A stretch of 64,000 nt of DNA, taken from the NCBI RefSeq assembly GCF_900093605.1, contig NZ_FLYE01000023.1:208224-272223 (forward strand), given 5' to 3'. Origin of the DNA: Candidatus Terasakiella magnetica (GTDB lineage Bacteria > Pseudomonadota > Alphaproteobacteria > Rhodospirillales > Terasakiellaceae). Shown here in pieces: positions 1 through 64,000 of this stretch (position 1 is the first letter of the stretch; the number at the start of each line of letters is the position of its first letter). The notes under the pieces were generated by a model that worked only from the letters and a program-made list of their open reading frames with translations, had not been told where the DNA came from and searched no databases. Position numbers and translations under genes: made by a program.

Positions 1-616
1 CCCTGAAATTTGGAAAGACCTAAATGAGGCAGGCATGGTGTCTGGTCATGCGTATGGTAAATCCTTGCGCACGGTAAAGACCTGTGTGGGCCAAGAATGG
101 TGCCGCTTTGGTACGCAACTGTCCATGGACTTGGGCGTGAAGCTTGAGAAAATGGCTTGGGGTTCCTACATGCCGCATAAATTTAAAATGGCGGTTTCCG
201 GTTGCCCACGCAACTGCGCAGAAGCCACCATTAAAGATTTTGGTGTGATCTGTGTGGATAGTGGCTATCAGCTTTCTGTTGCGGGTAATGGTGGTATCCA
301 TGTGCGCGCCAATGATGACCTTTGTTTGGTAAAAACCGAAGAAGAGGTTCTGGAATATTGTGGTGCTTACATCCAGCTTTATCGCGAAGAAGCACGTTAT
401 TTGGAACGCACAGCACCGTGGATTGAACGCGTCGGCCTTGAATATGTGAAGTCGATCGTTGTGGATGATGAAAAACGCCGCAAAGAACTTAACGCGCGCT
501 TCTTACACTCACAAACCTTCTGGCAGGATGACCCATGGGCAACCGCTGTTAATGAAGAGGCCGCAGGCCAGCAATTTAAACCATTGGCTGTTGTCACAGC
601 ACAAGCTGCAGAATAG
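1..616 (+). CDS. nirB: Nitrite reductase [NAD(P)H] large subunit, C-terminal part (5' truncated)
   Basis: This is the last ~204 residues of the cytoplasmic assimilatory nitrite reductase large subunit, which reduces nitrite to ammonium on a siroheme/[4Fe-4S] centre. The open frame runs off the left edge (first full codon at base 2). The visible part holds the siroheme/cluster cysteine motifs: TCVGQEWC near residues 24-31 and GCPRNCAEA near 65, the paired Cys motifs of sulfite/nitrite reductases. The FAD/NAD-binding half lies outside the window. The gene is followed after 11 bp by nirD and then nasA, the usual nitrate assimilation order. The truncation is caused by the window edge, not by mutation. 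Confidence 0.95.
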   Translation, partial: PEIWKDLNEAGMVSGHAYGKSLRTVKTCVGQEWCRFGTQLSMDLGVKLEKMAWGSYMPHKFKMAVSGCPRNCAEATIKDFGVICVDSGYQLSVAGNGGIHVRANDDLCLVKTEEEVLEYCGAYIQLYREEARYLERTAPWIERVGLEYVKSIVVDDEKRRKELNARFLHSQTFWQDDPWATAVNEEAAGQQFKPLAVVTAQAAE

Positions 617-627
617 GGAGAAAGAAA

Positions 628-963
628 ATGAGTAACTGGATTGAAGTCGGTCACGTAAATGATATCCCTAAGCTTGGGGCACGTGTTGTTAAAAGTGCAC
701 GCGGTGATATTGCGGTTTTTCGCACCGCGGATGATGAGATTTTTGCCATTGTGGATGAGTGTCCCCATTCAGGTGGCCCGCTTTCTCAAGGTATTGTCCA
801 TGGTAAGGCGGTGGCCTGCCCTTTACATAACTGGAATATCGATCTGGAAACAGGCGATGTGTTAGACCCGGACCACGGCTGTACACGTGTCATTCAGGTG
901 GCCGTTACAGACGGGCTTATCCGTATTTTTGTTGAAGCGGAGGCAACAGGGACAAATGGCTGA
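628..963 (+). CDS. nirD: Nitrite reductase small subunit, Rieske type
   Basis: A 111-residue cytoplasmic protein of the NirD/Rieske ferredoxin family, the small subunit of assimilatory NAD(P)H nitrite reductase. It keeps a full Rieske signature, CPHSG near residues 47-51 and CPLH near 66-69, so it should bind a [2Fe-2S] cluster. E. coli NirD, by contrast, is Rieske-like without these ligands. A GGGAGAAAG ribosome site lies just ahead of the ATG. The stop codon overlaps the start of nasA by 8 bp, indicating translational coupling of nirB-nirD-nasA. Confidence 0.93.
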   Translation: MSNWIEVGHVNDIPKLGARVVKSARGDIAVFRTADDEIFAIVDECPHSGGPLSQGIVHGKAVACPLHNWNIDLETGDVLDPDHGCTRVIQVAVTDGLIRIFVEAEATGTNG

Positions 964-3619
964 CCAAAAGCGTACAACGTGCCCATATTGCGGCGTTGGT
1001 TGCGGCGTCTTGGTCACAAAACAGGAAGACGGGTCTGTCCAAATTAAGGGCGACCCGGACCATCCCGCCAATTTTGGCAAGCTCTGCTCGAAAGGCTCTG
1101 CCCTTGGGGAGACGCTGGGGCTGGAAAATCGCCTGCTTGAACCTAAAATTGAAGGGCAGACGGTTAAGATGGACGAGGCGCTTAATGTTGTGGCGCAACG
1201 TTTTAAGGAAACGGCTGAAAAATATGGCCCAGACAGTGTGGCTTTTTACGTGTCCGGTCAACTTCTTAGCGAAGATTATTATGTGGCAAACAAGCTGATT
1301 AAGGGCTTTATCGGCACGGCAAATATCGATACCAATTCGCGCCTGTGTATGAGCTCCTCTGTTGTGGGGCATAAACGGGCTTTTGGTTCTGATACCGTGC
1401 CACAAACCTATGAAGACCTTGAAAAGGCTGATCTGGTTGTGCTGGTGGGCTCCAACCTTGCATGGTGTCACCCTGTATTATTTCAGCGCTTAAAAGCAGC
1501 ACAAAAAGAACGCGGCACCAAGGTTGTTGTCATTGATCCACGCAGAACGGCGACTTGTGAAATTGCCGACCTTCATCTGGCGGTTAAGCCGGGATATGAT
1601 GTGTTGCTTTTCAATGGCTTGTTGAATTATCTGGCGCAAAATGGTGCTCAAGATAGCGTATATGTTGATAATCATATTGAAGGTTGCGAGCAGGCCGTTG
1701 CTATGGCTGCTGAGCAGGCTTCGGACTATCAGGTGCTTGCGCGTCAATGTGATATCGCGTTGGCAGATTTGATGACATTTTATGACTGGTTCTTAAAGAC
1801 TGAAAAGACTTTGAGTATGTATAGCCAAGGCGTCAATCAGTCTTCTCAAGGCAGTGATAAAGTTAATTCCATTCTCAATTGTCACCTCTATACGGGGCGT
1901 ATCGGTAAAGAGGGTTGTGGCCCGCTTTCTGTTACAGGCCAACCCAATGCCATGGGCGGGCGCGAGGTCGGTGGCCTTGCCAATATGCTGGCGGCTCATA
2001 TGGATTTTACACCAGAGGCCATAAGCCGTGTAAAAACATTCTGGGATAGCCCAACCATTGCAGGCAAACCCGGTCATAAGGCTGTGGATATGTTTGAAGC
2101 AGTCCATAAGGGTGAGATTAAAGCCATTTGGATTATGGCGACAAACCCTGCGGTTTCCTTACCAGATGCCAACCGTGTGCGAAAAGCACTGGAAACATGT
2201 GAATTTGTTGTGGTGTCTGATTGTGTACAAAACACAGATACCATGGCTTATGCCAATGTGGTTTTACCTGCGGCAACATGGGGGGAGCGCAACGGCACCG
2301 TGACCAATACGGAGCGTTGTATTTCTCGCCAGCATAGCTTTAAGGAACTGCCCGGTGAGGCACTGCCGGATTGGAAAATTATAACGCGTGTTGCCCAAAA
2401 GATGGGGTTTGAAAAGGCATTTTCTTATGAAACATCTTATGATGTTTTTGCTGAACATGTGGCCTTGTCAGCTTATGAAAATGAGGGTACGCGCGATTTT
2501 GACCTCTCGTCTTGGCAAGGGTTAAGCCGTGAAGAGTTTGATGCGATTGAGCCCATTAAATGGCCTATTAATAACAATCCTAAGGATCGTTTCTTTGCAG
2601 ATGGGAAGTTTTATACCGCCTCTGGCAAAGCCAATATGCTGGCCGTTGACCTAAAGGCGCCAAAACATACGCCAACTGCCAAGTATCCGTATGTGCTTAA
2701 TACAGGGCGTATTCGTGATCAGTGGCACACCATGACGCGCAGTGGCCTCTCGCCACGCTTGTCATCTCATTTACATGAACCTTATCTTGATATTCATCCT
2801 GATACAGCCCTTAAAGAAGGTCTGAAGAAACAGGATTTGGTTAAAGTTGAATCTAAATGGGGAGAAGCGATTTTACGGGTGAAAACCTGTGATACGGTTA
2901 AGCCAGGTGAGTTGTTTATGCCCATGCACTGGAATGATGAAAATTCTGCCCATGCGGTTGTTGGGCGCCTTGTTAATCCGGTAACTGATCCTTTTTCAGG
3001 CCAACCTGAAAGTAAACATACACCGGTGAATGTGTCGAAATTTCAACCTGACTGGCATGGGCTTTTATTCAGTCGTGAGAAGATTGAGACAAGTGGGTTC
3101 GTATATTGGACGCGCAGTCGCTCTAATGGGTGTTATGTGTATGATCTGGCAGGATTAGGTGAACCTTCAAACTGGGATGAATATGCTTCATTCTTGTTAG
3201 GTGAAGGGGAGCTCTTGTCCATGGAAGATAAAAAACGCAAACACCATCGATATGCTGTCATAAAGGACAATGTACCATCTGGTGTTTTGATCACGTCTGA
3301 AAACCAAGGCAATATCCCAACGCGCAACTGGATTGCGGGTCTGTTTGATCAAAGCGAAGTGAGCATGGAAGAACGCATCTCGCTTTTAAGTGCCAAGCCT
3401 GTTGGTGATGTGGCAGAAAAAGGCGCGATTGTTTGTTCTTGCTTTAACATCGGCTTGTTTCAAATTCAGCGCGCGATTGCTGATGAAGGCAAGGTGAGTG
3501 TTGAAGCCATTGGGCAACATCTTAAGGCGGGCACAAACTGCGGGTCGTGCCAATCTGAAATTAAGGATATTATTGCACAGGCAACCACCACTTCAGGTGA
3601 TAAGAAACAAGTGGCTTAA
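956..3619 (+). CDS. nasA: Assimilatory nitrate reductase catalytic subunit
   Basis: An 887-residue molybdopterin oxidoreductase that reduces nitrate to nitrite in the cytoplasm. The N-terminal CPYCGVGC with a downstream KLCSKG supplies the [4Fe-4S] ligands. The central part is the bis-MGD Mo domain, followed by a dinucleotide-binding domain (NTGRIRDQWHTMTRSG region, HEPYLDIHP). The last ~60 residues are a BFD-like [2Fe-2S] domain (CSCFN ... CGSC) that takes up electrons, as in Klebsiella-type NasA. I chose the ATG at 956 because it gives the family N-terminus; an upstream in-frame GTG at 887 would add residues overlapping nirD. The gene ends 6 bp from the stop of a convergent response regulator. 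Confidence 0.95.
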   Translation: MADQKRTTCPYCGVGCGVLVTKQEDGSVQIKGDPDHPANFGKLCSKGSALGETLGLENRLLEPKIEGQTVKMDEALNVVAQRFKETAEKYGPDSVAFYVSGQLLSEDYYVANKLIKGFIGTANIDTNSRLCMSSSVVGHKRAFGSDTVPQTYEDLEKADLVVLVGSNLAWCHPVLFQRLKAAQKERGTKVVVIDPRRTATCEIADLHLAVKPGYDVLLFNGLLNYLAQNGAQDSVYVDNHIEGCEQAVAMAAEQASDYQVLARQCDIALADLMTFYDWFLKTEKTLSMYSQGVNQSSQGSDKVNSILNCHLYTGRIGKEGCGPLSVTGQPNAMGGREVGGLANMLAAHMDFTPEAISRVKTFWDSPTIAGKPGHKAVDMFEAVHKGEIKAIWIMATNPAVSLPDANRVRKALETCEFVVVSDCVQNTDTMAYANVVLPAATWGERNGTVTNTERCISRQHSFKELPGEALPDWKIITRVAQKMGFEKAFSYETSYDVFAEHVALSAYENEGTRDFDLSSWQGLSREEFDAIEPIKWPINNNPKDRFFADGKFYTASGKANMLAVDLKAPKHTPTAKYPYVLNTGRIRDQWHTMTRSGLSPRLSSHLHEPYLDIHPDTALKEGLKKQDLVKVESKWGEAILRVKTCDTVKPGELFMPMHWNDENSAHAVVGRLVNPVTDPFSGQPESKHTPVNVSKFQPDWHGLLFSREKIETSGFVYWTRSRSNGCYVYDLAGLGEPSNWDEYASFLLGEGELLSMEDKKRKHHRYAVIKDNVPSGVLITSENQGNIPTRNWIAGLFDQSEVSMEERISLLSAKPVGDVAEKGAIVCSCFNIGLFQIQRAIADEGKVSVEAIGQHLKAGTNCGSCQSEIKDIIAQATTTSGDKKQVA

Positions 3620-3625
3620 AGGTGA

Positions 3626-4621
3626 TTATATAAAGGTGCGTGCAACCACATGGTTGCCGTTCCCTTTATATTCCACTTCATTAAAGGCCATGGACATGGT
3701 GAGCATAATGCCACGACCATGGGTATGGGCCATTCTTTCTGGAGAGAAATCAGTGAATTTTTGCCAGTTAAACCCGTCGCCTTTATCAATGATTTCCACT
3801 TCAAGACGATCCTCAAAACGGGTGAAACGACAGGTGGCATAGCGTTCTTTATATGTGTCCAAAGTCAGGCGGCGATTGATTTCACTCATCCATGTGCCAT
3901 TGGCAAGAAGTTCGCCTTTTTCTTCATAGGTGATGCCAAGATTGCCATGTTCAATGGCGTTGACCAAAAGTTCGTTTAACCCAAGAAGTGCACTTTCTGC
4001 CTCGGGGAAAAAATGCGACATGGTCATGGCAAGATTTTCAGCATCCTGAATGGTCTGAATTTCATATTCAGCAGAACGTAGCCTTTTGATCGCAGCTGTT
4101 GGACGAGAAGATTTAGCCAATAGGTCTTTATAATATTCAACAATAGAATGCAGACGTTTTTGTTCCTTAGGATCATCTTCTAAAGAAGGGCCGCCTTCAA
4201 TCTTGGAAAGGAAGTCATCCAAGGACAGGCTCAGGCTTTGCATAGAGCGTTCTGTCGCTCTGAGGTGTGCTCGAATTGTGGCAAGGAGGATTTCAAAATC
4301 TACAGGCTTTGATAGAAAGTCATTCGCCCCAAGTTCTTTTGAGCGAATTTCATTTTCACGCGAGTTGGAGGCCGTTAGGAAAATAAACGGAATACCTGCA
4401 ACCTCAGGGTGATCAGATTTTAACGTTTCAAAAAACTCATGCCCATCCATATTGGGCATGGACAGGTCAGAAATGATCAAGTCGGGACAATGTTCAACGG
4501 TTTTGGAAATACCGTCGCGTCCATCAACAGCTTCAACAGTTTCAAAATCGTTTAACTCGAGAAGGTCAACAATGTCTTCACGTACGTCTGCCTCATCTTC
4601 AACGATTAGAATTAAAGTCAT
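3626..4621 (-). CDS. Response regulator with RsbW-like ATPase output domain
   Basis: A 331-residue cytoplasmic protein. Residues 1-125 are a receiver domain with acidic residues VEDE, the phospho-acceptor Asp52 (LIISDLSMP) and the conserved Lys in FLSKPVD. A linker of ~60 residues follows. The C-terminal ~135 residues form a HATPase_c_2 fold of the RsbW/SpoIIAB anti-sigma kinase type (N-box LNELLVNAIEHGN, G1-like DKGDGF, G2-like HGRGI). Such proteins often act in partner-switching or phosphatase circuits. The start at 4621 gives MTLILIVEDE directly and has a purine-rich GGCGGAAAAG ahead; the longer frame upstream is less likely. It is divergent from the histidine kinase at 4774, its probable partner. 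The exact output target is not visible. Confidence 0.85.
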   Translation of the reverse strand: MTLILIVEDEADVREDIVDLLELNDFETVEAVDGRDGISKTVEHCPDLIISDLSMPNMDGHEFFETLKSDHPEVAGIPFIFLTASNSRENEIRSKELGANDFLSKPVDFEILLATIRAHLRATERSMQSLSLSLDDFLSKIEGGPSLEDDPKEQKRLHSIVEYYKDLLAKSSRPTAAIKRLRSAEYEIQTIQDAENLAMTMSHFFPEAESALLGLNELLVNAIEHGNLGITYEEKGELLANGTWMSEINRRLTLDTYKERYATCRFTRFEDRLEVEIIDKGDGFNWQKFTDFSPERMAHTHGRGIMLTMSMAFNEVEYKGNGNHVVARTFI

Positions 4622-4773
4622 GATCTTTTCCGCCTTAAGCATTCTATCAGTGCTTGTGCATTTACAGCGCAAGCATTATCCTTGGGCTAAGAATATAGTG
4701 ATTAATTAAAAAAAACAATGTTAGACCTTATCTAAAAAAAGAGGTCTTCTCAGGGATAATTGGAAGTTGGGTT

Positions 4774-6486
4774 ATGGTATCTTCGGTAGAGCTGTTTGGC
4801 GATGATGATGATGGTTTCTTTGATGATACCGAAGGAACCGAAAATGCTGAGAAACTAGAACAGCTTCTGGCTGATACCAAAGTGCGCATGGGCATGATGT
4901 TTGAGCTGATGCCTATTGGTATGGCCTTGCACCAAGAACAGAGCATTATCTATGCCAATAAGGAAATGGCCCGTTTACTTGAAACCCAACCTGAAAGCTT
5001 GATCGGGCGCCATTGTCTTGATTTTATTGAAGGCGATATTTTGGCAGACCTTGTTGAAAAATTCATGATCCTGTTTAAAGAGGGCACAAGCTTTGAAATT
5101 CCGGTGGTGGAAATCCGGGATATGAAAGGTAACTTGCGCAAAATTCAGTTGATTGTGGGGATGATGCGCTGGGAAGACAACCATGTGGCCCAAGTCTTGA
5201 TGCAGGATATTTCCAAGATTAAAGAACTCGAAAAAGACTTGGAAATTCAAAAAGAGAAAAAACGCCTGTTGGAAGAACAAAAATCCGCGATTGAAAAATC
5301 CGAAGTTCACTTTAGAACATTGTTTGAATCTTCTCGCGATGCCATCATTCTAACCACAAAAGATAGAATCGTTGATTGTAATACGGCAGCCGTGAAGCTT
5401 TTCAAGGCCAAGGACAGGCAAGAGCTTTTATCCAAGCCAAAAATATTTTATAGCCCAGAGTTTCAAGAAGACGGCAGTCGCTCCTTAGAAATAGGGACGC
5501 TAAAAATACGTGAAGTCCTTGATAAGGGCTATAGCTTTTTTGATTGGACCCATAAACGTATAAATGGCTCAGAATTTGCCGCCGAAGTCTTTATGAGTTC
5601 CATTGAACTGGATGGCGAAACAGTCATTATGGCTTCAGTTCGTGATGTCTCTAAACGTAAGAAACAAGAAAAAGAACTGCTGCGCCACCAAAACCACTTG
5701 CAGGAAATGGTGGAAGAGGCAACTTATAGCCTGAAAGAGAAAAACGAAGAGATTGCGGAAAACCTGCTTATTGAGATTGAGAACCAAAAAGCACAACGTG
5801 AGTTTATCTCGGTTGTCTCACATGAATTTCGCACGCCATTAACCGTGATTGATGGCGGGGCGCAGAATATCAAACTGTTTTTAGAGCGTGGCAATATTGA
5901 AAAGGCCACAAGCCGAGTGGAAAAAATCCGCTCAGGTGTATCGCGCCTTAATGGAATGATTGATGATATTTTATTGTCGTCAAAGCTGGAAAGCGGCACG
6001 TTTGAAATGATCCCGTCCTATGTGGATTTTGCCAAATTCATTGAAGAAAAATGCGAGATGATGCGTGAAGCCCATCGCAATCATAAGATTGAATGTGATG
6101 TCACTGAGCTGCCTCATAGTATTTGGGCCCATCCAGATTCCATTGAACGCATTCTTGAGAATATTTTATCAAACGCCTTGAAATATTCACCCAAAGCCGA
6201 CCGTATTGAAGTGACGGGTCTGAGCGAAGAAAATTATGCTGTTTTAAGAGTGCGTGATTTTGGGGTTGGTATTCCTGAAGGTGATCTGGACAATCTTTTT
6301 AAACGGTATTTCAGGGCCAAAACTTCACAAGGAATTAAAGGCACAGGCATTGGCTTGAACCTTGTGAAAACACTTGTGGATTGGCACAAAGGCCATATTG
6401 AGGTGGAAAGTACGGTTGGAGAAGGCACCTGTTTTACGATTTATTTGCCGATCTATTCAAAAGATATCAACCCCGTTGAGCATTGA
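4774..6486 (+). CDS. PAS-PAS sensor histidine kinase
   Basis: A 570-residue soluble kinase without membrane segments. An acidic N-terminal stretch is followed by a PAS domain (about 38-150), a coiled coil (about 150-180), a second PAS domain (about 182-290), another coiled coil, a HisKA domain with SHEFRTPL (phospho-acceptor His350), and a HATPase_c domain with N-box NILSNALKYS, G1 DFGVGIP and G2 GTGIGLNLVK. It carries no receiver, so it should phosphorylate a separate regulator. The divergent REC-ATPase gene at 3626-4621 is the obvious candidate. The ligand of the PAS domains cannot be told from sequence. The gene is followed by a strong hairpin terminator. Confidence 0.9.
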   Translation: MVSSVELFGDDDDGFFDDTEGTENAEKLEQLLADTKVRMGMMFELMPIGMALHQEQSIIYANKEMARLLETQPESLIGRHCLDFIEGDILADLVEKFMILFKEGTSFEIPVVEIRDMKGNLRKIQLIVGMMRWEDNHVAQVLMQDISKIKELEKDLEIQKEKKRLLEEQKSAIEKSEVHFRTLFESSRDAIILTTKDRIVDCNTAAVKLFKAKDRQELLSKPKIFYSPEFQEDGSRSLEIGTLKIREVLDKGYSFFDWTHKRINGSEFAAEVFMSSIELDGETVIMASVRDVSKRKKQEKELLRHQNHLQEMVEEATYSLKEKNEEIAENLLIEIENQKAQREFISVVSHEFRTPLTVIDGGAQNIKLFLERGNIEKATSRVEKIRSGVSRLNGMIDDILLSSKLESGTFEMIPSYVDFAKFIEEKCEMMREAHRNHKIECDVTELPHSIWAHPDSIERILENILSNALKYSPKADRIEVTGLSEENYAVLRVRDFGVGIPEGDLDNLFKRYFRAKTSQGIKGTGIGLNLVKTLVDWHKGHIEVESTVGEGTCFTIYLPIYSKDINPVEH

Positions 6487-6495
6487 TGAAATGAA

Positions 6496-6519
6496 AAAAG
6501 GGCCGCTTAAGGCCCTTTT
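6496..6519. terminator. Bidirectional intrinsic terminator
   Basis: A perfect 9-bp stem (AAAAGGGCC / GGCCCTTTT) with a 6-nt loop sits between the convergent kinase gene and the end of the minus-strand protease operon. It has A/T runs on both sides, so it can serve both transcripts. Confidence 0.85.
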
Positions 6520-6545
6520 GACGTTATGATGATTGGTGAGCAGGC

Positions 6546-7013
6546 TTAGTTCTGTTGCGGGGAAACCGTGACAATCAGATCTTTTTCGTTAGCATTGCCT
6601 TTTTCATCTTTGATGCGCATGCGAATGCGGTGACGCCCCACTGGAAAAGCGGCATCTTTCACATTAAGATGTGTGCCTTCAAGATATTCGCGGACCCGAT
6701 CGGTAATATCAAAATCAAAGAAACCCACAACAACGACTTTCAGGCTTTCCATATCCGGATTATGACCGCTTTGACCAGGCGTAAAAGCAACCGATATATC
6801 CACAGGCGGTGTCACGCTTGATAGAAATTTTGGATTGCTAACAAGGATTTTGGGACCAATACCTGTTTGGGCCGCCATGGGTTCCTGCATCGCAGGTGAT
6901 TTACCAATATATTCAGCTTCTTGCGCACTGAGCAGCCATTTAGCATGGGCGGATGGGCTTGTAAGGACAAGCGCCAGCCCGACAAAAAATGAAGAAATTA
7001 GTGGATATTTCAT
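6546..7013 (-). CDS. Small exported protein of unknown function
   Basis: A 155-residue protein with a clear Sec signal peptide (MKYPLISSFFVGLALVLTS, cleavage near SAHA-KW). The mature part is beta-rich in appearance, ends in a segment (about residues 75-150) that looks like an Ig-like/cadherin-type sandwich strand set, and has no cysteine. I do not recognise a named family. The ATG at 7013 is preceded by a GGGGAG ribosome site, whereas the longer frame from 7064 overlaps the previous gene. It is the last gene of the five-gene protease/lipoprotein operon, so a periplasmic accessory role is likely but unproven. Confidence 0.75.
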   Translation of the reverse strand: MKYPLISSFFVGLALVLTSPSAHAKWLLSAQEAEYIGKSPAMQEPMAAQTGIGPKILVSNPKFLSSVTPPVDISVAFTPGQSGHNPDMESLKVVVVGFFDFDITDRVREYLEGTHLNVKDAAFPVGRHRIRMRIKDEKGNANEKDLIVTVSPQQN

Positions 7014-7029
7014 CTCATATCTCCCCTGC

Positions 7030-7653
7030 TTAATTGATTTGTTTGCGTGCTTCTTGAATTTCACGCTCTAGGTCCTGAAAAGCTTTGGCAGAACGGATTT
7101 TTGCTTCAAGACGTGCGTTTTTCTTGATTTTATCCACCATGACACGATTGGCTTTGCCCAATGGGAAGCGGATCATGGCATAAACACGATATTGTGTACC
7201 CAGTGGTTTAACCTCAACTTTTTCACGCATAAAGCCTGAGAGATCGACTTCGGTAATAAGGTTTGAAGTGACACGTTCCACATCGCTGATTACTTGTGTG
7301 TCTTCATCGGTGCCACTTTCAGTGACAAACTCTTTCATTTTAGAGCTGATCTTGCCTTTCATGGCATCGGCAAGGGAACGTTTGGCATTGAGCATGGCTT
7401 TATCAACAGCGAGCTGAATGTCTGAAGAGGTCGAGGTGCCAACACCATAAGCGCTAATATCGTCTTTTGGTGGGTTGAGGTACCATGAGGGTAGCTCGTC
7501 AATTGTATCTTCAACATTTTCAGCTTTGGCTTCCATTTTTTGTTCATGGGCCCAAAGGGCGGCCTCAGGTGTGCCGGGCTCGGGCGTTGAACAAGCGCTT
7601 AGACCAAGGCTAATGGCAGTAAGAGCAAGTGAAGTCTGTTTGAATTTTAACAT
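7030..7653 (-). CDS. LPP20-family lipoprotein
   Basis: A 207-residue lipoprotein: signal peptide with lipobox LSAC (Cys21), then a domain resembling the LPP20/FlgT-N type (about residues 50-180: PSWYLNPPKDD, YGVGTS, then helix rich in Ala/Lys, YRVYAMIRFP). The C-terminus is a charged helix that may form a coiled coil. It likely sits in the outer membrane facing the periplasm. It is 1 bp from the upstream TPR lipoprotein gene and belongs to the same operon. LPP20 domains frequently occur beside CsgG-like and DUF4384 proteins, as seen here. Confidence 0.8.
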   Translation of the reverse strand: MLKFKQTSLALTAISLGLSACSTPEPGTPEAALWAHEQKMEAKAENVEDTIDELPSWYLNPPKDDISAYGVGTSTSSDIQLAVDKAMLNAKRSLADAMKGKISSKMKEFVTESGTDEDTQVISDVERVTSNLITEVDLSGFMREKVEVKPLGTQYRVYAMIRFPLGKANRVMVDKIKKNARLEAKIRSAKAFQDLEREIQEARKQIN

Positions 7654-7654
7654 G

Positions 7655-9058
7655 TTAGGTTTCCTTTTTTCCTAATTCGGCAATGGCCTCATTGAGCGTT
7701 TTAATTTCTCCTGATACGTCTACTCCTTGTGAAGAAAGATCGTTCAGGTCTGTCAGTGTTTTCTGGGCCTGTCCAAATCGCCCATTTTTGATATAGGCGA
7801 GCCCCGCGCCATAATAGGCATCTGCTGCATTTTCCAACTCGCCGGCATTTTGTAAGGTGACACCCATATTGTAATAGGCATATCCATTGGCAGGGTCCTG
7901 TTTGAGGGCCATTTCATAGGCCGCATAGGCTTTTTCAGGACGCCCTAATATGGAATTTACATATCCAATGCCATTGAGATATTCAGCATTCTTATTATTT
8001 ATCGCACTTGCCTTAAGGTAAGCTGACAAGGCATCGTCATAATGTGATGTCTTGCTTAACAATCGGCCTTGCAGGAAGTGGATGCTATCATCTTTTGGGT
8101 TTAGGCTGAGGGAGGCTTGAGTGGCTGAAATCGCCTCTGAATAATCCCCCGCATGGGCAAGATATTGGGCAAAATCATTGTGACGTGCCGGATTTTTCTC
8201 ATCGAGAGAAATAAGCTGTTCATAAAGGGTGAACCTTTCCCCAAAAGGAAAACGCTTTGTTGCCAAGGCTTCTTCCAAGGCGGCAATTTGGTCTGGCTTT
8301 TCTTTGGCTTGTAAGGTTTTAAGAAAGTCAGAAAGTGTTTCTTCCTTATAGCGGGTGAGAATGATCTTTTCTTCGACAATAGGCTCATCCAAAACCGCAA
8401 TATTATCATCAGGAATGGTACTGACCAGCCTGCGCGAGAGATCATCAATCAGGCGTAAGGTCTGTTCTTCTTCCATATTTGTGGCAGCATCTAAAATCCC
8501 CATGGCTAAACCAACGGGGGAAAGCGACAGCCCACCGCCATGGCTTTGGGCAACATGGTTGGCCTTCCACAGGATTTCCCCATCAGAAAGGCGCACCATT
8601 TCCATTTCAGCACCAACCGCCACACGGGAATAAAGACCAAAGAACTGGCTATCAAATTCAAGGATTTTACCACGGATGATGGCATCACAATTGAGCACAT
8701 TTTTCATGGCATCGAGCTTGTCCGCCTCTTTTTTATCAAGTTTATCAAGCAGGAAATCGACCCGGGGAAGCTCTATATCACGCTTTCCTTGGGGCGCAAG
8801 ATGGGCATAAAAAGCCTGACGCACAGCCTTGCTTTCATCAAAAGAGAGTGCCTCGTCGTCTTGAAGGTCGCGCTCATCGCTAAAAGGTAAAACCGCCACA
8901 CAATTTGGTGGGGATTTTTTATAGCTGTCAAATACCTTAAAACGTACTTGGTTAAGCGGATTAAGGCTCATCTCATCTTTGCCCTCATCCACATAAGATG
9001 GTGTTGTGCAGGCATTTAAAGTGATCAGGCAAACTGCTAAGGTGAGTATATGTTTCAT
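7655..9058 (-). CDS. Lipoprotein with CsgG/GNA1162-like and TPR domains
   Basis: A 467-residue lipoprotein (lipobox LNAC, Cys16). Residues ~50-215 resemble the CsgG/GNA1162 (DUF799) fold: VAVLPFSDE, CDAIIRGKI, and GEILWKANH before a conserved-looking Gly-rich turn. Residues ~270-450 are four to five TPR units (for example YLNGIGYVNSILGRPEKAY and AYYNMGVTLQNAGELENAA). Such proteins act as periplasm-facing outer-membrane scaffolds. The start overlaps the end of the DUF4384 gene by 4 bp (ATGA), so the two are translationally coupled. Function is inferred from domain types only. Confidence 0.8.
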   Translation of the reverse strand: MKHILTLAVCLITLNACTTPSYVDEGKDEMSLNPLNQVRFKVFDSYKKSPPNCVAVLPFSDERDLQDDEALSFDESKAVRQAFYAHLAPQGKRDIELPRVDFLLDKLDKKEADKLDAMKNVLNCDAIIRGKILEFDSQFFGLYSRVAVGAEMEMVRLSDGEILWKANHVAQSHGGGLSLSPVGLAMGILDAATNMEEEQTLRLIDDLSRRLVSTIPDDNIAVLDEPIVEEKIILTRYKEETLSDFLKTLQAKEKPDQIAALEEALATKRFPFGERFTLYEQLISLDEKNPARHNDFAQYLAHAGDYSEAISATQASLSLNPKDDSIHFLQGRLLSKTSHYDDALSAYLKASAINNKNAEYLNGIGYVNSILGRPEKAYAAYEMALKQDPANGYAYYNMGVTLQNAGELENAADAYYGAGLAYIKNGRFGQAQKTLTDLNDLSSQGVDVSGEIKTLNEAIAELGKKET

Positions 9059-9870
9059 AGGGAGCCTCCAAGAATGGTGTAGCCTTTTTTGATCAAACGA
9101 CTGTCTTTGCGCGGCAGTTCAAGCAGTTTTGAGCGAAGTTCGGGAAGGGAATAATGATCACGAAGGCGAATTGGTGAACGTGTTGCAACAACCATGAGAT
9201 ATTCATCCCAATGACGTTGCTTACCCGTGATCTTTGGCGGGGGGGCAAGCGACATGGCATAAGAATTCAGATGCATATGGCGCGGGATCGTATCTTTGTT
9301 TTTGAAATGGCTATCTGTATCAAAATCATTGGGGAAAATGCGCACAACGGGCTGGTCTGTTTCATAAGGTAGCCATTGAAAGACCTGAACATACATGGGC
9401 TGGCTGGGGGCCATTTTTAAAACAAGGTCTTCACCCGTTCGAAACATGGTTTGATTAAGCTCTACACCAAGGTCAAAATCCGGATCATTAAAACCTAAAT
9501 TCGTGGCAATATCGGCTTGTAGTGTGACGGTGCATTTCTGCACGTCATTGCCCATATCCTGCACGCTTGTCTGACGGTTTTTCAGGGAACGGATTTCACC
9601 ATCCACAAGGGACCATGTCAGGCGGTTAAGTTTACAATCTGATTTTTGGGCCACTTCGCTACAGACCATGAGGTCATCTGCCACAAGGCGCTCACCTGTT
9701 AATTTTTGCAAAGCGCGGCGTTTGGCTTTGGTTTCAGCATTTTTACAGGCTGTTTGCTGGGCTGTATCGGGGCCAAAAAAGCTGCTGGCACTTACATTGA
9801 CCCATTCGCTTAAGGCCGGGCTTGGTGCGCTTAGAAGGAAAAGGCACAAGGAAATGGCGAGCTTTTTCAT
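9055..9870 (-). CDS. Exported DUF4384-domain protein
   Basis: A 271-residue exported protein with a Sec signal peptide (cleavage near ALS-EW). The first half contains several cysteines (C42, C70, C79, C114 area) likely to form periplasmic disulfides. The second half (about 135-250) matches the DUF4384 pattern: MYVQVFQWL, then VVRIFPNDFD and a closing YLMVVATRSPI strand. DUF4384 proteins are repeatedly found next to caspase-like or trypsin-like proteases and CsgG-like lipoproteins, which fits the neighbours here. The gene overlaps both its upstream and downstream neighbours by 4 bp. Confidence 0.8.
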   Translation of the reverse strand: MKKLAISLCLFLLSAPSPALSEWVNVSASSFFGPDTAQQTACKNAETKAKRRALQKLTGERLVADDLMVCSEVAQKSDCKLNRLTWSLVDGEIRSLKNRQTSVQDMGNDVQKCTVTLQADIATNLGFNDPDFDLGVELNQTMFRTGEDLVLKMAPSQPMYVQVFQWLPYETDQPVVRIFPNDFDTDSHFKNKDTIPRHMHLNSYAMSLAPPPKITGKQRHWDEYLMVVATRSPIRLRDHYSLPELRSKLLELPRKDSRLIKKGYTILGGSL

Positions 9871-11366
9871 GACGCACTCCTTGAAGCGACAAGAACAACA
9901 CTGGGCAGCATGGTTTGGTACAGCTCCTCTAATGAGTTGATAACTTCCCTTGCTGGGGGCTGTGAAGAAGGCGGGCCCACCAGCTCTTGCACAGAGTTGG
10001 CTTTAATGGCTAAATTCATATCTTCAGCGAGATGACCGCGTTCTTCATAGACGCCCATTACATCAAGCTTTGCCACCGCAATCCCGATGAGTTCCCCGCG
10101 TTTATTGAAGATCGGTCCCCCACTGTTGCCTTTATTCATTTTTGAAGAAATCAGAAATGTGCGTTGATCATCGCCAAGGCCAGTGGCTTTACTGATAATG
10201 CCATCGGTTAAGGAAGGGGTGTTTTGCCCCAAAAGGTCCATTAAGGGAAAGCCCATAACAATCGCACCTGAGCCCGGTGTGGTGTTGGGGAGCTGGTGAA
10301 AGGGGATGGCATATTCTGCGCGAAAGGGCTGATCGGTCTTTAAGATCGCCAAATCATCTTTTTGAGAGACTTTATGAATGTGGGCCATCTTTAATTCGCC
10401 CAACCCATTGCGCACGGCAATCTTTTCATTGGGGGAGTTTAAGTGGTCGACCACATGTCTGTTTGTCACAATATATTGGCCTTGGCCGATGATAAAACCA
10501 CTTCCGGTTTTAAGGGCGGTTTGGCGTGAAAAGGGCAAAGGCGTTGGTTTGGGTAAGCTTTTATAACGGGCTTGTTTAACCTGTGGCAGTGGGCTTATGG
10601 CAACCGGTTTTACCTTTTGTGCTATGGGGGCAGGGGCATCATCTTTATGGGCTACCTGCGGTGTTGAAGGGTTTTGGTCGCCGTTTTCGTTATAAAGCCT
10701 GTGGGCAATTTTAAAGTAAGTCGCAGCTTTATCACCATGGCCCCATTGTTGATATATGTTACCCAACATCTGTGCGGTTTTTGCACTATCAGCATTAGAA
10801 AGTAAAAAACGCTCCAATATGCGCGCGGCTTCATTTAAGGCCTGTTGTTTGACGTTAAAAGACGCAAAGGTCAACACGACGCTTTCATGGTTTGGCGCAA
10901 GCTTGTAAAGCTTTTCAAGGCGCTGGCGGGCTTGGCCCACATGGCCTGAAATTTCATCAATGGAGGCAAGAATGAGCTCGGCCTCAATTTTATAGCCCCC
11001 TGAAAGATGAGCCATTTTTAAATGACGGCGGGCCTGATCCAGTTGACCAAGGGCTGTCTTGGCTTTAGCAAGCCCAAGTGAGATGCTCTCATCATTATCC
11101 AATATGTGAAACTGGGCATTCTCATAAATTTCCAAGGCGAGATCGGCTTGCCCGGTTTGCAGGTAGGCTTGTGCCAGCAAGAGGCTTTCTTGAATGTTTT
11201 TTGAGTTTGCAGTTTCTATAACGCGCTGGGGCTGGCCCGTTTTTAAAAAATGCTTAAACCGCACCAGATGGTCAGCTTCTTGGGCCTGTATCGGGCTGGC
11301 TGAAAATAAAGCCAACCCCGTGACACAAGCCACAATCTGTATGTTTGTTTTTAGTTTTTTGAACAT
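9867..11366 (-). CDS. Exported TPR-trypsin-like (S1C) serine protease
   Basis: A 499-residue exported protein. A signal peptide (cleavage near IQA-QE) is followed by TPR-like helical repeats (about 35-225), a Pro/Lys-rich linker (230-280) and a trypsin-like protease domain (285-460). The catalytic triad is visible: His304 in TNRHVVD, Asp338 in KDDLAIL and Ser415 in KGNSGGP. No PDZ domain is seen, so it is not a classic DegP. The ATG at 11366 was chosen; a TTG four codons earlier has no better ribosome site. It is the first gene of a five-gene operon and is preceded by an 11-bp direct repeat promoter (11399-11431). Confidence 0.88.
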   Translation of the reverse strand: MFKKLKTNIQIVACVTGLALFSASPIQAQEADHLVRFKHFLKTGQPQRVIETANSKNIQESLLLAQAYLQTGQADLALEIYENAQFHILDNDESISLGLAKAKTALGQLDQARRHLKMAHLSGGYKIEAELILASIDEISGHVGQARQRLEKLYKLAPNHESVVLTFASFNVKQQALNEAARILERFLLSNADSAKTAQMLGNIYQQWGHGDKAATYFKIAHRLYNENGDQNPSTPQVAHKDDAPAPIAQKVKPVAISPLPQVKQARYKSLPKPTPLPFSRQTALKTGSGFIIGQGQYIVTNRHVVDHLNSPNEKIAVRNGLGELKMAHIHKVSQKDDLAILKTDQPFRAEYAIPFHQLPNTTPGSGAIVMGFPLMDLLGQNTPSLTDGIISKATGLGDDQRTFLISSKMNKGNSGGPIFNKRGELIGIAVAKLDVMGVYEERGHLAEDMNLAIKANSVQELVGPPSSQPPAREVINSLEELYQTMLPSVVLVASRSAS

Positions 11367-11398
11367 AACCTCATCCAATGCGTTTTTAGCTTGGATGT

Positions 11399-11431
11399 AG
11401 GATGCCAGAGGAAGCTGACACTAAGCTGACA
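11399..11431 (-). promoter_or_regulatory. Direct-repeat activator site and promoter of the protease operon
   Basis: Read toward the gene, two perfect copies of TGTCAGCTT lie at 11431-11423 and 11420-11412, starting 11 bp apart. A weak -10 (CATCCT, 11404-11399) begins 16 nt after the start of the second copy. This is the same geometry as at four other sites in this block. Confidence 0.6.
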
Positions 11432-11440
11432 GGTGAGGGC

Positions 11441-12811
11441 TTATTTTATGTTTTTAGCAAATTTTACAGTAAAAATGGCCCCGCCTTCAGGGTGGTTATC
11501 CACATCAATGGAGGCACCATGAAGTTTGACGGTTTTAGCGACGATCGATAGGCCAAGGCCGGAGCCTTTTTGTGTGTCAGAACGATCTGCGCGCCAGAAG
11601 CGTTTAAACAGATTTTCTTTATCCCCACTGGCAATGCCCGGGCCATGATCGCGAATACTTAGGGATGGTCCCTTATCAAGGCTGAGCGTTACGGTGGAAC
11701 CTTTGGGGGTGTAGGTCAGAGCATTTTCCAACAGATTGCGGATCATGTGATAGATCGCATCATAATTGCCGGAAATAGGTTCAGGCGTGGCGTTTTCATC
11801 AATCTCCAACATCTTGCCCTGTTTTACAGCCAAGGGGGTGAGGAGGCTGATGACATCCTTGCTGGCCTCCATGAGGTCAACCTGATCATCAGCTGAAATG
11901 GTCAGGCTATCAAGCTGGGCTGCCTTGAGAAGCTGGGCGACCAAGCGGGTCATGACTTTTGTGTCTTTTTGCAGCAGTTTTGCAAGTTTTTGGTCTTCAA
12001 CACTTTCAATGCGGGCATTGAGTACCGCCAGTGGCGTGCGCAATTCATGGGCGGCATCCGCGGTAAAACGACGTTGCAGCTCAAAGCCACGCTCTAACCT
12101 TTCTAAGGCGTTGTTTACGGCTTGGACAAGGGGGAGAACCTCTGAGGGGACGTTTTTTTCAGGCAGGCGAATTTCAGTGTTTGAAGGGCCGATTTCCTGT
12201 GCTTTTTTTGAAACGTTATTGAGTGAGCGCATGCTTAAGCGCAAAATCAATGTGCTGCTGACCAGAAGCCCGATGAAAAAGAAAGGCAAGATCCAGCCGA
12301 TATTTTCGAAAAACTCATCAGCCAGCGTATCTGCCAAAATATCATAATGGCTTTCATCCTGCGCAACCTGAAGCCAGATGGAACGCGTGCCGATATCAAA
12401 CTGATAACTAGCACCAAAATAGGTCAGTTCCTTTTGGATATCTTCAAACTGAAAATATTGTGACTTTTTATGGTTGGGATCAAACGGATATAAAGGGAAA
12501 TCACGTTTGTTAGAGGAGAATAACAACGTGCCGTTTGGATCAGAAACCGTAAATAAATATATACCGTTTGCTTCACGGTAAGCCTGGGAAAGGCCATAGG
12601 GCAGGTCAAGCGTGAGCAGGTTGTTCTGGTCAGTTTTGAGGTGGCGGAAAATTTCATCAGCTTGAGTGCGCAATGTACCTTCGCGCAAATTATCACCAAC
12701 GGATTTATATTCGTTGTAAAGCGCCCCAACAGCCATGGCAAAAAACAGGATGACCAGTGCTGCTTGTGAAAGCAAAACATTACGTACCAAGGAAGGAGAT
12801 TTAGTCGTCAT
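11441..12811 (-). CDS. Two-component sensor histidine kinase, QseC/TctE-like
   Basis: A 456-residue inner-membrane kinase: TM1 (about 10-32), a ~140-residue periplasmic sensor region, TM2 (about 173-193), HAMP-like linker, HisKA with AHELRTPL (His255), and HATPase_c (N-box NLLENALTY, G1 DHGPGI, G2 GSGLGLSIV). The ATG at 12811 overlaps the end of the response regulator gene by 11 bp, and a longer in-frame start inside the regulator is unlikely. It pairs with the OmpR-type regulator just upstream. The periplasmic domain carries no recognised ligand motif. Its position in the middle of the repeat-marked regulon suggests that it is the sensor of that regulon. Confidence 0.9.
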   Translation of the reverse strand: MTTKSPSLVRNVLLSQAALVILFFAMAVGALYNEYKSVGDNLREGTLRTQADEIFRHLKTDQNNLLTLDLPYGLSQAYREANGIYLFTVSDPNGTLLFSSNKRDFPLYPFDPNHKKSQYFQFEDIQKELTYFGASYQFDIGTRSIWLQVAQDESHYDILADTLADEFFENIGWILPFFFIGLLVSSTLILRLSMRSLNNVSKKAQEIGPSNTEIRLPEKNVPSEVLPLVQAVNNALERLERGFELQRRFTADAAHELRTPLAVLNARIESVEDQKLAKLLQKDTKVMTRLVAQLLKAAQLDSLTISADDQVDLMEASKDVISLLTPLAVKQGKMLEIDENATPEPISGNYDAIYHMIRNLLENALTYTPKGSTVTLSLDKGPSLSIRDHGPGIASGDKENLFKRFWRADRSDTQKGSGLGLSIVAKTVKLHGASIDVDNHPEGGAIFTVKFAKNIK

Positions 12812-13484
12812 CTGAATTATCCGCCAAAATATATCCCACACCACGAATGGTATGTACGCTAACGTCTGCTTGAGTTTTATTCAATTTCTTTCTCAAGCGA
12901 GAGATATGGGCCTCAACTGAGTTTGACCCCACATCCTCATTAAAGCCATAAAGGCTTTCTTCAAGGGCTTGCTTTGAAACCACACGACCATAACGGCGCA
13001 TGAGTTCTTCTAACACATCAAGTTCCCGCCTTGCCAAAGCAACCACGTCACCTGCGATTTGAACTTCGCGCGAAACCGTATCAAACGTCAGATTACCGGC
13101 ACAAAGTTCCACCCCCAATGCGCCACCGGGACGGCGCAAAAGGGCGCGAATGCGTGCGATTAGTTCATCCATCTCAAAAGGTTTGAGGCAATAGTCATCA
13201 GCGCCAAGGTTTAACCCCTTAACCCGGTCTTCAAGACCGTCGCGTGCGGTCAAAATAAGCACAGGTGTCATGTTTTTCTTCGCCCTAAGCTGAGTGAGGA
13301 TATCTAGACCATCCCCATCAGGCAGGCCAAGGTCAAGCACGACACAGTCATAGCGTGTTGTTTCCAAAGCGCTGTGTGCGTCTTCAGCTTCATGAAAGGC
13401 GTCAATGGCAAAACCTTCTTTTTTGAGCCTTTCTTGCAAAAGGCTGCAAAGTTCGGGATTATCTTCCACGACCAACAATTTCAT
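12801..13484 (-). CDS. OmpR/PhoB-family response regulator (QseB/PmrA-like)
   Basis: A 227-residue regulator. The receiver domain (1-115) has acidic pocket EDN, phospho-acceptor Asp51 (VVLDLGLPD) and Lys in CLKPFEMDE. The winged-helix DNA-binding domain (about 125-222) ends with the typical VEAHISRLRKKL recognition helix and HTIRGVGYIL wing. Members of this family bind as dimers to direct repeats with 11-bp spacing. Such a repeat lies in front of this very gene (13520-13552) and in front of four further transcription units nearby, so autoregulation and control of the whole block are likely. The gene overlaps the kinase gene. Confidence 0.92.
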   Translation of the reverse strand: MKLLVVEDNPELCSLLQERLKKEGFAIDAFHEAEDAHSALETTRYDCVVLDLGLPDGDGLDILTQLRAKKNMTPVLILTARDGLEDRVKGLNLGADDYCLKPFEMDELIARIRALLRRPGGALGVELCAGNLTFDTVSREVQIAGDVVALARRELDVLEELMRRYGRVVSKQALEESLYGFNEDVGSNSVEAHISRLRKKLNKTQADVSVHTIRGVGYILADNSDDD

Positions 13485-13519
13485 CTGTTTAGACCTTCCT
13501 GTCCCAATTAAGTGACTTA

Positions 13520-13552
13520 ACCATAGGGACGAAACCTTGCGTCAAGCTGACA
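13520..13552 (-). promoter_or_regulatory. Direct-repeat activator site and promoter of the two-component operon
   Basis: Toward the gene: TGTCAGCTT at 13552-13544, a degenerate second copy CGCAAGGTT at 13541-13533 (start-to-start 11 bp), and a -10-like TATGGT at 13525-13520 beginning 16 nt after the start of the second copy. It lies between the chemoreceptor stop and the regulator start. Confidence 0.55.
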
Positions 13553-13553
13553 A

Positions 13554-15560
13554 TTATCCATTTTGCAATGCTTTGAGGAAATCATCCACACCTTTTGTCA
13601 GCTCGAGGGAAAGCTGGTTAATCTCTTCAGAGGCATTTAACGTGTTGTTTGCCATGTCACCCACATGGTCTGAGGCCTTAATTACATCTTCAACCGCATT
13701 AAGGGTGGTAACGGTTTGTGAGGAAGCCTCAGTCATATTAGCGGTGATATTATCGGTCTCTTTTGATTGTTCATTAACGGCTAATGCAATTTCAGAGGCA
13801 ATCTGGTTGGCCTCATCAATAGCGCCCCCCGCAGCTTGAACCGAGACAACCGCTGTTTGGGTTGCCGATTGAATATTGTTAATTTGCACAGAAATATCTT
13901 TGGTGGCCTGTGCGGTTTGGTTGGCAAGGTTTTTGACTTCTGAAGCAACAACCGCAAAACCTTTTCCTGCTTCTCCTGCACGTGCGGCCTCAATGGTGGC
14001 GTTTAAGGCAAGTAGGTTTGTCTGTTCTGCAATATCGGCAATCATAGAGGCTACTTCACCAATTTTCGTTGCAGCACTGGCAAGACCTTGAATTTCCTGA
14101 TCTGCAATTTGGGCACGCTCGGTTGCCTGTTTTGAAAATTGTGCTGAGCGATCTGTATTGCCGCGAATTTCATTAATGGAATGACTTAGAGAAGAGGCAC
14201 TGGTGCTGGCCTGATCTACACGCTCATTAGCCATTTGAGAACTTTCTACAACATTATTGGCTTGTGCAAGGCTCTGGTGAGAAGCTGAAGAAAGCGTTTG
14301 GGCGGTATCTTGTAGGTTCTCGGCAGCCAGAGACATACTATCCATGGCCCCTGTGACCGTGTTTCTAAAACGTTCAGCCATTTGGGCCATCATCTGTTTG
14401 TTTTCTTCTTCGGCCTGTCGTTTCACTTCTTCTTGTTGATGGCGCATATCTTCCATCTGTTGTGCATTATTCTGGAAAATAGAAAGGGCGCGCGACATTT
14501 CACCAATTTCGTTTTTAAGCTCTTGATCATCAATTTGAACATTACGTTCGCCTGATGAAATGCGCATGGTCGTTTGCACAAGCTGATTTAACGGTTTGGA
14601 GATAGTGCGCCCCGCAACTAGGCTGAGGATCACACAAAGACTGCCGCCAATACCGATGATGGCAAGGAAGATAGTACGCCCTTGTTGAGTACCGTCTTCA
14701 AAAGCATGGTCTGCCAATGTGCTTTTATGGGCAATGACCTTTTCCAGCCCATCAAGGGATTTGCGCGCAGGTTTGTAAAAGGTCTTAAACAGGCCAGCCT
14801 GTTCATGGCGTTTAATGTAGAGAGAGGCCATCTTGGTGAATTGCTCAAGATAATCATCCAAGGTTCTATTGAGTGTTTGTTTATCACTTTCTTCCAGGAA
14901 GTTTTCTTTGAGCAATATCTTGAGTTTAGCCACATGTGTGGACACTTCAGTGATATATTTACTGTCTTGGCGCGCAAGAAGTTCCATCTCCCCACGGCGG
15001 ATTTTGGCAATCACAGCAAATAAGGGGTCATCGGACTGACCAAGGCTTTCCATATGGTCTTCATTGCGCTCAAGGATTTCATTGCTCACCTTGGCTAAAT
15101 GTTTGGAAGCCGTGCGCGCAGCACCATAAAAACCGCTTTTTTTATCATAGCCGAGCGTTTTGTTGAGCCCGACAAAGCTATCCCAATGGCTGAAATATCC
15201 CGCCATTTTTTCTTCAATCACGTCAAGGGAGGCTTTTTCTTCCAGGCTATTGAGCTTTTGCGCTAAGGCAGTGATGAGCTTATTGACGTTGCGTTCCGTT
15301 TCGCGCTGTCTTTTTTCATATTTTTCTTTTGATTTAATGACATATTCTTTTTCCGTATAACGCGCGGTGAGCATATACCCACCTAAGGCTCTAATATCTT
15401 TTAAAGCCTCGTTATAAAGTGACTTTTCTTCATAGGTTTCTCTTTGATAGGCACTAAGTTGAAAATATGCCGTTCCTAAAGCAATAAAAGAAATCAGGAA
15501 GAAAACGGAAACCAGAACCAGTCGTTTCATCACGCTCATATGCATAAAAAGAGAAAGCAT
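13554..15560 (-). CDS. Methyl-accepting chemotaxis protein with HBM-like sensor
   Basis: A 668-residue chemoreceptor. TM1 is at about residues 13-33, followed by a long all-helical periplasmic sensor (about 35-280) resembling the helical bimodular (HBM) domain, TM2 (about 285-310), HAMP (about 310-365) and a cytoplasmic signalling hairpin with the conserved tip [21 protein letters not shown] receptors such as McpS sense organic acids. The ATG at 15560 has an AGGTGA ribosome site six bases ahead and is preferred to the GTG at 15569. It has its own repeat-type promoter at 15597-15629, which ties its expression to the same two-component system. Confidence 0.9.
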
Positions 15561-15596
15561 TTTTATCACCTAATAGAATAATCAATGTTAAGTGAA

Positions 15597-15629
15597 AATA
15601 TAAGGGATGAAACTTACAAGTATCTGACA
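15597..15629 (-). promoter_or_regulatory. Direct-repeat activator site and promoter of the chemoreceptor gene
   Basis: Toward the gene: TGTCAGATA at 15629-15621 and TGTAAGTTT at 15618-15610 (11 bp apart), then a good -10 TATATT at 15602-15597, beginning 16 nt after the start of the second half-site. A 5' leader of ~30 nt would precede the ATG at 15560. Confidence 0.6.
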
Positions 15630-15643
15630 AGAAGAGTTTTTCT

Positions 15644-16552
15644 CTATCCTAAATGTGTTTTCACACGGGTGTAGCGCCAGATGCCATCCGTATGGCGGCA
15701 AACATTTCCAAAGAAATTGCGTTGGAATTCCCCATAGGCAATAGATTGCTCGAAGGTTCGGCAAAAGAGGGCTCTATCGGTTCTAAAAGATTTGAGGGGT
15801 TTGATGGTGCTTTGGGCGCGTTTACCTTTGCCAAACCAGTTGACCCCCACGTTGCTGAGATTATGTTCCATTGCAAGTTGGAAGCTTTCCTGAAGAGATT
15901 TCTGATCTGTTGCAGAGAGAAAAGTTAGTGAGGGAATATAACTTGCCAGCTCAATCTTGTGGCTGGGGCGCGATTTGAACTGATCTTCGCGAAGTACATA
16001 GTGATTAATGGATGGGGCATAATAGAAAATACGTGTTTGGCGCAACCATGTACGATAAAAGCGATAACAGGAAATCTTCATGGTATCAAAAGTCCCTGCC
16101 GCAACCGTGATTTCATAGCTGCCATCAACTGTACAGTCCCAAGCTTGAACATATTCTTTTTCTTGCCCATCAAGTTTGTCAATAACGGTCCTTGTCATGG
16201 TGAAACGTTCATCATTGCCATGGTTTAAGGGGAACATCATATCGGGCTGTTCATGAATGAGGCCATGGGATTCTTTTTCATGGGTTTGCCAGTGCAGTGA
16301 GGGCAAAAGGAAATTGCGATAGGCCACAACTTCAGTTGCACTGCCAGCCTGCCATGTGATTTTTTCTCCATTGATCTGTTTAACTGTTTCAGAATAGCCG
16401 TTTGTGTAAATAAACGTATCACCCACATGATAGGTGGGTAAGGGTAAGGCGCTTAAAGAAGCCGTTTGCTTATAAGGCCCGTGGGAAGCACAAGCCGATA
16501 AGAAGAGGCTGAGGCCACATGAAAGCAGGAATGATGAGATAAGTTTTTTCAT
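15644..16552 (-). CDS. Lipoprotein of unknown function, partner of caspase-like gene
   Basis: A 302-residue lipoprotein with lipobox LSAC (Cys21). I do not recognise the family. The mature part is beta-rich: a segment with VGDTFIYTNG and later GSYEITVAAGTFDTMKISCYRFYRTW followed by FYYAPSINHYVLRED. This is reminiscent of the periplasmic DUF3108-like/LolA-type half-barrels that follow a 'T-x-x-V-x-A-G-x-F-x-T-x-x-I' pattern. The start overlaps the caspase-like gene stop by 4 bp, so the two proteins are probably made together and may interact in the periplasm. Confidence 0.7.
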   Translation of the reverse strand: MKKLISSFLLSCGLSLFLSACASHGPYKQTASLSALPLPTYHVGDTFIYTNGYSETVKQINGEKITWQAGSATEVVAYRNFLLPSLHWQTHEKESHGLIHEQPDMMFPLNHGNDERFTMTRTVIDKLDGQEKEYVQAWDCTVDGSYEITVAAGTFDTMKISCYRFYRTWLRQTRIFYYAPSINHYVLREDQFKSRPSHKIELASYIPSLTFLSATDQKSLQESFQLAMEHNLSNVGVNWFGKGKRAQSTIKPLKSFRTDRALFCRTFEQSIAYGEFQRNFFGNVCRHTDGIWRYTRVKTHLG

Positions 16553-17856
16553 GATTTTGCCTCGATAATCTGTACATGTTGTTCACGCCCAAAATAGCGC
16601 CGTGCCCAATAGGTTGTGGTTTCATCCAGATAGGTCTTAAGCTCCCCCAGAGAAACATTTTTATCTTGATTGCCATAAGGTGCACGATCCGCCTCCCCAC
16701 TAACGCCAAGGAGGAAAAATTTGCTAAAGAGGCTATGGGTGCCATCGGGTTCCCATGAGGCAATTTGTTGAGGTCCGCCTGCGGTAATCACGGTCAGGTT
16801 TTCAGGAACGCTAACATGGCGTGACTTGATAAAGACGGGAGAGGCCTTTTCAACGACTTGCCCGGTTTGACTGTTACCTGAAAAACAGGCTTCAAGAATG
16901 ACAGTACGTTTGCGCGCAGGAATGAGTGACAGGTTGCGATAAAGGGTTTCAATAGAAAAACCGTTTAGGGAAATGCGTGCCGCATCGGCATCACTGGGGA
17001 CAAGGTAACTCATGCCTGCCTTGGTATCTGGTGCCCCATGACCTGCATAAAAAACATAAACATTGGACCTGTTTGGTTTTACCCAATCAAAAAGCTGGGC
17101 CTGATGATTGTCTTTGGTGCCAAAAACACGGATCATTTGTGCTTGTGTCGCATCTTTTAAATGAATGATGTTTTTAGGGGCGACACCTAGAGTCTGTTCT
17201 GCATAAAGACGAAACCCTTTTGCATCGGCATAAGCTGGGCGCACATCGGGAATGTCTGTTGCATTTTTTGAATAATCCGCATTTGAAATGATGACGGCAA
17301 TATCATCAGGCTGGGCTTTACCTTTGGGGAAATCAGCAATGACGGGGATATCAGGGAAGTTTGATAGGGTTGGGCCTGCCGCAACTTGGTGGCTGCTTAT
17401 TTGTGGCGTGCTTGTCGCACTATAGCTGGGGGCCGGAATATTTAGCCCGGCATATGTTGTATTTTGCCACCTGTTGGCGAGGAATGTTTTTTCTTCTGCA
17501 TTTGAGAAAGAAGCACCTACTTGACGAGCTTCAATGAAGCCACGGGCTTCAAGATATTCATTTTCCATGGCGAAGAAATCTTCATCAAAACTTTCGCCAC
17601 CAGCACTGTCGCCGCCGCCATCACCACCAGAAGCGCCGCCATCGCCGCCACCGCTTCCGCCATCGCCGCCGCCGTCTCCGCCACCATCTCCGTCACCATC
17701 GCCGTCGCCATCACCATCGCCGTCCCCATCTCCATCACCACCATCCCCATCGCCAAAAGCCGGTGAGATTAGGTTTAGGTCTTGCTGAGAAGTGAAGCAG
17801 ACAAGGCTTATGCCAAGAAACAAGAAGAGGAAGCTACGGTGCGAGATTTTTTTCAT
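16549..17856 (-). CDS. Exported caspase-like (C14) protein with Gly-Asp repeat
   Basis: A 435-residue protein with an N-terminal signal peptide or signal anchor (about residues 8-24). A low-complexity Gly/Asp tract with some Ser follows at about 35-85. The caspase-like p20 fold spans about 183-345: beta strand DIAVIISNADY, catalytic His273 in VFYAGHGAP and catalytic Cys324 in ILEACFSGNS. Both dyad residues are intact. The C-terminal ~90 residues include a p10-like part (SLFSKFFLLGVSG). Bacterial proteins of this class are often called orthocaspases or metacaspase-like. Export, and the repeat that could bind calcium or act as a flexible linker, are unusual. It heads a two-gene operon with its own repeat-type promoter. 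Confidence 0.87.
   Translation of the reverse strand: MKKISHRSFLFLFLGISLVCFTSQQDLNLISPAFGDGDGGDGDGDGDGDGDGDGDGDGGGDGGGDGGSGGGDGGASGGDGGGDSAGGESFDEDFFAMENEYLEARGFIEARQVGASFSNAEEKTFLANRWQNTTYAGLNIPAPSYSATSTPQISSHQVAAGPTLSNFPDIPVIADFPKGKAQPDDIAVIISNADYSKNATDIPDVRPAYADAKGFRLYAEQTLGVAPKNIIHLKDATQAQMIRVFGTKDNHQAQLFDWVKPNRSNVYVFYAGHGAPDTKAGMSYLVPSDADAARISLNGFSIETLYRNLSLIPARKRTVILEACFSGNSQTGQVVEKASPVFIKSRHVSVPENLTVITAGGPQQIASWEPDGTHSLFSKFFLLGVSGEADRAPYGNQDKNVSLGELKTYLDETTTYWARRYFGREQHVQIIEAKS
17663..17756 (-). repeat. Hexanucleotide-type GGNGAY repeat coding for poly(Gly-Asp)
   Basis: An imperfect tandem of six-base units GGNGAY (Gly-Asp), grading into GGNGGN units toward the 3' side of the gene. 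It encodes the Gly/Asp tract of the caspase-like protein. Third positions vary, so the peptide repeat is conserved more strictly than the DNA, which suggests selection on protein sequence. Confidence 0.75.
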
Positions 17857-17900
17857 ATCGTTGTCAGACTATTGTGTGGTTTCATATCAAACTGAAAACA

Positions 17901-17945
17901 ACCCTATAGAGCCAAGCTTACAAGAAGCTGACATGAAGTCTGACA
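17901..17945 (-). promoter_or_regulatory. Triple-repeat activator site and promoter of the caspase operon
   Basis: Toward the gene: TGTCAGACT (17945-17937), TGTCAGCTT (17933-17925) and TGTAAGCTT (17922-17914). Starts are 12 and 11 bp apart. A -10-like TAGGGT (17906-17901) starts 16 nt after the start of the last copy. The distal copy partly forms an inverted repeat (CTGACA GCT TGTCAG) with the divergent cytochrome promoter. Confidence 0.6.
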
Positions 17946-17948
17946 GCT

Positions 17949-17981
17949 TGTCAGTTTCCTGTAAGCTCAGGGGAATATAAA
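17949..17981 (+). promoter_or_regulatory. Direct-repeat activator site and promoter of the cytochrome operon
   Basis: TGTCAGTTT (17949-17957) and TGTAAGCTC (17960-17968) lie 11 bp apart and are followed by a strong -10 TATAAA (17976-17981), again 16 nt from the start of the second copy. It drives the plus-strand cytochrome b/SHP/DHC genes and faces away from the caspase promoter. Confidence 0.65.
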
Positions 17982-18010
17982 GCATCAGGATAAATAAACG
18001 GGTTCCTGTT

Positions 18011-19114
18011 ATGCAGAACGTCACGACAATTTGGGATATGCCTGTGCGCCTTTTTCATTGGGCGCTGGTTATCTGTGTTCTCATCACATTATATACGGGT
18101 TTTTTAGGTGAGGAATGGCTGCTCAACTGGCATGTGAGTGCGGGCTATCTCATTGCGGTGTTTATGGTCTTTCGCCTGTTCTGGGGCTTTATGGGATCGC
18201 GCTATAGCCGTTTTAGCAGTTTTAAACCCTCGCTGAGTAAAGCATGGGTGTATGTACAAAACTACCGCAAGGGCCGTGGTGATCCTTATGTTGGGCACAA
18301 TCCGGCAGGAGCTTTTTTTGTATATTTCGTTATTGGGCTTCTTGTGATGTTGAGCCTATCGGGTTTTATCCTTTTAGGCGGGGTTGAAAAACAAGGTGTC
18401 CTTGCGCCGTATGTGAGCTTTGCGACGGGGCTTTCCTTTAAAGTAATCCATGAAGCGCTTGGATTTGCCCTGCTGGGCTTGATCCTCCTTCACCTGCTTG
18501 GCGTGCTTGTGCATGAGCTAAAGGGGGAGAAGCTGGTTCTCTCCATGATCCATGGTCAAAAATCGGATGTGCCTGAAGAAAAAAGTGATGAGGGGGCTTT
18601 AAGGTTTCTTTTGTTCTGGTGCGTGCTTCCTGTTTTTGTGTTGCTTGCCCTTTATTTGTTTAACCAGCCCTTTCAACAGACTTTATCGACAAGCCGCATC
18701 TATGAAAATGAATGCGGAGATTGCCATCATGCGTTTCATCCAAGTTTGCTGCCACAAGAAAGCTGGGAGCATATTATGGCAGGTCTGGACGACCATTTTG
18801 GAGAAGATGCAACGCTGGATGAGGGCTCATTCCTTGTTATTCAAGACTATTTAAAGGCAAATAATGCATGGAAGTGGGATACGGAAGCGGCGAATAATTT
18901 GCGCCTTGACCTCTTTGAACAACCTGCTCGCATTACAGCTTCACCCTTTTGGCGTTATCGCCATGAAGCAATTGCTGAAGAATTCTTTTCGCATAAAAAA
19001 ATTGAGTCAAAAACAAACTGTGCAGGCTGCCACCAAGATGCGCTTGTGGGCACTTTTTACGACCAGAATATCAACCTGCCTGACGTTGTGAAAAAAGGAA
19101 AATCAAATGAATAA
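18011..19114 (+). CDS. Cytochrome b561 fused to diheme cytochrome c domain
   Basis: A 367-residue membrane protein. The first ~190 residues form a four-helix cytochrome b561 (Ni/Fe-hydrogenase B-type) domain starting WDMPVRLFHW with candidate heme b histidines (His16 and others such as those in FKVIHEAL and LLHLLGVLVHE). A further TM helix (about 197-218) leads to a periplasmic diheme domain with CGDCH (about 236-240) and CAGCH (about 337-341). This C-terminal part is similar to the stand-alone diheme cytochrome encoded two genes later (both carry ECGDCH, LLP-SW--IM and HFGEDA). It probably passes electrons from the quinone pool or another donor to SHP. It overlaps the next gene by 8 bp. Confidence 0.88.
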   Translation: MQNVTTIWDMPVRLFHWALVICVLITLYTGFLGEEWLLNWHVSAGYLIAVFMVFRLFWGFMGSRYSRFSSFKPSLSKAWVYVQNYRKGRGDPYVGHNPAGAFFVYFVIGLLVMLSLSGFILLGGVEKQGVLAPYVSFATGLSFKVIHEALGFALLGLILLHLLGVLVHELKGEKLVLSMIHGQKSDVPEEKSDEGALRFLLFWCVLPVFVLLALYLFNQPFQQTLSTSRIYENECGDCHHAFHPSLLPQESWEHIMAGLDDHFGEDATLDEGSFLVIQDYLKANNAWKWDTEAANNLRLDLFEQPARITASPFWRYRHEAIAEEFFSHKKIESKTNCAGCHQDALVGTFYDQNINLPDVVKKGKSNE

Positions 19115-19514
19115 AATTATAATTACCCTCGTGATGGGTATGAGTTTTGCCCTGTCTTCAATGGCGGGTGCATCACCTGTATTGGAAAAACTCAAAATGA
19201 AGGCCGAGCAAGAAAACGCCTCTTTTCAGGGCTTTGATGCGCAAAGGGGTAAGGTGTTGTTTGAAACAAAATTTGGTTTGGGAAAGGCTGAAACACCTTC
19301 TTGCACCACGTGCCATGGTTCAAGCCCTTTTACACAAGGGCTAACACGTGCTGGCAAGGTGATTGAGCCAATGGCCAGCTCAAAAACACCTGCGCGTTAT
19401 ATGGACCAGCGCAAGGTGGATAAATGGTTCAGACGTAACTGTAACTCGGTTCTTAATCGTGAATGTAGCCTTCAGGAAAAAGGTGATTTCCTGACTTATA
19501 TGATGTCGCAATAA
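19107..19514 (+). CDS. shp: SHP-type oxygen-binding monoheme cytochrome c (DUF1924)
   Basis: A 135-residue periplasmic cytochrome with a signal peptide (cleavage near MAGA-SP) and one c-heme site CTTCH (66-70). The C-terminal RNCNSVLNREC segment (110-120) matches the DUF1924/Sphaeroides heme protein pattern. There an Asn supplies the sixth heme ligand, leaves on reduction and permits O2 binding; the adjacent cysteines (Cys112 and Cys120) can form a disulfide. Counting from a mature start near residue 24, Asn111 falls at about position 88, the ligand number known for Rhodobacter SHP; no alignment was run. The partners cytochrome b and DHC flank it, which is the classical SHP operon. Confidence 0.87.
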   Translation: MNKIIITLVMGMSFALSSMAGASPVLEKLKMKAEQENASFQGFDAQRGKVLFETKFGLGKAETPSCTTCHGSSPFTQGLTRAGKVIEPMASSKTPARYMDQRKVDKWFRRNCNSVLNRECSLQEKGDFLTYMMSQ

Positions 19515-19533
19515 AAAAGAGAAAGTGAAGAAA

Positions 19534-20010
19534 ATGAAAAAAGTTTTATTGCCTGTAATGGCCCTGATGCTCAGCGCAGTCCCTGCATGGGCTGATAGTG
19601 ATAATGTTCCTGTAATTAAAGACAGAGTTGTAAAGCAGGAATGTGGGGATTGTCATATTGCTTTTCAGCCCCAGCTTTTACCAAAGGCCTCATGGCAGAG
19701 AATTATGTCTGATCTGCCTAATCATTTTGGTGAAGATGCTTCGCTTGAAAAAGATATCGAAAAGCATATTGAGACTTATTTGGTTGAAAATGCAGCCGAT
19801 GCAGGCACGTTTTCCCGTTTTTGGCGCTCATCACGTTTTGATAATGTGAAAGGTGATAACCCCAGCCTGCGTATTACCCAAACATCCCATTGGGTGCATG
19901 AGCATGAAGAAGAGGATGAAATCACGCCACAACGTTGGGCCAAGGCCAAGTCAAAAGCAAATTGCCAAGCGTGTCATAATGAAGCTGATAAAGGCTATTA
20001 CGATGATTAG
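19534..20010 (+). CDS. dhc: Periplasmic diheme cytochrome c (DHC)
   Basis: A 158-residue exported diheme cytochrome, known in Rhodobacter as the electron donor partner of SHP. The signal peptide ends near AWA-DS. Heme motifs are CGDCH (37-41) and CQACH near the C-terminus. The start is either this ATG or a GTG three codons upstream (19525); the ribosome site is weak for both. The domain is paralogous to the C-terminal half of the cytochrome b561 fusion in the same operon. The gene ends 3 bp before the stop of a convergent hybrid kinase. Confidence 0.88.
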   Translation: MKKVLLPVMALMLSAVPAWADSDNVPVIKDRVVKQECGDCHIAFQPQLLPKASWQRIMSDLPNHFGEDASLEKDIEKHIETYLVENAADAGTFSRFWRSSRFDNVKGDNPSLRITQTSHWVHEHEEEDEITPQRWAKAKSKANCQACHNEADKGYYDD

Positions 20011-20013
20011 AAT

Positions 20014-22284
20014 TTAGTCGTCTTTAAGGACGTGAATGTCTTCATCCATGACGTTGTTGATGGCAAGAATGGTTTGAACCCAGTTAAACGGTTTGGGGAC
20101 AAAGGCATTCATGCCTGCTTCAAAGTAACCCTCAATATGTTGCTTGATGGCATCTGCGGTAATGGCGATGATGGGGACATTTGCGGGCTCACCAGAAAGT
20201 TGGCGAATGTTTCTGGTGGCTTCAGGGCCATCCATTTCTGGCATGCGCACATCCATTAAAATCAGCTCATATGGGTTTTCCTTATGGGCATTTAGGGCTT
20301 CAAGGCCGTTGGCGGCAATGGTGATTTTATGCCCATAGGCTTCCATGAATTTTTGAATGATATGCTGGTTAACCCGGTTATCTTCTGCCACAAGAATATT
20401 AAGCGGGCGCAGGGCCTTATAATCAGTCGCAAGGGCTTTGGGTTCATCTTGTGACTGAATATCTGTTGCTTCTTTATAGGGCAGGGTAAACCAGAAGGTA
20501 CTGCCTTTACCTTCCTGGCTTTCAACACCAATTTCACCACCGAGAAGGTCAATTAGGCTTTTGCAAATTGCAAGCCCCAAGCCAGTACCTTCAAACTTTC
20601 TCGAGATGGAGGCATCGGCTTGTGTGAAGGAGGTGAACAGCATGTTGATTGTATCATCGGCAATACCGATCCCTGTATCAATCACACTGAATTTCACAAA
20701 AGGTTGTCCCTCATCATCCTCAGTCATTTCACAATGAATGCTGATGGTGCCTTCTTGGGTGAATTTAAACGCATTACCCAACAGGTTCATTAAAATTTGG
20801 CGAATGCGGGTAATATCTGAATGAATGCCTTGGGGGAAGTCATCTGAAAAATGAAGTTCCCAGACAACATTTTTATCCGTTCTCCTGCTTTTCTCAAACA
20901 GGTCAGTCACTTCTTTGACAAGTTTTTGCAGGTCGAAATCGTTCATTTCTAAATTGAATTTCCCAGCTTCGAGCTTGGACATATCCAAAATATCATTGAT
21001 GATGCGATAAAGTGCTTCGGTAGAGCCTTTAATGCGCATGGCCTTTTGTTTGCTTTCTTGGGGGATATCATCCACCAACAAAAGGTCTGCAAACCCCATC
21101 ACCCCGGTGAGCGGCGTGCGGATTTCATGGCTCATGGCGGCTAGGAATTCGGATTTTGTTTTATTGGCAGTTTCGGCATCATCTCTTGCCTGAACAAGTT
21201 TGTGTTTCTGTTCGGTAATTTCGCGCGACATATGGTTAAAGGCGTGCGCCAGTTCGCCTAATTCATCATTTCGCTCAACAACAATCTGGGCTTCATCACC
21301 TTCTTTGACTTTATGGGTCGCGGAAATAAGTTCGCGAATGGCCTTATGAAGAGGGCGCGATATGACGCTAATGAGAATAATGCCGAAGATCAGGAAGAAA
21401 ATAATAGAATTGCGTATGTTGGTAATGGTGGAAAGTGCTTCTTCTTCTGCTTGTTTAGCTTGCTGGGTTGCATGTGAGCGAAGATGATCGTTCACGATGG
21501 TTTCCATATAGGTGGTGGTTTTATTAAGCGTGGTTAGCAGGCGGTCTTTTTCATCTTCAAGGATTAATATGTCTAGGCTAAGGGTTTTAATTTCGTTGAA
21601 GAGAAAGTTAACAACTTCAACCTTGCGACGGATATTACTTGTGAGAGAAAGCGAGGTAAGCTGTTTTTTCCATTTCTCAAAATCTTTAATGCTTTGATTA
21701 ACCTGCTCTTTTAGATGAAGGTCGTGGCGCAGCAGATAGCCGCGCACAGCCGAGATCAGTTCATGAATGCTGACTTCCATTTCAACAAGAAAGTGATCTT
21801 TCAGGCTATAGTGAGACAGGTCTTTCCCTTTTTGCAGGATATCGTCGAGCAGGATTTCAAGTTCGTTTGATAAAATGCGTCTACGTTCAGTGATTTTGGC
21901 AAGCTGTTGGGCATTTTTTTTCGTGAGAATATCTGATACCCGGCTGAACTTATCAAAGTTTATGCGAATATCTTTGAGAACTTCCTGTTCTTCAGGCCCT
22001 GTGGGTAAATCGCTATAGCTTTTAAAATAGTCTTCAAAGCCAATAATATGTTTTTTGAAAGAGGCCAGTGATTTTGGGGAAGCCGTAATAAGATAATAAT
22101 GCAGGTTTGCTGAGGCTTCCTCGATATTAATTTCCATTTCAAGAGCGTTTTTAATCTTGGGATTGCCATTATGGATAATGGTTTCAAGGTTACCCTTTAG
22201 GACCTCACTGCCAAGATATATGGCAAGACCAAGCAATAGATAGCCGCCTAAAAATAAAATGGTAAGCTTTTGAGTGAGTTTCAT
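20014..22284 (-). CDS. Membrane hybrid sensor histidine kinase
   Basis: A 756-residue hybrid kinase: TM1 (about 7-27), a helical periplasmic region of ~260 residues, TM2 (about 292-312), HAMP (about 312-365), HisKA with SHEIRTPL (His386), HATPase_c (NLLGNAFKF, DTGIGI, GTGLGLAIC), and a C-terminal receiver (about 630-745) with LILMDVRMPEMDG and the Lys of FVPKPF. The helical input resembles a four-helix bundle sensor. It would need a separate HPt protein or regulator, which is not adjacent. It is convergent with the cytochrome operon, so any functional link is only positional. Confidence 0.88.
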   Translation of the reverse strand: MKLTQKLTILFLGGYLLLGLAIYLGSEVLKGNLETIIHNGNPKIKNALEMEINIEEASANLHYYLITASPKSLASFKKHIIGFEDYFKSYSDLPTGPEEQEVLKDIRINFDKFSRVSDILTKKNAQQLAKITERRRILSNELEILLDDILQKGKDLSHYSLKDHFLVEMEVSIHELISAVRGYLLRHDLHLKEQVNQSIKDFEKWKKQLTSLSLTSNIRRKVEVVNFLFNEIKTLSLDILILEDEKDRLLTTLNKTTTYMETIVNDHLRSHATQQAKQAEEEALSTITNIRNSIIFFLIFGIILISVISRPLHKAIRELISATHKVKEGDEAQIVVERNDELGELAHAFNHMSREITEQKHKLVQARDDAETANKTKSEFLAAMSHEIRTPLTGVMGFADLLLVDDIPQESKQKAMRIKGSTEALYRIINDILDMSKLEAGKFNLEMNDFDLQKLVKEVTDLFEKSRRTDKNVVWELHFSDDFPQGIHSDITRIRQILMNLLGNAFKFTQEGTISIHCEMTEDDEGQPFVKFSVIDTGIGIADDTINMLFTSFTQADASISRKFEGTGLGLAICKSLIDLLGGEIGVESQEGKGSTFWFTLPYKEATDIQSQDEPKALATDYKALRPLNILVAEDNRVNQHIIQKFMEAYGHKITIAANGLEALNAHKENPYELILMDVRMPEMDGPEATRNIRQLSGEPANVPIIAITADAIKQHIEGYFEAGMNAFVPKPFNWVQTILAINNVMDEDIHVLKDD

Positions 22285-22558
22285 ATGTCCCTAAGCCCAA
22301 GTAGCAGTTTACTGCAATTATAAAATTTATCTTATCATAGAAGCCCTTAAGACGGTATTTTATACTTTCTTCAGAATAATCAGCAATCCGGAAGCGTTAC
22401 TTAAGGATTGTTCCTTATCTATGTAATTCATACTTTTGGTAGAACTTGACGGTCTTATTATATGTAAAATCAGAATAGTGATTTTATAAATGCGTCATTT
22501 ATATATAAAAAATATATTCTATCTTAAGGGCCAAGCAATCTTGACCCTTAGGAGTAAA

Positions 22559-23548
22559 ATGATGAAAGCAATGACGCTTAATGAATATGGTGAAAACGCA
22601 CAGTTCCAACTGACGGATATGACTAAACCGACGCTGAAATCAGGCCATGTGCTTGTTCGTATTGCGGCGGGCAGTGTAAATACGGTTGACACCATGATCA
22701 AAACGATGGGTAAGGACTTGCCTCTGTCGCCTGATCTCCCTGCCATCTTGGGCATGGACTTTGCTGGCACAGTAGAAGAAGTCGGTGAAGGTGTTGAGGG
22801 CTTTGTTGTGGGTGATGAGGTATACGGCTGTGCAGGTGGCTTAGCTGACCTTCAAGGCACCTTGGCTGAATATATGGTCGCTGATGCAAGACTTATGGCT
22901 CACAAGCCCAAATCCATCTCTATGCGTGAAGCCGCGGCTTTGCCGTTGGTCGGCATTACGGCTTATGAGGGTTTAAAAAGAGCGGGCGCACATGCAGGGC
23001 AGAAAATTCTGGTTCATGGTGGTGCAGGTGGTGTTGGTCATGTGGCAACACAATTGGCAAAACATTTTGGTGCAGAGGTTTATGCAACCATCTCCGGTGA
23101 AAAAACGGCTGAAATGATGAAGCAATATGGAGCTACGGCCATTGATTACACCACAGAAACCGTTGCAGATTATGTGGCTCAATATACGGATGGTGCGGGT
23201 TTTGATGTTGTGTTTGACTCCGTTGGTGGGGAAAATATGACAAACTCTTTTGAGGCCGCTGCCCTAAATGCACAAGTGGCAACCACGGTTTCATTGCTGG
23301 AGATTGATTTATCCCCTGCTCATTTTAAAGGTCTGTCTTTACATGTGGTTTTTATGTTGATCCCCATGTTGTTTAATCAAAAACGCGAAGAGCATGGGGC
23401 AATTTTGGCAAAGTTGGCAGAGATTGTTGATGCAGGTGCCTTAAAGCCCTTACTTGATGAAAACCGTTTCAGCCTTGAAGAAGTCGGCAAGGCTTATGAC
23501 CATCTCACAAGCGGTCAAGCCATTGGTAAAGTCGTCGTTGAAATCTAA
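22559..23548 (+). CDS. NADPH:quinone oxidoreductase / zinc-free MDR family
   Basis: A 329-residue medium-chain dehydrogenase/reductase of the quinone oxidoreductase group. It has the GroES-like N-terminus (MKAMTLNEYG), an NADPH-binding Rossmann motif HGGAGGVGHVATQLAK (about 154-169) and the C-terminal substrate lid. The catalytic-zinc cysteines of alcohol dehydrogenases are absent. An AGGAG lies at 22550-22554, so either of two adjacent ATGs (22559 or 22562) is possible. Substrate is unknown; the family reduces quinones or enones. It stands alone with its own terminator. Confidence 0.85.
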   Translation: MMKAMTLNEYGENAQFQLTDMTKPTLKSGHVLVRIAAGSVNTVDTMIKTMGKDLPLSPDLPAILGMDFAGTVEEVGEGVEGFVVGDEVYGCAGGLADLQGTLAEYMVADARLMAHKPKSISMREAAALPLVGITAYEGLKRAGAHAGQKILVHGGAGGVGHVATQLAKHFGAEVYATISGEKTAEMMKQYGATAIDYTTETVADYVAQYTDGAGFDVVFDSVGGENMTNSFEAAALNAQVATTVSLLEIDLSPAHFKGLSLHVVFMLIPMLFNQKREEHGAILAKLAEIVDAGALKPLLDENRFSLEEVGKAYDHLTSGQAIGKVVVEI

Positions 23549-23563
23549 GTGACAGCTAAAAAG

Positions 23564-23600
23564 AAAAGAGCAGCCGGTTAAATCGCGCTGCTCTTTTTTT
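23564..23600 (+). terminator. Intrinsic terminator after the quinone oxidoreductase gene
   Basis: An 11-bp perfect stem (AAAAGAGCAGC / GCTGCTCTTTT) with a 12-nt loop is followed by further T residues. It lies between two convergent genes and can also stop the minus-strand transcript of the polyprenyl synthase. Confidence 0.85.
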
Positions 23601-23624
23601 GTATTTAAATCATTGGGCGAGGTT

Positions 23625-24623
23625 TTAATAAGCACGCTCGATACAGAATTGCACAATCCCTTTAAGGGCCTCTTTGGCAGCGCTATCAGGGAAAATATCC
23701 AAATCGCTGATGGCTTTTTCACCATATTGTCGCGCGCGCAAAACCGTATCTTCAAGCGTGTTGTGCTTGTTCAGCAGGCCAAGGGCGTGTTCAAGATCGC
23801 CGTCTTTAAATTCCTGTTCTTCTTGGGTGCGCTTCCAAAAGGCTTTTTCTTCATCATCACCGCGCGCAACCGCCAAAATAACCGGCAAAGTCATTTTACC
23901 ATCACGGAAATCATCGCCAACCGCTTTGCCCAGCTCTGCCTGTTTGGCACTGTAATCAAGCGCATCATCAATCAGCTGGAAGGCAATGCCAAGGTTATTA
24001 CCATAGCTTTGCAAGGCTTCTTCTTGGGCATCAGTGGCACCAGCCACAAGGCCACCTACATGACAGGCCGCTGCAAAAAGCTGGGCCGTTTTGGCCTGAA
24101 TAACTTCAAGATAGGCTTCTTCTGTGGCATCGGCATCATTGGCTGTGATCAGCTGTAAAACTTCACCTTCAGCAATAACAGAAGAGGCATGAGACAGAAT
24201 TTCCATGACTTTTAAGCTATCGGCTTTGACCATGAGCTCAAAACTGCGGCTAAAGAGGAAATCGCCCACAAGCACACTTGGCTTATTGCCCCAAATGGCA
24301 TTGGCGCTATCTTGACCGCGACGCAAGTCACTTTCATCAACCACATCGTCATGCAACAAAGTGGCAGTATGGATAAATTCAACACAGGCAGCCAGCCCGA
24401 TATGTTTGCTGCCCTGATAGTCAAGCAATTGGGCACTGGCAAGGGTCAACATGGGGCGAAGGCGTTTACCGCCTGCGGCAATCAAATGGCCTGCCAATTG
24501 TGGGATCAAAGCGACGGGGCTTTGCATACGCTCCACAATGGCTTCATTGACAGCTTTAAGATCATCTGCCACCAAATTGGTGAGAGTTTCAACGGCAGTA
24601 GGGCTTGACGACGTCTTATCCAT
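23625..24623 (-). CDS. ispB: Polyprenyl (octa/decaprenyl) diphosphate synthase
   Basis: A 332-residue all-trans polyprenyl diphosphate synthase that makes the side chain of ubiquinone in the cytoplasm. The first Asp-rich motif is LLHDDVVDESDLRRG (about 88-102) and the second is QLIDDALDYS (about 219-228). GGKRLRP near 52 binds the homoallylic substrate. Chain length cannot be fixed from sequence, though decaprenyl is typical of alphaproteobacteria. The start MDKTSSS at 24623 is the only good one. It is divergent from the DUF2007 gene, a common alphaproteobacterial arrangement. Confidence 0.92.
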   Translation of the reverse strand: MDKTSSSPTAVETLTNLVADDLKAVNEAIVERMQSPVALIPQLAGHLIAAGGKRLRPMLTLASAQLLDYQGSKHIGLAACVEFIHTATLLHDDVVDESDLRRGQDSANAIWGNKPSVLVGDFLFSRSFELMVKADSLKVMEILSHASSVIAEGEVLQLITANDADATEEAYLEVIQAKTAQLFAAACHVGGLVAGATDAQEEALQSYGNNLGIAFQLIDDALDYSAKQAELGKAVGDDFRDGKMTLPVILAVARGDDEEKAFWKRTQEEQEFKDGDLEHALGLLNKHNTLEDTVLRARQYGEKAISDLDIFPDSAAKEALKGIVQFCIERAY

Positions 24624-24746
24624 GTTATTCCATAATTGATAATTATAGTATGGCCTTGTGTTTTATGGTCAAATCATCCAAAAAATTACAAAGGCACAAG
24701 TCAAATAGCAGGTTTGGGCGAGAGTTGGAAGAGGGTATCGCATTTT

Positions 24747-24971
24747 ATGAAAGAGTTAGTTGCTTCTGGTGATCCGGTTTTACTATCGGCCCTGAAATAC
24801 CACCTTGAGGGCGAAGGTATTGAGTATGACCTGTTTGACGGCTTTGTCGGTAGCCTGTTTCCCGGTGATTTTAGTGTGGCTTCTAGCCGAATTATGGTGT
24901 CTGATGAAGATTATGATCGTGCCAAAAGGCTGTTAAAAAGTTTGCAAAATGGGGAGATGGCTTGTGAGTGA
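24747..24971 (+). CDS. DUF2007 small protein
   Basis: A 74-residue cytoplasmic protein of the DUF2007 (putative signal-transducing, GlnB-like fold) family: it begins KELVASGDPVLLSALKYHL and ends with the helix DYDRAKRLLKSL. The ATG at 24747 fits the family start; a TTG at 24636 would add an unlikely leader. Its stop overlaps the GTG start of the methyltransferase gene, and this gene pair is common beside ispB in alphaproteobacteria. Biochemical function is unknown. Confidence 0.85.
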   Translation: MKELVASGDPVLLSALKYHLEGEGIEYDLFDGFVGSLFPGDFSVASSRIMVSDEDYDRAKRLLKSLQNGEMACE

Positions 24972-25731
24972 ACTCCCTAAATTAAGCGAAGACCTGTTCT
25001 TAAATGGCAAGGTTCATCTGTTTCAACCTGTTGAGGGCTATCGCGCAGCCACAGACCCGGTTTTGCTTGCGGCTTCAATTCCAGCCAAGGCGGGGCAGAA
25101 AGTCCTTGATGTGGGCTGTGGTGTGGGGGCAGCAAGTTTTTGTCTTGGGGCACGTGTGGACGGACTTGAGCTCAGCGGTATTGAAATTCAGGACGATCTG
25201 GTTGCCATTGCCCAGAAAAATATTGAAAAAAATCAACTCAACAGCACTGTGCGTATCATTCAAGGGGATTTGAGCAAAAGGCCTATGGATCCTATGCCCA
25301 ATTCCTTTGACCATGTCATGGCAAATCCACCTTTTTATGAGGCAGGCTCTGGTCATCGCCCCCCTAATGAGATCAAGGCGCGCGCCCATATGGAAGAAGA
25401 TGCTTCCTTGCAAAATTGGGTGGATTATATGTTGCGCATGACCAAACCCAAAGGCACGGTGACTTTTATCAACCGCTCAGAGCGTTTAGAAGAAACCTTA
25501 GCAGCCCTTAAAGGTCGCCTTGGGGAGATAATTTTATACCCCATCTGGTCCATGAACCCCACAGGCCCGCAACGTCGCGGGGCCAAGCGCTTTATCTTAC
25601 AAGGGCGCAAAGGCATCAAGACGCCGATGAAAATATCTGGCGGCATGGTGGTGCATGAAGATAATGGGGATTATACAGCGCTTGCCTCAGACATCTTAAA
25701 AAAAGGTGATGGGCTCGACTTAGTCTTGTGA
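24964..25731 (+). CDS. trmN6: tRNA1(Val) (adenine37-N6)-methyltransferase-like protein
   Basis: A 255-residue SAM-dependent methyltransferase of the TrmN6/YfiC (COG4123) type. The SAM loop is DVGCGVGAAS (about 45-54), and the N6-adenine catalytic motif NPPFYE is at about 119-124. I selected GTG 24964 because GGGGAG sits seven bases upstream, while the ATG at 24949 has no such site. It overlaps the end of the DUF2007 gene. The 3' end overlaps the convergent diguanylate cyclase gene by 12 bp. The exact RNA target is inferred from family. Confidence 0.85.
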   Translation: MSELPKLSEDLFLNGKVHLFQPVEGYRAATDPVLLAASIPAKAGQKVLDVGCGVGAASFCLGARVDGLELSGIEIQDDLVAIAQKNIEKNQLNSTVRIIQGDLSKRPMDPMPNSFDHVMANPPFYEAGSGHRPPNEIKARAHMEEDASLQNWVDYMLRMTKPKGTVTFINRSERLEETLAALKGRLGEIILYPIWSMNPTGPQRRGAKRFILQGRKGIKTPMKISGGMVVHEDNGDYTALASDILKKGDGLDLVL

Positions 25732-27867
25732 TGTGGGCATACGGGTGAAGCGGTCATAATGGCAAAAGCCGTTTTTACCATCTTGCTTGGCCCCATACAT
25801 AGCCACATCGGCAAAACGCAGCAGCTCATTGGCGTTGGAGGTATCGCGTGGCATCAGGGCAATGCCGATGGAGGCAGAAACCGCCATTTTATCTTCCTTA
25901 AAAGTGGTCTCTTTGGAAAGCTCATTGATAATTTTATGAGCGACATTTTCTACCCCTTCAATTGAGGCGGGTTCGTGTAAGATGACAACAAATTCATCCC
26001 CGCCCAATCTGGCAGCCGTATCACTTTGACGGATATGTTCTTGCAGGCGTTTGGCAGTGATTTGTAAAACATGATCCCCCGCATCATGACCATAGGTGTC
26101 ATTGACCTGTTTAAAGCCATCGAGATCAATGAATAAAAGGGCCAGGCTTCTTTTTTCACGAAGGGCGAGCGACACGGCATTTTCTAACCTGTCTTCTAAC
26201 AGGCTGCGGTTGGGCAGTTTGGTTAATTGGTCAAAGTTGGCTTGGCGCCAAGCCTCATCCATCTCCACCTTAAAATCGGTAATGTCGCGGTTTACAGCCA
26301 CAAAATGGGTGACCTCACCAAAAGTATCCGTGATGGGGGAAATGAGGCATTCTTCCCAGAAAAGCGTACCATCTTTCTTGCGGTTTAAAAGCTCACCATG
26401 CCATTCATCACCCTGAAGTAAAGTGTTCCAGATGTCTTTATATACCTCTGGTGCGGTATGGCCTGATTTTAAAAGACGCGGGGTTTTTCCAATGACTTCT
26501 TCCTCGCTATAGCCTGTTACCTCACAAAAACGCTTGTTCACATATTCAATGCGACCTTTCTTATCGGTGATAAGGGTCGTTGCCGGGCTGTGAGTTACGG
26601 CTTTGGACAGCTTATTGAGTTCGCTTTCGCGTTGTTTGCGATCTGTTACATCAACAAAAGTGACAATCGCCCCAATGAGCTTATCTTGTTCATAAACAGG
26701 AGAAGCAAAATATTCGACCGGAAAAGAGGCACCATCTGATTTTTTGAAAAATTCATTGTCACTGTAATGTTCTTTGCCATCTTGAAAACATTGTACAATC
26801 GCGCAGTCTTCTTTTTGGCTGGGGCGCAGAGGGTGGATGTGATGACCACTTACATGATGGAAGTCTTTGCCAAGAATGTCTTGGGTTGAGGGCAGTTTGA
26901 AAAGGCTGGCGGCTTTAGGGTTGGCAAATGTGCAGACCCCATCAGTATCAAGCGCCACAATCCCTTCAGCAGAAGCATCAATAAACCGCCTGAATTGGGC
27001 TTGGGTTTCATGACGTTTGCGTGATTCTTCGCGTAAATCCTGTGTGCGCAGATGAACAATTTCTTCTTGGCGTTTGTTGACATCAATCAATAAGGTCAAT
27101 TGGTGGCGCAACCGCTTTAGCCCCATTAAAGTCAGGCTGCATAACAGTGCCCAGATGCTTGCATGTAAAATAATCTGGTTCTGTATCTGTTGGTCTTGTG
27201 CCGACATATAAGACGTTGCGTTAAAGGATACGCTAATTCCACCGCGCACATCGCCGACTTGATAGCCTTGATGCTCATGGCAATCAAGGCAGGCATTTGC
27301 GGTCATAAGCGGGGCCATGTAACGAAAACTTTGAACATCTGCAAATTCAATAAACTCAAACCGTTCTTTTGCCGTTTCTTCAAAGGATTTAAGTGCGCGC
27401 TTTTCCCATTCATCGGCCACATTACCCGGATTGATGGGGTTAAGGCTGGTCAGATGGATAAGTGTATCGCTGTTTTCCTTAATGACGCCCGCAATCTGCC
27501 TTGTCATATAGGCCGGATTGAGTTTTGTGAGTTTGCGCCCCTTGGTGGTCACAATGTCTTTTTGCGGGTCTTTTAAATAGGGGTTAGATGGGCTTTTATC
27601 GGTGGTTTCAACATAAACGCCGCCGTGACGTGCATTCCACAAACGCACATCTTCAACCATCGAAAAGATAAAACGCCCTTTATTGGCAGCTGTTTCAAGG
27701 GTGAATTTTTCAATCTGTGTCAGGTTGTGGAAAAGGGATAGAGCGACAATCAAGCTCCAGATCAGAACTGGGATTGCCCAAAAGGCAGGCATGAGGACGA
27801 ATTTATTGATTGAGGCCTTGTGGTCCCATTGAATAGCGTCAGAGAGATTCTTTGCACTATGTTCCAT
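25720..27867 (-). CDS. Diguanylate cyclase with c-heme DUF3365 sensor and PAS domains
   Basis: A 715-residue inner-membrane signalling enzyme. TM1 is at about 24-46; a periplasmic Tll0287-like/DUF3365 domain (about 50-225) carries the covalent heme motif CLDCH (Cys193, Cys196, His197). TM2 (about 230-248) follows, then a coiled coil, two PAS domains (about 290-415 and 420-535) and a GGDEF domain (about 545-705) with an intact RLGGDEF active site. There is no EAL domain, so it should only make c-di-GMP. The heme suggests sensing of a gas or redox state. It stands alone, transcribed away from a coiled-coil gene. Confidence 0.92.
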   Translation of the reverse strand: MEHSAKNLSDAIQWDHKASINKFVLMPAFWAIPVLIWSLIVALSLFHNLTQIEKFTLETAANKGRFIFSMVEDVRLWNARHGGVYVETTDKSPSNPYLKDPQKDIVTTKGRKLTKLNPAYMTRQIAGVIKENSDTLIHLTSLNPINPGNVADEWEKRALKSFEETAKERFEFIEFADVQSFRYMAPLMTANACLDCHEHQGYQVGDVRGGISVSFNATSYMSAQDQQIQNQIILHASIWALLCSLTLMGLKRLRHQLTLLIDVNKRQEEIVHLRTQDLREESRKRHETQAQFRRFIDASAEGIVALDTDGVCTFANPKAASLFKLPSTQDILGKDFHHVSGHHIHPLRPSQKEDCAIVQCFQDGKEHYSDNEFFKKSDGASFPVEYFASPVYEQDKLIGAIVTFVDVTDRKQRESELNKLSKAVTHSPATTLITDKKGRIEYVNKRFCEVTGYSEEEVIGKTPRLLKSGHTAPEVYKDIWNTLLQGDEWHGELLNRKKDGTLFWEECLISPITDTFGEVTHFVAVNRDITDFKVEMDEAWRQANFDQLTKLPNRSLLEDRLENAVSLALREKRSLALLFIDLDGFKQVNDTYGHDAGDHVLQITAKRLQEHIRQSDTAARLGGDEFVVILHEPASIEGVENVAHKIINELSKETTFKEDKMAVSASIGIALMPRDTSNANELLRFADVAMYGAKQDGKNGFCHYDRFTRMPTSQD

Positions 27868-28105
27868 TCCTAGCGTCCACTTGCTTTCTTTTTGTGGATT
27901 AGGTCAATCCTAACACAATCGTATGCTGTTGCCTCGTTAAAATTAGTCTGCAAAGCCTTTTTTTGTGGCGTTTCTTTTCACTCTATGTAGACTATCTGCT
28001 AAATCATGGAAAACCCATGTCTTTGTCCAAGGAACTACTGATGCCTGTGTTTGAAAAAACATTGATTTTGAAGCATAATCTCTTTCGAGAAGGGAAGGGA
28101 TTCGC

Positions 28106-28795
28106 ATGAGCGGAACAGCGACCATAGCCATTACAGTTGGCGTTGCTGTTGCTGTTTTAGTTGGCTTTTTCATTGTCTATTATTTGGGCAATGTTGCAAA
28201 TTCCATCTACGACATAAAAGTCGGTGTGCGCAAAGACTTTGAGAGCAAAGTCAAAGAGCTTCAGGAATGGATTGATAACGACACCAAACAGCGTATCAAC
28301 TGGATGCGTGATGAAAATAAGGAAGAGGGCAAACGTTTTAAAGAGTCCATGGAAGGCCATCTAGAAGAAACCTTTATGGAAATGGAAAAAACCATTGAAC
28401 GTTTGCGCGCAGATGTAAACTCACTACAGATGCAGGTCAATAACCTTCAAGACGGCAAGGGCGTTAAGGTTAAAGTCAGTGATGCCCCACCGATGAACCG
28501 CCCCAAAGCTGAAAAAGAACCAATGGGCATTGGTGATGTTGAGCTGGCTAGAACAGGAATGCCGGAGGCTGAAGAAGCCCCCGATATGGCAGCCCCTGTG
28601 AAAAAAGAGGCTGATGAGGGGAAGGATGCGATTAAAGATAAGCCCACACCACCACCACCGCCTAAATCTTCAAACCAACCAGCTGGTCGGGCTTCCGTTG
28701 AAGAAAAAGCCAAAAAGAAAAAGAAAAAACGCAGAAATCCTGATGCTTTTGAATCCTTTGATAGTTTTTCTGAAGATTTTAAAAGCGGGCGATAG
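28106..28795 (+). CDS. Membrane-anchored coiled-coil protein, unknown function
   Basis: A 229-residue protein with one N-terminal TM helix (about 7-30), a charged coiled coil (about 40-120), an acidic/proline-rich linker with a run of six prolines, and a very basic Lys-rich patch (about 204-211) before an acidic Ser/Phe tail. No family is recognised. The topology suggests an inner-membrane anchor with a cytoplasmic rod. A GAAGGGAAGGG ribosome site precedes the ATG. The neighbour downstream is another single-TM protein, so they may be co-transcribed. Confidence 0.75.
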   Translation: MSGTATIAITVGVAVAVLVGFFIVYYLGNVANSIYDIKVGVRKDFESKVKELQEWIDNDTKQRINWMRDENKEEGKRFKESMEGHLEETFMEMEKTIERLRADVNSLQMQVNNLQDGKGVKVKVSDAPPMNRPKAEKEPMGIGDVELARTGMPEAEEAPDMAAPVKKEADEGKDAIKDKPTPPPPPKSSNQPAGRASVEEKAKKKKKKRRNPDAFESFDSFSEDFKSGR

Positions 28796-28894
28796 GCGCT
28801 GCATTGGGTAAGCGAAAAAAGAAGTTCCTTCCAAGGGGCCATTTTGCTAAAAGAATCACACTTTTTTTGATGCTGTAAGGAACCTTTCAAACAG

Positions 28895-29164
28895 ATGTTT
28901 GGATTTAGCCCCAATAAACTCTTATTTACCGTCATTATCATCGCGGCTGTCTGGTACGCCTTTAAATGGCTGGGCCGTATGCAGGAACGCCAAGATAAGA
29001 CACCTAAAAACGTATCTCGTGATCAGGGGGAAAGCCAAGCACCGCAAGCCTCTCCCAAAGATGCAGAATATGAAGAACTGGTGGCTTGTTCTAAATGTGG
29101 TGACTATGTCATTGCCGATAAACGATCAGGCTGTGGCAAAGACGGTTGCCCCTTTGATAAATAA
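28895..29164 (+). CDS. Small membrane protein with C-terminal zinc-ribbon-like motif
   Basis: An 89-residue protein: one TM helix (about 8-26), a polar linker and a C-terminal Cys motif CSKCGDYV ... CGKDGCPF (four Cys, about 65-86) likely to bind zinc. It has the AAGGAA ribosome site. The family is found as an uncharacterised protein upstream of glyQS in related bacteria, but I cannot name it. Position suggests co-expression with the preceding coiled-coil gene. Confidence 0.75.
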   Translation: MFGFSPNKLLFTVIIIAAVWYAFKWLGRMQERQDKTPKNVSRDQGESQAPQASPKDAEYEELVACSKCGDYVIADKRSGCGKDGCPFDK

Positions 29165-29177
29165 TGTTGAACATTGC

Positions 29178-29207
29178 TTGACCGCAGGCTTTAATTTCCG
29201 CTAATTT
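29178..29207 (+). promoter_or_regulatory. Possible sigma-70 promoter of glyQS
   Basis: TTGACC (29178-29183) and TAATTT (29202-29207) are separated by 18 bp and lie ~50 bp ahead of glyQ. The match is moderate. Confidence 0.35.
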
Positions 29208-29253
29208 CGGCACTGCAAAAATCGGTATTTCGAACCTCTTTTCTAAGATTGTG

Positions 29254-30147
29254 ATGACCATGGGCACGACACCCAATAAAAAGACCTGTTTTCAGAATTT
29301 GATCCTCTCGCTTCAGAATTTCTGGGCCGAGAAGGGCTGTGTAATCCTGCAACCACTTGACATGGAAGTTGGCGCGGGTACATTCCACCCAGCGACGACC
29401 TTGCGTGCTTTGGGGCCAAAGCCATGGAAAACGGCTTATGTGCAGCCTTCGCGCCGCCCGGTTGATGGGCGATATGGGGAAAACCCAAACCGTTTGCAGC
29501 ATTATTACCAGTTTCAGGTGGTTTTAAAACCTTCACCATCAGACTCCCAAGAGCTGTATCTTGAATCCCTTAAACATCTGGGTATCGATACCGATTTGCA
29601 TGATATCCGTTTTGTGGAAGATGACTGGGAAAGCCCGACACTGGGCGCATGGGGCCTTGGCTGGGAAGTTTGGCTGGATGGTATGGAAGTCACCCAGTTC
29701 ACCTATTTCCAACAGGTCGGCGGGATTGAATGTGATCCGGTCGCTGTGGAGCTGACTTACGGTCTGGAACGTTTGGCCATGTATATTCAGGGCGTTGAAA
29801 ATGTCTATGACCTGGACTTCAACGGTGAAGGCGTCTCTTACGGTGATGTGTTCTTGCAAAATGAGCGTGAGCAATCGGCCTTTAACTTTGAACATGCCAA
29901 TACCGATATTTTGTTCCAGCATTTTCGTGATGCCGAAACACAATGCTCACATCTGTTGAGCCTTGAGGAACCGCTTGCACTGCCCGCTTATGAACAATGC
30001 GTGCGTGCCAGCCATACGTTTAACCTTCTTGATGCCCGCGGTGTAATCTCCGTGACAGAACGTGCTGCCTATATCGGTCGTGTACGGACAATGGCGAAAG
30101 GCTGCTGTGAAGCCTGGATGAAGACCCAAACGGTTGAAAAGGCGTAA
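29254..30147 (+). CDS. glyQ: Glycyl-tRNA synthetase alpha subunit
   Basis: A 297-residue class II aminoacyl-tRNA synthetase subunit that, with GlyS, charges tRNA-Gly. The start of the core ([18 protein letters not shown]), the motif [21 protein letters not shown] and the motif with [16 protein letters not shown] are typical of GlyQ. Three start codons (GTG 29251, ATG 29254, ATG 29260) lie close together without a clear ribosome site; I give the first ATG. glyS follows after 6 bp. Confidence 0.95.
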
Positions 30148-30153
30148 AAAGAA

Positions 30154-32238
30154 ATGGCTGAATTATTACTCGAACTTCTCAGTGAAGAAATCCCTGCCCG
30201 TATGCAGGTGCGCGCCGCAAACGACCTAAAACGTTTGATGAGCGAAGGGCTTAAAAAAGCTGGTCTGGAATTTTCTGAGGCCAAAAGCTTTGTCACACCG
30301 CGCCGCTTGACCTTGGTCGTTGATGGCTTGCCGGAAAAACAACCTGATGTGCGAGAAGAACGCAAAGGCCCCAAAGTCGGTGCGCCAGAACAAGCTATTA
30401 ACGGCTTTTTGGGCTCAACGGGCCTGACGCTGGATCAATGTGAAATCCAAGAAGGTAAAAAAGGCAGCTTCTATGTGGCTGTGATTGAGAAAAAAGGCCA
30501 AGACACCATTGCGGTTCTGCCTGAAATCATCATTGCAGCCCTAAACGCATTGCCTTGGGCGAAATCCATGAAGTGGGGGGCAAACTCTTTGCGTTGGGTA
30601 CGCCCCTTGCAAAATATCCTCTGTATCATGAATGGCGCGGTTGTACCGTTTGATTTTGGCCCTGTAACCTCTTGTGGTTATACACGTGGTCACCGTTTCT
30701 TGGCGCCAAATGATTTCTCGGTTGATGACTTTGCCAGCTATGCAACGCTGCTTCGTGAACATAAAGTCATTCTTGATCAAGAAGAGCGCAAAGCCTCTAT
30801 TAAAGAGCAGGCAGAAAAAGTTGCCCGCGAACAAGGCTATGTGCTCAAGGATGATGAAGGCCTCTTAAATGAAGTGACAGGTCTGGTTGAATGGCCTGTT
30901 GTTCATGCAGGCCAAATTGATGATGAATTTATGGCTGTGCCGCAGGAATGTTTGATCACTTCCATGCGCTCTCACCAGAAGTATTTTTCTTGCCTAAAAG
31001 AGGATGGCAGCCTTGCCCCGCGCTTTGTTGTGGTGGCAAACAAGGTGGCTCCTGATGGCGGAAAAGCCATTATTGCAGGTAACGAGCGTGTGTTGCGCGC
31101 GCGTTTGTCTGATGCGAAATTCTTCTGGGATCAGGATTTGAAAAAGAATCTTGAAGACCTGCTGCCTAAACTGGATGACATGCTGTTTCATGCCAAGCTG
31201 GGCTCCATGGGCCAAAAAGTTGCCCGTATGGAGAAACTTTCTGGCGAGCTTTCAGAAATGATTGAAGGTGCTGATTTGGGCACCACCTGTCGTGCCGCCC
31301 ATTTGGCAAAAGCCGACCTCGTTTCTGAAATGGTTTATGAATTCCCTGAGCTTCAAGGCATTATGGGTGAATATTACGCTGAACATCACGGTGAAAGCCC
31401 GCTGGTTGCCCAAGCGATTGCGGACCATTATGCTCCGCAAGGCCCAAGTGATGCCTGTCCATCTGCACCAAACTCGGTTGCGGTGTCTTTGGCGGATAAA
31501 ATTGATACATTGGTGGGCTTTTGGTCTATTGATGAAAAACCAACCGGATCAAAAGACCCGTTTGCCCTGCGTCGTGCAGCGCTGGGTGTGATCCGCTTGA
31601 TCCTTGAAAATAACCTGCGTTTGAACCTGTTGAAGGTCTTCTCAGAAGCCCATACGGCATTTTCAACGGTGAATGGGTTGAATTCTGTTCCGTCCAACAC
31701 GGCGCAGAATGAACAAAATCTGCTTGATTTCTTTGCTGATCGTCTCAAAGTTCACTTAAAAGACGAAGGAATTGCGCATGATATGATTACGGCTGTTTTC
31801 TCCAAAGGTGGAGAAGATGATCTCGTGCGCTTGTTGGCGCGCGTTAAAGCCCTAAAAGAATTCCTGTCATCTGATGACGGGGCGAATTTGGTCGCGGCTT
31901 ATCGCCGTGCCATGAATATTGTTCGCATCGAAGAGAAAAAAGACGGTGTTAAATATAACGAAGCTGTAGAAGCATCTCTTTTGGAACAAGATGAAGAACA
32001 AAAGCTGTTTGAGAAGCTGGAACCAGTCATGGGGACTCTGGGATCTGCTCTTAAAGAAGAACGTTTTGCTGAGGCAATGGCGGCGCTTGCCACATTGCGG
32101 GGACCGGTAGATGCGTTCTTTGATAAGGTGACGGTCAACTGTGAGAACGCTGATGTACGTGCCAACCGTTTGCGCCTTTTGTCGCAAATCGGCCATGCAT
32201 TGGACGGGATTGCAGATTTCTCTAAGCTAGAGGGATAA
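30154..32238 (+). CDS. glyS: Glycyl-tRNA synthetase beta subunit
   Basis: A 694-residue beta subunit of the heterotetrameric glycyl-tRNA synthetase. It starts [17 protein letters not shown], the family signature, and contains the HD-like region and a C-terminal DALR-type anticodon-binding part ([12 protein letters not shown]). It is cotranscribed with glyQ. Length is normal for the family. A palindromic repeat follows the stop codon. Confidence 0.95.
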
Positions 32239-32255
32239 GACTGTTTCCTTAAGTT

Positions 32256-32309
32256 CGTCATCCCCGTGCAAGCGGGGATCTAGATCCCGGATTACGGTTT
32301 GGGATGACG
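32256..32309. repeat. Intergenic palindromic repeat, copy 1
   Basis: A ~54-bp element bounded by CGTCATCCC and its complement GGGATGACG, with inner hairpins CCCCG/CGGGG and a GGGATC-TA-GATCCC palindrome. Such GTCAT...ATGAC elements are dispersed in many alphaproteobacterial genomes. A diverged copy is at 35971-36020. Confidence 0.7.
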
Positions 32310-32344
32310 GTGATACTGTGATCGAACTTGAGAGGCAAAAGATC

Positions 32345-35026
32345 ATGACTAAATGGGTTTATACCTTCGCAAAAGGTAAGGCGGAAGGCCGTGCCGATAT
32401 GAAGGAATTGCTGGGTGGCAAAGGTGCCAACCTTGCAGAGATGAGCAGCCTTGGTATCCCTGTACCCGCAGGATTTACCATGACGACCGAGGTCTGTACC
32501 CATTTCTATGATAATGACAGAACATATCCCCAAGACCTTGAAGAACAGGTCTTAACAGCGCTCGCTGAAATTGAAGTCCATATGGATGCCAAATTTGGCG
32601 ATGCTAAAGCCCCCTTGCTTGTTTCGGTAAGAAGTGGCGCACGTGCCTCCATGCCCGGCATGATGGATACGGTGCTTAACCTTGGCCTAAATGATGAAAC
32701 GGTTGAAGGGCTTGCACAGCAATCGGGTGATACGCGGTTTGCCTATGATAGCTATCGCCGTTTTATTCAAATGTATTCAGATGTGGTCCTTGGTGTGGAC
32801 CATTACATCTTTGAAGAGCTGCTTGAATATTATAAGGACGAAAAAGACTATAGCCTTGATACGGACCTCACAGGGGAGGATTGGAAAAGCCTGTGTGATC
32901 AATATAAGGAAAAAGTCCTTGAAGAAATGGATGAAGACTTCCCCCAAGACCCCAAGGTTCAGCTTTGGGGCGCTGTTGGGGCGGTGTTTAAATCATGGAT
33001 GAATGCGCGGGCTAACACATATCGCATCTTGCATAATATCCCGGCTGAATGGGGCACGGCTGTGAACATTCAGGCCATGGTCTTTGGCAATATGGGCGAA
33101 GATTGCGCCACAGGTGTCTGTTTTACGCGCAACCCCTCAACGGGTGATAAGCATTTCTATGGTGAATATCTGATCAATGCCCAAGGTGAAGATGTGGTGG
33201 CTGGTATTCGCACACCTCAACCGCTGACCATCTATGAAAAAGAAGAAAGCGGCTCAAAACTGCCGAGCATGGAAGAAGTCATGCCCAAGACTTTCGCGGA
33301 ATTGGTCACGTACCGCAATAAGCTTGAGGCCCATTATAAAGACATGCAAGACATGGAGTTCACCATCCAGAAAGATACACTCTGGATGTTGCAGACCCGT
33401 GTGGGCAAACGCACAACCAAAGCCGCCTTGAAAATGGCAGTGGATATGTGTGAAGAAGGCTTGATCACTAAAGAAGAAGCCGTCATGCGCCTTGATCCGC
33501 ATTCACTGGATCAGTTGCTCCACCCAACGCTTGATCCTGATGCCCCGCGCGATGTAATCAGCCGCGCTTTGCCAGCCTCACCCGGTGCGGCAACGGGACG
33601 GATTGTTTTTTCTGCTGAAGATGCGGAAAAATGGGTCAAACGCAAAGAAGAAGTCATTCTTGTGCGCACAGAAACAAGCCCTGAAGATATTGGCGGTATG
33701 CATGTGGCAGAAGGGATTTTAACCACCCGTGGCGGCATGACCTCCCACGCCGCTGTTGTGGCGCGTGGCATGGGGACACCTTGTGTTTCTGGTGCAGGGG
33801 ATATGCGGGTTGATTATAAGGCCAGAACGCTCACCAGTTTTGATGGTAAAGTCTTGGCTGAAGGCGATGTGATTACGCTGGATGGATCAAACGGTGAGGT
33901 GATTTTAGGCACCGTGCCAACAATCCAGCCAGAACTTTCCGGTGATTTTGCCAAGCTCATGCATTGGGCCGATGACATTCGTGAACTTGGCGTGCGCACC
34001 AATGCAGAAACCCCAAGTGATGCGGAAATGGCGCGCAAGCTTGGCGCAGAAGGCATTGGTCTGTGCCGCACAGAACATATGTTTTTTGAACATGCGCGAA
34101 TCAATTATGTGCGCGAGATGATCTTGGCGGATGATGAGCGCAAGCGCCGTGAGGCCTTGGGCCATATCTTGCCGTTTCAGCGCCAAGACTTTGAAGAGCT
34201 CTTCCAGATTATGGAAGGCCTGCCGCTTACCATCCGCTTGCTGGACCCACCGTTGCATGAATTTCTCCCCCATAGTGAACATGACATGGAAGAAGTGGCG
34301 AAAATCGCCAATATGTCGGTTGAAGGGGTGAAAGAACGCGCTGCTGAACTGGCTGAACAAAACCCGATGTTGGGTCATCGCGGTTGTCGTTTAGGGATTA
34401 CTTATCCTGAAATTTACGAGATGCAGACCCGTGCAATTTTCGAAGCCGCCTGTAAGGTGACAAAGGCAGGTGGCAAGCCTGTCATGCCAGAAATCATGAT
34501 CCCGCTTGTCGCCATGAATGCGGAGCTGGAGCGTTTGAAAGTTGTGGTGCAAAACACAGCCAAGGAAGTCTGTGAGGCCGAAGGGCTCGAGATTGACTAT
34601 ATGGTCGGCACTATGATTGAGCTGCCACGTGCCTGTTTGCGCGCTGGTGAAATTGCTCAAGCCGCTGAATTCTTTAGCTTTGGTACCAACGATTTAACCC
34701 AGACAACATATGGGCTGTCGCGCGATGATGCCGGGCGCTTCTTGCGTGTTTATCAGGAAAAAGGCGTGATTAATGTTGATCCGTTTGTTTCCATTGACCA
34801 AGACGGCGTAGGTGAGCTCGTGCAAATGGGGGCTGAGCGTGGTCGCCAGACCCGCCCAGATATCAAGCTTGGTATTTGTGGGGAACATGGTGGTGATCCG
34901 GCTTCTGTGGCTTTTTGTCATAAAATTGGCTTGAGCTATGTTTCATGTTCACCTTATCGTGTGCCCATTGCCCGTCTGGCTGCTGCACAAGCGGCCTTGG
35001 GGTTGGACCCTGCCTCACAGGATTAA
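32345..35026 (+). CDS. ppdK: Pyruvate, phosphate dikinase
   Basis: An 893-residue enzyme that interconverts pyruvate + ATP + Pi and PEP + AMP + PPi in the cytoplasm. The order is the N-terminal ATP-grasp domain, the central swivelling domain with catalytic His468 in GGMTSHAAVV, and the C-terminal PEP/pyruvate TIM barrel (GICGEHGGDPASV with its catalytic Cys). I chose the ATG at 32345 (MTKWVYTFAKG), with GAGAGG upstream; the GTG at 32318 overlaps repeat-flanking DNA. A meaB-type gene follows after 3 bp, so the two form an operon. Confidence 0.95.
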   Translation: MTKWVYTFAKGKAEGRADMKELLGGKGANLAEMSSLGIPVPAGFTMTTEVCTHFYDNDRTYPQDLEEQVLTALAEIEVHMDAKFGDAKAPLLVSVRSGARASMPGMMDTVLNLGLNDETVEGLAQQSGDTRFAYDSYRRFIQMYSDVVLGVDHYIFEELLEYYKDEKDYSLDTDLTGEDWKSLCDQYKEKVLEEMDEDFPQDPKVQLWGAVGAVFKSWMNARANTYRILHNIPAEWGTAVNIQAMVFGNMGEDCATGVCFTRNPSTGDKHFYGEYLINAQGEDVVAGIRTPQPLTIYEKEESGSKLPSMEEVMPKTFAELVTYRNKLEAHYKDMQDMEFTIQKDTLWMLQTRVGKRTTKAALKMAVDMCEEGLITKEEAVMRLDPHSLDQLLHPTLDPDAPRDVISRALPASPGAATGRIVFSAEDAEKWVKRKEEVILVRTETSPEDIGGMHVAEGILTTRGGMTSHAAVVARGMGTPCVSGAGDMRVDYKARTLTSFDGKVLAEGDVITLDGSNGEVILGTVPTIQPELSGDFAKLMHWADDIRELGVRTNAETPSDAEMARKLGAEGIGLCRTEHMFFEHARINYVREMILADDERKRREALGHILPFQRQDFEELFQIMEGLPLTIRLLDPPLHEFLPHSEHDMEEVAKIANMSVEGVKERAAELAEQNPMLGHRGCRLGITYPEIYEMQTRAIFEAACKVTKAGGKPVMPEIMIPLVAMNAELERLKVVVQNTAKEVCEAEGLEIDYMVGTMIELPRACLRAGEIAQAAEFFSFGTNDLTQTTYGLSRDDAGRFLRVYQEKGVINVDPFVSIDQDGVGELVQMGAERGRQTRPDIKLGICGEHGGDPASVAFCHKIGLSYVSCSPYRVPIARLAAAQAALGLDPASQD

Positions 35027-35029
35027 TTG

Positions 35030-35968
35030 ATGAAGACAGTTGATTTTGAAAAACTGAAAAGCGGTAAAAAAGCCGCTATGGCCCGTGCCTTGGCACAGGT
35101 GGAACGCGCCCCTGATAGCCGTGAAACCCTTGATTTGCTCAATGCCGCTTATCAGGAACCCCAAGGCCATGTCATTGGCATAACGGGTCCACCGGGTGTG
35201 GGAAAATCAACTTTGACCAATACATTGATTGCCCAGTGGCGCTCTATGGGGCGCACGGTTGGGGTGATTGCGGTTGATCCCAGTTCAAAGCGCACGGGTG
35301 GCGCTTTGCTGGGGGATCGCACGCGTTTTACAACAGACCCGGATGACCAAGGTATTTATGTGCGCTCCATGGCGGCGCGCGACCGTTTGGGCGGTCTGGC
35401 AGGGTTAACCGTTTCCGGTATGGTGTTGATGCGCGCTGTTTATGATGTGGTGCTGATTGAAACCGTTGGGGTGGGGCAATCTGAAACCGATATTGTCGGG
35501 GTGGCGGATACGGTCTTATTTTGTGTGCAGCCCGGCTCTGGTGACAGTTTACAGTTTATCAAAGCAGGCATTGTGGAAATCCCTCATATTGTGGCCATTA
35601 CAAAGGCCGATATGGGCGCACCCGCACGCCGTGCAGTTGCCGATATGAAAGGCGCGCTTAACCTTGCGGGGCGTCAAGGGGCGGACCCTTGGGATATTCC
35701 GGTTTTATTGCTGTCTTCCATGCAGCAAAAAGGCATTAAAGAACTGGTTGATGCTTTTGATACACATCTGGAATTTTTAAAAGACAATAGCCTTTTAAAT
35801 GATGCACGTCATATTCAGGCCAAGCAATGGTTGGAAGAGGCTGTGCGCGAAAAATTTGGTCGTGTTGGCATGGGGAAGGTAGAAGATCAGCTAGCAATTA
35901 GCGCTGAACACTCCCCATTTGAACGTTTGTTCGATATCTCTCAAGAGTTTGAAAAACGCTGGAGCTAA
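35030..35968 (+). CDS. meaB: MeaB/ArgK-family G3E GTPase
   Basis: A 312-residue GTPase chaperone of the MeaB/ArgK family, which protects and loads B12-dependent acyl-CoA mutases. Walker A GPPGVGKST is at about 44-52, VDPSSKRTGGALLGDRTR is the switch region, ETVGVGQSE the Walker B area and ITKADMG the base-recognition motif. The ATG at 35030 directly follows the ppdK stop. No mutase gene is within the window, so its client must be elsewhere. A strong hairpin follows the stop. Confidence 0.9.
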   Translation: MKTVDFEKLKSGKKAAMARALAQVERAPDSRETLDLLNAAYQEPQGHVIGITGPPGVGKSTLTNTLIAQWRSMGRTVGVIAVDPSSKRTGGALLGDRTRFTTDPDDQGIYVRSMAARDRLGGLAGLTVSGMVLMRAVYDVVLIETVGVGQSETDIVGVADTVLFCVQPGSGDSLQFIKAGIVEIPHIVAITKADMGAPARRAVADMKGALNLAGRQGADPWDIPVLLLSSMQQKGIKELVDAFDTHLEFLKDNSLLNDARHIQAKQWLEEAVREKFGRVGMGKVEDQLAISAEHSPFERLFDISQEFEKRWS

Positions 35969-35970
35969 CT

Positions 35971-36020
35971 GTCATTCTGGCGCAGGCCTGAATCTAGACA
36001 CTGGCCTGCGCCAGTGTGAC
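35971..36020. repeat. Intergenic palindromic repeat, copy 2 (also a likely terminator)
   Basis: GTCA and TGAC ends enclose a perfect 12-bp stem, CTGGCGCAGGCC / GGCCTGCGCCAG, with a 14-nt loop containing TCTAGA. It shares the GTCAT...TCTAGA...TGACG layout with copy 1. It lies between the convergent meaB and fecR-like genes and could end both transcripts. Confidence 0.7.
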
Positions 36021-36034
36021 GTTATGCCAAGGCT

Positions 36035-36652
36035 TTATTCAACCGTCTGTTTTGCTTGATCAACTTGCTCTTGGCTCAGTTGGAAAACTTGGCCCAAAGG
36101 TTTGTCTTTTTCAATAACAATGGCGCTTAAAGGTGTGCTCAAGGTGACGTCTCCTTCCTGTGTTGATATCTCGACCTCACCATCATCAAGTAAAGCCAGT
36201 ATGAGTTTATCCTCTGTTTGGTGACCCCAAAAGTCAGTGCCTCTCACACCGATGGTCGCTAAGGGTGTGCGAACACGAAAAGAAGAGCCCGCTATTTTGT
36301 TGATAGCGCCGCTGACCATGCGAAAAACACCTTGGCTCAGGCTAAAGAGAGCTTGGCCTTTTTGGTTGGGGATATAGACCAGCTCATCAATGGTGAGGGT
36401 TGAATGATCGCCTAAATAAAGCTCTGTCGAATCGTTAAACACCACTTGCAGGCGCGAGCTTGCCCCTGTTTTGAGCTCATCGCCAAAGAAAACAGGGTCG
36501 GTGTTGCGTTGCGCATAAATGAGGTTTAGGCGATAAGCTGTTGTTGTGCCCGTTGCTTTTATGGTTGTGCCGATTTTATCATTTGCTGATGCAGCATTAA
36601 AACCAAGGCTGAGCACTGAGATGAAGCAGGCTAGAAAAGCAAATCGTCTCAC
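36035..36652 (-). CDS. Exported FecR-domain protein
   Basis: A 205-residue protein with a signal peptide (RRFAFLACFISVLSLGF, cleavage near ASA-ND) and a FecR-type domain (about 45-150): GDELKTGASSRLQVVFNDSTELYLGD and TPLATIGVRGTDFW are the typical blocks. Unlike FecR anti-sigma regulators it lacks a cytoplasmic part, so it is a periplasmic FecR-fold protein of unknown ligand. The GTG at 36652 is preferred because AGGAG is seven bases ahead and it yields a clean signal peptide; the ATG at 36685 has none. It is divergent from the symporter gene. Confidence 0.8.
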   Translation of the reverse strand: MRRFAFLACFISVLSLGFNAASANDKIGTTIKATGTTTAYRLNLIYAQRNTDPVFFGDELKTGASSRLQVVFNDSTELYLGDHSTLTIDELVYIPNQKGQALFSLSQGVFRMVSGAINKIAGSSFRVRTPLATIGVRGTDFWGHQTEDKLILALLDDGEVEISTQEGDVTLSTPLSAIVIEKDKPLGQVFQLSQEQVDQAKQTVE

Positions 36653-36690
36653 AATATTTCTCCTGTTATTTTCCGCTTTATTCATATCCC

Positions 36691-36754
36691 ATTTGAAATT
36701 AAATTTCAAACTTGACCGTATGGTCAGTCGTTTCATTTTAATTTCATCTGAAAC
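36691..36754. promoter_or_regulatory. Cluster of inverted repeats between fecR-like and symporter genes
   Basis: Three inverted repeats stand in the divergent spacer: TTTGAAAT/ATTTCAAA (36692-36710), TGACC/GGTCA (36713-36726) and GTTTCA/TGAAAC (36730-36754). They look like operator sites for a dimeric repressor, but the regulator is unknown. Confidence 0.45.
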
Positions 36755-36859
36755 TTCGCAAGCCTATTTCTCACAAAAAGATGTAGTTTCGCCCGTTACT
36801 ACGTGCGTGATAAAAATAACAGGCGCACCTAACTTGGTTATTGGGAAAGTAGAATAATA

Positions 36860-38188
36860 ATGAATTCACGAGAAGAGTGGGGCTCACGCCTTGGCTTCGT
36901 TCTGGCTGCTGCCGGATCAGCCGTCGGACTTGGTAATATCTGGAAGTTCCCCTATATGACGGGCCAGCATGGTGGTGGTGCGTTTTTACTTATTTATCTG
37001 GCCTTGGTTTTCACCATTGGTCTTAGTGTCATGTTGGCTGAATTTGCCATTGGGCGTGCTGCACAGCGCAACCCTATTGGCGCTTTTGCCACACTAAAAG
37101 GTAAGCTCTGGCCTGTGGTTGGCTTTATGGGTGTGGCAGCCGCTTTCATCATCCTGTCTTTTTATAGCGTGGTTGCAGGTTGGACGATTGCCTATATTTT
37201 CAAAATGGCATCGGGCTCACTTGTTGGGTCTGCTGATGAGCTGGGTAAAGCCTTTGGCAGCTTTATCAGTGATCCGGTTGAGCCAATCATCTATCACGCC
37301 CTCTTTATGGGGATCACGGTTGCCGTGGTGCTTGGCGGGGTGCAAAAAGGGATTGAACGGGCCTGTAAAATCCTCATGCCCATGCTGTTTGTGCTTTTAA
37401 TCGTCTTGATCGGACGTGCCATTACATTGCCGGGTGCGGAAAAAGGCCTAGAGTTTTTCTTGTTGCCTGACCTTTCAAAAGTCACAGCAGAGACCTTTAA
37501 TGGGGCGCTTTCTCAGGCGTTTTTCTCCCTTTCCATCGGTATGGGCGCAATGATCACTTATGGTTCTTACCTAAATAAAAAGGAAAGCCTTGGCAAATCA
37601 GCCCTTTGGGTAAGCTCACTTGATTCAGGTGTTGCTGTTTTGGCGGGGCTCTTGATCTTGCCGGCAGTCTTTGCCTTTGGCTTTGATCCATCAGCCGGAC
37701 CGGGTCTGACGTTTATCACCTTGCCAGCCGTTTTTGCCCAAATGCCGGGCGGGGCCTTCTTTGGCTTGTTGTTCTTCTCATTGCTAACGGTTGCAGCGCT
37801 GACTTCTGCGGTTTCGCTTATGCAGCCGATCATTGCTTTTTTCAGCGATGATAAAGGTTGGCACCCCAAAGCAGCGGCTGTCATCTTTGGTGTGGTGATT
37901 TTCTTGTTGGGTATCCCGTCTTCCCTGTCCCTTGGGGTGTGGAGTGATGTTCACATCATCAGGGAAAAAGGTTTCCTTGATTCAATGGACTATATTGCGT
38001 CAAACATCCTGCTGCCCGTTGGCGGTATTTTGATTTCATTGTTTGTGGGCTGGGTTGTGGCTGACAAGATGAAAGAAGAAGTCACCAATAAGGGCGAGGC
38101 ACCGTTTCCATTTATGGGGGCATGGCTGTTTATCTGCCGTTTTGTCGCCCCTGTTGCGGTTGCTTGGATTTTGGTTAGCGGCCTTTGA
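36860..38188 (+). CDS. Sodium:neurotransmitter symporter family transporter
   Basis: A 442-residue inner-membrane transporter of the NSS/SNF family, Na+-coupled amino acid uptake. The N-terminal signature WGSRLGFVLAAAGSAVGLGNIWKFPY (given in part; residues 7-32) contains the unwound TM1 and the Na+-site residues. About 11-12 TM helices are predicted by eye, as in MhsT/LeuT-like bacterial members. The amino-acid substrate cannot be told. Transcription starts from the spacer with inverted repeats. Confidence 0.9.
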   Translation: MNSREEWGSRLGFVLAAAGSAVGLGNIWKFPYMTGQHGGGAFLLIYLALVFTIGLSVMLAEFAIGRAAQRNPIGAFATLKGKLWPVVGFMGVAAAFIILSFYSVVAGWTIAYIFKMASGSLVGSADELGKAFGSFISDPVEPIIYHALFMGITVAVVLGGVQKGIERACKILMPMLFVLLIVLIGRAITLPGAEKGLEFFLLPDLSKVTAETFNGALSQAFFSLSIGMGAMITYGSYLNKKESLGKSALWVSSLDSGVAVLAGLLILPAVFAFGFDPSAGPGLTFITLPAVFAQMPGGAFFGLLFFSLLTVAALTSAVSLMQPIIAFFSDDKGWHPKAAAVIFGVVIFLLGIPSSLSLGVWSDVHIIREKGFLDSMDYIASNILLPVGGILISLFVGWVVADKMKEEVTNKGEAPFPFMGAWLFICRFVAPVAVAWILVSGL

Positions 38189-38249
38189 GCTAAACAGAGC
38201 TTTTGCTTAGAACAATGCCCTTTAGGACAGCAGTCTTAGGGGCAGGACC

Positions 38250-38990
38250 CTAGGGGGCATATTTTTGTAAGATTTGATCAAGCTTGCCTGAGGCTTTCAG
38301 CTCTTCAAGATGCTTGGATAAAAGGTGGGTTAAAAGCGGGTGGCGTTTAGAAACAGCAAGGAAACGCGGCACTTCATTGACCAGAATATCGGTTTCCACA
38401 ATATTGTCATAACGATACTCTTTAAGCAGATACTTCATGCTTAGGCTGCTGCCAATTGCAAACTCACAGCGTTTAAAGCTTAGCATCTGTAACAGCTTGA
38501 TGTTGTTTTTCAGGTTTTCGCGACGAAGCGATTGTTCTGCCCAACGCTTTCCCATATTGATATAGATATAGCCATCACGTGCACAAACAGATGTGCCTGT
38601 AACCCCGTTTAAAGCGGCAAACTTCGACTTGTTTTCCTGCAAGGCAAAAAGCGTGTTTTTCTGACTAAACTGGAGAGGGACAAATTCTAAAAGGTCATCC
38701 TCTTTTGTATAGTTTGGGTGCAGCATGATCAAGTCGACACGGGCATCTTTGATATAGGCATCAATGCGTTTGCGCGGCGCTTCTACAAAATTGAGCTCAT
38801 ACTCTGGCAGGCTTGAAAAGATATCGGGAATAATGCCTTTTTGGACATGATCCTCAATCCAGTAAAATGGACGCAACCCATTTTCTGAGGCATAAAAATT
38901 AAGGGTGGTAGCAGCTTTTATCTGTGCAAGATATGAAGGTGTTAGTAAAAGCACCAAGCCTGCCAAGAATATGTAAAATGATCTTTTCAT
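38250..38990 (-). CDS. Periplasmic solute-binding protein (SBP_bac_3-like)
   Basis: A 246-residue exported protein with signal peptide (cleavage near IKA-AT) and a family 3 solute-binding fold. Its beginning (LNFYASENGLRPFYWI) and end (HLLSKHLEELKASGKLDQILQKY) are typical. No permease or ATPase gene is adjacent, so it may be an orphan binding protein or a sensor-type protein. It is convergent with the symporter; the spacer 38189-38249 has only an imperfect hairpin. Confidence 0.8.
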   Translation of the reverse strand: MKRSFYIFLAGLVLLLTPSYLAQIKAATTLNFYASENGLRPFYWIEDHVQKGIIPDIFSSLPEYELNFVEAPRKRIDAYIKDARVDLIMLHPNYTKEDDLLEFVPLQFSQKNTLFALQENKSKFAALNGVTGTSVCARDGYIYINMGKRWAEQSLRRENLKNNIKLLQMLSFKRCEFAIGSSLSMKYLLKEYRYDNIVETDILVNEVPRFLAVSKRHPLLTHLLSKHLEELKASGKLDQILQKYAP

Positions 38991-39070
38991 ACTCTATAAA
39001 GTATTTTCTAAGACCAAAAATACAAGCAATATTTGGCCTTTAATCAACTTTATCACATGTATGATGCCCC

Positions 39071-39901
39071 TTAGGCCTGCAAGCTAAACCAATCGGGTAA
39101 ACAGACCCGAAGAATTGCGCCATTTGCGTTTAATTCTTGGTCCAGGGCATCGACCTTCAGTAACGCAAGGGCCATTTTATCTGTGCCGGAACGTACTTCG
39201 CCAACCGTTTTATCACCCGCTGTGATTTCAGTACCACTTTCAGGGAGCTCACCCGCAACTTCCACAGGGACAAGGCGTTTTTTAATGAGGGCGCGGTATT
39301 TGGTGCGTGCGGTGAGTTCTTGGCCCATATAGCAGCCCTTATCCCAATCCACCCCATGAAGCTCATCAAAGCCATATTCAAGCAGGATGGATTTTTCAAC
39401 GATCATATCGCGCGCGCCATCACCAAGGCCAAGCTTGATGCGGTGAAGGTCATATGTTTCAAAATCAACTTCTTCTGCATCTGCTAGTGGCTGGCCCTTG
39501 GCTGTGAAAAGGCGATAGCCTGCTTCTTCTAATCGGGGGTCTTGATATATGCCGGGGATAAGCTTAATCTTATCGCCAAAGGCGGCCAAGATATCATAAC
39601 CTTCAGAAATGTCTTCGATCTTCACATCAGCACGCAGCTTATACATGGTGAGCTTTTTCTTAAAAGCGGGCAGGGCATCGGCTGCCATATCAATGAGCAA
39701 GCACTCATCGTTCTGTGAGGCTAAAATGAAAAAGTCACATAAGAACTTACCTTGTGGGGTGAGAAAGGCTGCATAAATGCCCGTGGTGTCCGTGGCTTTT
39801 GTTACATCGTTGGAAATAAGCCCTTGGAGAAAATCAACACGGTCTTCACCGGAAATTTTCAAGACACCGCGATTAGGCAAAACACTATATTTTAAGGGCA
39901 T
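39071..39901 (-). CDS. ygfZ: YgfZ/GcvT-like folate-binding Fe-S maintenance protein
   Basis: A 276-residue protein of the YgfZ/IBA57 family, which uses tetrahydrofolate to help maintain certain Fe-S enzymes. The family signature KGCYMGQELTARTKYR is at about 190-205, with the redox Cys. FLQGLISNDV near 25 is the GcvT-like start. The ATG at 39901 has GGAAG upstream and gives MPLKYSVLP; the earlier in-frame ATGs would overlap that site. It is divergent from the glycosyltransferase cluster. Confidence 0.9.
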   Translation of the reverse strand: MPLKYSVLPNRGVLKISGEDRVDFLQGLISNDVTKATDTTGIYAAFLTPQGKFLCDFFILASQNDECLLIDMAADALPAFKKKLTMYKLRADVKIEDISEGYDILAAFGDKIKLIPGIYQDPRLEEAGYRLFTAKGQPLADAEEVDFETYDLHRIKLGLGDGARDMIVEKSILLEYGFDELHGVDWDKGCYMGQELTARTKYRALIKKRLVPVEVAGELPESGTEITAGDKTVGEVRSGTDKMALALLKVDALDQELNANGAILRVCLPDWFSLQA

Positions 39902-40041
39902 GAATTTCACTTCCATCATCAGAATATTCAGATTTTTTATGAAAGTGGGGTATTTAGATCATTTTCGCAAGGCTCTTCTCTTTGCAGAAGGGAAAAATCA
40001 CCTTATAACAGCAGGCAAGAAAATTAATTTTGTGGGGAACC

Positions 40042-41070
40042 ATGCATATTACAATCATCGACGATTCCATCCCATATGACGGCAATAGCCCAATGACCCA
40101 GCCCTTGGGCGGGACGGAAAAAGCCGTTGCCTCATTGGCACCAGCCTTGGCAAAACGCGGGCATGATGTGTGTGTGGTCAACCGGATTGAACAGGGCACG
40201 ATGATTGATGGTGTGTCATGGGTGCCTTTTGATGGGCCGCGCCCGCCAGAAACCGATGTTGTGATTTGTGTGAAAAAACCACAATTGCTGGATGAATTCC
40301 CTGATGTGGAGAAAAAACTCCTTTGGTTGGCAACACCTGCAAAAATTCTCAATAAGCCGCGCTATCAGGCCTTGATGGAAAAACACAATCCCATCGTTGT
40401 CTTTATGGGCGATACGCACTTTAGAACGTGGGAACCTTGGAAATATTTCCGCAAAGGCATTGTCACACCGGGTGTGCGCCGTGAATATCTGACCGAGGCT
40501 GAATGTGATCCGGTAAAACCACCGCGCGCGATTATGACGACCAATCCGTTACATGGGATGGAAGAAATGATCGATCTGTGGTGTGATAATATCATCAAGC
40601 AGGTGGGCAGTCAGGCCACGCTTCATATCTATTCAGCCGGTCTTTATAAGGCGCAAAATAGCGGTAATGTACCTGATAAACTGCGCCCTGTTTTTGATAA
40701 GGTGCAAAAAGCCCATGAACATGGCGTGATTGTTCATAAACCCGGCTCAGACCTTGAAATGGCCTTGGCGTATCGCAATGCCGCTGTTCATATTTATCCG
40801 GGTGTGGAAACAGAAATGTATTGTTCCACCTTGGCAGAAACCCAAGCCATTGGCCTGCCGTGTGTGGCACGCCCTGTTGGGGCTTGTTCTGAGCGTGTGA
40901 AAAATGGGCAAACAGGTTTCTTGGTGCCAGATGTTGAATCGATGGCAAATGTCACCGTGCATTTACTGACCAAATCAGCTTCGCGTGAAAATATGAGCCG
41001 CGATGCGCGCATGATGCAACGCAGCCAGACTTGGGAATTAGCCGCCGCTGAGTTTGAGGCTTTGCTTTAA
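40042..41070 (+). CDS. GT4-type glycosyltransferase (first of cluster)
   Basis: A 342-residue GT-B-fold glycosyltransferase. The N-terminal domain has GGTEKAVASLAPALAKRGHDV (positions 24-44 in part), a GT4 acceptor-side motif. The C-terminal GT1-family donor domain shows YPGVETEMYCSTLAETQAIGLPCVA (given in part), with the E-x7-E type motif. Substrates are unknown. The ATG at 40042 is preceded by TGGGGA. It opens a five-gene run with almost no spacing, and it is a paralogue of the gene at 41824. Confidence 0.85.
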   Translation: MHITIIDDSIPYDGNSPMTQPLGGTEKAVASLAPALAKRGHDVCVVNRIEQGTMIDGVSWVPFDGPRPPETDVVICVKKPQLLDEFPDVEKKLLWLATPAKILNKPRYQALMEKHNPIVVFMGDTHFRTWEPWKYFRKGIVTPGVRREYLTEAECDPVKPPRAIMTTNPLHGMEEMIDLWCDNIIKQVGSQATLHIYSAGLYKAQNSGNVPDKLRPVFDKVQKAHEHGVIVHKPGSDLEMALAYRNAAVHIYPGVETEMYCSTLAETQAIGLPCVARPVGACSERVKNGQTGFLVPDVESMANVTVHLLTKSASRENMSRDARMMQRSQTWELAAAEFEALL

Positions 41071-41823
41071 ATGCCAAAACTTTCCGCCCTGATCACCGCC
41101 CATAATGAAGAAGACCGTCTGGCAAGCTGCTTGGAAACACTCAGTTTTTCAGATGAGATCGTTGTGGTCTGTGATAAATGCAGTGATGGCACCGAAGAAA
41201 TTGCCAGAAAATTCACCGATAAAGTCTTTGTCGGGGCATGGAAGCTGGAAGGTGAGCGGCGCAACACAGCCATTTCATATTGCACAGGCGACTGGGTGTT
41301 TGAAATTGATGCTGATGAGCATATGACACCGGAACTGGCAAAAGAAATTCGAACGACTATCGAGACAACCAGCTTTGATTGGCATGAAGTGTTGGTCGAT
41401 AATTATATTGGTGAGCGTTTGGTGCGCCATGGTTGGGGGGCGTCTTTTGGTAAAGCGGCTTATCCCGGTCTGTTTAAAAAAGGTGTTAAAGAATGGGGGC
41501 CTGAACGGCTGCATCCATCCCTTAAATGGTCAGGTCAAAAAGGGCCTATGTTAAAGGGGCGTATCAAGCATTTTGTAGATCGCAATATCTCAGACATGAT
41601 CCGGCGTTTAGATAGCTATTCAAGCGCGCGCGCCATGGATTTGCGCGAAAGTGGGAAGGCGGGAAGTTTTGCAAATAACTTAAGACGCTTGTTTTCCCGC
41701 TTCTTTAAATGCTATGTGTCACGCAAAGGCTATCGTGAGGGCGGCTACGGCTTCCTTGTTGCCTTATTTGCAGGGCTTTATCCCTTGCTCTCCTACCTTA
41801 AAGCCACATTGGAAAAAGAATAA
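41071..41823 (+). CDS. GT2 glycosyltransferase, LPS-core WaaE/KdtX-like
   Basis: A 250-residue GT-A glycosyltransferase of family 2. It opens LSALITAHNEEDRL, then DEIVVVCDKCSDGT, with a DADE metal-binding motif (about 85-88). It resembles WaaE-type beta-glucosyltransferases of lipopolysaccharide core synthesis. The C-terminus has a short hydrophobic region (GFLVALFAGLYPLLSYL). The start codon immediately follows the previous stop, indicating strict operon coupling. Confidence 0.87.
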   Translation: MPKLSALITAHNEEDRLASCLETLSFSDEIVVVCDKCSDGTEEIARKFTDKVFVGAWKLEGERRNTAISYCTGDWVFEIDADEHMTPELAKEIRTTIETTSFDWHEVLVDNYIGERLVRHGWGASFGKAAYPGLFKKGVKEWGPERLHPSLKWSGQKGPMLKGRIKHFVDRNISDMIRRLDSYSSARAMDLRESGKAGSFANNLRRLFSRFFKCYVSRKGYREGGYGFLVALFAGLYPLLSYLKATLEKE

Positions 41824-42855
41824 ATGGCCAAGATCGTTTTTGCAGACGATGGAATTGAATTTGACGGTAAAACGTTGGAACAACGCGCATTAGGCGGAGT
41901 TGAATCTTCTGTCATCATGATGATGGAAGAATTCGCCAAACGCGGTCATGAAGTGATCGTGCGCAATAAGTGCAAAGAGGCCATGGTCTATAAAGGGGTT
42001 GATTGGGCACCCATTGAACAGGGCTTACCTGAAGAGGCTGATCTTTATATCGCCAATCGCGGGGATAAGCTGATTGATTTGATGCCCAAGGCCAAAAAGA
42101 CGGTCTTTTGGACGCATAATCCGTGTAAGTATATGGTCAAGTGGCGCTATCTAAAGAAATTCTGGAAAGTGCGCCCCACAATCGTATTTATTGGGGAATA
42201 TCACGCAACGACTTTGCCAAGCTGGGTGCCAGATGGCGGGCGTCGCGTCATCCCATACGGTATTCCTGAGATTTTCCGCCATGCAACTGTACGCAGCCAA
42301 GCGCCTGCCCCACGTGCGGTCTTTACCTCAAACCCGCTGCGCAGCCTTAACTGGTTGTTAGACCGTTGGGAGCAAGAAATCCGCCCAGCCTCACCCAAGG
42401 CCGAGCTTCATGTTTTTGGCGGGCCTGCGGTTTATGGTGCGGTTGGCGCTGAAAAAGCAGCCTTGATGGATGAAATCTTTAAACGCGCAAAAGCCATGGC
42501 AGACCAAGGCATTGTGTTGCGCGGCCCTGCGACCAAGCAGGAACTTATTGAAGAATTACAACAAGCACGCATCATGACCTTTCGCGGGGATATTAATGAG
42601 ACATTCTGTCTGGCAGTGGCAGAAGCCCAAGCCTTGGGCACGCCAACGGTTGTGCAGGATTATGGCTCTATGTATGAACGTGTTGTGGATGGAAAAACAG
42701 GGACCGTGGCAAAAGATGATGAGACCTTCAGTCAGGGGGCGATCAAGCTTTTAAATGATGATGAACACTGGTTTGAACAGCATAAAAATTGCCTGAAGAC
42801 CCAACGTAGTTGGGGCTGGGAACAAGCATGTGCTGCTTTTGAGGAATTAATTTAA
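41824..42855 (+). CDS. GT4-type glycosyltransferase (paralogue of first)
   Basis: A 343-residue GT-B glycosyltransferase whose N-terminus (DDGIEFDGKT, then LGGVESSVIMMMEEFAKRGHEV, given in part) parallels the gene at 40042 (DDSIPYDGNS ... LGGTEKAV). The C-terminal domain has TFCLAVAEAQALGTPTVVQDYG with the conserved Glu. Zero spacing to the gene before and a 1-bp overlap (TAATG) with the gene after show one transcript. Substrate unknown. Confidence 0.85.
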   Translation: MAKIVFADDGIEFDGKTLEQRALGGVESSVIMMMEEFAKRGHEVIVRNKCKEAMVYKGVDWAPIEQGLPEEADLYIANRGDKLIDLMPKAKKTVFWTHNPCKYMVKWRYLKKFWKVRPTIVFIGEYHATTLPSWVPDGGRRVIPYGIPEIFRHATVRSQAPAPRAVFTSNPLRSLNWLLDRWEQEIRPASPKAELHVFGGPAVYGAVGAEKAALMDEIFKRAKAMADQGIVLRGPATKQELIEELQQARIMTFRGDINETFCLAVAEAQALGTPTVVQDYGSMYERVVDGKTGTVAKDDETFSQGAIKLLNDDEHWFEQHKNCLKTQRSWGWEQACAAFEELI

Positions 42856-43892
42856 TGCGTATCTTGCAAACAATGGCAGGTGCAGAATTTGGCGGGGCAG
42901 AAGCCTTTTTTACCCGTCTTGCAGTGGCCTTGCAAAAAACGGATGTGGAACAACGTGTTATTATTCGCGAAAACCCAGCCCGCGCACGTGCATTGCGTGC
43001 GGGTCAGGTGGAACCATTGCAACTGTCATTTGGCGGGGCTTTGGATGTGCGCACAGGCATGACCTTGCGCCGCGAGATTAAAAACTTTAATCCCGATGTG
43101 GTTTTGACATGGATGAACCGCGCAACCAAAAAAACACCCGCAGGGAAAGGCAAATTTGTAAAAGTTGCCCGTCTTGGCGGTTATTACGATCTGAAATATT
43201 ATCGAGATTGTGACCATCTGGTGGGCAATACACAGGATATTGTTGATTATCTGGTGAAAGAAGGCTGGCCGGCAGAACGCGCACATTATCTGCCGAATTT
43301 TGTGACTGCAACACGGGCTGAACCAGCTTCGCGCATGGAACTTTCCACACCGGAAGATGCACCCTTGTTGCTGTCTTTAGGCCGCCTTCATGAAAATAAA
43401 GCGTTTGATACGCTCCTTAAAGCTTTGGCGCGTGTACCCGGTGTTTATCTGTGGCTGGCTGGTGAAGGCCCGCTTCGTCGTGAGCTGGAATTACAGGCTG
43501 AAGAATTGGGTATTCGCCCGCGTGTGCGGTTTTTAGGCTGGCGTGAAGATACGGCCTCTTTATTTGCTGCCAGTGATGTTTATATCTGTCCCTCACGTCA
43601 TGAACCTTTGGGCAATGTAGTGCTTGAAGGCTGGGCGCAAGGACGTCCGGTGATTGCAGCTGATAGTCTGGGGCCGGGGACATTGATTGAACATGGTGAA
43701 AACGGTGTTCTGTGTCCGGTTGATAATGATAAAGCAATGGGTGATGCCATTAAATGGGTCTTTAGCGATCAGGACTTTGCCTATAAGCTGGCAACACGGG
43801 GTTGGGAAAGCTATCAGCGTGATTTTACCGAAGAAGTCGTGGTGCAGAAGTATCTGGAATTCTTTGAAAAAATCACTCAGGATGTAGCTTAG
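42855..43892 (+). CDS. GT4 glycosyltransferase
   Basis: A 345-residue GT-B glycosyltransferase of family 4. It starts RILQTMAGAEFGGAEAFFTRLA, a typical acceptor domain, and its donor domain has SLGRLHENKAFDTLLKAL and CPSRHEPLGNVVLEGWAQGRPVIA (given in part) with the nucleotide-sugar Glu pair. It is more distant from the two paralogues at 40042 and 41824. Likely adds a sugar to the same surface glycan. Confidence 0.88.
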   Translation: MRILQTMAGAEFGGAEAFFTRLAVALQKTDVEQRVIIRENPARARALRAGQVEPLQLSFGGALDVRTGMTLRREIKNFNPDVVLTWMNRATKKTPAGKGKFVKVARLGGYYDLKYYRDCDHLVGNTQDIVDYLVKEGWPAERAHYLPNFVTATRAEPASRMELSTPEDAPLLLSLGRLHENKAFDTLLKALARVPGVYLWLAGEGPLRRELELQAEELGIRPRVRFLGWREDTASLFAASDVYICPSRHEPLGNVVLEGWAQGRPVIAADSLGPGTLIEHGENGVLCPVDNDKAMGDAIKWVFSDQDFAYKLATRGWESYQRDFTEEVVVQKYLEFFEKITQDVA

Positions 43893-43923
43893 TCGCAAGG
43901 ACGACAAGACAGGGTAGACGAAC

Positions 43924-45684
43924 ATGTGTGGCATTGCAGGTTTTATGACGATTGATGGCACCTCGCCAAGTGATGAGGTGCTGGATGCGTTTGCGCGCTG
44001 TCTTGCCCATCGTGGTCCGGATGGTCAGGGACGTTTTCGTGAAAAAAATGTCGCCATGGTGCAGACTCGTCTTGCCATCATTGACTTAGAGACAGGGCAA
44101 CAGCCTATCATTGATGAGAAGGGCAATGTGTTAAGTGCCAATGGCGAGGTTTATAACTTCGTTGAATTGCGCGCAGAACTGCCTGATCTGGAAATGAAAA
44201 CCGCTTCTGATTGCGAACCCCCGCTTCATCTTTATGGGCGCAAAGGCTTGGCTTTTGTGGATGATCTGCGCGGCATGTTTGCCATTTCCATTTATGATAA
44301 AGAACGTGGTCGTCTGGTCCTAAGCCGGGATCCCTTTGGCATTAAGCCGCTTTATTATGCAGAAACCCAACGCGGTTTTGCCTTTGCCTCAGAACCTCAG
44401 GCCCTGATTGGGGCGGGTTTGGTTAAGCCCAAGGTGCGTGAAGAAGCGCGCAATGCCTTTATGCAGCTTCAGTTTTCAACGGGGCGTAACACCATTTATA
44501 AAGGGATTAAGCGCGTCTTGCCCGGTGAAACGCTGGTGGTGGAACGCGGTCTTGTGGTGGAACATCACATGAAGCTGGCCCTTGATGCAGGTGGGCCAAA
44601 GTCCATCTCTGAAGGCCAAGCCATGAAAAAGATGGAAGAGGCCTTAATTGATAGTGTGAAGGTCCATCAACGATCAGACGTGCCATATGGTTTGTTTTTA
44701 TCCGGTGGTATTGACTCATCTTGCCTGCTGTCTTTGATGGCAGAGCTTAATGATAATCCGATCAAAGCCTATACCGCAGGCTTTAGTGGCACTGATGTGC
44801 CGGATGAGCGCGAACATGCGCGCATGCTGGCACAAAAAGTGGGCGCGGATCATACCGAGGTTGAGTTTGATGAAAATGATTTTCTTAAGCTGTTGCCGCG
44901 CATTGCAGAAGCGATTGATGATCCGGTGGCTGATTATGCCGTACTGCCCACTTTCAAGCTTGCACGTGAAGCCAGAAAAGATGTGAAAGTAGTGCTTTCT
45001 GGTGAAGGTGCGGATGAACTTATGGGCGGATACGGGCGTTATCGTGCCTATTGTCGCCCTTGGCCCTTGCGCAAAACCATTCGTGGCACAGGCACCTTTG
45101 ATGGGCTGGGTGTCTTTTCAAAAGATATTGGGAAAGATTGGCATAAAGGTATTGAGAAGGCGGAACATTACGTCAAAAAATTTGGTTTTTCCCGTCTGCA
45201 ACGCGCCCAAGGGATTGACCTGATTGACTGGTTACCGCACGATCTATTGATTAAACTGGACCGTTGCCTGATGGCAAATGGGGTAGAAGGACGCACACCG
45301 TTTTTGGACCCAGAGGTGGCAAAGGCTGTGTTCTATCTGCCTGATAATATGAAAATTAGCAATAAGTTGGGTAAAAACCTGTTGCGCCACTGGCTGAACA
45401 AACGTTTACCCGAAGCCAAGCCTTTTTCAAAAAAACGCGGCTTTACCGTGCCTGTTGGGCATTGGATTGCAAGTCATGGGGCGCAGCTTGGCCCATTGGT
45501 GGCGTATCAGCCCGGTGTTGCGGAATTTTGTGATAAAAATGCTGTGATCCGTCTTTTCACCACTGAGGGTAAAGAAGAAGGTTTTGCGGCTTGGACGTTG
45601 TTGTTCTATGCACTTTGGCATCAACGTCATATACTTGAATTAAAATCAGATGGCGACGTGTTTGACGCCTTATCTCTTAAATAA
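43924..45684 (+). CDS. asnB: Asparagine synthetase, glutamine-hydrolysing
   Basis: A 586-residue AsnB-family enzyme. The class II glutaminase has Cys2 (MCGIAGF) and the conserved HRGPDG. The synthetase domain has the PP-loop LSGGIDSSC (about 259-267) for ATP. It makes asparagine from aspartate and glutamine, but AsnB homologues inside glycan clusters may amidate sugar acids or other cell-surface precursors. A 31-bp gap separates it from the glycosyltransferases. Which role applies here is not decided by sequence. Confidence 0.9.
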   Translation: MCGIAGFMTIDGTSPSDEVLDAFARCLAHRGPDGQGRFREKNVAMVQTRLAIIDLETGQQPIIDEKGNVLSANGEVYNFVELRAELPDLEMKTASDCEPPLHLYGRKGLAFVDDLRGMFAISIYDKERGRLVLSRDPFGIKPLYYAETQRGFAFASEPQALIGAGLVKPKVREEARNAFMQLQFSTGRNTIYKGIKRVLPGETLVVERGLVVEHHMKLALDAGGPKSISEGQAMKKMEEALIDSVKVHQRSDVPYGLFLSGGIDSSCLLSLMAELNDNPIKAYTAGFSGTDVPDEREHARMLAQKVGADHTEVEFDENDFLKLLPRIAEAIDDPVADYAVLPTFKLAREARKDVKVVLSGEGADELMGGYGRYRAYCRPWPLRKTIRGTGTFDGLGVFSKDIGKDWHKGIEKAEHYVKKFGFSRLQRAQGIDLIDWLPHDLLIKLDRCLMANGVEGRTPFLDPEVAKAVFYLPDNMKISNKLGKNLLRHWLNKRLPEAKPFSKKRGFTVPVGHWIASHGAQLGPLVAYQPGVAEFCDKNAVIRLFTTEGKEEGFAAWTLLFYALWHQRHILELKSDGDVFDALSLK

Positions 45685-45699
45685 GCAAGGAGACACCAC

Positions 45700-47019
45700 A
45701 TGTACGATATGATCCTTAAAGGCGGCACTTGTGCGACGCTTGCTGGTATCATCAAAACAGATGTAGCCATCAAAGACGGTAAAATTGCAGAACTTGGCGA
45801 TATTGATGTTTCCAAAGCTGAACAGGTGATGGATGTAACGGGCCTTCATGTATTGCCGGGTGTGATTGACAGCCAAGTCCATTTTCGCGAACCCGGCCTT
45901 GAACATAAAGAAGATTTGGCAACAGGTACGGCGGGTGCGGCCCTTGGGGGGGTGACAGCGGTTTTTGAAATGCCAAACACCAAGCCATCCACCATCACAG
46001 CCCAAGATATGGCGGATAAATGTCGCCGTGCCAAAGACCGTGTTTGGACCGATATTGCCTTTTTCATTGGGGCTGCGGCTGAAAATGCAGAAAAATTGCC
46101 AGAGCTTGAGCGCCAGCAAGGCGTATCTGGCGTAAAAATCTTTATGGGCAGCTCCACTGGTAGCCTGCTGGTTAAAGATGATGCAACGCTTGCAAGTGTG
46201 CTGGCTTCTGGTCAGCGCCGTGTGGCGGTCCATTGTGAAGATGAAGACCGTCTTGAAGAACGTTTTGCGCTGGTTAAAGACGGCGCCCCTGTGAAAATGC
46301 ATGCACAGTGGCGCGATGCTGAAACAGCTGTGCGCGCAACCAAGCGCCTGTTGAAAATTGCCAAGGGTGTGAAGCGCCGTGTGCATGTCTTGCATGTCAC
46401 CACAGCTGATGAAATGGAAGTGCTGCCTGAATATAAAGACATTGCGACGGTAGAATGTACACCACAACATTTAACGCTGAACGATGAATGGTATGAAAAA
46501 ATCGGCACCAAAGCGCAGATGAACCCACCTATTCGCGCACAGCATCATGTGGATGCCTTGTGGAAAGCGGTGAACCAAGGTGTGGTTGATTGTATCGGCT
46601 CTGATCACGCACCTCATACATTGGAAGAAAAATCAGCACCTTACCCCCAAAGCCCGTCAGGCATGACAGGGGTGCAGACATTGGTGCCTGTTATGCTCAA
46701 CCATGTTAATGAAGGCCGCCTAAGCCTTGAGCGTTTTGTTGATCTGACAAGTGCAGGGCCGTGTCGTATTTACAATGTGGCTTCAAAAGGGCGCATGGCC
46801 AAAGGTTATGATGCGGATTTCACCATTGTGGATATGAATGCAGAGCGCACCATCACCGATAAATGGATTGCGTCTCGTTGTGGCTGGACCCCTTATGACG
46901 GGATGAAGGTCAAAGGCTGGCCGATTTCCACCATTGTGCGTGGTAATGTGGTGATGCATGAAGACCAGTTGATTGGTGACCCGCAAGGTGAAGCTGTGCG
47001 TTTCGCTGAATGTCTCTAA
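45700..47019 (+). CDS. Dihydroorotase-like cyclic amidohydrolase with altered HxH motif
   Basis: A 439-residue amidohydrolase of the class I dihydroorotase group (COG0044). The carboxylated-lysine motif GVKIFMG, the metal His residues in VHCEDE and HVLHVTT, and the catalytic GSDHAPH are all present. The N-terminal HxH motif, however, reads Q-V-H (DSQVHFREPG): Gln59 replaces the first zinc-ligand His, while His61 is kept. It may therefore be a non-pyrimidine amidohydrolase or a one-metal variant rather than true PyrC. It follows asnB by 15 bp. Annotation as dihydroorotase would be by family only. Confidence 0.82.
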   Translation: MYDMILKGGTCATLAGIIKTDVAIKDGKIAELGDIDVSKAEQVMDVTGLHVLPGVIDSQVHFREPGLEHKEDLATGTAGAALGGVTAVFEMPNTKPSTITAQDMADKCRRAKDRVWTDIAFFIGAAAENAEKLPELERQQGVSGVKIFMGSSTGSLLVKDDATLASVLASGQRRVAVHCEDEDRLEERFALVKDGAPVKMHAQWRDAETAVRATKRLLKIAKGVKRRVHVLHVTTADEMEVLPEYKDIATVECTPQHLTLNDEWYEKIGTKAQMNPPIRAQHHVDALWKAVNQGVVDCIGSDHAPHTLEEKSAPYPQSPSGMTGVQTLVPVMLNHVNEGRLSLERFVDLTSAGPCRIYNVASKGRMAKGYDADFTIVDMNAERTITDKWIASRCGWTPYDGMKVKGWPISTIVRGNVVMHEDQLIGDPQGEAVRFAECL

Positions 47020-47029
47020 AGGGGACATA

Positions 47030-47584
47030 ATGGTTCAGAACTCTCAAGACCAGTTTGAACGCCGCAAGGTGAGAAAAGGACGTCGCCTGTTTAATGAAGG
47101 TGAAACAGGCGACTTTGCTTATATTGTCGAAACTGGTGAAATCACCGTTTATAAGAATATCGAGGGCAATGATATTGAGTTGTCTGTTCTTCATCCCGGT
47201 GAGATTTTTGGTGAAATAGCTGTGCTAGATGGGCGCAGGCGTATGGCCTCAGCCAAGGCAACAATGGATTCAACATTGATTGTGGTCTCACCCAAGGCAC
47301 TGGAAGAACGTATTGAAAAAAGTGACAAGTTTGTCAAAACGCTTTTGCAGATTTTAATGAGCAACTTGCGTGATACCCATCGTGCATATGAAGATCAACG
47401 TCATACGTTTGAAGGGCATATTCAATCGATCAATCGTCATATTAACGGGATGCGTGATTTGGCCCAATTGAGCCATCAAGATGAGTTTATTGAAGAAGTC
47501 TGTCCCAATTTGGTGAAGATGCGTGATAATTGTGATAAACTTTCACAATCACTGGATAAATATAGTGAAAAGATCAAAAGTTAG
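47030..47584 (+). CDS. Cyclic nucleotide-binding-domain protein
   Basis: A 184-residue cytoplasmic protein. Residues ~10-120 form a cNMP-binding beta roll (FNEGETGDFAYIVETGEITVY, GEIFGEIAVLDGRRRMASAKA in part). The phosphate-binding cassette GEIAVLDGRRRMASA retains the key Glu and Arg. No helix-turn-helix follows; instead there is a helical tail (about 125-184). So it is not a CRP-type activator but may sense cAMP or c-di-GMP as a small adaptor. The ATG at 47030 has AAAGGGGA before it; the longer frame inside the amidohydrolase gene is rejected. Confidence 0.85.
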   Translation: MVQNSQDQFERRKVRKGRRLFNEGETGDFAYIVETGEITVYKNIEGNDIELSVLHPGEIFGEIAVLDGRRRMASAKATMDSTLIVVSPKALEERIEKSDKFVKTLLQILMSNLRDTHRAYEDQRHTFEGHIQSINRHINGMRDLAQLSHQDEFIEEVCPNLVKMRDNCDKLSQSLDKYSEKIKS

Positions 47585-47673
47585 ACTTTTTGTTAACCTT
47601 TTTGGTCTTTACTAGGCAGAGTCGGGAGAGGGGATTTTCCCGATTTTTAAAGCGTAAGAGTTAAGAGGCGCTT

Positions 47674-48114
47674 ATGGCGGACGACGAAGACGATGATGAT
47701 CTCTCCGTAGATTGGGGGGCGGCACTTGAAGAAGACCACAATGCTCCCTCTATGGATGAAGATCCCGATATGGCAGCTGCTTTAGCCGATATTGAGGCTG
47801 AAGAAGCGCAAAAAGCATCACAACAAAGTGCTGCACCTAGCACGCTGGGCGATGCTTTGGGCCTTGGGGACAGTGTAGAAGCTGTTTATGACGTTGAAGT
47901 TAGTGTTCGTGCTGTGCTCGGTATGGCCGTGATGCCGATGAGCCAAATCCTTAAACTGGGCCGTGGCGCGGTTGTGGAATTGGATCGTGGTGTGGGTGAC
48001 CCTATCGATGTCTTTTCATCAGACCAGAAAATTGCCGAAGGCGAGGTTGTGGTTGTTGAAGACAAGCTAGCCGTAAGCATCGGTGATATTATGAGGTCGA
48101 AGCGAAGCCTATGA
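47674..48114 (+). CDS. fliN: FliN-like flagellar motor switch protein (SpoA domain)
   Basis: A 146-residue protein. An acidic, Ala-rich N-terminal half is followed by a SpoA/surface-presentation domain (about 68-143: VYDVEVSVRAVLG, LKLGRGAVVELDRGVGDPIDVF in part, KLAVSIGDIM). FliN forms the C ring of the flagellar motor with FliM and FliG. No other flagellar gene is nearby, so it is either a second FliN or the single copy displaced from its cluster. The stop overlaps the following small gene by 4 bp. Confidence 0.88.
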   Translation: MADDEDDDDLSVDWGAALEEDHNAPSMDEDPDMAAALADIEAEEAQKASQQSAAPSTLGDALGLGDSVEAVYDVEVSVRAVLGMAVMPMSQILKLGRGAVVELDRGVGDPIDVFSSDQKIAEGEVVVVEDKLAVSIGDIMRSKRSL

Positions 48115-48314
48115 AGACTGAAACTGAAATCTACGAAACAGCCAATCAGGTTATCGAAAAATTTGGTGATGAAGCTGCGTTATATGCAGCCATCCGTGGC
48201 GATGAATTTGAACGTTTGGGCAATCAGGAAGGCGAGGTTCTCTGGCGTCGCATCACGCGTGCAGTAGAGGTTCTCCAAACTAGTGAGCGCCCACATAGCG
48301 CTGTACTTCACTAA
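48111..48314 (+). CDS. Small cytoplasmic protein of unknown function (DUF6961-like)
   Basis: A 67-residue protein that begins TETEIYETANQVIEKFGDEA and contains WRRITRAVEVL. It resembles short alphaproteobacterial proteins of unknown role that have this helix-helix layout; the family assignment is uncertain. It overlaps the fliN-like stop by 4 bp (ATGA), so it is translationally coupled to it. Confidence 0.75.
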   Translation: MKTETEIYETANQVIEKFGDEAALYAAIRGDEFERLGNQEGEVLWRRITRAVEVLQTSERPHSAVLH

Positions 48315-48316
48315 TT

Positions 48317-50053
48317 TTATTGAGTTCCAAATTCCTGATAATATCTAGAAACCGCTTGGCGTAAGTCTTGCGGTTTTATGGGCTTGGCAAGACAGCCCTG
48401 CATGCCCGCCTTCAGGTAGCTTTCCTGCTGTTGCGGCATGATATTGGCACTGATGGCAATAATGGGTGTGTCTTTATTAGGGCCTGTGCCATTGCGAATG
48501 GCAATGGTCGCTTCTTCGCCTGTCATTAATGGCATTTGGATATCCATCAAGATCAAATCAAAATGCTGATCTTGGGTGACCTCAAGGCAACGTTGCCCAT
48601 TCTCCGCAATAGTGACAGTGTGACCCGCATGTTTAAGGATGGTCATCAGGACTTTCTGATTAATCGCATTATCTTCAGTTAAAAGGAGATTGAGAGCCCC
48701 TACGTCTTGTAGGGGGGTGATTGTGCTGTTTTCAACTTCTGCATCTGATGTGGAGAAGGGGAGTTCTAGGTAAAAGGTACTGCCTTTGCCAAGCTCACTT
48801 TGAACACTTAAGGAACCATTCATTAATTCTGCAAATTCCTTGCACAGGCTAAGCCCTAAGCCAATGCCGCCATGTTGGCGCGACATGGGGTCATCCACCT
48901 GATGGAAACGTTCAAAAATGTCGGCCTGATCTTCTTGAGACAGGCCAAGGCCTGTATCTTTAATATGACAAATAAGTTTTCGCTCAGGGCTGGAGGTCAC
49001 TTCCATATGAACGTCAACTTTACCCTTATCTGTAAATTTAACCGCATTACTGACCAGATTGAACATGATCTGGCGTAATTTTTTCAGGTCAATCTCACCA
49101 TGACAGCCTTCCGTAAAGATACGATTGACGTGATAGTCCAAGCCTTTGTTGGTCGCATCAACCTTGAACATAATTTCAATCTCACTGGCAAAATTGCTGA
49201 GATTAATGGTCTCTGGATTAAGGGATTCACGTCGTCCGGTGGCTTGTGTGAAATCGATAATATCATTGATAATATCAATGAGATGTTCAGTTGAGTGAAT
49301 GGCGGTTTGCGTCAGTTGTGTTTTTTCATCTTCATTTTTACTTTCACTGACAAGGCCAAGTGCACCAAGGATGCCGTTTAAAGGCGTGCGTAGTTCATGT
49401 GAGACCAAGGCAATAAAATCGTTACGTGCTTTGGCAGCTTGCAAGGCTTTGGCTTTTAGTTTTCTTTCTTTACCAATTTCATAGCGTGCAATGAGCGAGG
49501 TAATGAGGAGAAGAATAACAAAGAGCGAGGCGATGCCACTGGTTAAGGTAACAGCCATTCGTTGGGTATCTTGTGCAAGATGGGTCAGGTCAAGTGAGAC
49601 CTCAATCGCCCCAAGGAAATTACCATCTTTCATAATGGGCAAGAAAGCATCGGCAATAACGCGGTTTTCATGTTCTAAACGTAGGATGCGAACATGTTTT
49701 TGGCCACGCATGACCTTGGCAATGAAATAGTCTTCGCGGTTTTCATCACCGATCTTTTGATAATCACCAGACCAGACAACCGTGGCATCATCGGCATAAA
49801 TTTGAAAGCTATAAACATTGCCTACATTTTTGGCTGTGCCAAGGGTGCGCATATCTTCAATGGTTGGTGGGGCACCATAAAGCAAACGAGGTAAATCAGT
49901 AAGGTCACGCTGGACAAACTGCGCCCAATGCAGGCTTTCAGAACGCGCCTGTTCTTGCAGGATTGTCTCCGTGCTTTTTTGAACAATCAACCATGTACCA
50001 CCCACAGCGATGATGCCGATTGCCAAAATAATGAAAAGAAGCCGATTACCCAT
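48317..50053 (-). CDS. Membrane hybrid sensor histidine kinase
   Basis: A 578-residue kinase: TM1 (about 4-24), a short periplasmic region with a PAS-like (sCache) look (about 30-160), TM2 (about 167-188), HisKA with SHELRTPL (His219), HATPase_c (NLVSNAVKF, DTGLGL, GIGLGLSLC) and a C-terminal receiver (about 455-570) with DLILMDIQMPLMTG and the Lys in CLAKP. No regulator is adjacent except the REC protein at 50205. The two are separated by 151 bp, so they may form one pathway. Confidence 0.88.
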   Translation of the reverse strand: MGNRLLFIILAIGIIAVGGTWLIVQKSTETILQEQARSESLHWAQFVQRDLTDLPRLLYGAPPTIEDMRTLGTAKNVGNVYSFQIYADDATVVWSGDYQKIGDENREDYFIAKVMRGQKHVRILRLEHENRVIADAFLPIMKDGNFLGAIEVSLDLTHLAQDTQRMAVTLTSGIASLFVILLLITSLIARYEIGKERKLKAKALQAAKARNDFIALVSHELRTPLNGILGALGLVSESKNEDEKTQLTQTAIHSTEHLIDIINDIIDFTQATGRRESLNPETINLSNFASEIEIMFKVDATNKGLDYHVNRIFTEGCHGEIDLKKLRQIMFNLVSNAVKFTDKGKVDVHMEVTSSPERKLICHIKDTGLGLSQEDQADIFERFHQVDDPMSRQHGGIGLGLSLCKEFAELMNGSLSVQSELGKGSTFYLELPFSTSDAEVENSTITPLQDVGALNLLLTEDNAINQKVLMTILKHAGHTVTIAENGQRCLEVTQDQHFDLILMDIQMPLMTGEEATIAIRNGTGPNKDTPIIAISANIMPQQQESYLKAGMQGCLAKPIKPQDLRQAVSRYYQEFGTQ

Positions 50054-50204
50054 TTATATTTCTTTTTATATGAGAACACATCACATGTTTTGCTCATGCA
50101 ATCTATTCATGCTCTATCCTTTTGAGGCAGCATAGCAAATTCAGTATGTGGATGCTATATGGCAATATACTTATTTGAGGGTTTGAAAAGGTTGAGCACA
50201 CTCA

Positions 50205-51209
50205 TTAAGCATGTTTTTTTAAATGTTTAAGCAGTTCTTCTTGTGAAGCAACATCAGGTACAGCTTCATTATGTGTAACCGCTGGCGAAGTTTTTTTCTT
50301 TTTGACGGGCATTGGGGTGGGACGAGTTGGTTTTTCCTGTGGTTTGCTTACAGGGAAGATGATGTTTTGTATTTTATGATTTACTTGCCTGATTTCATGA
50401 ACATTTTCTTGGGAGAACTGTTCTGAGCGGGCTTTCACATCTGTGGAAAGTTGCAGAAGGTCTGAGCACAGGTTGATGGCTTGGGTAAAACCAGACATGC
50501 CAAGTTTTGACCTGAGTACCATAGAAGCGCGGGCGATTTTATTTAAGGTGAGGGGGATCTCGTCCATTTTCTTATTGGATTGTAAAAGTTCCAGATGGCC
50601 TGTGCTGAGCTCAAGTTCAGCAGCATAACGTTCAATGAATTGGTCATTGACCATTTTCTTGGTTTTTTCAATCTGCTGCTTAACTTGAAAGGGTGTTACT
50701 TTGATACCGGCTTGATCCAAAGGGTTGGGAACAACAAAGGTGCCGACATGTGATTTCTGATCTGCTCGTGTATCTTTGCGCCGATCTGGCCCAAAATAGT
50801 TTTCTGTTGCGAGAAACTTTTTTCGATGATGGGCAAGCATATGTAGATGTTTTTCAAGGTTTAAACCACTGACAGGCTTAATCAAAATATCATCAATCCC
50901 AGCATTGACGAGAGAGCGAATGATGCCACTCTCAGCCTTTGTGACAAGGCCGATGATAACCATAAAAGGATTCTTGCCAATTTTATCTTGTCGGATATCA
51001 CTAATTAACTGACTGAGGCATCCCGCTTCTAAATTCGTATCACAAACCAGCAAGTCAACCGAACTACTCTTGAGGATGTTTTGTAAGGCAGTGAAATTAG
51101 CTGCGTGATTGATGTCACTGAAGCCTTTCTGCCTAAGCATGGAAACAAAGGCATGACGGGTTGAAATATTACTTTCACCAAGAACGAGTTTGACAGAATG
51201 AGTATCCAT
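50205..51209 (-). CDS. Receiver-domain protein of unknown output
   Basis: A 334-residue cytoplasmic protein with an N-terminal receiver (about 1-125): phospho-acceptor in LLVCDTNL, Lys in ILIKPVSG. The motif YFGPDRRKDTR after the receiver is common in alphaproteobacterial REC proteins. The rest (about 150-290) is helical with a basic Pro/Lys-rich tail and shows no DNA-binding or enzymatic domain. It probably acts by protein contact. The ATG at 51209 is chosen; the GTG two codons earlier is weaker. It lies downstream of no operon partner and ends upstream of the hybrid kinase gene on the same strand. Confidence 0.8.
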   Translation of the reverse strand: MDTHSVKLVLGESNISTRHAFVSMLRQKGFSDINHAANFTALQNILKSSSVDLLVCDTNLEAGCLSQLISDIRQDKIGKNPFMVIIGLVTKAESGIIRSLVNAGIDDILIKPVSGLNLEKHLHMLAHHRKKFLATENYFGPDRRKDTRADQKSHVGTFVVPNPLDQAGIKVTPFQVKQQIEKTKKMVNDQFIERYAAELELSTGHLELLQSNKKMDEIPLTLNKIARASMVLRSKLGMSGFTQAINLCSDLLQLSTDVKARSEQFSQENVHEIRQVNHKIQNIIFPVSKPQEKPTRPTPMPVKKKKTSPAVTHNEAVPDVASQEELLKHLKKHA

Positions 51210-51325
51210 AGCCACTTAAACAAATGCAGTTTTGTGAAATTACATAATGTACAGCATTCTAAAGCTGATCAAATGGACAAGAAATCCCCATTTGGTAACT
51301 ATTGGGACTATGGGATTAAATTAAA

Positions 51326-51354
51326 AAAAGGGCTGACTTAAAGCCAACCCTTTT
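51326..51354 (-). terminator. Intrinsic terminator of guaA
   Basis: An imperfect stem (AAAAGGG / CCCTTTT core with inner pairs) lies just after the guaA stop on the minus strand and is followed by a T-run in that direction. Confidence 0.7.
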
Positions 51355-51361
51355 AAAAATT

Positions 51362-52915
51362 TTATTCCCACTCAATGGTCCCGGGTGGTTTACTTGTGCA
51401 GTCATAAACGACGCGGTTGATGCCGCGGACTTCGTTGATGATGCGGTTGGAAACGCGTGCAAGGAATTCATGGTCAAAGTGATAGTAATCAGCCGTCATG
51501 CCGTCTGTTGAGGTCACAGCGCGCAAGGCACAGACAAATTCATAGGTGCGTGCATCACCCATCACACCAACGGTGCGCACAGGCAAGAGAACCGCAAAGG
51601 CTTGCCAGATGGCATCATATAGGCCTGCATTGCGGATTTCTTCCAAATAGATCGCATCGGCTTTGCGCAGGATATCACACAGCTCAGCTGATAAGGGCTG
51701 GCCGGGAATGCGAATGGCAAGGCCGGGGCCGGGGAAGGGGTGGCGACCGACAAATTTTTCCGGCAGGCCGAGTTCTTTACCCAGTTCACGCACTTCATCT
51801 TTAAACAGTTCACGAAGCGGTTCCACCAGTTTCATATCCATACGTTCAGGCAAGCCGCCCACGTTATGGTGTGATTTGATGGTTACAGAGGGGCCACCAA
51901 CAAAGGAAACAGACTCAATCACATCTGGATACAGTGTACCTTGGGCAAGGAAGTCTGCCCCGCCAATGGCTTTTGCTTCAGCTTCAAATACATCAATGAA
52001 CAGGCCACCAATGGTTTTGCGTTTTTTCTCTGGGTCATATTCATCACCAAGGGCGTCAAAGAATTGCGCGGAGGCATCTTTGTGAACCAGCTTGATGTTG
52101 TAATGATCACGGAACAATGTCACAACTTCTTCAGCCTCGCCTTGGCGCATAAAGCCTGTGTCTACAAACACACAGGTTAATTGCTCGCCAATGGCTTCGT
52201 GAAGAAGGACCGCAACAACCGAGCTATCCACACCACCAGAAAGGCCGCAGATGACTTTTTTGTCACCGACCTGTTTGCGAACCGCTTCAATGGCTTGCTC
52301 TTTAAAGGCGGCCATGGTCCAGTCACCTGAACAGCCACAAACCGCATGGGTGAAGTTTTCAATCAGTTGTGCGCCATGTGGGGTATGAACCACTTCTGGG
52401 TGGAACTGAACGGCGTAAAATTGCTTTTCTTCATTGGCGACAGCCGCATAAGGCGCACCTTCTGAAGTGGCAACCACATTAAAGCCTGGGGCCAGTTTGG
52501 TTACACGGTCACCATGGCTCATCCAGACTTGTTCTTTAGCACCGACTTCCCAGACACCTTTGAAAATTGCGCATTCTTTGTTTACATCAACAAAGGCACG
52601 ACCAAATTCGTGATGTTCTGATGTTTCAACCAAGCCGCCAAGCTGTTGCATCATGGTCTGCTGACCATAACAAATGCCCAGAACCGGAATGCCCATCTCA
52701 AATACTTTTTTGGGTGCGCGTGGTGATTCTTCCCATGTTACAGAAGCCGGACCACCAGAAAGAATAATGCCTTTAGGCGCGTATTCATCCAGAAGTTCGT
52801 CTGTCACAAGGTTGAAGGGGTGAATTTCAGAATAAACACCGCTTTCACGTACACGACGTGCAATGAGCTGGGTTACCTGAGATCCGAAGTCGATAATAAG
52901 AATGCGATCGGTCAT
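51362..52915 (-). CDS. guaA: GMP synthase (glutamine-hydrolysing)
   Basis: A 517-residue enzyme that aminates XMP to GMP. The N-terminal class I amidotransferase has the nucleophile in GICYGQQ and His-Glu in QFHPEVVHT. The synthetase domain has the PP-loop GLSGGVDSS. The C-terminal GMP_synt_C dimerisation domain ends with [10 protein letters not shown] set the ATG at 52915 ([13 protein letters not shown]); the frame from 53044 adds 43 residues not typical of GuaA. It is divergent from the TetR gene. Confidence 0.95.
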
Positions 52916-53021
52916 GTGGCCACCATATTTATGGTCTTGAAAGAGGGGCGCAACATACAACAAGCGCGCAAACCCCACAATAGTCATATGGCTCTTGCGG
53001 GTATAAAAAACGCTTCCCTTA

Positions 53022-53052
53022 ATATGATAAATATCATATAACATTATATGTT
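53022..53052. promoter_or_regulatory. Palindromic operator candidates between guaA and tetR
   Basis: Two adjacent inverted repeats: ATATGAT-AAAT-ATCATAT (53022-53039) and AACAT-TAT-ATGTT (53040-53052). They lie ~27 bp before the TetR start, a typical spot for autoregulation by a TetR dimer. Confidence 0.5.
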
Positions 53053-53078
53053 AAATGTCATATTTACGGGTGGAAAAG

Positions 53079-53696
53079 ATGGGTTATCCAGAAGGTCATA
53101 AGGAAAAAACGCGCGATCGCATTATCGCAGCAGCGCGAAAACTTTGGAAATCATTGGGCTATCAAGGCGCTAGCGTCGATAAGGTTATGCAGGAAGCTGG
53201 CCTGACCCGTGGGGGCTTTTATGCCCATTTTAAATCAAAGGATGATTTATTCTCTCAAGCCTTAGATCAGGATATAGCCCAAGGCTTGATGGAGGAAATG
53301 GACGAAGAGGGGGTGAACTCCCTTGATGAGAAAAGAAAGCGCATTATTGATTTCTATTTATCGGTTGAGCATCGCGACCACCCAGAATCTGGCTGCCCTT
53401 TAACAGCCCTTACACAGGAAAGCGCGCGTTTGGGGGAGGCACCCAAAACGGTGATTTCAGGTTTAGTACAGCGTTTTAGCAGTTGGATTACAGGGGATAA
53501 GCAATCAAAGCAAAGTCTCGCTGCCTTATCCATGATGGTGGGGACCGTGACATTGGCACGTGCGACCAAGGATAGCGCCTTATCGGATGAGATTTTGCAG
53601 GCTGCTCATAAAGAGTTAGATAATATGCTTAATGATAATCAGCATAAAGAGTATCTGCGCCGCAAGAGCCTCTCGATCCTCAATAAGCAGGCTTAA
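53079..53696 (+). CDS. TetR-family transcriptional regulator
   Basis: A 205-residue regulator with an N-terminal TetR helix-turn-helix (about 8-55: TRDRIIAAARKLW, GASVDKVMQEAGLTRGGFYAHFKSKDDL in part) and a C-terminal ligand domain resembling the TetR_C group seen in AcuR/NemR-like proteins (HPESGCPLTAL). The ATG at 53079 is preceded by GGTGGAAAAG. It overlaps the convergent TSUP gene by 4 bp at the stop. Likely controls itself and perhaps a nearby gene through the palindromes at 53022-53052. Confidence 0.88.
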   Translation: MGYPEGHKEKTRDRIIAAARKLWKSLGYQGASVDKVMQEAGLTRGGFYAHFKSKDDLFSQALDQDIAQGLMEEMDEEGVNSLDEKRKRIIDFYLSVEHRDHPESGCPLTALTQESARLGEAPKTVISGLVQRFSSWITGDKQSKQSLAALSMMVGTVTLARATKDSALSDEILQAAHKELDNMLNDNQHKEYLRRKSLSILNKQA

Positions 53697-54487
53697 AAGA
53701 CCAAGCTGATCCATTGGCGGATGATATGGTCTGGCGTATCTAAGACAAGCTTTCCCGTCATGGCAAAGCAGATGATGACCAGTAAGGGGCGAATGATTTT
53801 AGAACCGTGCTTCATGCTCATATGTGCCCCGACATAGCCGCCAATCATTTGCCCCATGGCCATGATCAATCCCACCACCCAGATGACTTGCCCGCCCAAA
53901 ATAAAGAAGAGGAGGGAGGCAATGTTACTGGTGAAGTTAAGAATTTTGGTATGAGCAGTGGCCTTAAGCAGGTTAAACCCCATCAAGGTGATGAAGGCAA
54001 CGGCAAAGAAGGAGCCTGTGCCCGGGCCAAAGAAACCATCATAAAAGCCCAAGGTGAAGCCTGCGATGAAGGAAAAACCCCACAGGCCCACGCGTTGTTT
54101 TTGATCCTCTAACCCGATTTTAGGCTTGGCAAGGAAGTAAAGCCCCACAGCCAATAATAAAAAGGGAATGATATCAACCAAAATGCTGGCATCAAGGCGT
54201 TGGACCAATAAGGTCCCACTGGCAGAGCCAATGAAGGTCAGCATAATCATAGGCCAAACATCATTGATTTTAAGATGGCCCTTTTTGATGAAATTGGCCG
54301 TGGCTGCAAACGTGCCAAAACTGCCTTGAAGCTTATTGGTGGCTAAAGCTTGCACAGGGCTAAGCCCCACACTTAAAAGTGCAGGCAGCGCAATGAGCCC
54401 GCCGCCGCCTGCAATGGAGTCGACCCATCCCGCGATGAGCCCAATGCAAAAAAGCATGCCGAGCGTATCAAGGGCGAGGAAATCCAT
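53693..54487 (-). CDS. TSUP-family permease (TauE/SafE)
   Basis: A 264-residue inner-membrane protein with about eight hydrophobic helices and the two internal repeats typical of TSUP/TauE transporters: GWVDSIAGGGGLIALPALL near the start and FYDGFFGPGTGSFF in the second repeat. Members export sulfite, sulfoacetate or similar anions. The substrate here is unknown. It is downstream of rsmB on the same strand, with a 16-bp gap. Confidence 0.88.
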   Translation of the reverse strand: MDFLALDTLGMLFCIGLIAGWVDSIAGGGGLIALPALLSVGLSPVQALATNKLQGSFGTFAATANFIKKGHLKINDVWPMIMLTFIGSASGTLLVQRLDASILVDIIPFLLLAVGLYFLAKPKIGLEDQKQRVGLWGFSFIAGFTLGFYDGFFGPGTGSFFAVAFITLMGFNLLKATAHTKILNFTSNIASLLFFILGGQVIWVVGLIMAMGQMIGGYVGAHMSMKHGSKIIRPLLVIICFAMTGKLVLDTPDHIIRQWISLVF

Positions 54488-54503
54488 TTAAAACAGGCCG
54501 GGT

Positions 54504-55790
54504 TTAGCTTTGGCGTTGCAAGATTGCGCAGAAGAACCCATCACTTTTGTGCAGGTCGGGGCGCATTTGCATAAACTCACCCTCAAACGGACATTCTGTA
54601 TCAAAAAGATCAGCCCAAGCTTCGCTAACAGGCAGGACGGTATAATTGTCATGACTGGTGAGGAACTTGGCAATCTGGTCTTCATTTTCGCGTTTGAGCA
54701 ACGAACAAGTTGCATAAACCACATAGCCACCCGGGCGCACCAGATGGGCGCTGCTATCAAGGATACGTTCTTGACGCCCGATCAGGTCTTCCAACAATTC
54801 AGAAGTCATTTTCCAGCGGCTTTCAGGCGCACGACGCCATGAACCAACACCGGAGCATGGCGCGTCAATTAATACGCGATCAAGGCGGGTTTCAAATTGC
54901 TTAAGCCATGGATCATTTTCTGCCTTGATGGGGTGAAGGTGCACATTGCTCACCTTGGCACGTTCAAGACGCGGGCGCATTTTATAAAGGCGGGTGGGGG
55001 AGATATCCAAGGCGTAAAGGGCGCCTTTATTTTCCATCTCTGCTGCCATGGCAAGTGTTTTACCACCAGCCCCTGCGCAAAAATCCATGACCAATTCACA
55101 GTCTTTAGGCTGGGTGAGCAGGGAAATCAGTTGTGAGCCTTCATCCTGAATATCAATCAGCCCCTCTTTATAGGCTTTAATCCCGCCCAGCTTGACCTTT
55201 TTCGCACTGCGCAAACCCCAAGGAGAATAGGGCGTTGGTTCAGCCTCAATATTCTGTGCTTTTAGGATTTCAACGGCTTTTGCCTTATCGGGGTGAAGGG
55301 CATTGATGCGTATATCAAGCGGGGCTTCTTGGTTAAGAGCGTTGATCACCTCTTCAAAATGCTCACCAAGGGACTCTCTTAAGTCTTTATCCAGCCACTC
55401 GGGATATTCAAATCGAATAGGATCGGGTGCGTTTGTGACATCATGGTCAGATAAAAGCGCCAATGTGCCGATTTCTTGGGCGCTTAAGGCCTCTGGCGCA
55501 TATTGATCCCCAGTAAAAAGACTTTGAACATCTTCTTCTTTAAGGGCGGCATCAATCAGCACGAGTGTGCGCGGGGTTGCTTCAAGTGAAACTTGTTCAG
55601 CCAGCCAGCCAAGTTTGGCACGATTGCGCAAAGTCTCATACAGACGCGTATTGATAAAACGACGGTCTTTTGATCCGGCATATCGTCTGGCTTTGAAATA
55701 ATCCGTGCTCAGTGCATCTGCCGGGCGTTTGCCTTCAAAGACTGCTTCAAGGAGTTCAATAACCGATTGGAGGCGCGCTGCTGGTTTCAT
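54504..55790 (-). CDS. rsmB: 16S rRNA (cytosine(967)-C5)-methyltransferase-like protein
   Basis: A 428-residue RsmB/NOP2-family methyltransferase. The N-terminal part (1-135) is NusB-like. The SAM domain has DFCAGAGGKTL and the two catalytic cysteines in DAPCSGVGSW and ATCSLLKREN. It modifies C967 of 16S rRNA by family. The gene lies downstream of the guaB terminator and is transcribed the same way. Confidence 0.88.
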   Translation of the reverse strand: MKPAARLQSVIELLEAVFEGKRPADALSTDYFKARRYAGSKDRRFINTRLYETLRNRAKLGWLAEQVSLEATPRTLVLIDAALKEEDVQSLFTGDQYAPEALSAQEIGTLALLSDHDVTNAPDPIRFEYPEWLDKDLRESLGEHFEEVINALNQEAPLDIRINALHPDKAKAVEILKAQNIEAEPTPYSPWGLRSAKKVKLGGIKAYKEGLIDIQDEGSQLISLLTQPKDCELVMDFCAGAGGKTLAMAAEMENKGALYALDISPTRLYKMRPRLERAKVSNVHLHPIKAENDPWLKQFETRLDRVLIDAPCSGVGSWRRAPESRWKMTSELLEDLIGRQERILDSSAHLVRPGGYVVYATCSLLKRENEDQIAKFLTSHDNYTVLPVSEAWADLFDTECPFEGEFMQMRPDLHKSDGFFCAILQRQS

Positions 55791-55805
55791 GATTTTTTCC
55801 CTCGC

Positions 55806-55855
55806 AAAAAAAGCAGGGGCCTATGTGAGGAGAAAAGAGAAAATGGCTCCTGCTT
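55806..55855 (-). terminator. Intrinsic terminator of guaB
   Basis: On the minus strand, AAGCAGGAGCC pairs with GGCCCCTGCTT (one G-U pair) over a 23-nt loop and is followed by a run of seven T residues. It lies between guaB and rsmB. Confidence 0.75.
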
Positions 55856-55874
55856 TCACAGGAGCACAATTTGG

Positions 55875-57392
<1,518 letters not shown>

Positions 57393-57469
57393 TTACCAAA
57401 CTTCCACAAGATTCATACATCCGGTCAAAGTTTTTTTTGCATGTGCGTAAAAAGTATAAGATGACAATC

Positions 57470-58183
57470 TTAGCTATAGTCGTTTTTACCACGAAAACCG
57501 CTGGCAATCAGATAAGTCTCAGATGAATCTTTGCGGCTTGCGGGTGGTTTTGCATGGCGCACAGAAAGAAAAGATTTTTTCAGTTCTTGCAGCAAGGCGG
57601 TTTCTGTTCCCCCTGCAAGAACTTTCGCGACAAACCAGCCATTGGGTTTAAGCACTTCTTGTGCAAAAAAAGCCGCTGCTTCGACAAGGGCGGTGATGCG
57701 CAGATGGTCAGTTTGTGGATGACCACTGGCCGCAGCCGCCATATCACTTAAGACCACATCAACGGAGCCGCCGATGACTTCTTTTAAGCGATCTGGTGCA
57801 TCATTTTCCATGAAATCCCCAACCAGCAAGGTCGCACCGGGAATGTCTTCAACTTCTTGAAGGTCGATACCGATGACGTGACCGTCAGGATTTTTCTCTG
57901 CTTCAATACGTTCTGCGGCAACTTGGGTCCAACCGCCCGGTGCGCAGCCAAGATCGACAATTTTTTGACCGGGTTTTAAAAACTGGAAACGATCATCAAT
58001 TTCAATCAGTTTAAAGGCCGCGCGTGAGCGATAGCCCTTGCGACGGGCTTCTTGAACATAAGGGTCATTGAGTTGACGTTGCAGCCACCGTGTGGAAGAC
58101 GACTTGCGACCACGCGCAGTTTTAACCCGTACGGTTTTGTCGCGTCGGGCTTGGGTGGTTTTCCATTTCTTACTTTGGGACAT
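57470..58183 (-). CDS. rlmE: 23S rRNA (uridine(2552)-2'-O)-methyltransferase
   Basis: A 237-residue RlmE/FtsJ-family enzyme. The basic N-terminus is followed by YRSRAAFKLIEID (catalytic Lys of the K-D-K-E set), the SAM loop VDLGCAPGGW (about 75-84), the Asp in LSDMAAAASG and the Lys in FVAKVL. It methylates U2552 of 23S rRNA. It lies downstream of ppx/gppA, a usual alphaproteobacterial pair, with a 100-bp gap. Confidence 0.93.
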   Translation of the reverse strand: MSQSKKWKTTQARRDKTVRVKTARGRKSSSTRWLQRQLNDPYVQEARRKGYRSRAAFKLIEIDDRFQFLKPGQKIVDLGCAPGGWTQVAAERIEAEKNPDGHVIGIDLQEVEDIPGATLLVGDFMENDAPDRLKEVIGGSVDVVLSDMAAAASGHPQTDHLRITALVEAAAFFAQEVLKPNGWFVAKVLAGGTETALLQELKKSFLSVRHAKPPASRKDSSETYLIASGFRGKNDYS

Positions 58184-58283
58184 ATCAACACTTATATAAA
58201 AGAAGTCATTTGCTAAGCACTACATAGTCTTCTTTATAACAGAAATAAAGTGTTAAGGCAGTAAACTCGTCAAATAGGCCCTT

Positions 58284-59309
58284 TTAAGGGGTGAGTTCTT
58301 GTTCCGTTGTACGCATCAGCTTAAGCAAGATACCTTCACGAATGCCACGATCAGCAATGGTCAACTCGCCCACAGGCCAGAGTTTGCATAAGGCTTCCAA
58401 AATGGCGCAGCCTGCAATGACAAGGTCGGCACGGTTGGCCCCAATACAGGGGTGAGCTGCGCGTTCATCCTCATTCATCTCAAGCAAGTTGTGTGAGACA
58501 CGATGGATTTCATCAAAGGGCAGGTTCATGCCATCTACTTTTGAGCGCAGGTATCTTGGCAGGTTTAGGTGAATGGCACCAAGGGTGGTGACCGTGCCGG
58601 ATGTGCCCAACATCTGGACCACACCGTTTGCCACTTCATTTACAATGTTATTGCGCTCACTAAATTCTTCAATTTCAGCAAGAACCATTTCTTGGATGGC
58701 CTGATAGCTTTCCTCGCTGACTTCATTATTGTGCGCATATTCTTCAGAAACAGTCACAACCCCGATGGGCAGGGAGATAATATCAACGACCTGAGGGTCG
58801 CCCATACGGTCAAGCTCAATCCACATGATCTCCGTACTGCCACCGCCAATATCAAAGACAAGGCCTTTGGGTTTTTTCAGGTTTAAAAGAGAGGCACATC
58901 CGGTTAAGGCGAGGCTGGCTTCTTCTTCAGGATTAATCGCTTCAAGCTGAAGACCCGTTTCACTTTGAACGCGGGTGAGGAAATCAAGGGCGTTTTCAGC
59001 ACGCCGGCATGCTTCTGTTGCAACAGAACGTACAAACGAGACATTGCGGTTCTGGATTTTCTTTGAACACACAAGCAAGGCCTTAAGCGTGCGCTCCATG
59101 GCATCATCACTTAAGCGACCACTTTGGGCCACATCTTCGCCAAGGCGGGTAATGCGTGAAAATGAGTCAACAACGCGAAAGCCCTGTTTGGTACGCCGGG
59201 CAATGAGCATACGGCAGTTATTAGTCCCCAAATCCAATGCAGCATATAAAGGCATGGTCGCAGATTTTGCACCACGGGTATGGCCTTTTCGTTTTTTCCT
59301 ATTGTGCAT
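58284..59309 (-). CDS. Ppx/GppA exopolyphosphatase-family phosphatase
   Basis: A 341-residue ASKHA-fold phosphatase. AALDLGTNNCRMLIAR (about 26-41) is the P-loop, VFDIGGGSTEI the second nucleotide motif and GTSGTVTTLGAIHL the third. It degrades polyphosphate or pppGpp. It is shorter than E. coli Ppx, as usual in alphaproteobacteria, lacking the C-terminal HD part. The ATG at 59309 was chosen; a GTG at 59324 and an ATG at 59255 are possible. Confidence 0.88.
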   Translation of the reverse strand: MHNRKKRKGHTRGAKSATMPLYAALDLGTNNCRMLIARRTKQGFRVVDSFSRITRLGEDVAQSGRLSDDAMERTLKALLVCSKKIQNRNVSFVRSVATEACRRAENALDFLTRVQSETGLQLEAINPEEEASLALTGCASLLNLKKPKGLVFDIGGGSTEIMWIELDRMGDPQVVDIISLPIGVVTVSEEYAHNNEVSEESYQAIQEMVLAEIEEFSERNNIVNEVANGVVQMLGTSGTVTTLGAIHLNLPRYLRSKVDGMNLPFDEIHRVSHNLLEMNEDERAAHPCIGANRADLVIAGCAILEALCKLWPVGELTIADRGIREGILLKLMRTTEQELTP

Positions 59310-59926
59310 GTAATTTGGAGCCACTTTATATAGGTGCCTTTTATTGCTTATTTAATGTGTTACAAATTCCTTACACTCTTTCTATACGAAGAAGCCCTAA
59401 ATGCGAAAGACATATTGTATAGAAATGTAAAAAATCACGAAAACCATCAAGGGAATAAAATACCGAATTTTGGAAAAAATATACGCCAAAAGAGGTACTT
59501 CTTTTGACAGGTCGTAAGTGATTCTAGGTAATTAGCCATGCAGTTTTCGGATTTCAGGCATGAATTAAACGCATATTGCACTGCACAAAGTAAAAAAAGT
59601 TGGCGGTAATACCAGAAACTTAGGCTTTGTGCCGTTTTTTAATTAGAGTGGTTCAAGACTAGCGGAAAATAAAGGGTTGCCGGGGTGTGTCGATTAGGGT
59701 TTTCTTGTTCGCAAGTGCAAAAACATGTTTGCGAGCCCTACAAAAAATTAAAATTTCTCAATTTTTTTTGCATTGATTGCTGGACCATGGGTCCTTAGTT
59801 GCGGTACAAAATTGCGGGTTACGGCGCTTTGTTTGTAATAAAGTTGTCGTATTTTAATTTTTTGGAACAATAAACCGCTGCATTTTTTGTGGCGGAAGCT
59901 CTCATTTGTAGGGGAGGCTTTTTTTT
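59310..59926. other. Long AT-rich non-coding leader region
   Basis: 617 bp without a convincing gene. It contains a possible promoter facing right (TTGACA 59504-59509, 17-bp spacer, GGTAAT 59527-59532), an inverted repeat TCGCAA/TTGCGA (59709-59734), a small palindrome GGACC-ATG-GGTCC (59782-59794) and, just before the next gene, a strong GGGGAGG ribosome site. No named riboswitch is recognised. The stretch may be a long regulated 5' leader of the symporter operon. Confidence 0.5.
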
Positions 59927-60187
59927 ATGAGTAATCATGACGGACAAGGCTACTGGGCTGCGAATATTCGCCTCGTAACTTGGCTTCTGGTTGTATGGGC
60001 AATCTGTTCATATGGCTTTGGTATTCTCCTGCGTGACGCGCTGGATGCTATGGTACCGTTTGGTGGTGTTGGACTGGGTTTCTGGTTTGCACAACAGGGT
60101 TCAATTCTCGTTTTCTTGGCGATCATTGTGATCTATACTAAGAAAATGTCACAAATTGACGAAGATTTCGGCGTACACGAAGACTAA
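59927..60187 (+). CDS. DUF4212 small subunit of sodium:solute symporter
   Basis: An 86-residue membrane protein with two TM helices (about 15-35 and 45-72), of the DUF4212 family. It is always found directly before a VC_2705-type sodium:solute symporter and is thought to be its small subunit. GGGGAGG before the ATG is a strong ribosome site. Codon choice (GGT, GCT, CGT, ATC) suggests high expression together with the next gene. Confidence 0.9.
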   Translation: MSNHDGQGYWAANIRLVTWLLVVWAICSYGFGILLRDALDAMVPFGGVGLGFWFAQQGSILVFLAIIVIYTKKMSQIDEDFGVHED

Positions 60188-60209
60188 TATCGTCTGGGGA
60201 ATGACTAAT

Positions 60210-61985
60210 ATGGATTTAACTACACTAACGTATATCTTTGTGGGCGGCTCTTTCGCGCTCTACTTTGGTATCGCAATTTGGGCCAGAGCTGGTTCTACAG
60301 GTGAATTCTACGCTGCGGGTCGCGGCGTACACCCAGTAGCAAACGGTATGGCTACAGCTGCTGACTGGATGTCAGCTGCATCATTTATCTCAATGGCGGG
60401 TCTTATTGCCTTTAAAGGTTACGACGCATCTATCTTCTTGATGGGTTGGACTGGCGGTTACGTGCTTTTGGCACTGCTTCTCGCTCCTTACCTGCGTAAA
60501 TTCGGCAAATTCACTGTGCCGGAATTCGTTGGTGACCGTTTCTATTCTTCTACAGCACGTGTAACAGCGGTTGTTTGCTTGATCGTAGCGTCTATCACTT
60601 ACGTTATCGGTCAGGTAAAAGGTATCGGTGTTGCATTTGGTCGCTTCTTGGAAGTTGATTACGCAACTGGTCTGATCATTGGTATGGTTACAGTAGCTTT
60701 CTACGCCGTTCTCGGTGGTATGAAAGGTGTAACTTACACTCAGATCGCTCAGTACTGCGTATTGATCTGTGCTTACACAGTTCCTGCTGTATTTATCTCT
60801 TTGAACCTCACTGGTTCTCCATTGCCACAAGTCGGCCTGTTCTCTGAAACAGAGGGCGGCATTGCTATGTTGACTAAATTGGACATGGTAATCACTGATC
60901 TTGGCTTTAAAGAGTACACTGCTCAAAAGGGCGGGATGATGAACATGTTGTTCTACACCTTCTCCCTGATGATCGGTACAGCTGGTCTGCCACACGTAAT
61001 CATTCGTTTCTTCACAGTACCTAAAGTACGTGACGCACGTGCATCTGCTGGTTGGGCATTGGTCTTCATCGCGATCCTTTACACGACAGCTCCTGCTGTT
61101 GGTGCAATGGCTCGTTTGAACCTGATGAACGCTATCCAGGTTGGTGACGTTGGCGCTGCTGATGGTAACTTGAAGTATGACGAACGTCCTCAGTGGTTCA
61201 AAAACTGGGAAGCTACTGGCCTTCTGAAATATGAAGACAAAAATGGCGACGGCCGTATCCAATACTACAACGACAAGAACAAAGATTTCGCTGCTAAAGC
61301 CGCTGCATGGGGCTGGAAAGGCAACGAGATGGTTAAAGTTGACCGCGACATCATGGTTCTTGCGAACCCAGAAGTTGCACAACTTCCTAACTGGGTAATT
61401 GCTCTTGTTGCTGCTGGTGGTTTGGCTGCTGCCTTGTCTACTGCTGCTGGTCTTCTTCTCGCAATTTCTTCTGCTGTATCGCATGACTTGTTAAAGTCTA
61501 CGTTCATGCCAGAAATTTCTGAGAAACAAGAACTGTTGTATGCTCGTCTTGCTATGATCGGTGCGATCATCTTGGCTGGTTACTTCGGTCTGAACTCTCC
61601 AGGTTTCGCTGCACAGACAGTGGCACTTGCGTTCGGTTTGGCTGCATCTTCAATCTTCCCTGTTTTGATGATGGGTATCTTCTCTAAGAAAATGAACAGT
61701 ACTGGCGCTATCGCTGGTATGGCAGCTGGTATCGGCTCCACTTTGCTGTACATCTTCTCTTATAAAGGTTTCTTCTTCATCAAAGGTACAGAACTGTTTG
61801 TTAACACTCCTGCTAACCACATGTTCGGTATCTCTCCAGAAGCATTCGGTACTGTTGGTGCGATCATCAACTTTGCAGTAGCGTTCATCGTGATGAACAT
61901 GTCTGCTCCAGTTCCGGCTGAAATCGAAGCTATGGTTGAAGACATTCGTATCCCTAAAGGTGCGGGTGCTGCTCAAGATCACTAA
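60210..61985 (+). CDS. VC_2705-family sodium:solute symporter
   Basis: A 591-residue inner-membrane symporter related to ActP and SSS proteins, probably for acetate or another short organic acid. About 13 TM helices are visible; AAGRGVHPVANGMATAADWMSAASF (given in part) is the family's conserved block. A polar insert (about 330-385) contains DKNGDGRIQYYN, an EF-hand-like loop (Asp343, Asn345, Asp347). The ATG at 60210 is nine bases after GGGGA; the ATG at 60201 abuts that site. Codon use differs clearly from most of the window, pointing to strong expression. Confidence 0.9.
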   Translation: MDLTTLTYIFVGGSFALYFGIAIWARAGSTGEFYAAGRGVHPVANGMATAADWMSAASFISMAGLIAFKGYDASIFLMGWTGGYVLLALLLAPYLRKFGKFTVPEFVGDRFYSSTARVTAVVCLIVASITYVIGQVKGIGVAFGRFLEVDYATGLIIGMVTVAFYAVLGGMKGVTYTQIAQYCVLICAYTVPAVFISLNLTGSPLPQVGLFSETEGGIAMLTKLDMVITDLGFKEYTAQKGGMMNMLFYTFSLMIGTAGLPHVIIRFFTVPKVRDARASAGWALVFIAILYTTAPAVGAMARLNLMNAIQVGDVGAADGNLKYDERPQWFKNWEATGLLKYEDKNGDGRIQYYNDKNKDFAAKAAAWGWKGNEMVKVDRDIMVLANPEVAQLPNWVIALVAAGGLAAALSTAAGLLLAISSAVSHDLLKSTFMPEISEKQELLYARLAMIGAIILAGYFGLNSPGFAAQTVALAFGLAASSIFPVLMMGIFSKKMNSTGAIAGMAAGIGSTLLYIFSYKGFFFIKGTELFVNTPANHMFGISPEAFGTVGAIINFAVAFIVMNMSAPVPAEIEAMVEDIRIPKGAGAAQDH

Positions 61986-62025
61986 GATTTATTCTTAGAG
62001 TTCTAAGCGAACCAATCTAAAGAAG

Positions 62026-62053
62026 CGGGCTCTGCATTTGCAGGGCCCGTTTT
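62026..62053 (+). terminator. Intrinsic terminator after the symporter gene
   Basis: A 10-bp stem CGGGCTCTGC / GCAGGGCCCG (one G-U pair) with a 4-nt loop is followed by TTTTC TTTT. It separates the symporter operon from the regulator gene. Confidence 0.85.
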
Positions 62054-62196
62054 CTTTTGTTCTAAGCTCCTATTTGTGCGCGCAAACGACCCATTCGAAA
62101 GTTGCATATCTAATGCGATAGTCTTGCGCTTGACCTTTAGGTCGAAAACGACCAATGTAGTCAAAATTTGATTCGGGTTAAAAAAGGGGACCTTAT

Positions 62197-64000
62197 ATGG
62201 ACATCGAACTGATCGAGATAAGGGATTTTCTAAAAGTACATCATCCTTTTGATCTCTTGCCAGAAGAGGCAATTGAAACACTACCAACAACGATCGAAGT
62301 TCGTTATGCCCGTCGTGGCACCGTGATGTTTGAGCCGGGGGATGAAAATAAATTCTTGTGGGTCGTGCGCACAGGTGCGGTTGAAACACATGACCCTGAA
62401 GGCCACTTACTTGCCCGCCTGTCTGAAGGGGAATGTTTTGGCGTGCGTGCCCTGTTGCGCGGTGGTGTTGCAGTAAATCGCTGTGAAGCCATTGAAGACA
62501 GCTTGCTCTACCTGTTACCCGTCACTGAATTTAATCGCCTTTGTAGTGAATATCCTCAGTTCTCCTTCTTCTTTGCCCCTATGGGCGGGGATCGTTTGCG
62601 CTCAGCTCGTGAACATGTGGAAACCGGCGGTGATGACGGTATGGGTCTTATGTCGGCCAAGGTGCGCGACATGCTTAAACGTGAACCAATTACCACGAAG
62701 GCAGATGTTACAATCCAGCAGGCGGCTCAAGTCATGTCGGATGAAGGGGTATCTTGCCTTCTTGTCACTGATAATGACAAATTATCCGGTATTGTGACGG
62801 ATAAGGATTTGCGCAAACGTGTTGTTGCAGAAGGCCTATCTTATGATCAGCCCTTAGCAGAGATCATGACGCCAGACCCTATTCATATTGATGCAGAAGA
62901 CTATCTGTTTGATGCGTTATTGACCATGTCGCGAAACAATATCCGCCATCTTCCCATCCTTGATGGTGAGAAAGTCGCAGGTGTTGTAACCACAACGAAT
63001 ATTATCCAAAAACAGACCACCTCCATGGTTTATCTTGTGGGTGACATCTATAAACGTGAAACTGTTTCGGGCTTGCGCGAAGTGGTGAAACAGGTGCCAT
63101 CTATGGTGATGAACCTTGTTGATAGCGGGGCGACGGCCCATAATATTGGTCACGTGGTTTCTACTGTGACTGATGCCATTGCCACACGTTTGTTGCAAAT
63201 GGCAGAAGAAAAACTCGGCAAAGCGCCGGTTCCTTTTGCATGGATTGTTGTGGGCTCAGAAGCGCGCCATGAACAAACGGCACTTTCTGATCAGGATAAT
63301 GGTCTGATCCTTGATGATAGCTATGATGAAGCGACCCATGGGGATTATTTCCGTGAACTGGCGAAGTTTGTCAGCGATGGATTGAATGAATGTGGTTATG
63401 TCTATTGCCCGGGTGATGTGATGGCAACCAATGATAAATGGCGCCAGCCTTTATCAGGTTGGAAGAACTATTTCTCTAAATGGATTGATGCACCAGAGCC
63501 AGAAGCCCTTATGCATTCCAGCATCTTCTTTGATATGCGCAGTATTTATGGCGAGGAAAGCCTCTATACGGACTTGCGTGATTTTGTCCTGAAAAAGTCA
63601 ACTGGCAACCGTATCTTCTTATCCTTTATGGCAGGTAATGCGCTGACCCACCAGCCCCCCCTTGGCTTCTTCAAGAATTTCGTGCTGATCCGCGGTGGGG
63701 AACATGACCATACGTTTGATCTCAAACATAATGGTGTAGTACCGATTATCGACCTTGCACGGACCTATTCACTGGATGCGGGCCTTTCTGAGGTCAATAC
63801 GGAAGAGCGTTTGCGCGCAGCTGTTGAAAAGAAAATCATTTCTCAAGACGGGGCAGATGATCTGCTTGATGCACTTGAATTTATCAGCATCACGCGTCTT
63901 CGCCATCAGGCTAAGCAAATCCGCAATTCTCAAAAGGCTGATAACTTCATGCCGCCTGAAGATATGTCTCATTTTGAACGCAACCACCTAAAAGACGCGT
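62197..64000 (+). CDS. cNMP/CBS/DUF294 nucleotidyltransferase-like regulator (3' truncated)
   Basis: 601 codons of an open frame that runs off the window. Domains in order: cNMP-binding (about 15-130), two CBS domains (about 155-280), DUF294 nucleotidyltransferase-like (about 300-440; GSEARHEQTALSDQDNG with the SDxD active-site Asp pair), and DUF294_C (about 470-600). Such proteins, related to GlnD-type enzymes, commonly follow DUF4212/SSS symporter genes and may regulate them. AAGGGGA precedes the ATG. The substrate of the nucleotidyltransferase is unknown. Confidence 0.9.
   Translation, partial: MDIELIEIRDFLKVHHPFDLLPEEAIETLPTTIEVRYARRGTVMFEPGDENKFLWVVRTGAVETHDPEGHLLARLSEGECFGVRALLRGGVAVNRCEAIEDSLLYLLPVTEFNRLCSEYPQFSFFFAPMGGDRLRSAREHVETGGDDGMGLMSAKVRDMLKREPITTKADVTIQQAAQVMSDEGVSCLLVTDNDKLSGIVTDKDLRKRVVAEGLSYDQPLAEIMTPDPIHIDAEDYLFDALLTMSRNNIRHLPILDGEKVAGVVTTTNIIQKQTTSMVYLVGDIYKRETVSGLREVVKQVPSMVMNLVDSGATAHNIGHVVSTVTDAIATRLLQMAEEKLGKAPVPFAWIVVGSEARHEQTALSDQDNGLILDDSYDEATHGDYFRELAKFVSDGLNECGYVYCPGDVMATNDKWRQPLSGWKNYFSKWIDAPEPEALMHSSIFFDMRSIYGEESLYTDLRDFVLKKSTGNRIFLSFMAGNALTHQPPLGFFKNFVLIRGGEHDHTFDLKHNGVVPIIDLARTYSLDAGLSEVNTEERLRAAVEKKIISQDGADDLLDALEFISITRLRHQAKQIRNSQKADNFMPPEDMSHFERNHLKDA

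Follow-up and report, generated by a model that had tools for sequence, protein, structure and literature searches.

Response regulators of the PmrA/QseB type act on operators that are built as direct repeats with a period of ~11 bp, with half-sites of the CTTAAG type. Two-component genes of this kind also stand beside operons for the heme protein SHP. In the excerpted parts of Meyer et al. (2010, PMC2909971), most SHP operons are described as adjoining sensor kinase and response regulator genes, the pairs are inferred to regulate SHP, and the kinases are sorted into the types SK1, SK2 and SK3, of which SK2 is related to QseC. The SK1 kinases are described as showing SGVYWQ and RSRSLWD, with variations, in their periplasmic domain, and SHP as a protein of poorly known physiological role.

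The DNA analysed here, a stretch of 64,000 nucleotides from Candidatus Terasakiella magnetica (G000:C22:208224-272223, hereafter the window), contains a 13.5-kb gene cluster (6546-20010), the island, which can be divided by gene order and spacing into five transcription units with presumed operon limits (Table 1). The genes for CytB, SHP and a diheme cytochrome c stand together in one of these units, as is typical of an SHP operon; DUF1924 and the structure 1dw0, both matched by the second of its products, we take to denote SHP. The island resembles the SHP operons in the excerpts of PMC2909971 in having CytB/mDHC, SHP and sDHC beside a kinase/regulator pair, and it differs from them in that the link between the two is an identifiable predicted operator, which also covers the caspase, the protease operon and the chemoreceptor. 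For the idea put forward in those excerpts of PMC2909971, that kinase/regulator pairs regulate SHP, the island would provide a concrete operator.

Table 1. Genes of the island, its predicted operators and presumed Pho boxes of the same genome. Positions refer to the window unless a locus is named; ranks are those of the matrix built from distant relatives.
Feature	Position	Strand	Remarks
Small protein without Pfam match	6546..7064	(-)	Presumed last gene of operon A
Lipoprotein-like protein	7030..7653	(-)	Presumed operon A; weak LPP20 match below cut-off
TPR protein	7655..9058	(-)	Presumed operon A; weak GNA1162-like match
DUF4384 protein	9055..9870	(-)	Presumed operon A
TPR and trypsin-like serine protease	9867..11366	(-)	First gene of presumed operon A
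Operator A (predicted)	11412..11431	(-)	TGTCAGCTTAGTGTCAGCTT; -10 CATCCT at 11399-11404; upstream of protease operon; rank 1 of 127,962; conserved in G005
Sensor histidine kinase (HAMP, HisKA, HATPase_c)	11441..12811	(-)	Overlaps regulator gene; nearest solved kinase core QseC
Response regulator, OmpR/PhoB-type	12801..13484	(-)	Presumed binder of the five operators; nearest PmrA/TctD/QseB models, below cut-offs
Operator B (predicted)	13533..13552	(-)	TGTCAGCTTGACGCAAGGTT; -10 TATGGT at 13520-13525; upstream of response regulator (putative autoregulation); rank 14; G005 counterpart scores higher
Methyl-accepting chemoreceptor	13554..15569	(-)	Likelier start ATG 15560 behind AGGTG (by eye)
Operator C (predicted)	15610..15629	(-)	TGTCAGATACTTGTAAGTTT; -10 TATATT at 15597-15602; upstream of chemoreceptor; rank 3; conserved in G005
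Lipoprotein-like protein	15644..16552	(-)	Second gene of presumed operon D; weak 17kDa_Anti_2 match below cut-off
Caspase (Peptidase_C14)	16549..17856	(-)	First gene of presumed operon D; signal-like N-terminus (by eye), Asp/Gly-rich tract
Operator D (predicted)	17914..17933	(-)	TGTCAGCTTCTTGTAAGCTT; -10 TAGGGT at 17901-17906; upstream of caspase operon; 0 mismatches to pattern; rank 2; conserved in G005
Operator E (predicted)	17949..17968	(+)	TGTCAGTTTCCTGTAAGCTC; -10 TATAAA at 17976-17981; upstream of cytochrome operon, divergent to D; rank 4
Cytochrome b561 fused to diheme cytochrome c (CytB/mDHC type)	18011..19114	(+)	First gene of presumed operon E
SHP-type heme protein (DUF1924)	19107..19514	(+)	Best solved match 1dw0, listed as cytochrome c
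Soluble diheme cytochrome c	19525..20010	(+)	Best solved match 2fw5, DHC
Presumed own Pho boxes before pstS (three half-sites) and phoR	L172:1345-1380 and 168-185		TGTMA[T/C] repeats

The five sites consist of paired half-sites of the form TGTCAGnTnnnTGT(C/A)AGnTT, the starts of which lie 11 bp apart, and can be summarised in the readable consensus TGTCAGGTnnnTGTCAGCTT. Position 6 of the half-site is G in ten out of ten cases, and site B, in which the proximal half (CGCAAGGTT) is degenerate, is the loosest of the set. An earlier note on this DNA had listed these pairs together with a -10-like hexamer 16 nt after the start of each proximal half-site, and both the pairs and the distance have been read at all five promoters; of the third copy listed at D, the extra half-site itself is present (17937-17945), but its start is 12 bp from that of its neighbour and not 11 bp. 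The start codon used follows 33-50 nt from the -10-like hexamer in the five promoters. In their head-to-tail half-sites ~11 bp apart and their fixed distance to the -10, the five sites agree, at the level of the sequence, with operators of the OmpR/PhoB family. At a distance of 17 bp from the -10, where AGCTTA, AGCTTG, AGATAC, AGCTTC and AGTTTC are found, no -35 hexamer has been recognisable at any of the five promoters, and this placement would be as at activator-dependent promoters of the regulator family. PhoB sites show the same geometry relative to their promoters.

We consider it probable that the response regulator of the island uses the five sites as its operators and so activates all five units; the operon limits, the binding by the local regulator and an activating rather than repressing role are all predicted. 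According to this model, the neighbouring kinase would phosphorylate the regulator encoded at 12801-13484, which would most likely bind as a dimer to the two head-to-tail half-sites, both of them facing the same side of the helix. If the -10 hexamer occupies -12 to -7, the repeats would span about -39 to -20, where a -35 element would be. From there the regulator would recruit RNA polymerase to the -10 at the fixed distance. The units switched on in this way would be the regulator-kinase operon itself, the chemoreceptor gene, the protease/DUF4384/lipoprotein and caspase operons and, in divergent orientation, CytB/DHC-SHP-DHC. A protein bound at sites that cover the spacer and the -35 region could also block the polymerase, and QseB-type regulators have been reported to repress when unphosphorylated, so that the local regulator might act at the same operators mainly as a repressor, in its unphosphorylated form or in dual use, and keep the island off. 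We regard this as unlikely, as no -35 hexamer can be recognised 17 bp away from the -10, which points to activator-dependent promoters, and as the 16-nt distance preferred across families (see below) fits a contact with the polymerase better than simple blocking.

The paired arrangement, and not the half-site as such, has been found to stand out from chance. Taken singly, half-sites are no more frequent in the window than in shuffles (343 vs 343.4 expected), and the paired pattern with up to three mismatches occurs seven times against an expectation of 0.68, a number that none of 100 shuffles has reached. Throughout the genome (3.68 Mb), all four places with at most one mismatch lie in the island, and five of the six places with at most two mismatches are island sites, the sixth (C11:21344) being located inside an ABC-transporter gene; the pattern of the scan was written from the island sites, and the informative part is therefore the scarcity of other places. 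At up to three mismatches 47 places are opposed by 34 for a reversed control, so that the signal ends there, and YAnnnT at +16 has been absent from all 24 of the 41 three-mismatch places that were inspected for it. Hundreds of random hits in the genome would, according to the earlier note, have refuted its proposal; within two mismatches a single place outside the island has turned up.

The regulator combines the domains Response_reg (PF00072, 101 bits) and Trans_reg_C (PF00486, 76.4 bits), as is characteristic of the OmpR/PhoB family, and stays below the curated cut-offs of the equivalog models for PmrA (221.1 of 330 bits), TctD (205 of 337) and QseB (196.1 of 345). It probably works like PmrA, TctD, QseB and PhoB but, owing to these scores, is filed as none of them. 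The PmrA, TctD and QseB systems, with the kinases PmrB and QseC, share with it the receiver plus Trans_reg_C and provide its best NCBIfam models, and they differ from it in their target genes and in the half-site, which reads TGTMAGnTT in the island. For the kinase (searched as 11441-12814, which starts one codon before the likely ATG at 12811) the best NCBIfam model has been that of the heavy-metal sensor subfamily, below its cut-off; the NCBIfam QseC model gives 156.6 bits at a cut-off of 475, and QseC is the best solved match for the kinase core only. The periplasmic part of the kinase has given no Pfam match, and by eye the SK1 motifs are absent in their exact forms from the translation of the kinase, with a loosely similar stretch, GIYLFTVSDPNG, being present. 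The kinase frames are shorter in G003, a genome of the same genus (362 aa), and in the loci L077 and L090 of family f21 (304 aa), so that the input may not be the same wherever the operator is kept.

The island sites agree with PhoB boxes, as given in the excerpts of PMC10294691, in having a TGT(C/A)A core, in being direct repeats and in lying upstream of the -10; in those excerpts, the E. coli Pho box at phoA reads TGTCATAAAGTTGTCACG and a few boxes carry G at position 6, e.g., TGTCAGGCCGCTGTCATC in gloC. One may therefore ask whether they are Pho boxes to which PhoB binds, with the island answering to phosphate starvation, a possibility the earlier note had itself named. The presumed Pho boxes of the genome itself, CTGTCACaaaaGTGTAAT before phoR and TGTCATcaaagTGTAACattgaTGTCAT before pstS (the former gene named by eye, the latter a TIGR02136 match below its cut-off), have T or C at position 6 in five of five half-sites, against G in ten of ten in the island, and the island sites further differ in their CTT-like tail and in tracking another regulator gene. 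The island sites thus read TGTMAG where the genome's own boxes read TGTMA[T/C], and do not match them as members of a PhoB regulon would; before a second PstS-like gene (L171), no such Pho box has been found in the stretch examined. A loose pattern, CTGTCATNNNNCTGTCAT, has been rejected as uninformative at three mismatches (369 matches vs 119 for the control). The local regulator reaches 163.9 bits with the PhoB model, the cut-off of which is 296.2, and the presumed own PhoB (L003, assigned by position) carries VRTVDVHIRRLRKAL in place of the SNSVEAHISRLRKKL of the local regulator, which would be compatible with a different base preference. Across genomes the sites follow the local regulator, and in distant families they stand near its gene. 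Based on the position-6 difference, this co-occurrence and this placement, the local regulator is favoured over PhoB, and we consider control by phosphate improbable; some cross-binding of PhoB at the island sites may occur, given that some E. coli boxes have G at position 6.

Operators of the local regulator would be expected to persist in relatives, which the earlier note had made a touchstone of its proposal. In G005, a genome of the same genus, the regulator is 92% identical and the island is colinear at ~74% DNA identity, and the four shared promoters keep the repeat together with a -10-like hexamer at +16. With a looser pattern and at most one mismatch, all four matches of the own genome and all four of G005 lie inside the island. 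Within the 20 kb examined, the cytochrome operon is absent from the G005 island; a hypF/hydrogenase-like cluster (named by eye, L085:14763-19527) occupies its place. In G003 (68%), the 20-kb locus has its two best-scoring places before a cytochrome b-regulator-kinase operon, where the site is comparable to operator E, and directly behind the kinase. All copies in the island are crowded within 6.6 kb and site B is degenerate, so the likeness might have been inherited by local promoter duplication and serve no function at present in some of the units. By eye, the sequences that flank the five sites look unrelated, and G005 keeps repeat and -10 in four diverged promoters, which makes such an origin highly improbable.

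At E<=1e-60 the regulator has given 58 matches in 54 of 150 genomes, the own genome included, and 40 loci have been compared, i.e., the own locus, two of the same genus and the best 37 of 55 matches outside the genus. A de novo search for 6+6 dyads, in which the window motif was not used, has yielded the dyad TCAGGT-N5-TCAGCT in 10 of the 37 loci outside the genus, which belong to families f21 and f27; one dyad is common to 11 loci, and the remaining top dyads look GC-rich or coding. A matrix of eight of these ten sites (two near-duplicates were left out) ranks A, D, C and E first to fourth among the 127,962 positions of the window and B 14th. Conversely, with a matrix built from the sites of the own genome and G005, 16 of the 37 distant loci show a place that exceeds the 95% null, 14 of them one above the 99% value, and the other 21 show none, several distant loci being close kin, so that these counts are not independent events. 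The operator appears to belong to a group of regulators that occurs in several families of the order. Beyond G005, the repeats are conserved behind the regulator and kinase genes in some of the distant families.

Across families, a distance of 16 nt to the -10 is preferred. Of 44 intergenic-like sites in the compared loci (open frame <=140 codons, duplicates removed), 19 have YAnnnT at +16, against 0-8 at 19 other offsets, as do 4 of 25 genic-like sites; the own genome and G005 supply eight of the 44, seven of them positive, which leaves 12 of 36 elsewhere. No -10-like hexamer stands at +16 in four f27 loci whose site is good (L084, L098, L099 and L101). Three others of this family, L068, L073 and L074, carry a CGTCAGG variant of the operator ~3.3 kb behind the start of the regulator, with TAGATT, TAGCAT and TACCCT at +16.

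The sites also follow the regulator gene through the genomes. The pattern employed, TGTCAGNTNNNTGTMAGNTT with at most one mismatch, had been widened after sites were seen in some of these loci; in the 150 genomes it matches 99 places, compared to 16 for the reversed control. The 54 regulator-positive genomes hold 75 of these matches (1.39 each) and the 96 negative genomes 24 (0.25 each), the reversed control giving 8 and 8. At least one match occurs in 31 of the 54 positive and in 19 of the 96 negative genomes (Fisher p 4.6e-6, or 8.6e-6 without the own genome, the genomes being related and p ignoring their kinship).

An autoregulated local regulon of five units, as proposed in the earlier note, is well supported as a prediction from the sequence by the sites, their spacing, their near-exclusivity to the island, their conservation and their co-occurrence with the regulator. 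Autoregulation would rest on B, the weakest of the five sites, and the evidence for it is confined to this genus: of the two best places in each of the 37 distant loci, not one that exceeds the null precedes the regulator. The predicted switch would tie an unusual cargo to a known kind of two-component operator. The titles and abstract beginnings of the literature searched have contained no description of the island operator or of a caspase operon under such a regulator, and the regulation of bacterial caspases is, to our knowledge, poorly known. The shared operator would place the caspase operon, the SHP chain, the protease operon and the chemoreceptor under one predicted switch, which makes a common function testable for all of them together.

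Tentatively, one may picture the island as a self-contained and self-wired module, with one operator before each unit and next to none in the rest of the genome. The two-component system, which is deeply conserved and in several distant genomes has its site just behind the kinase and before a small secreted protein, could have been given new cargo in this genus, namely a caspase and a protease set, both secreted, a private chemoreceptor and a cytochrome chain that binds O2/NO; the whole might be deployed together against envelope or redox stress, with the activity of the caspase placed directly under two-component control. Homologues of the caspase occur in 25 of the 150 genomes (the own genome and G005 included) and those of the lipoprotein in 33, and a site with at most one mismatch has been found near such homologues (20 loci each, 1.5-kb flanks) only in the own genome and G005; L191 and L201 in the same set have a two-mismatch place each. 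The recruitment of the caspase/lipoprotein cargo has accordingly been seen only in these two genomes among the 20 loci each.

Several observations concern the caspase and the distant targets. The Asp/Gly-rich tract of the caspase consists of simple repeats after the N-terminus (17600-17750 of the window). The own genome encodes a second caspase homologue (G000:C47:118061-118792, 45% identical), and places that score similarly to it exist in the other five genomes of the genus, the close relatives of the island caspase being those of the own genome and G005 (with a 58% one in G002). The usual target in f21 loci is a small secreted protein without Pfam match directly behind the kinase. A family of such proteins (..FLQLEITSACT..) follows the kinase-adjacent site in L095:11508-11900, L135:1541-1900 and L111:621-1391; the related-looking region in L111 is fused to a domain like the L124 protein, and L124 also has a site. 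CheY-like receiver proteins with a similar N-terminus follow such sites in L146, L134, L125 and L110, with YAnnnT at +16 in L146, L134 and L110.
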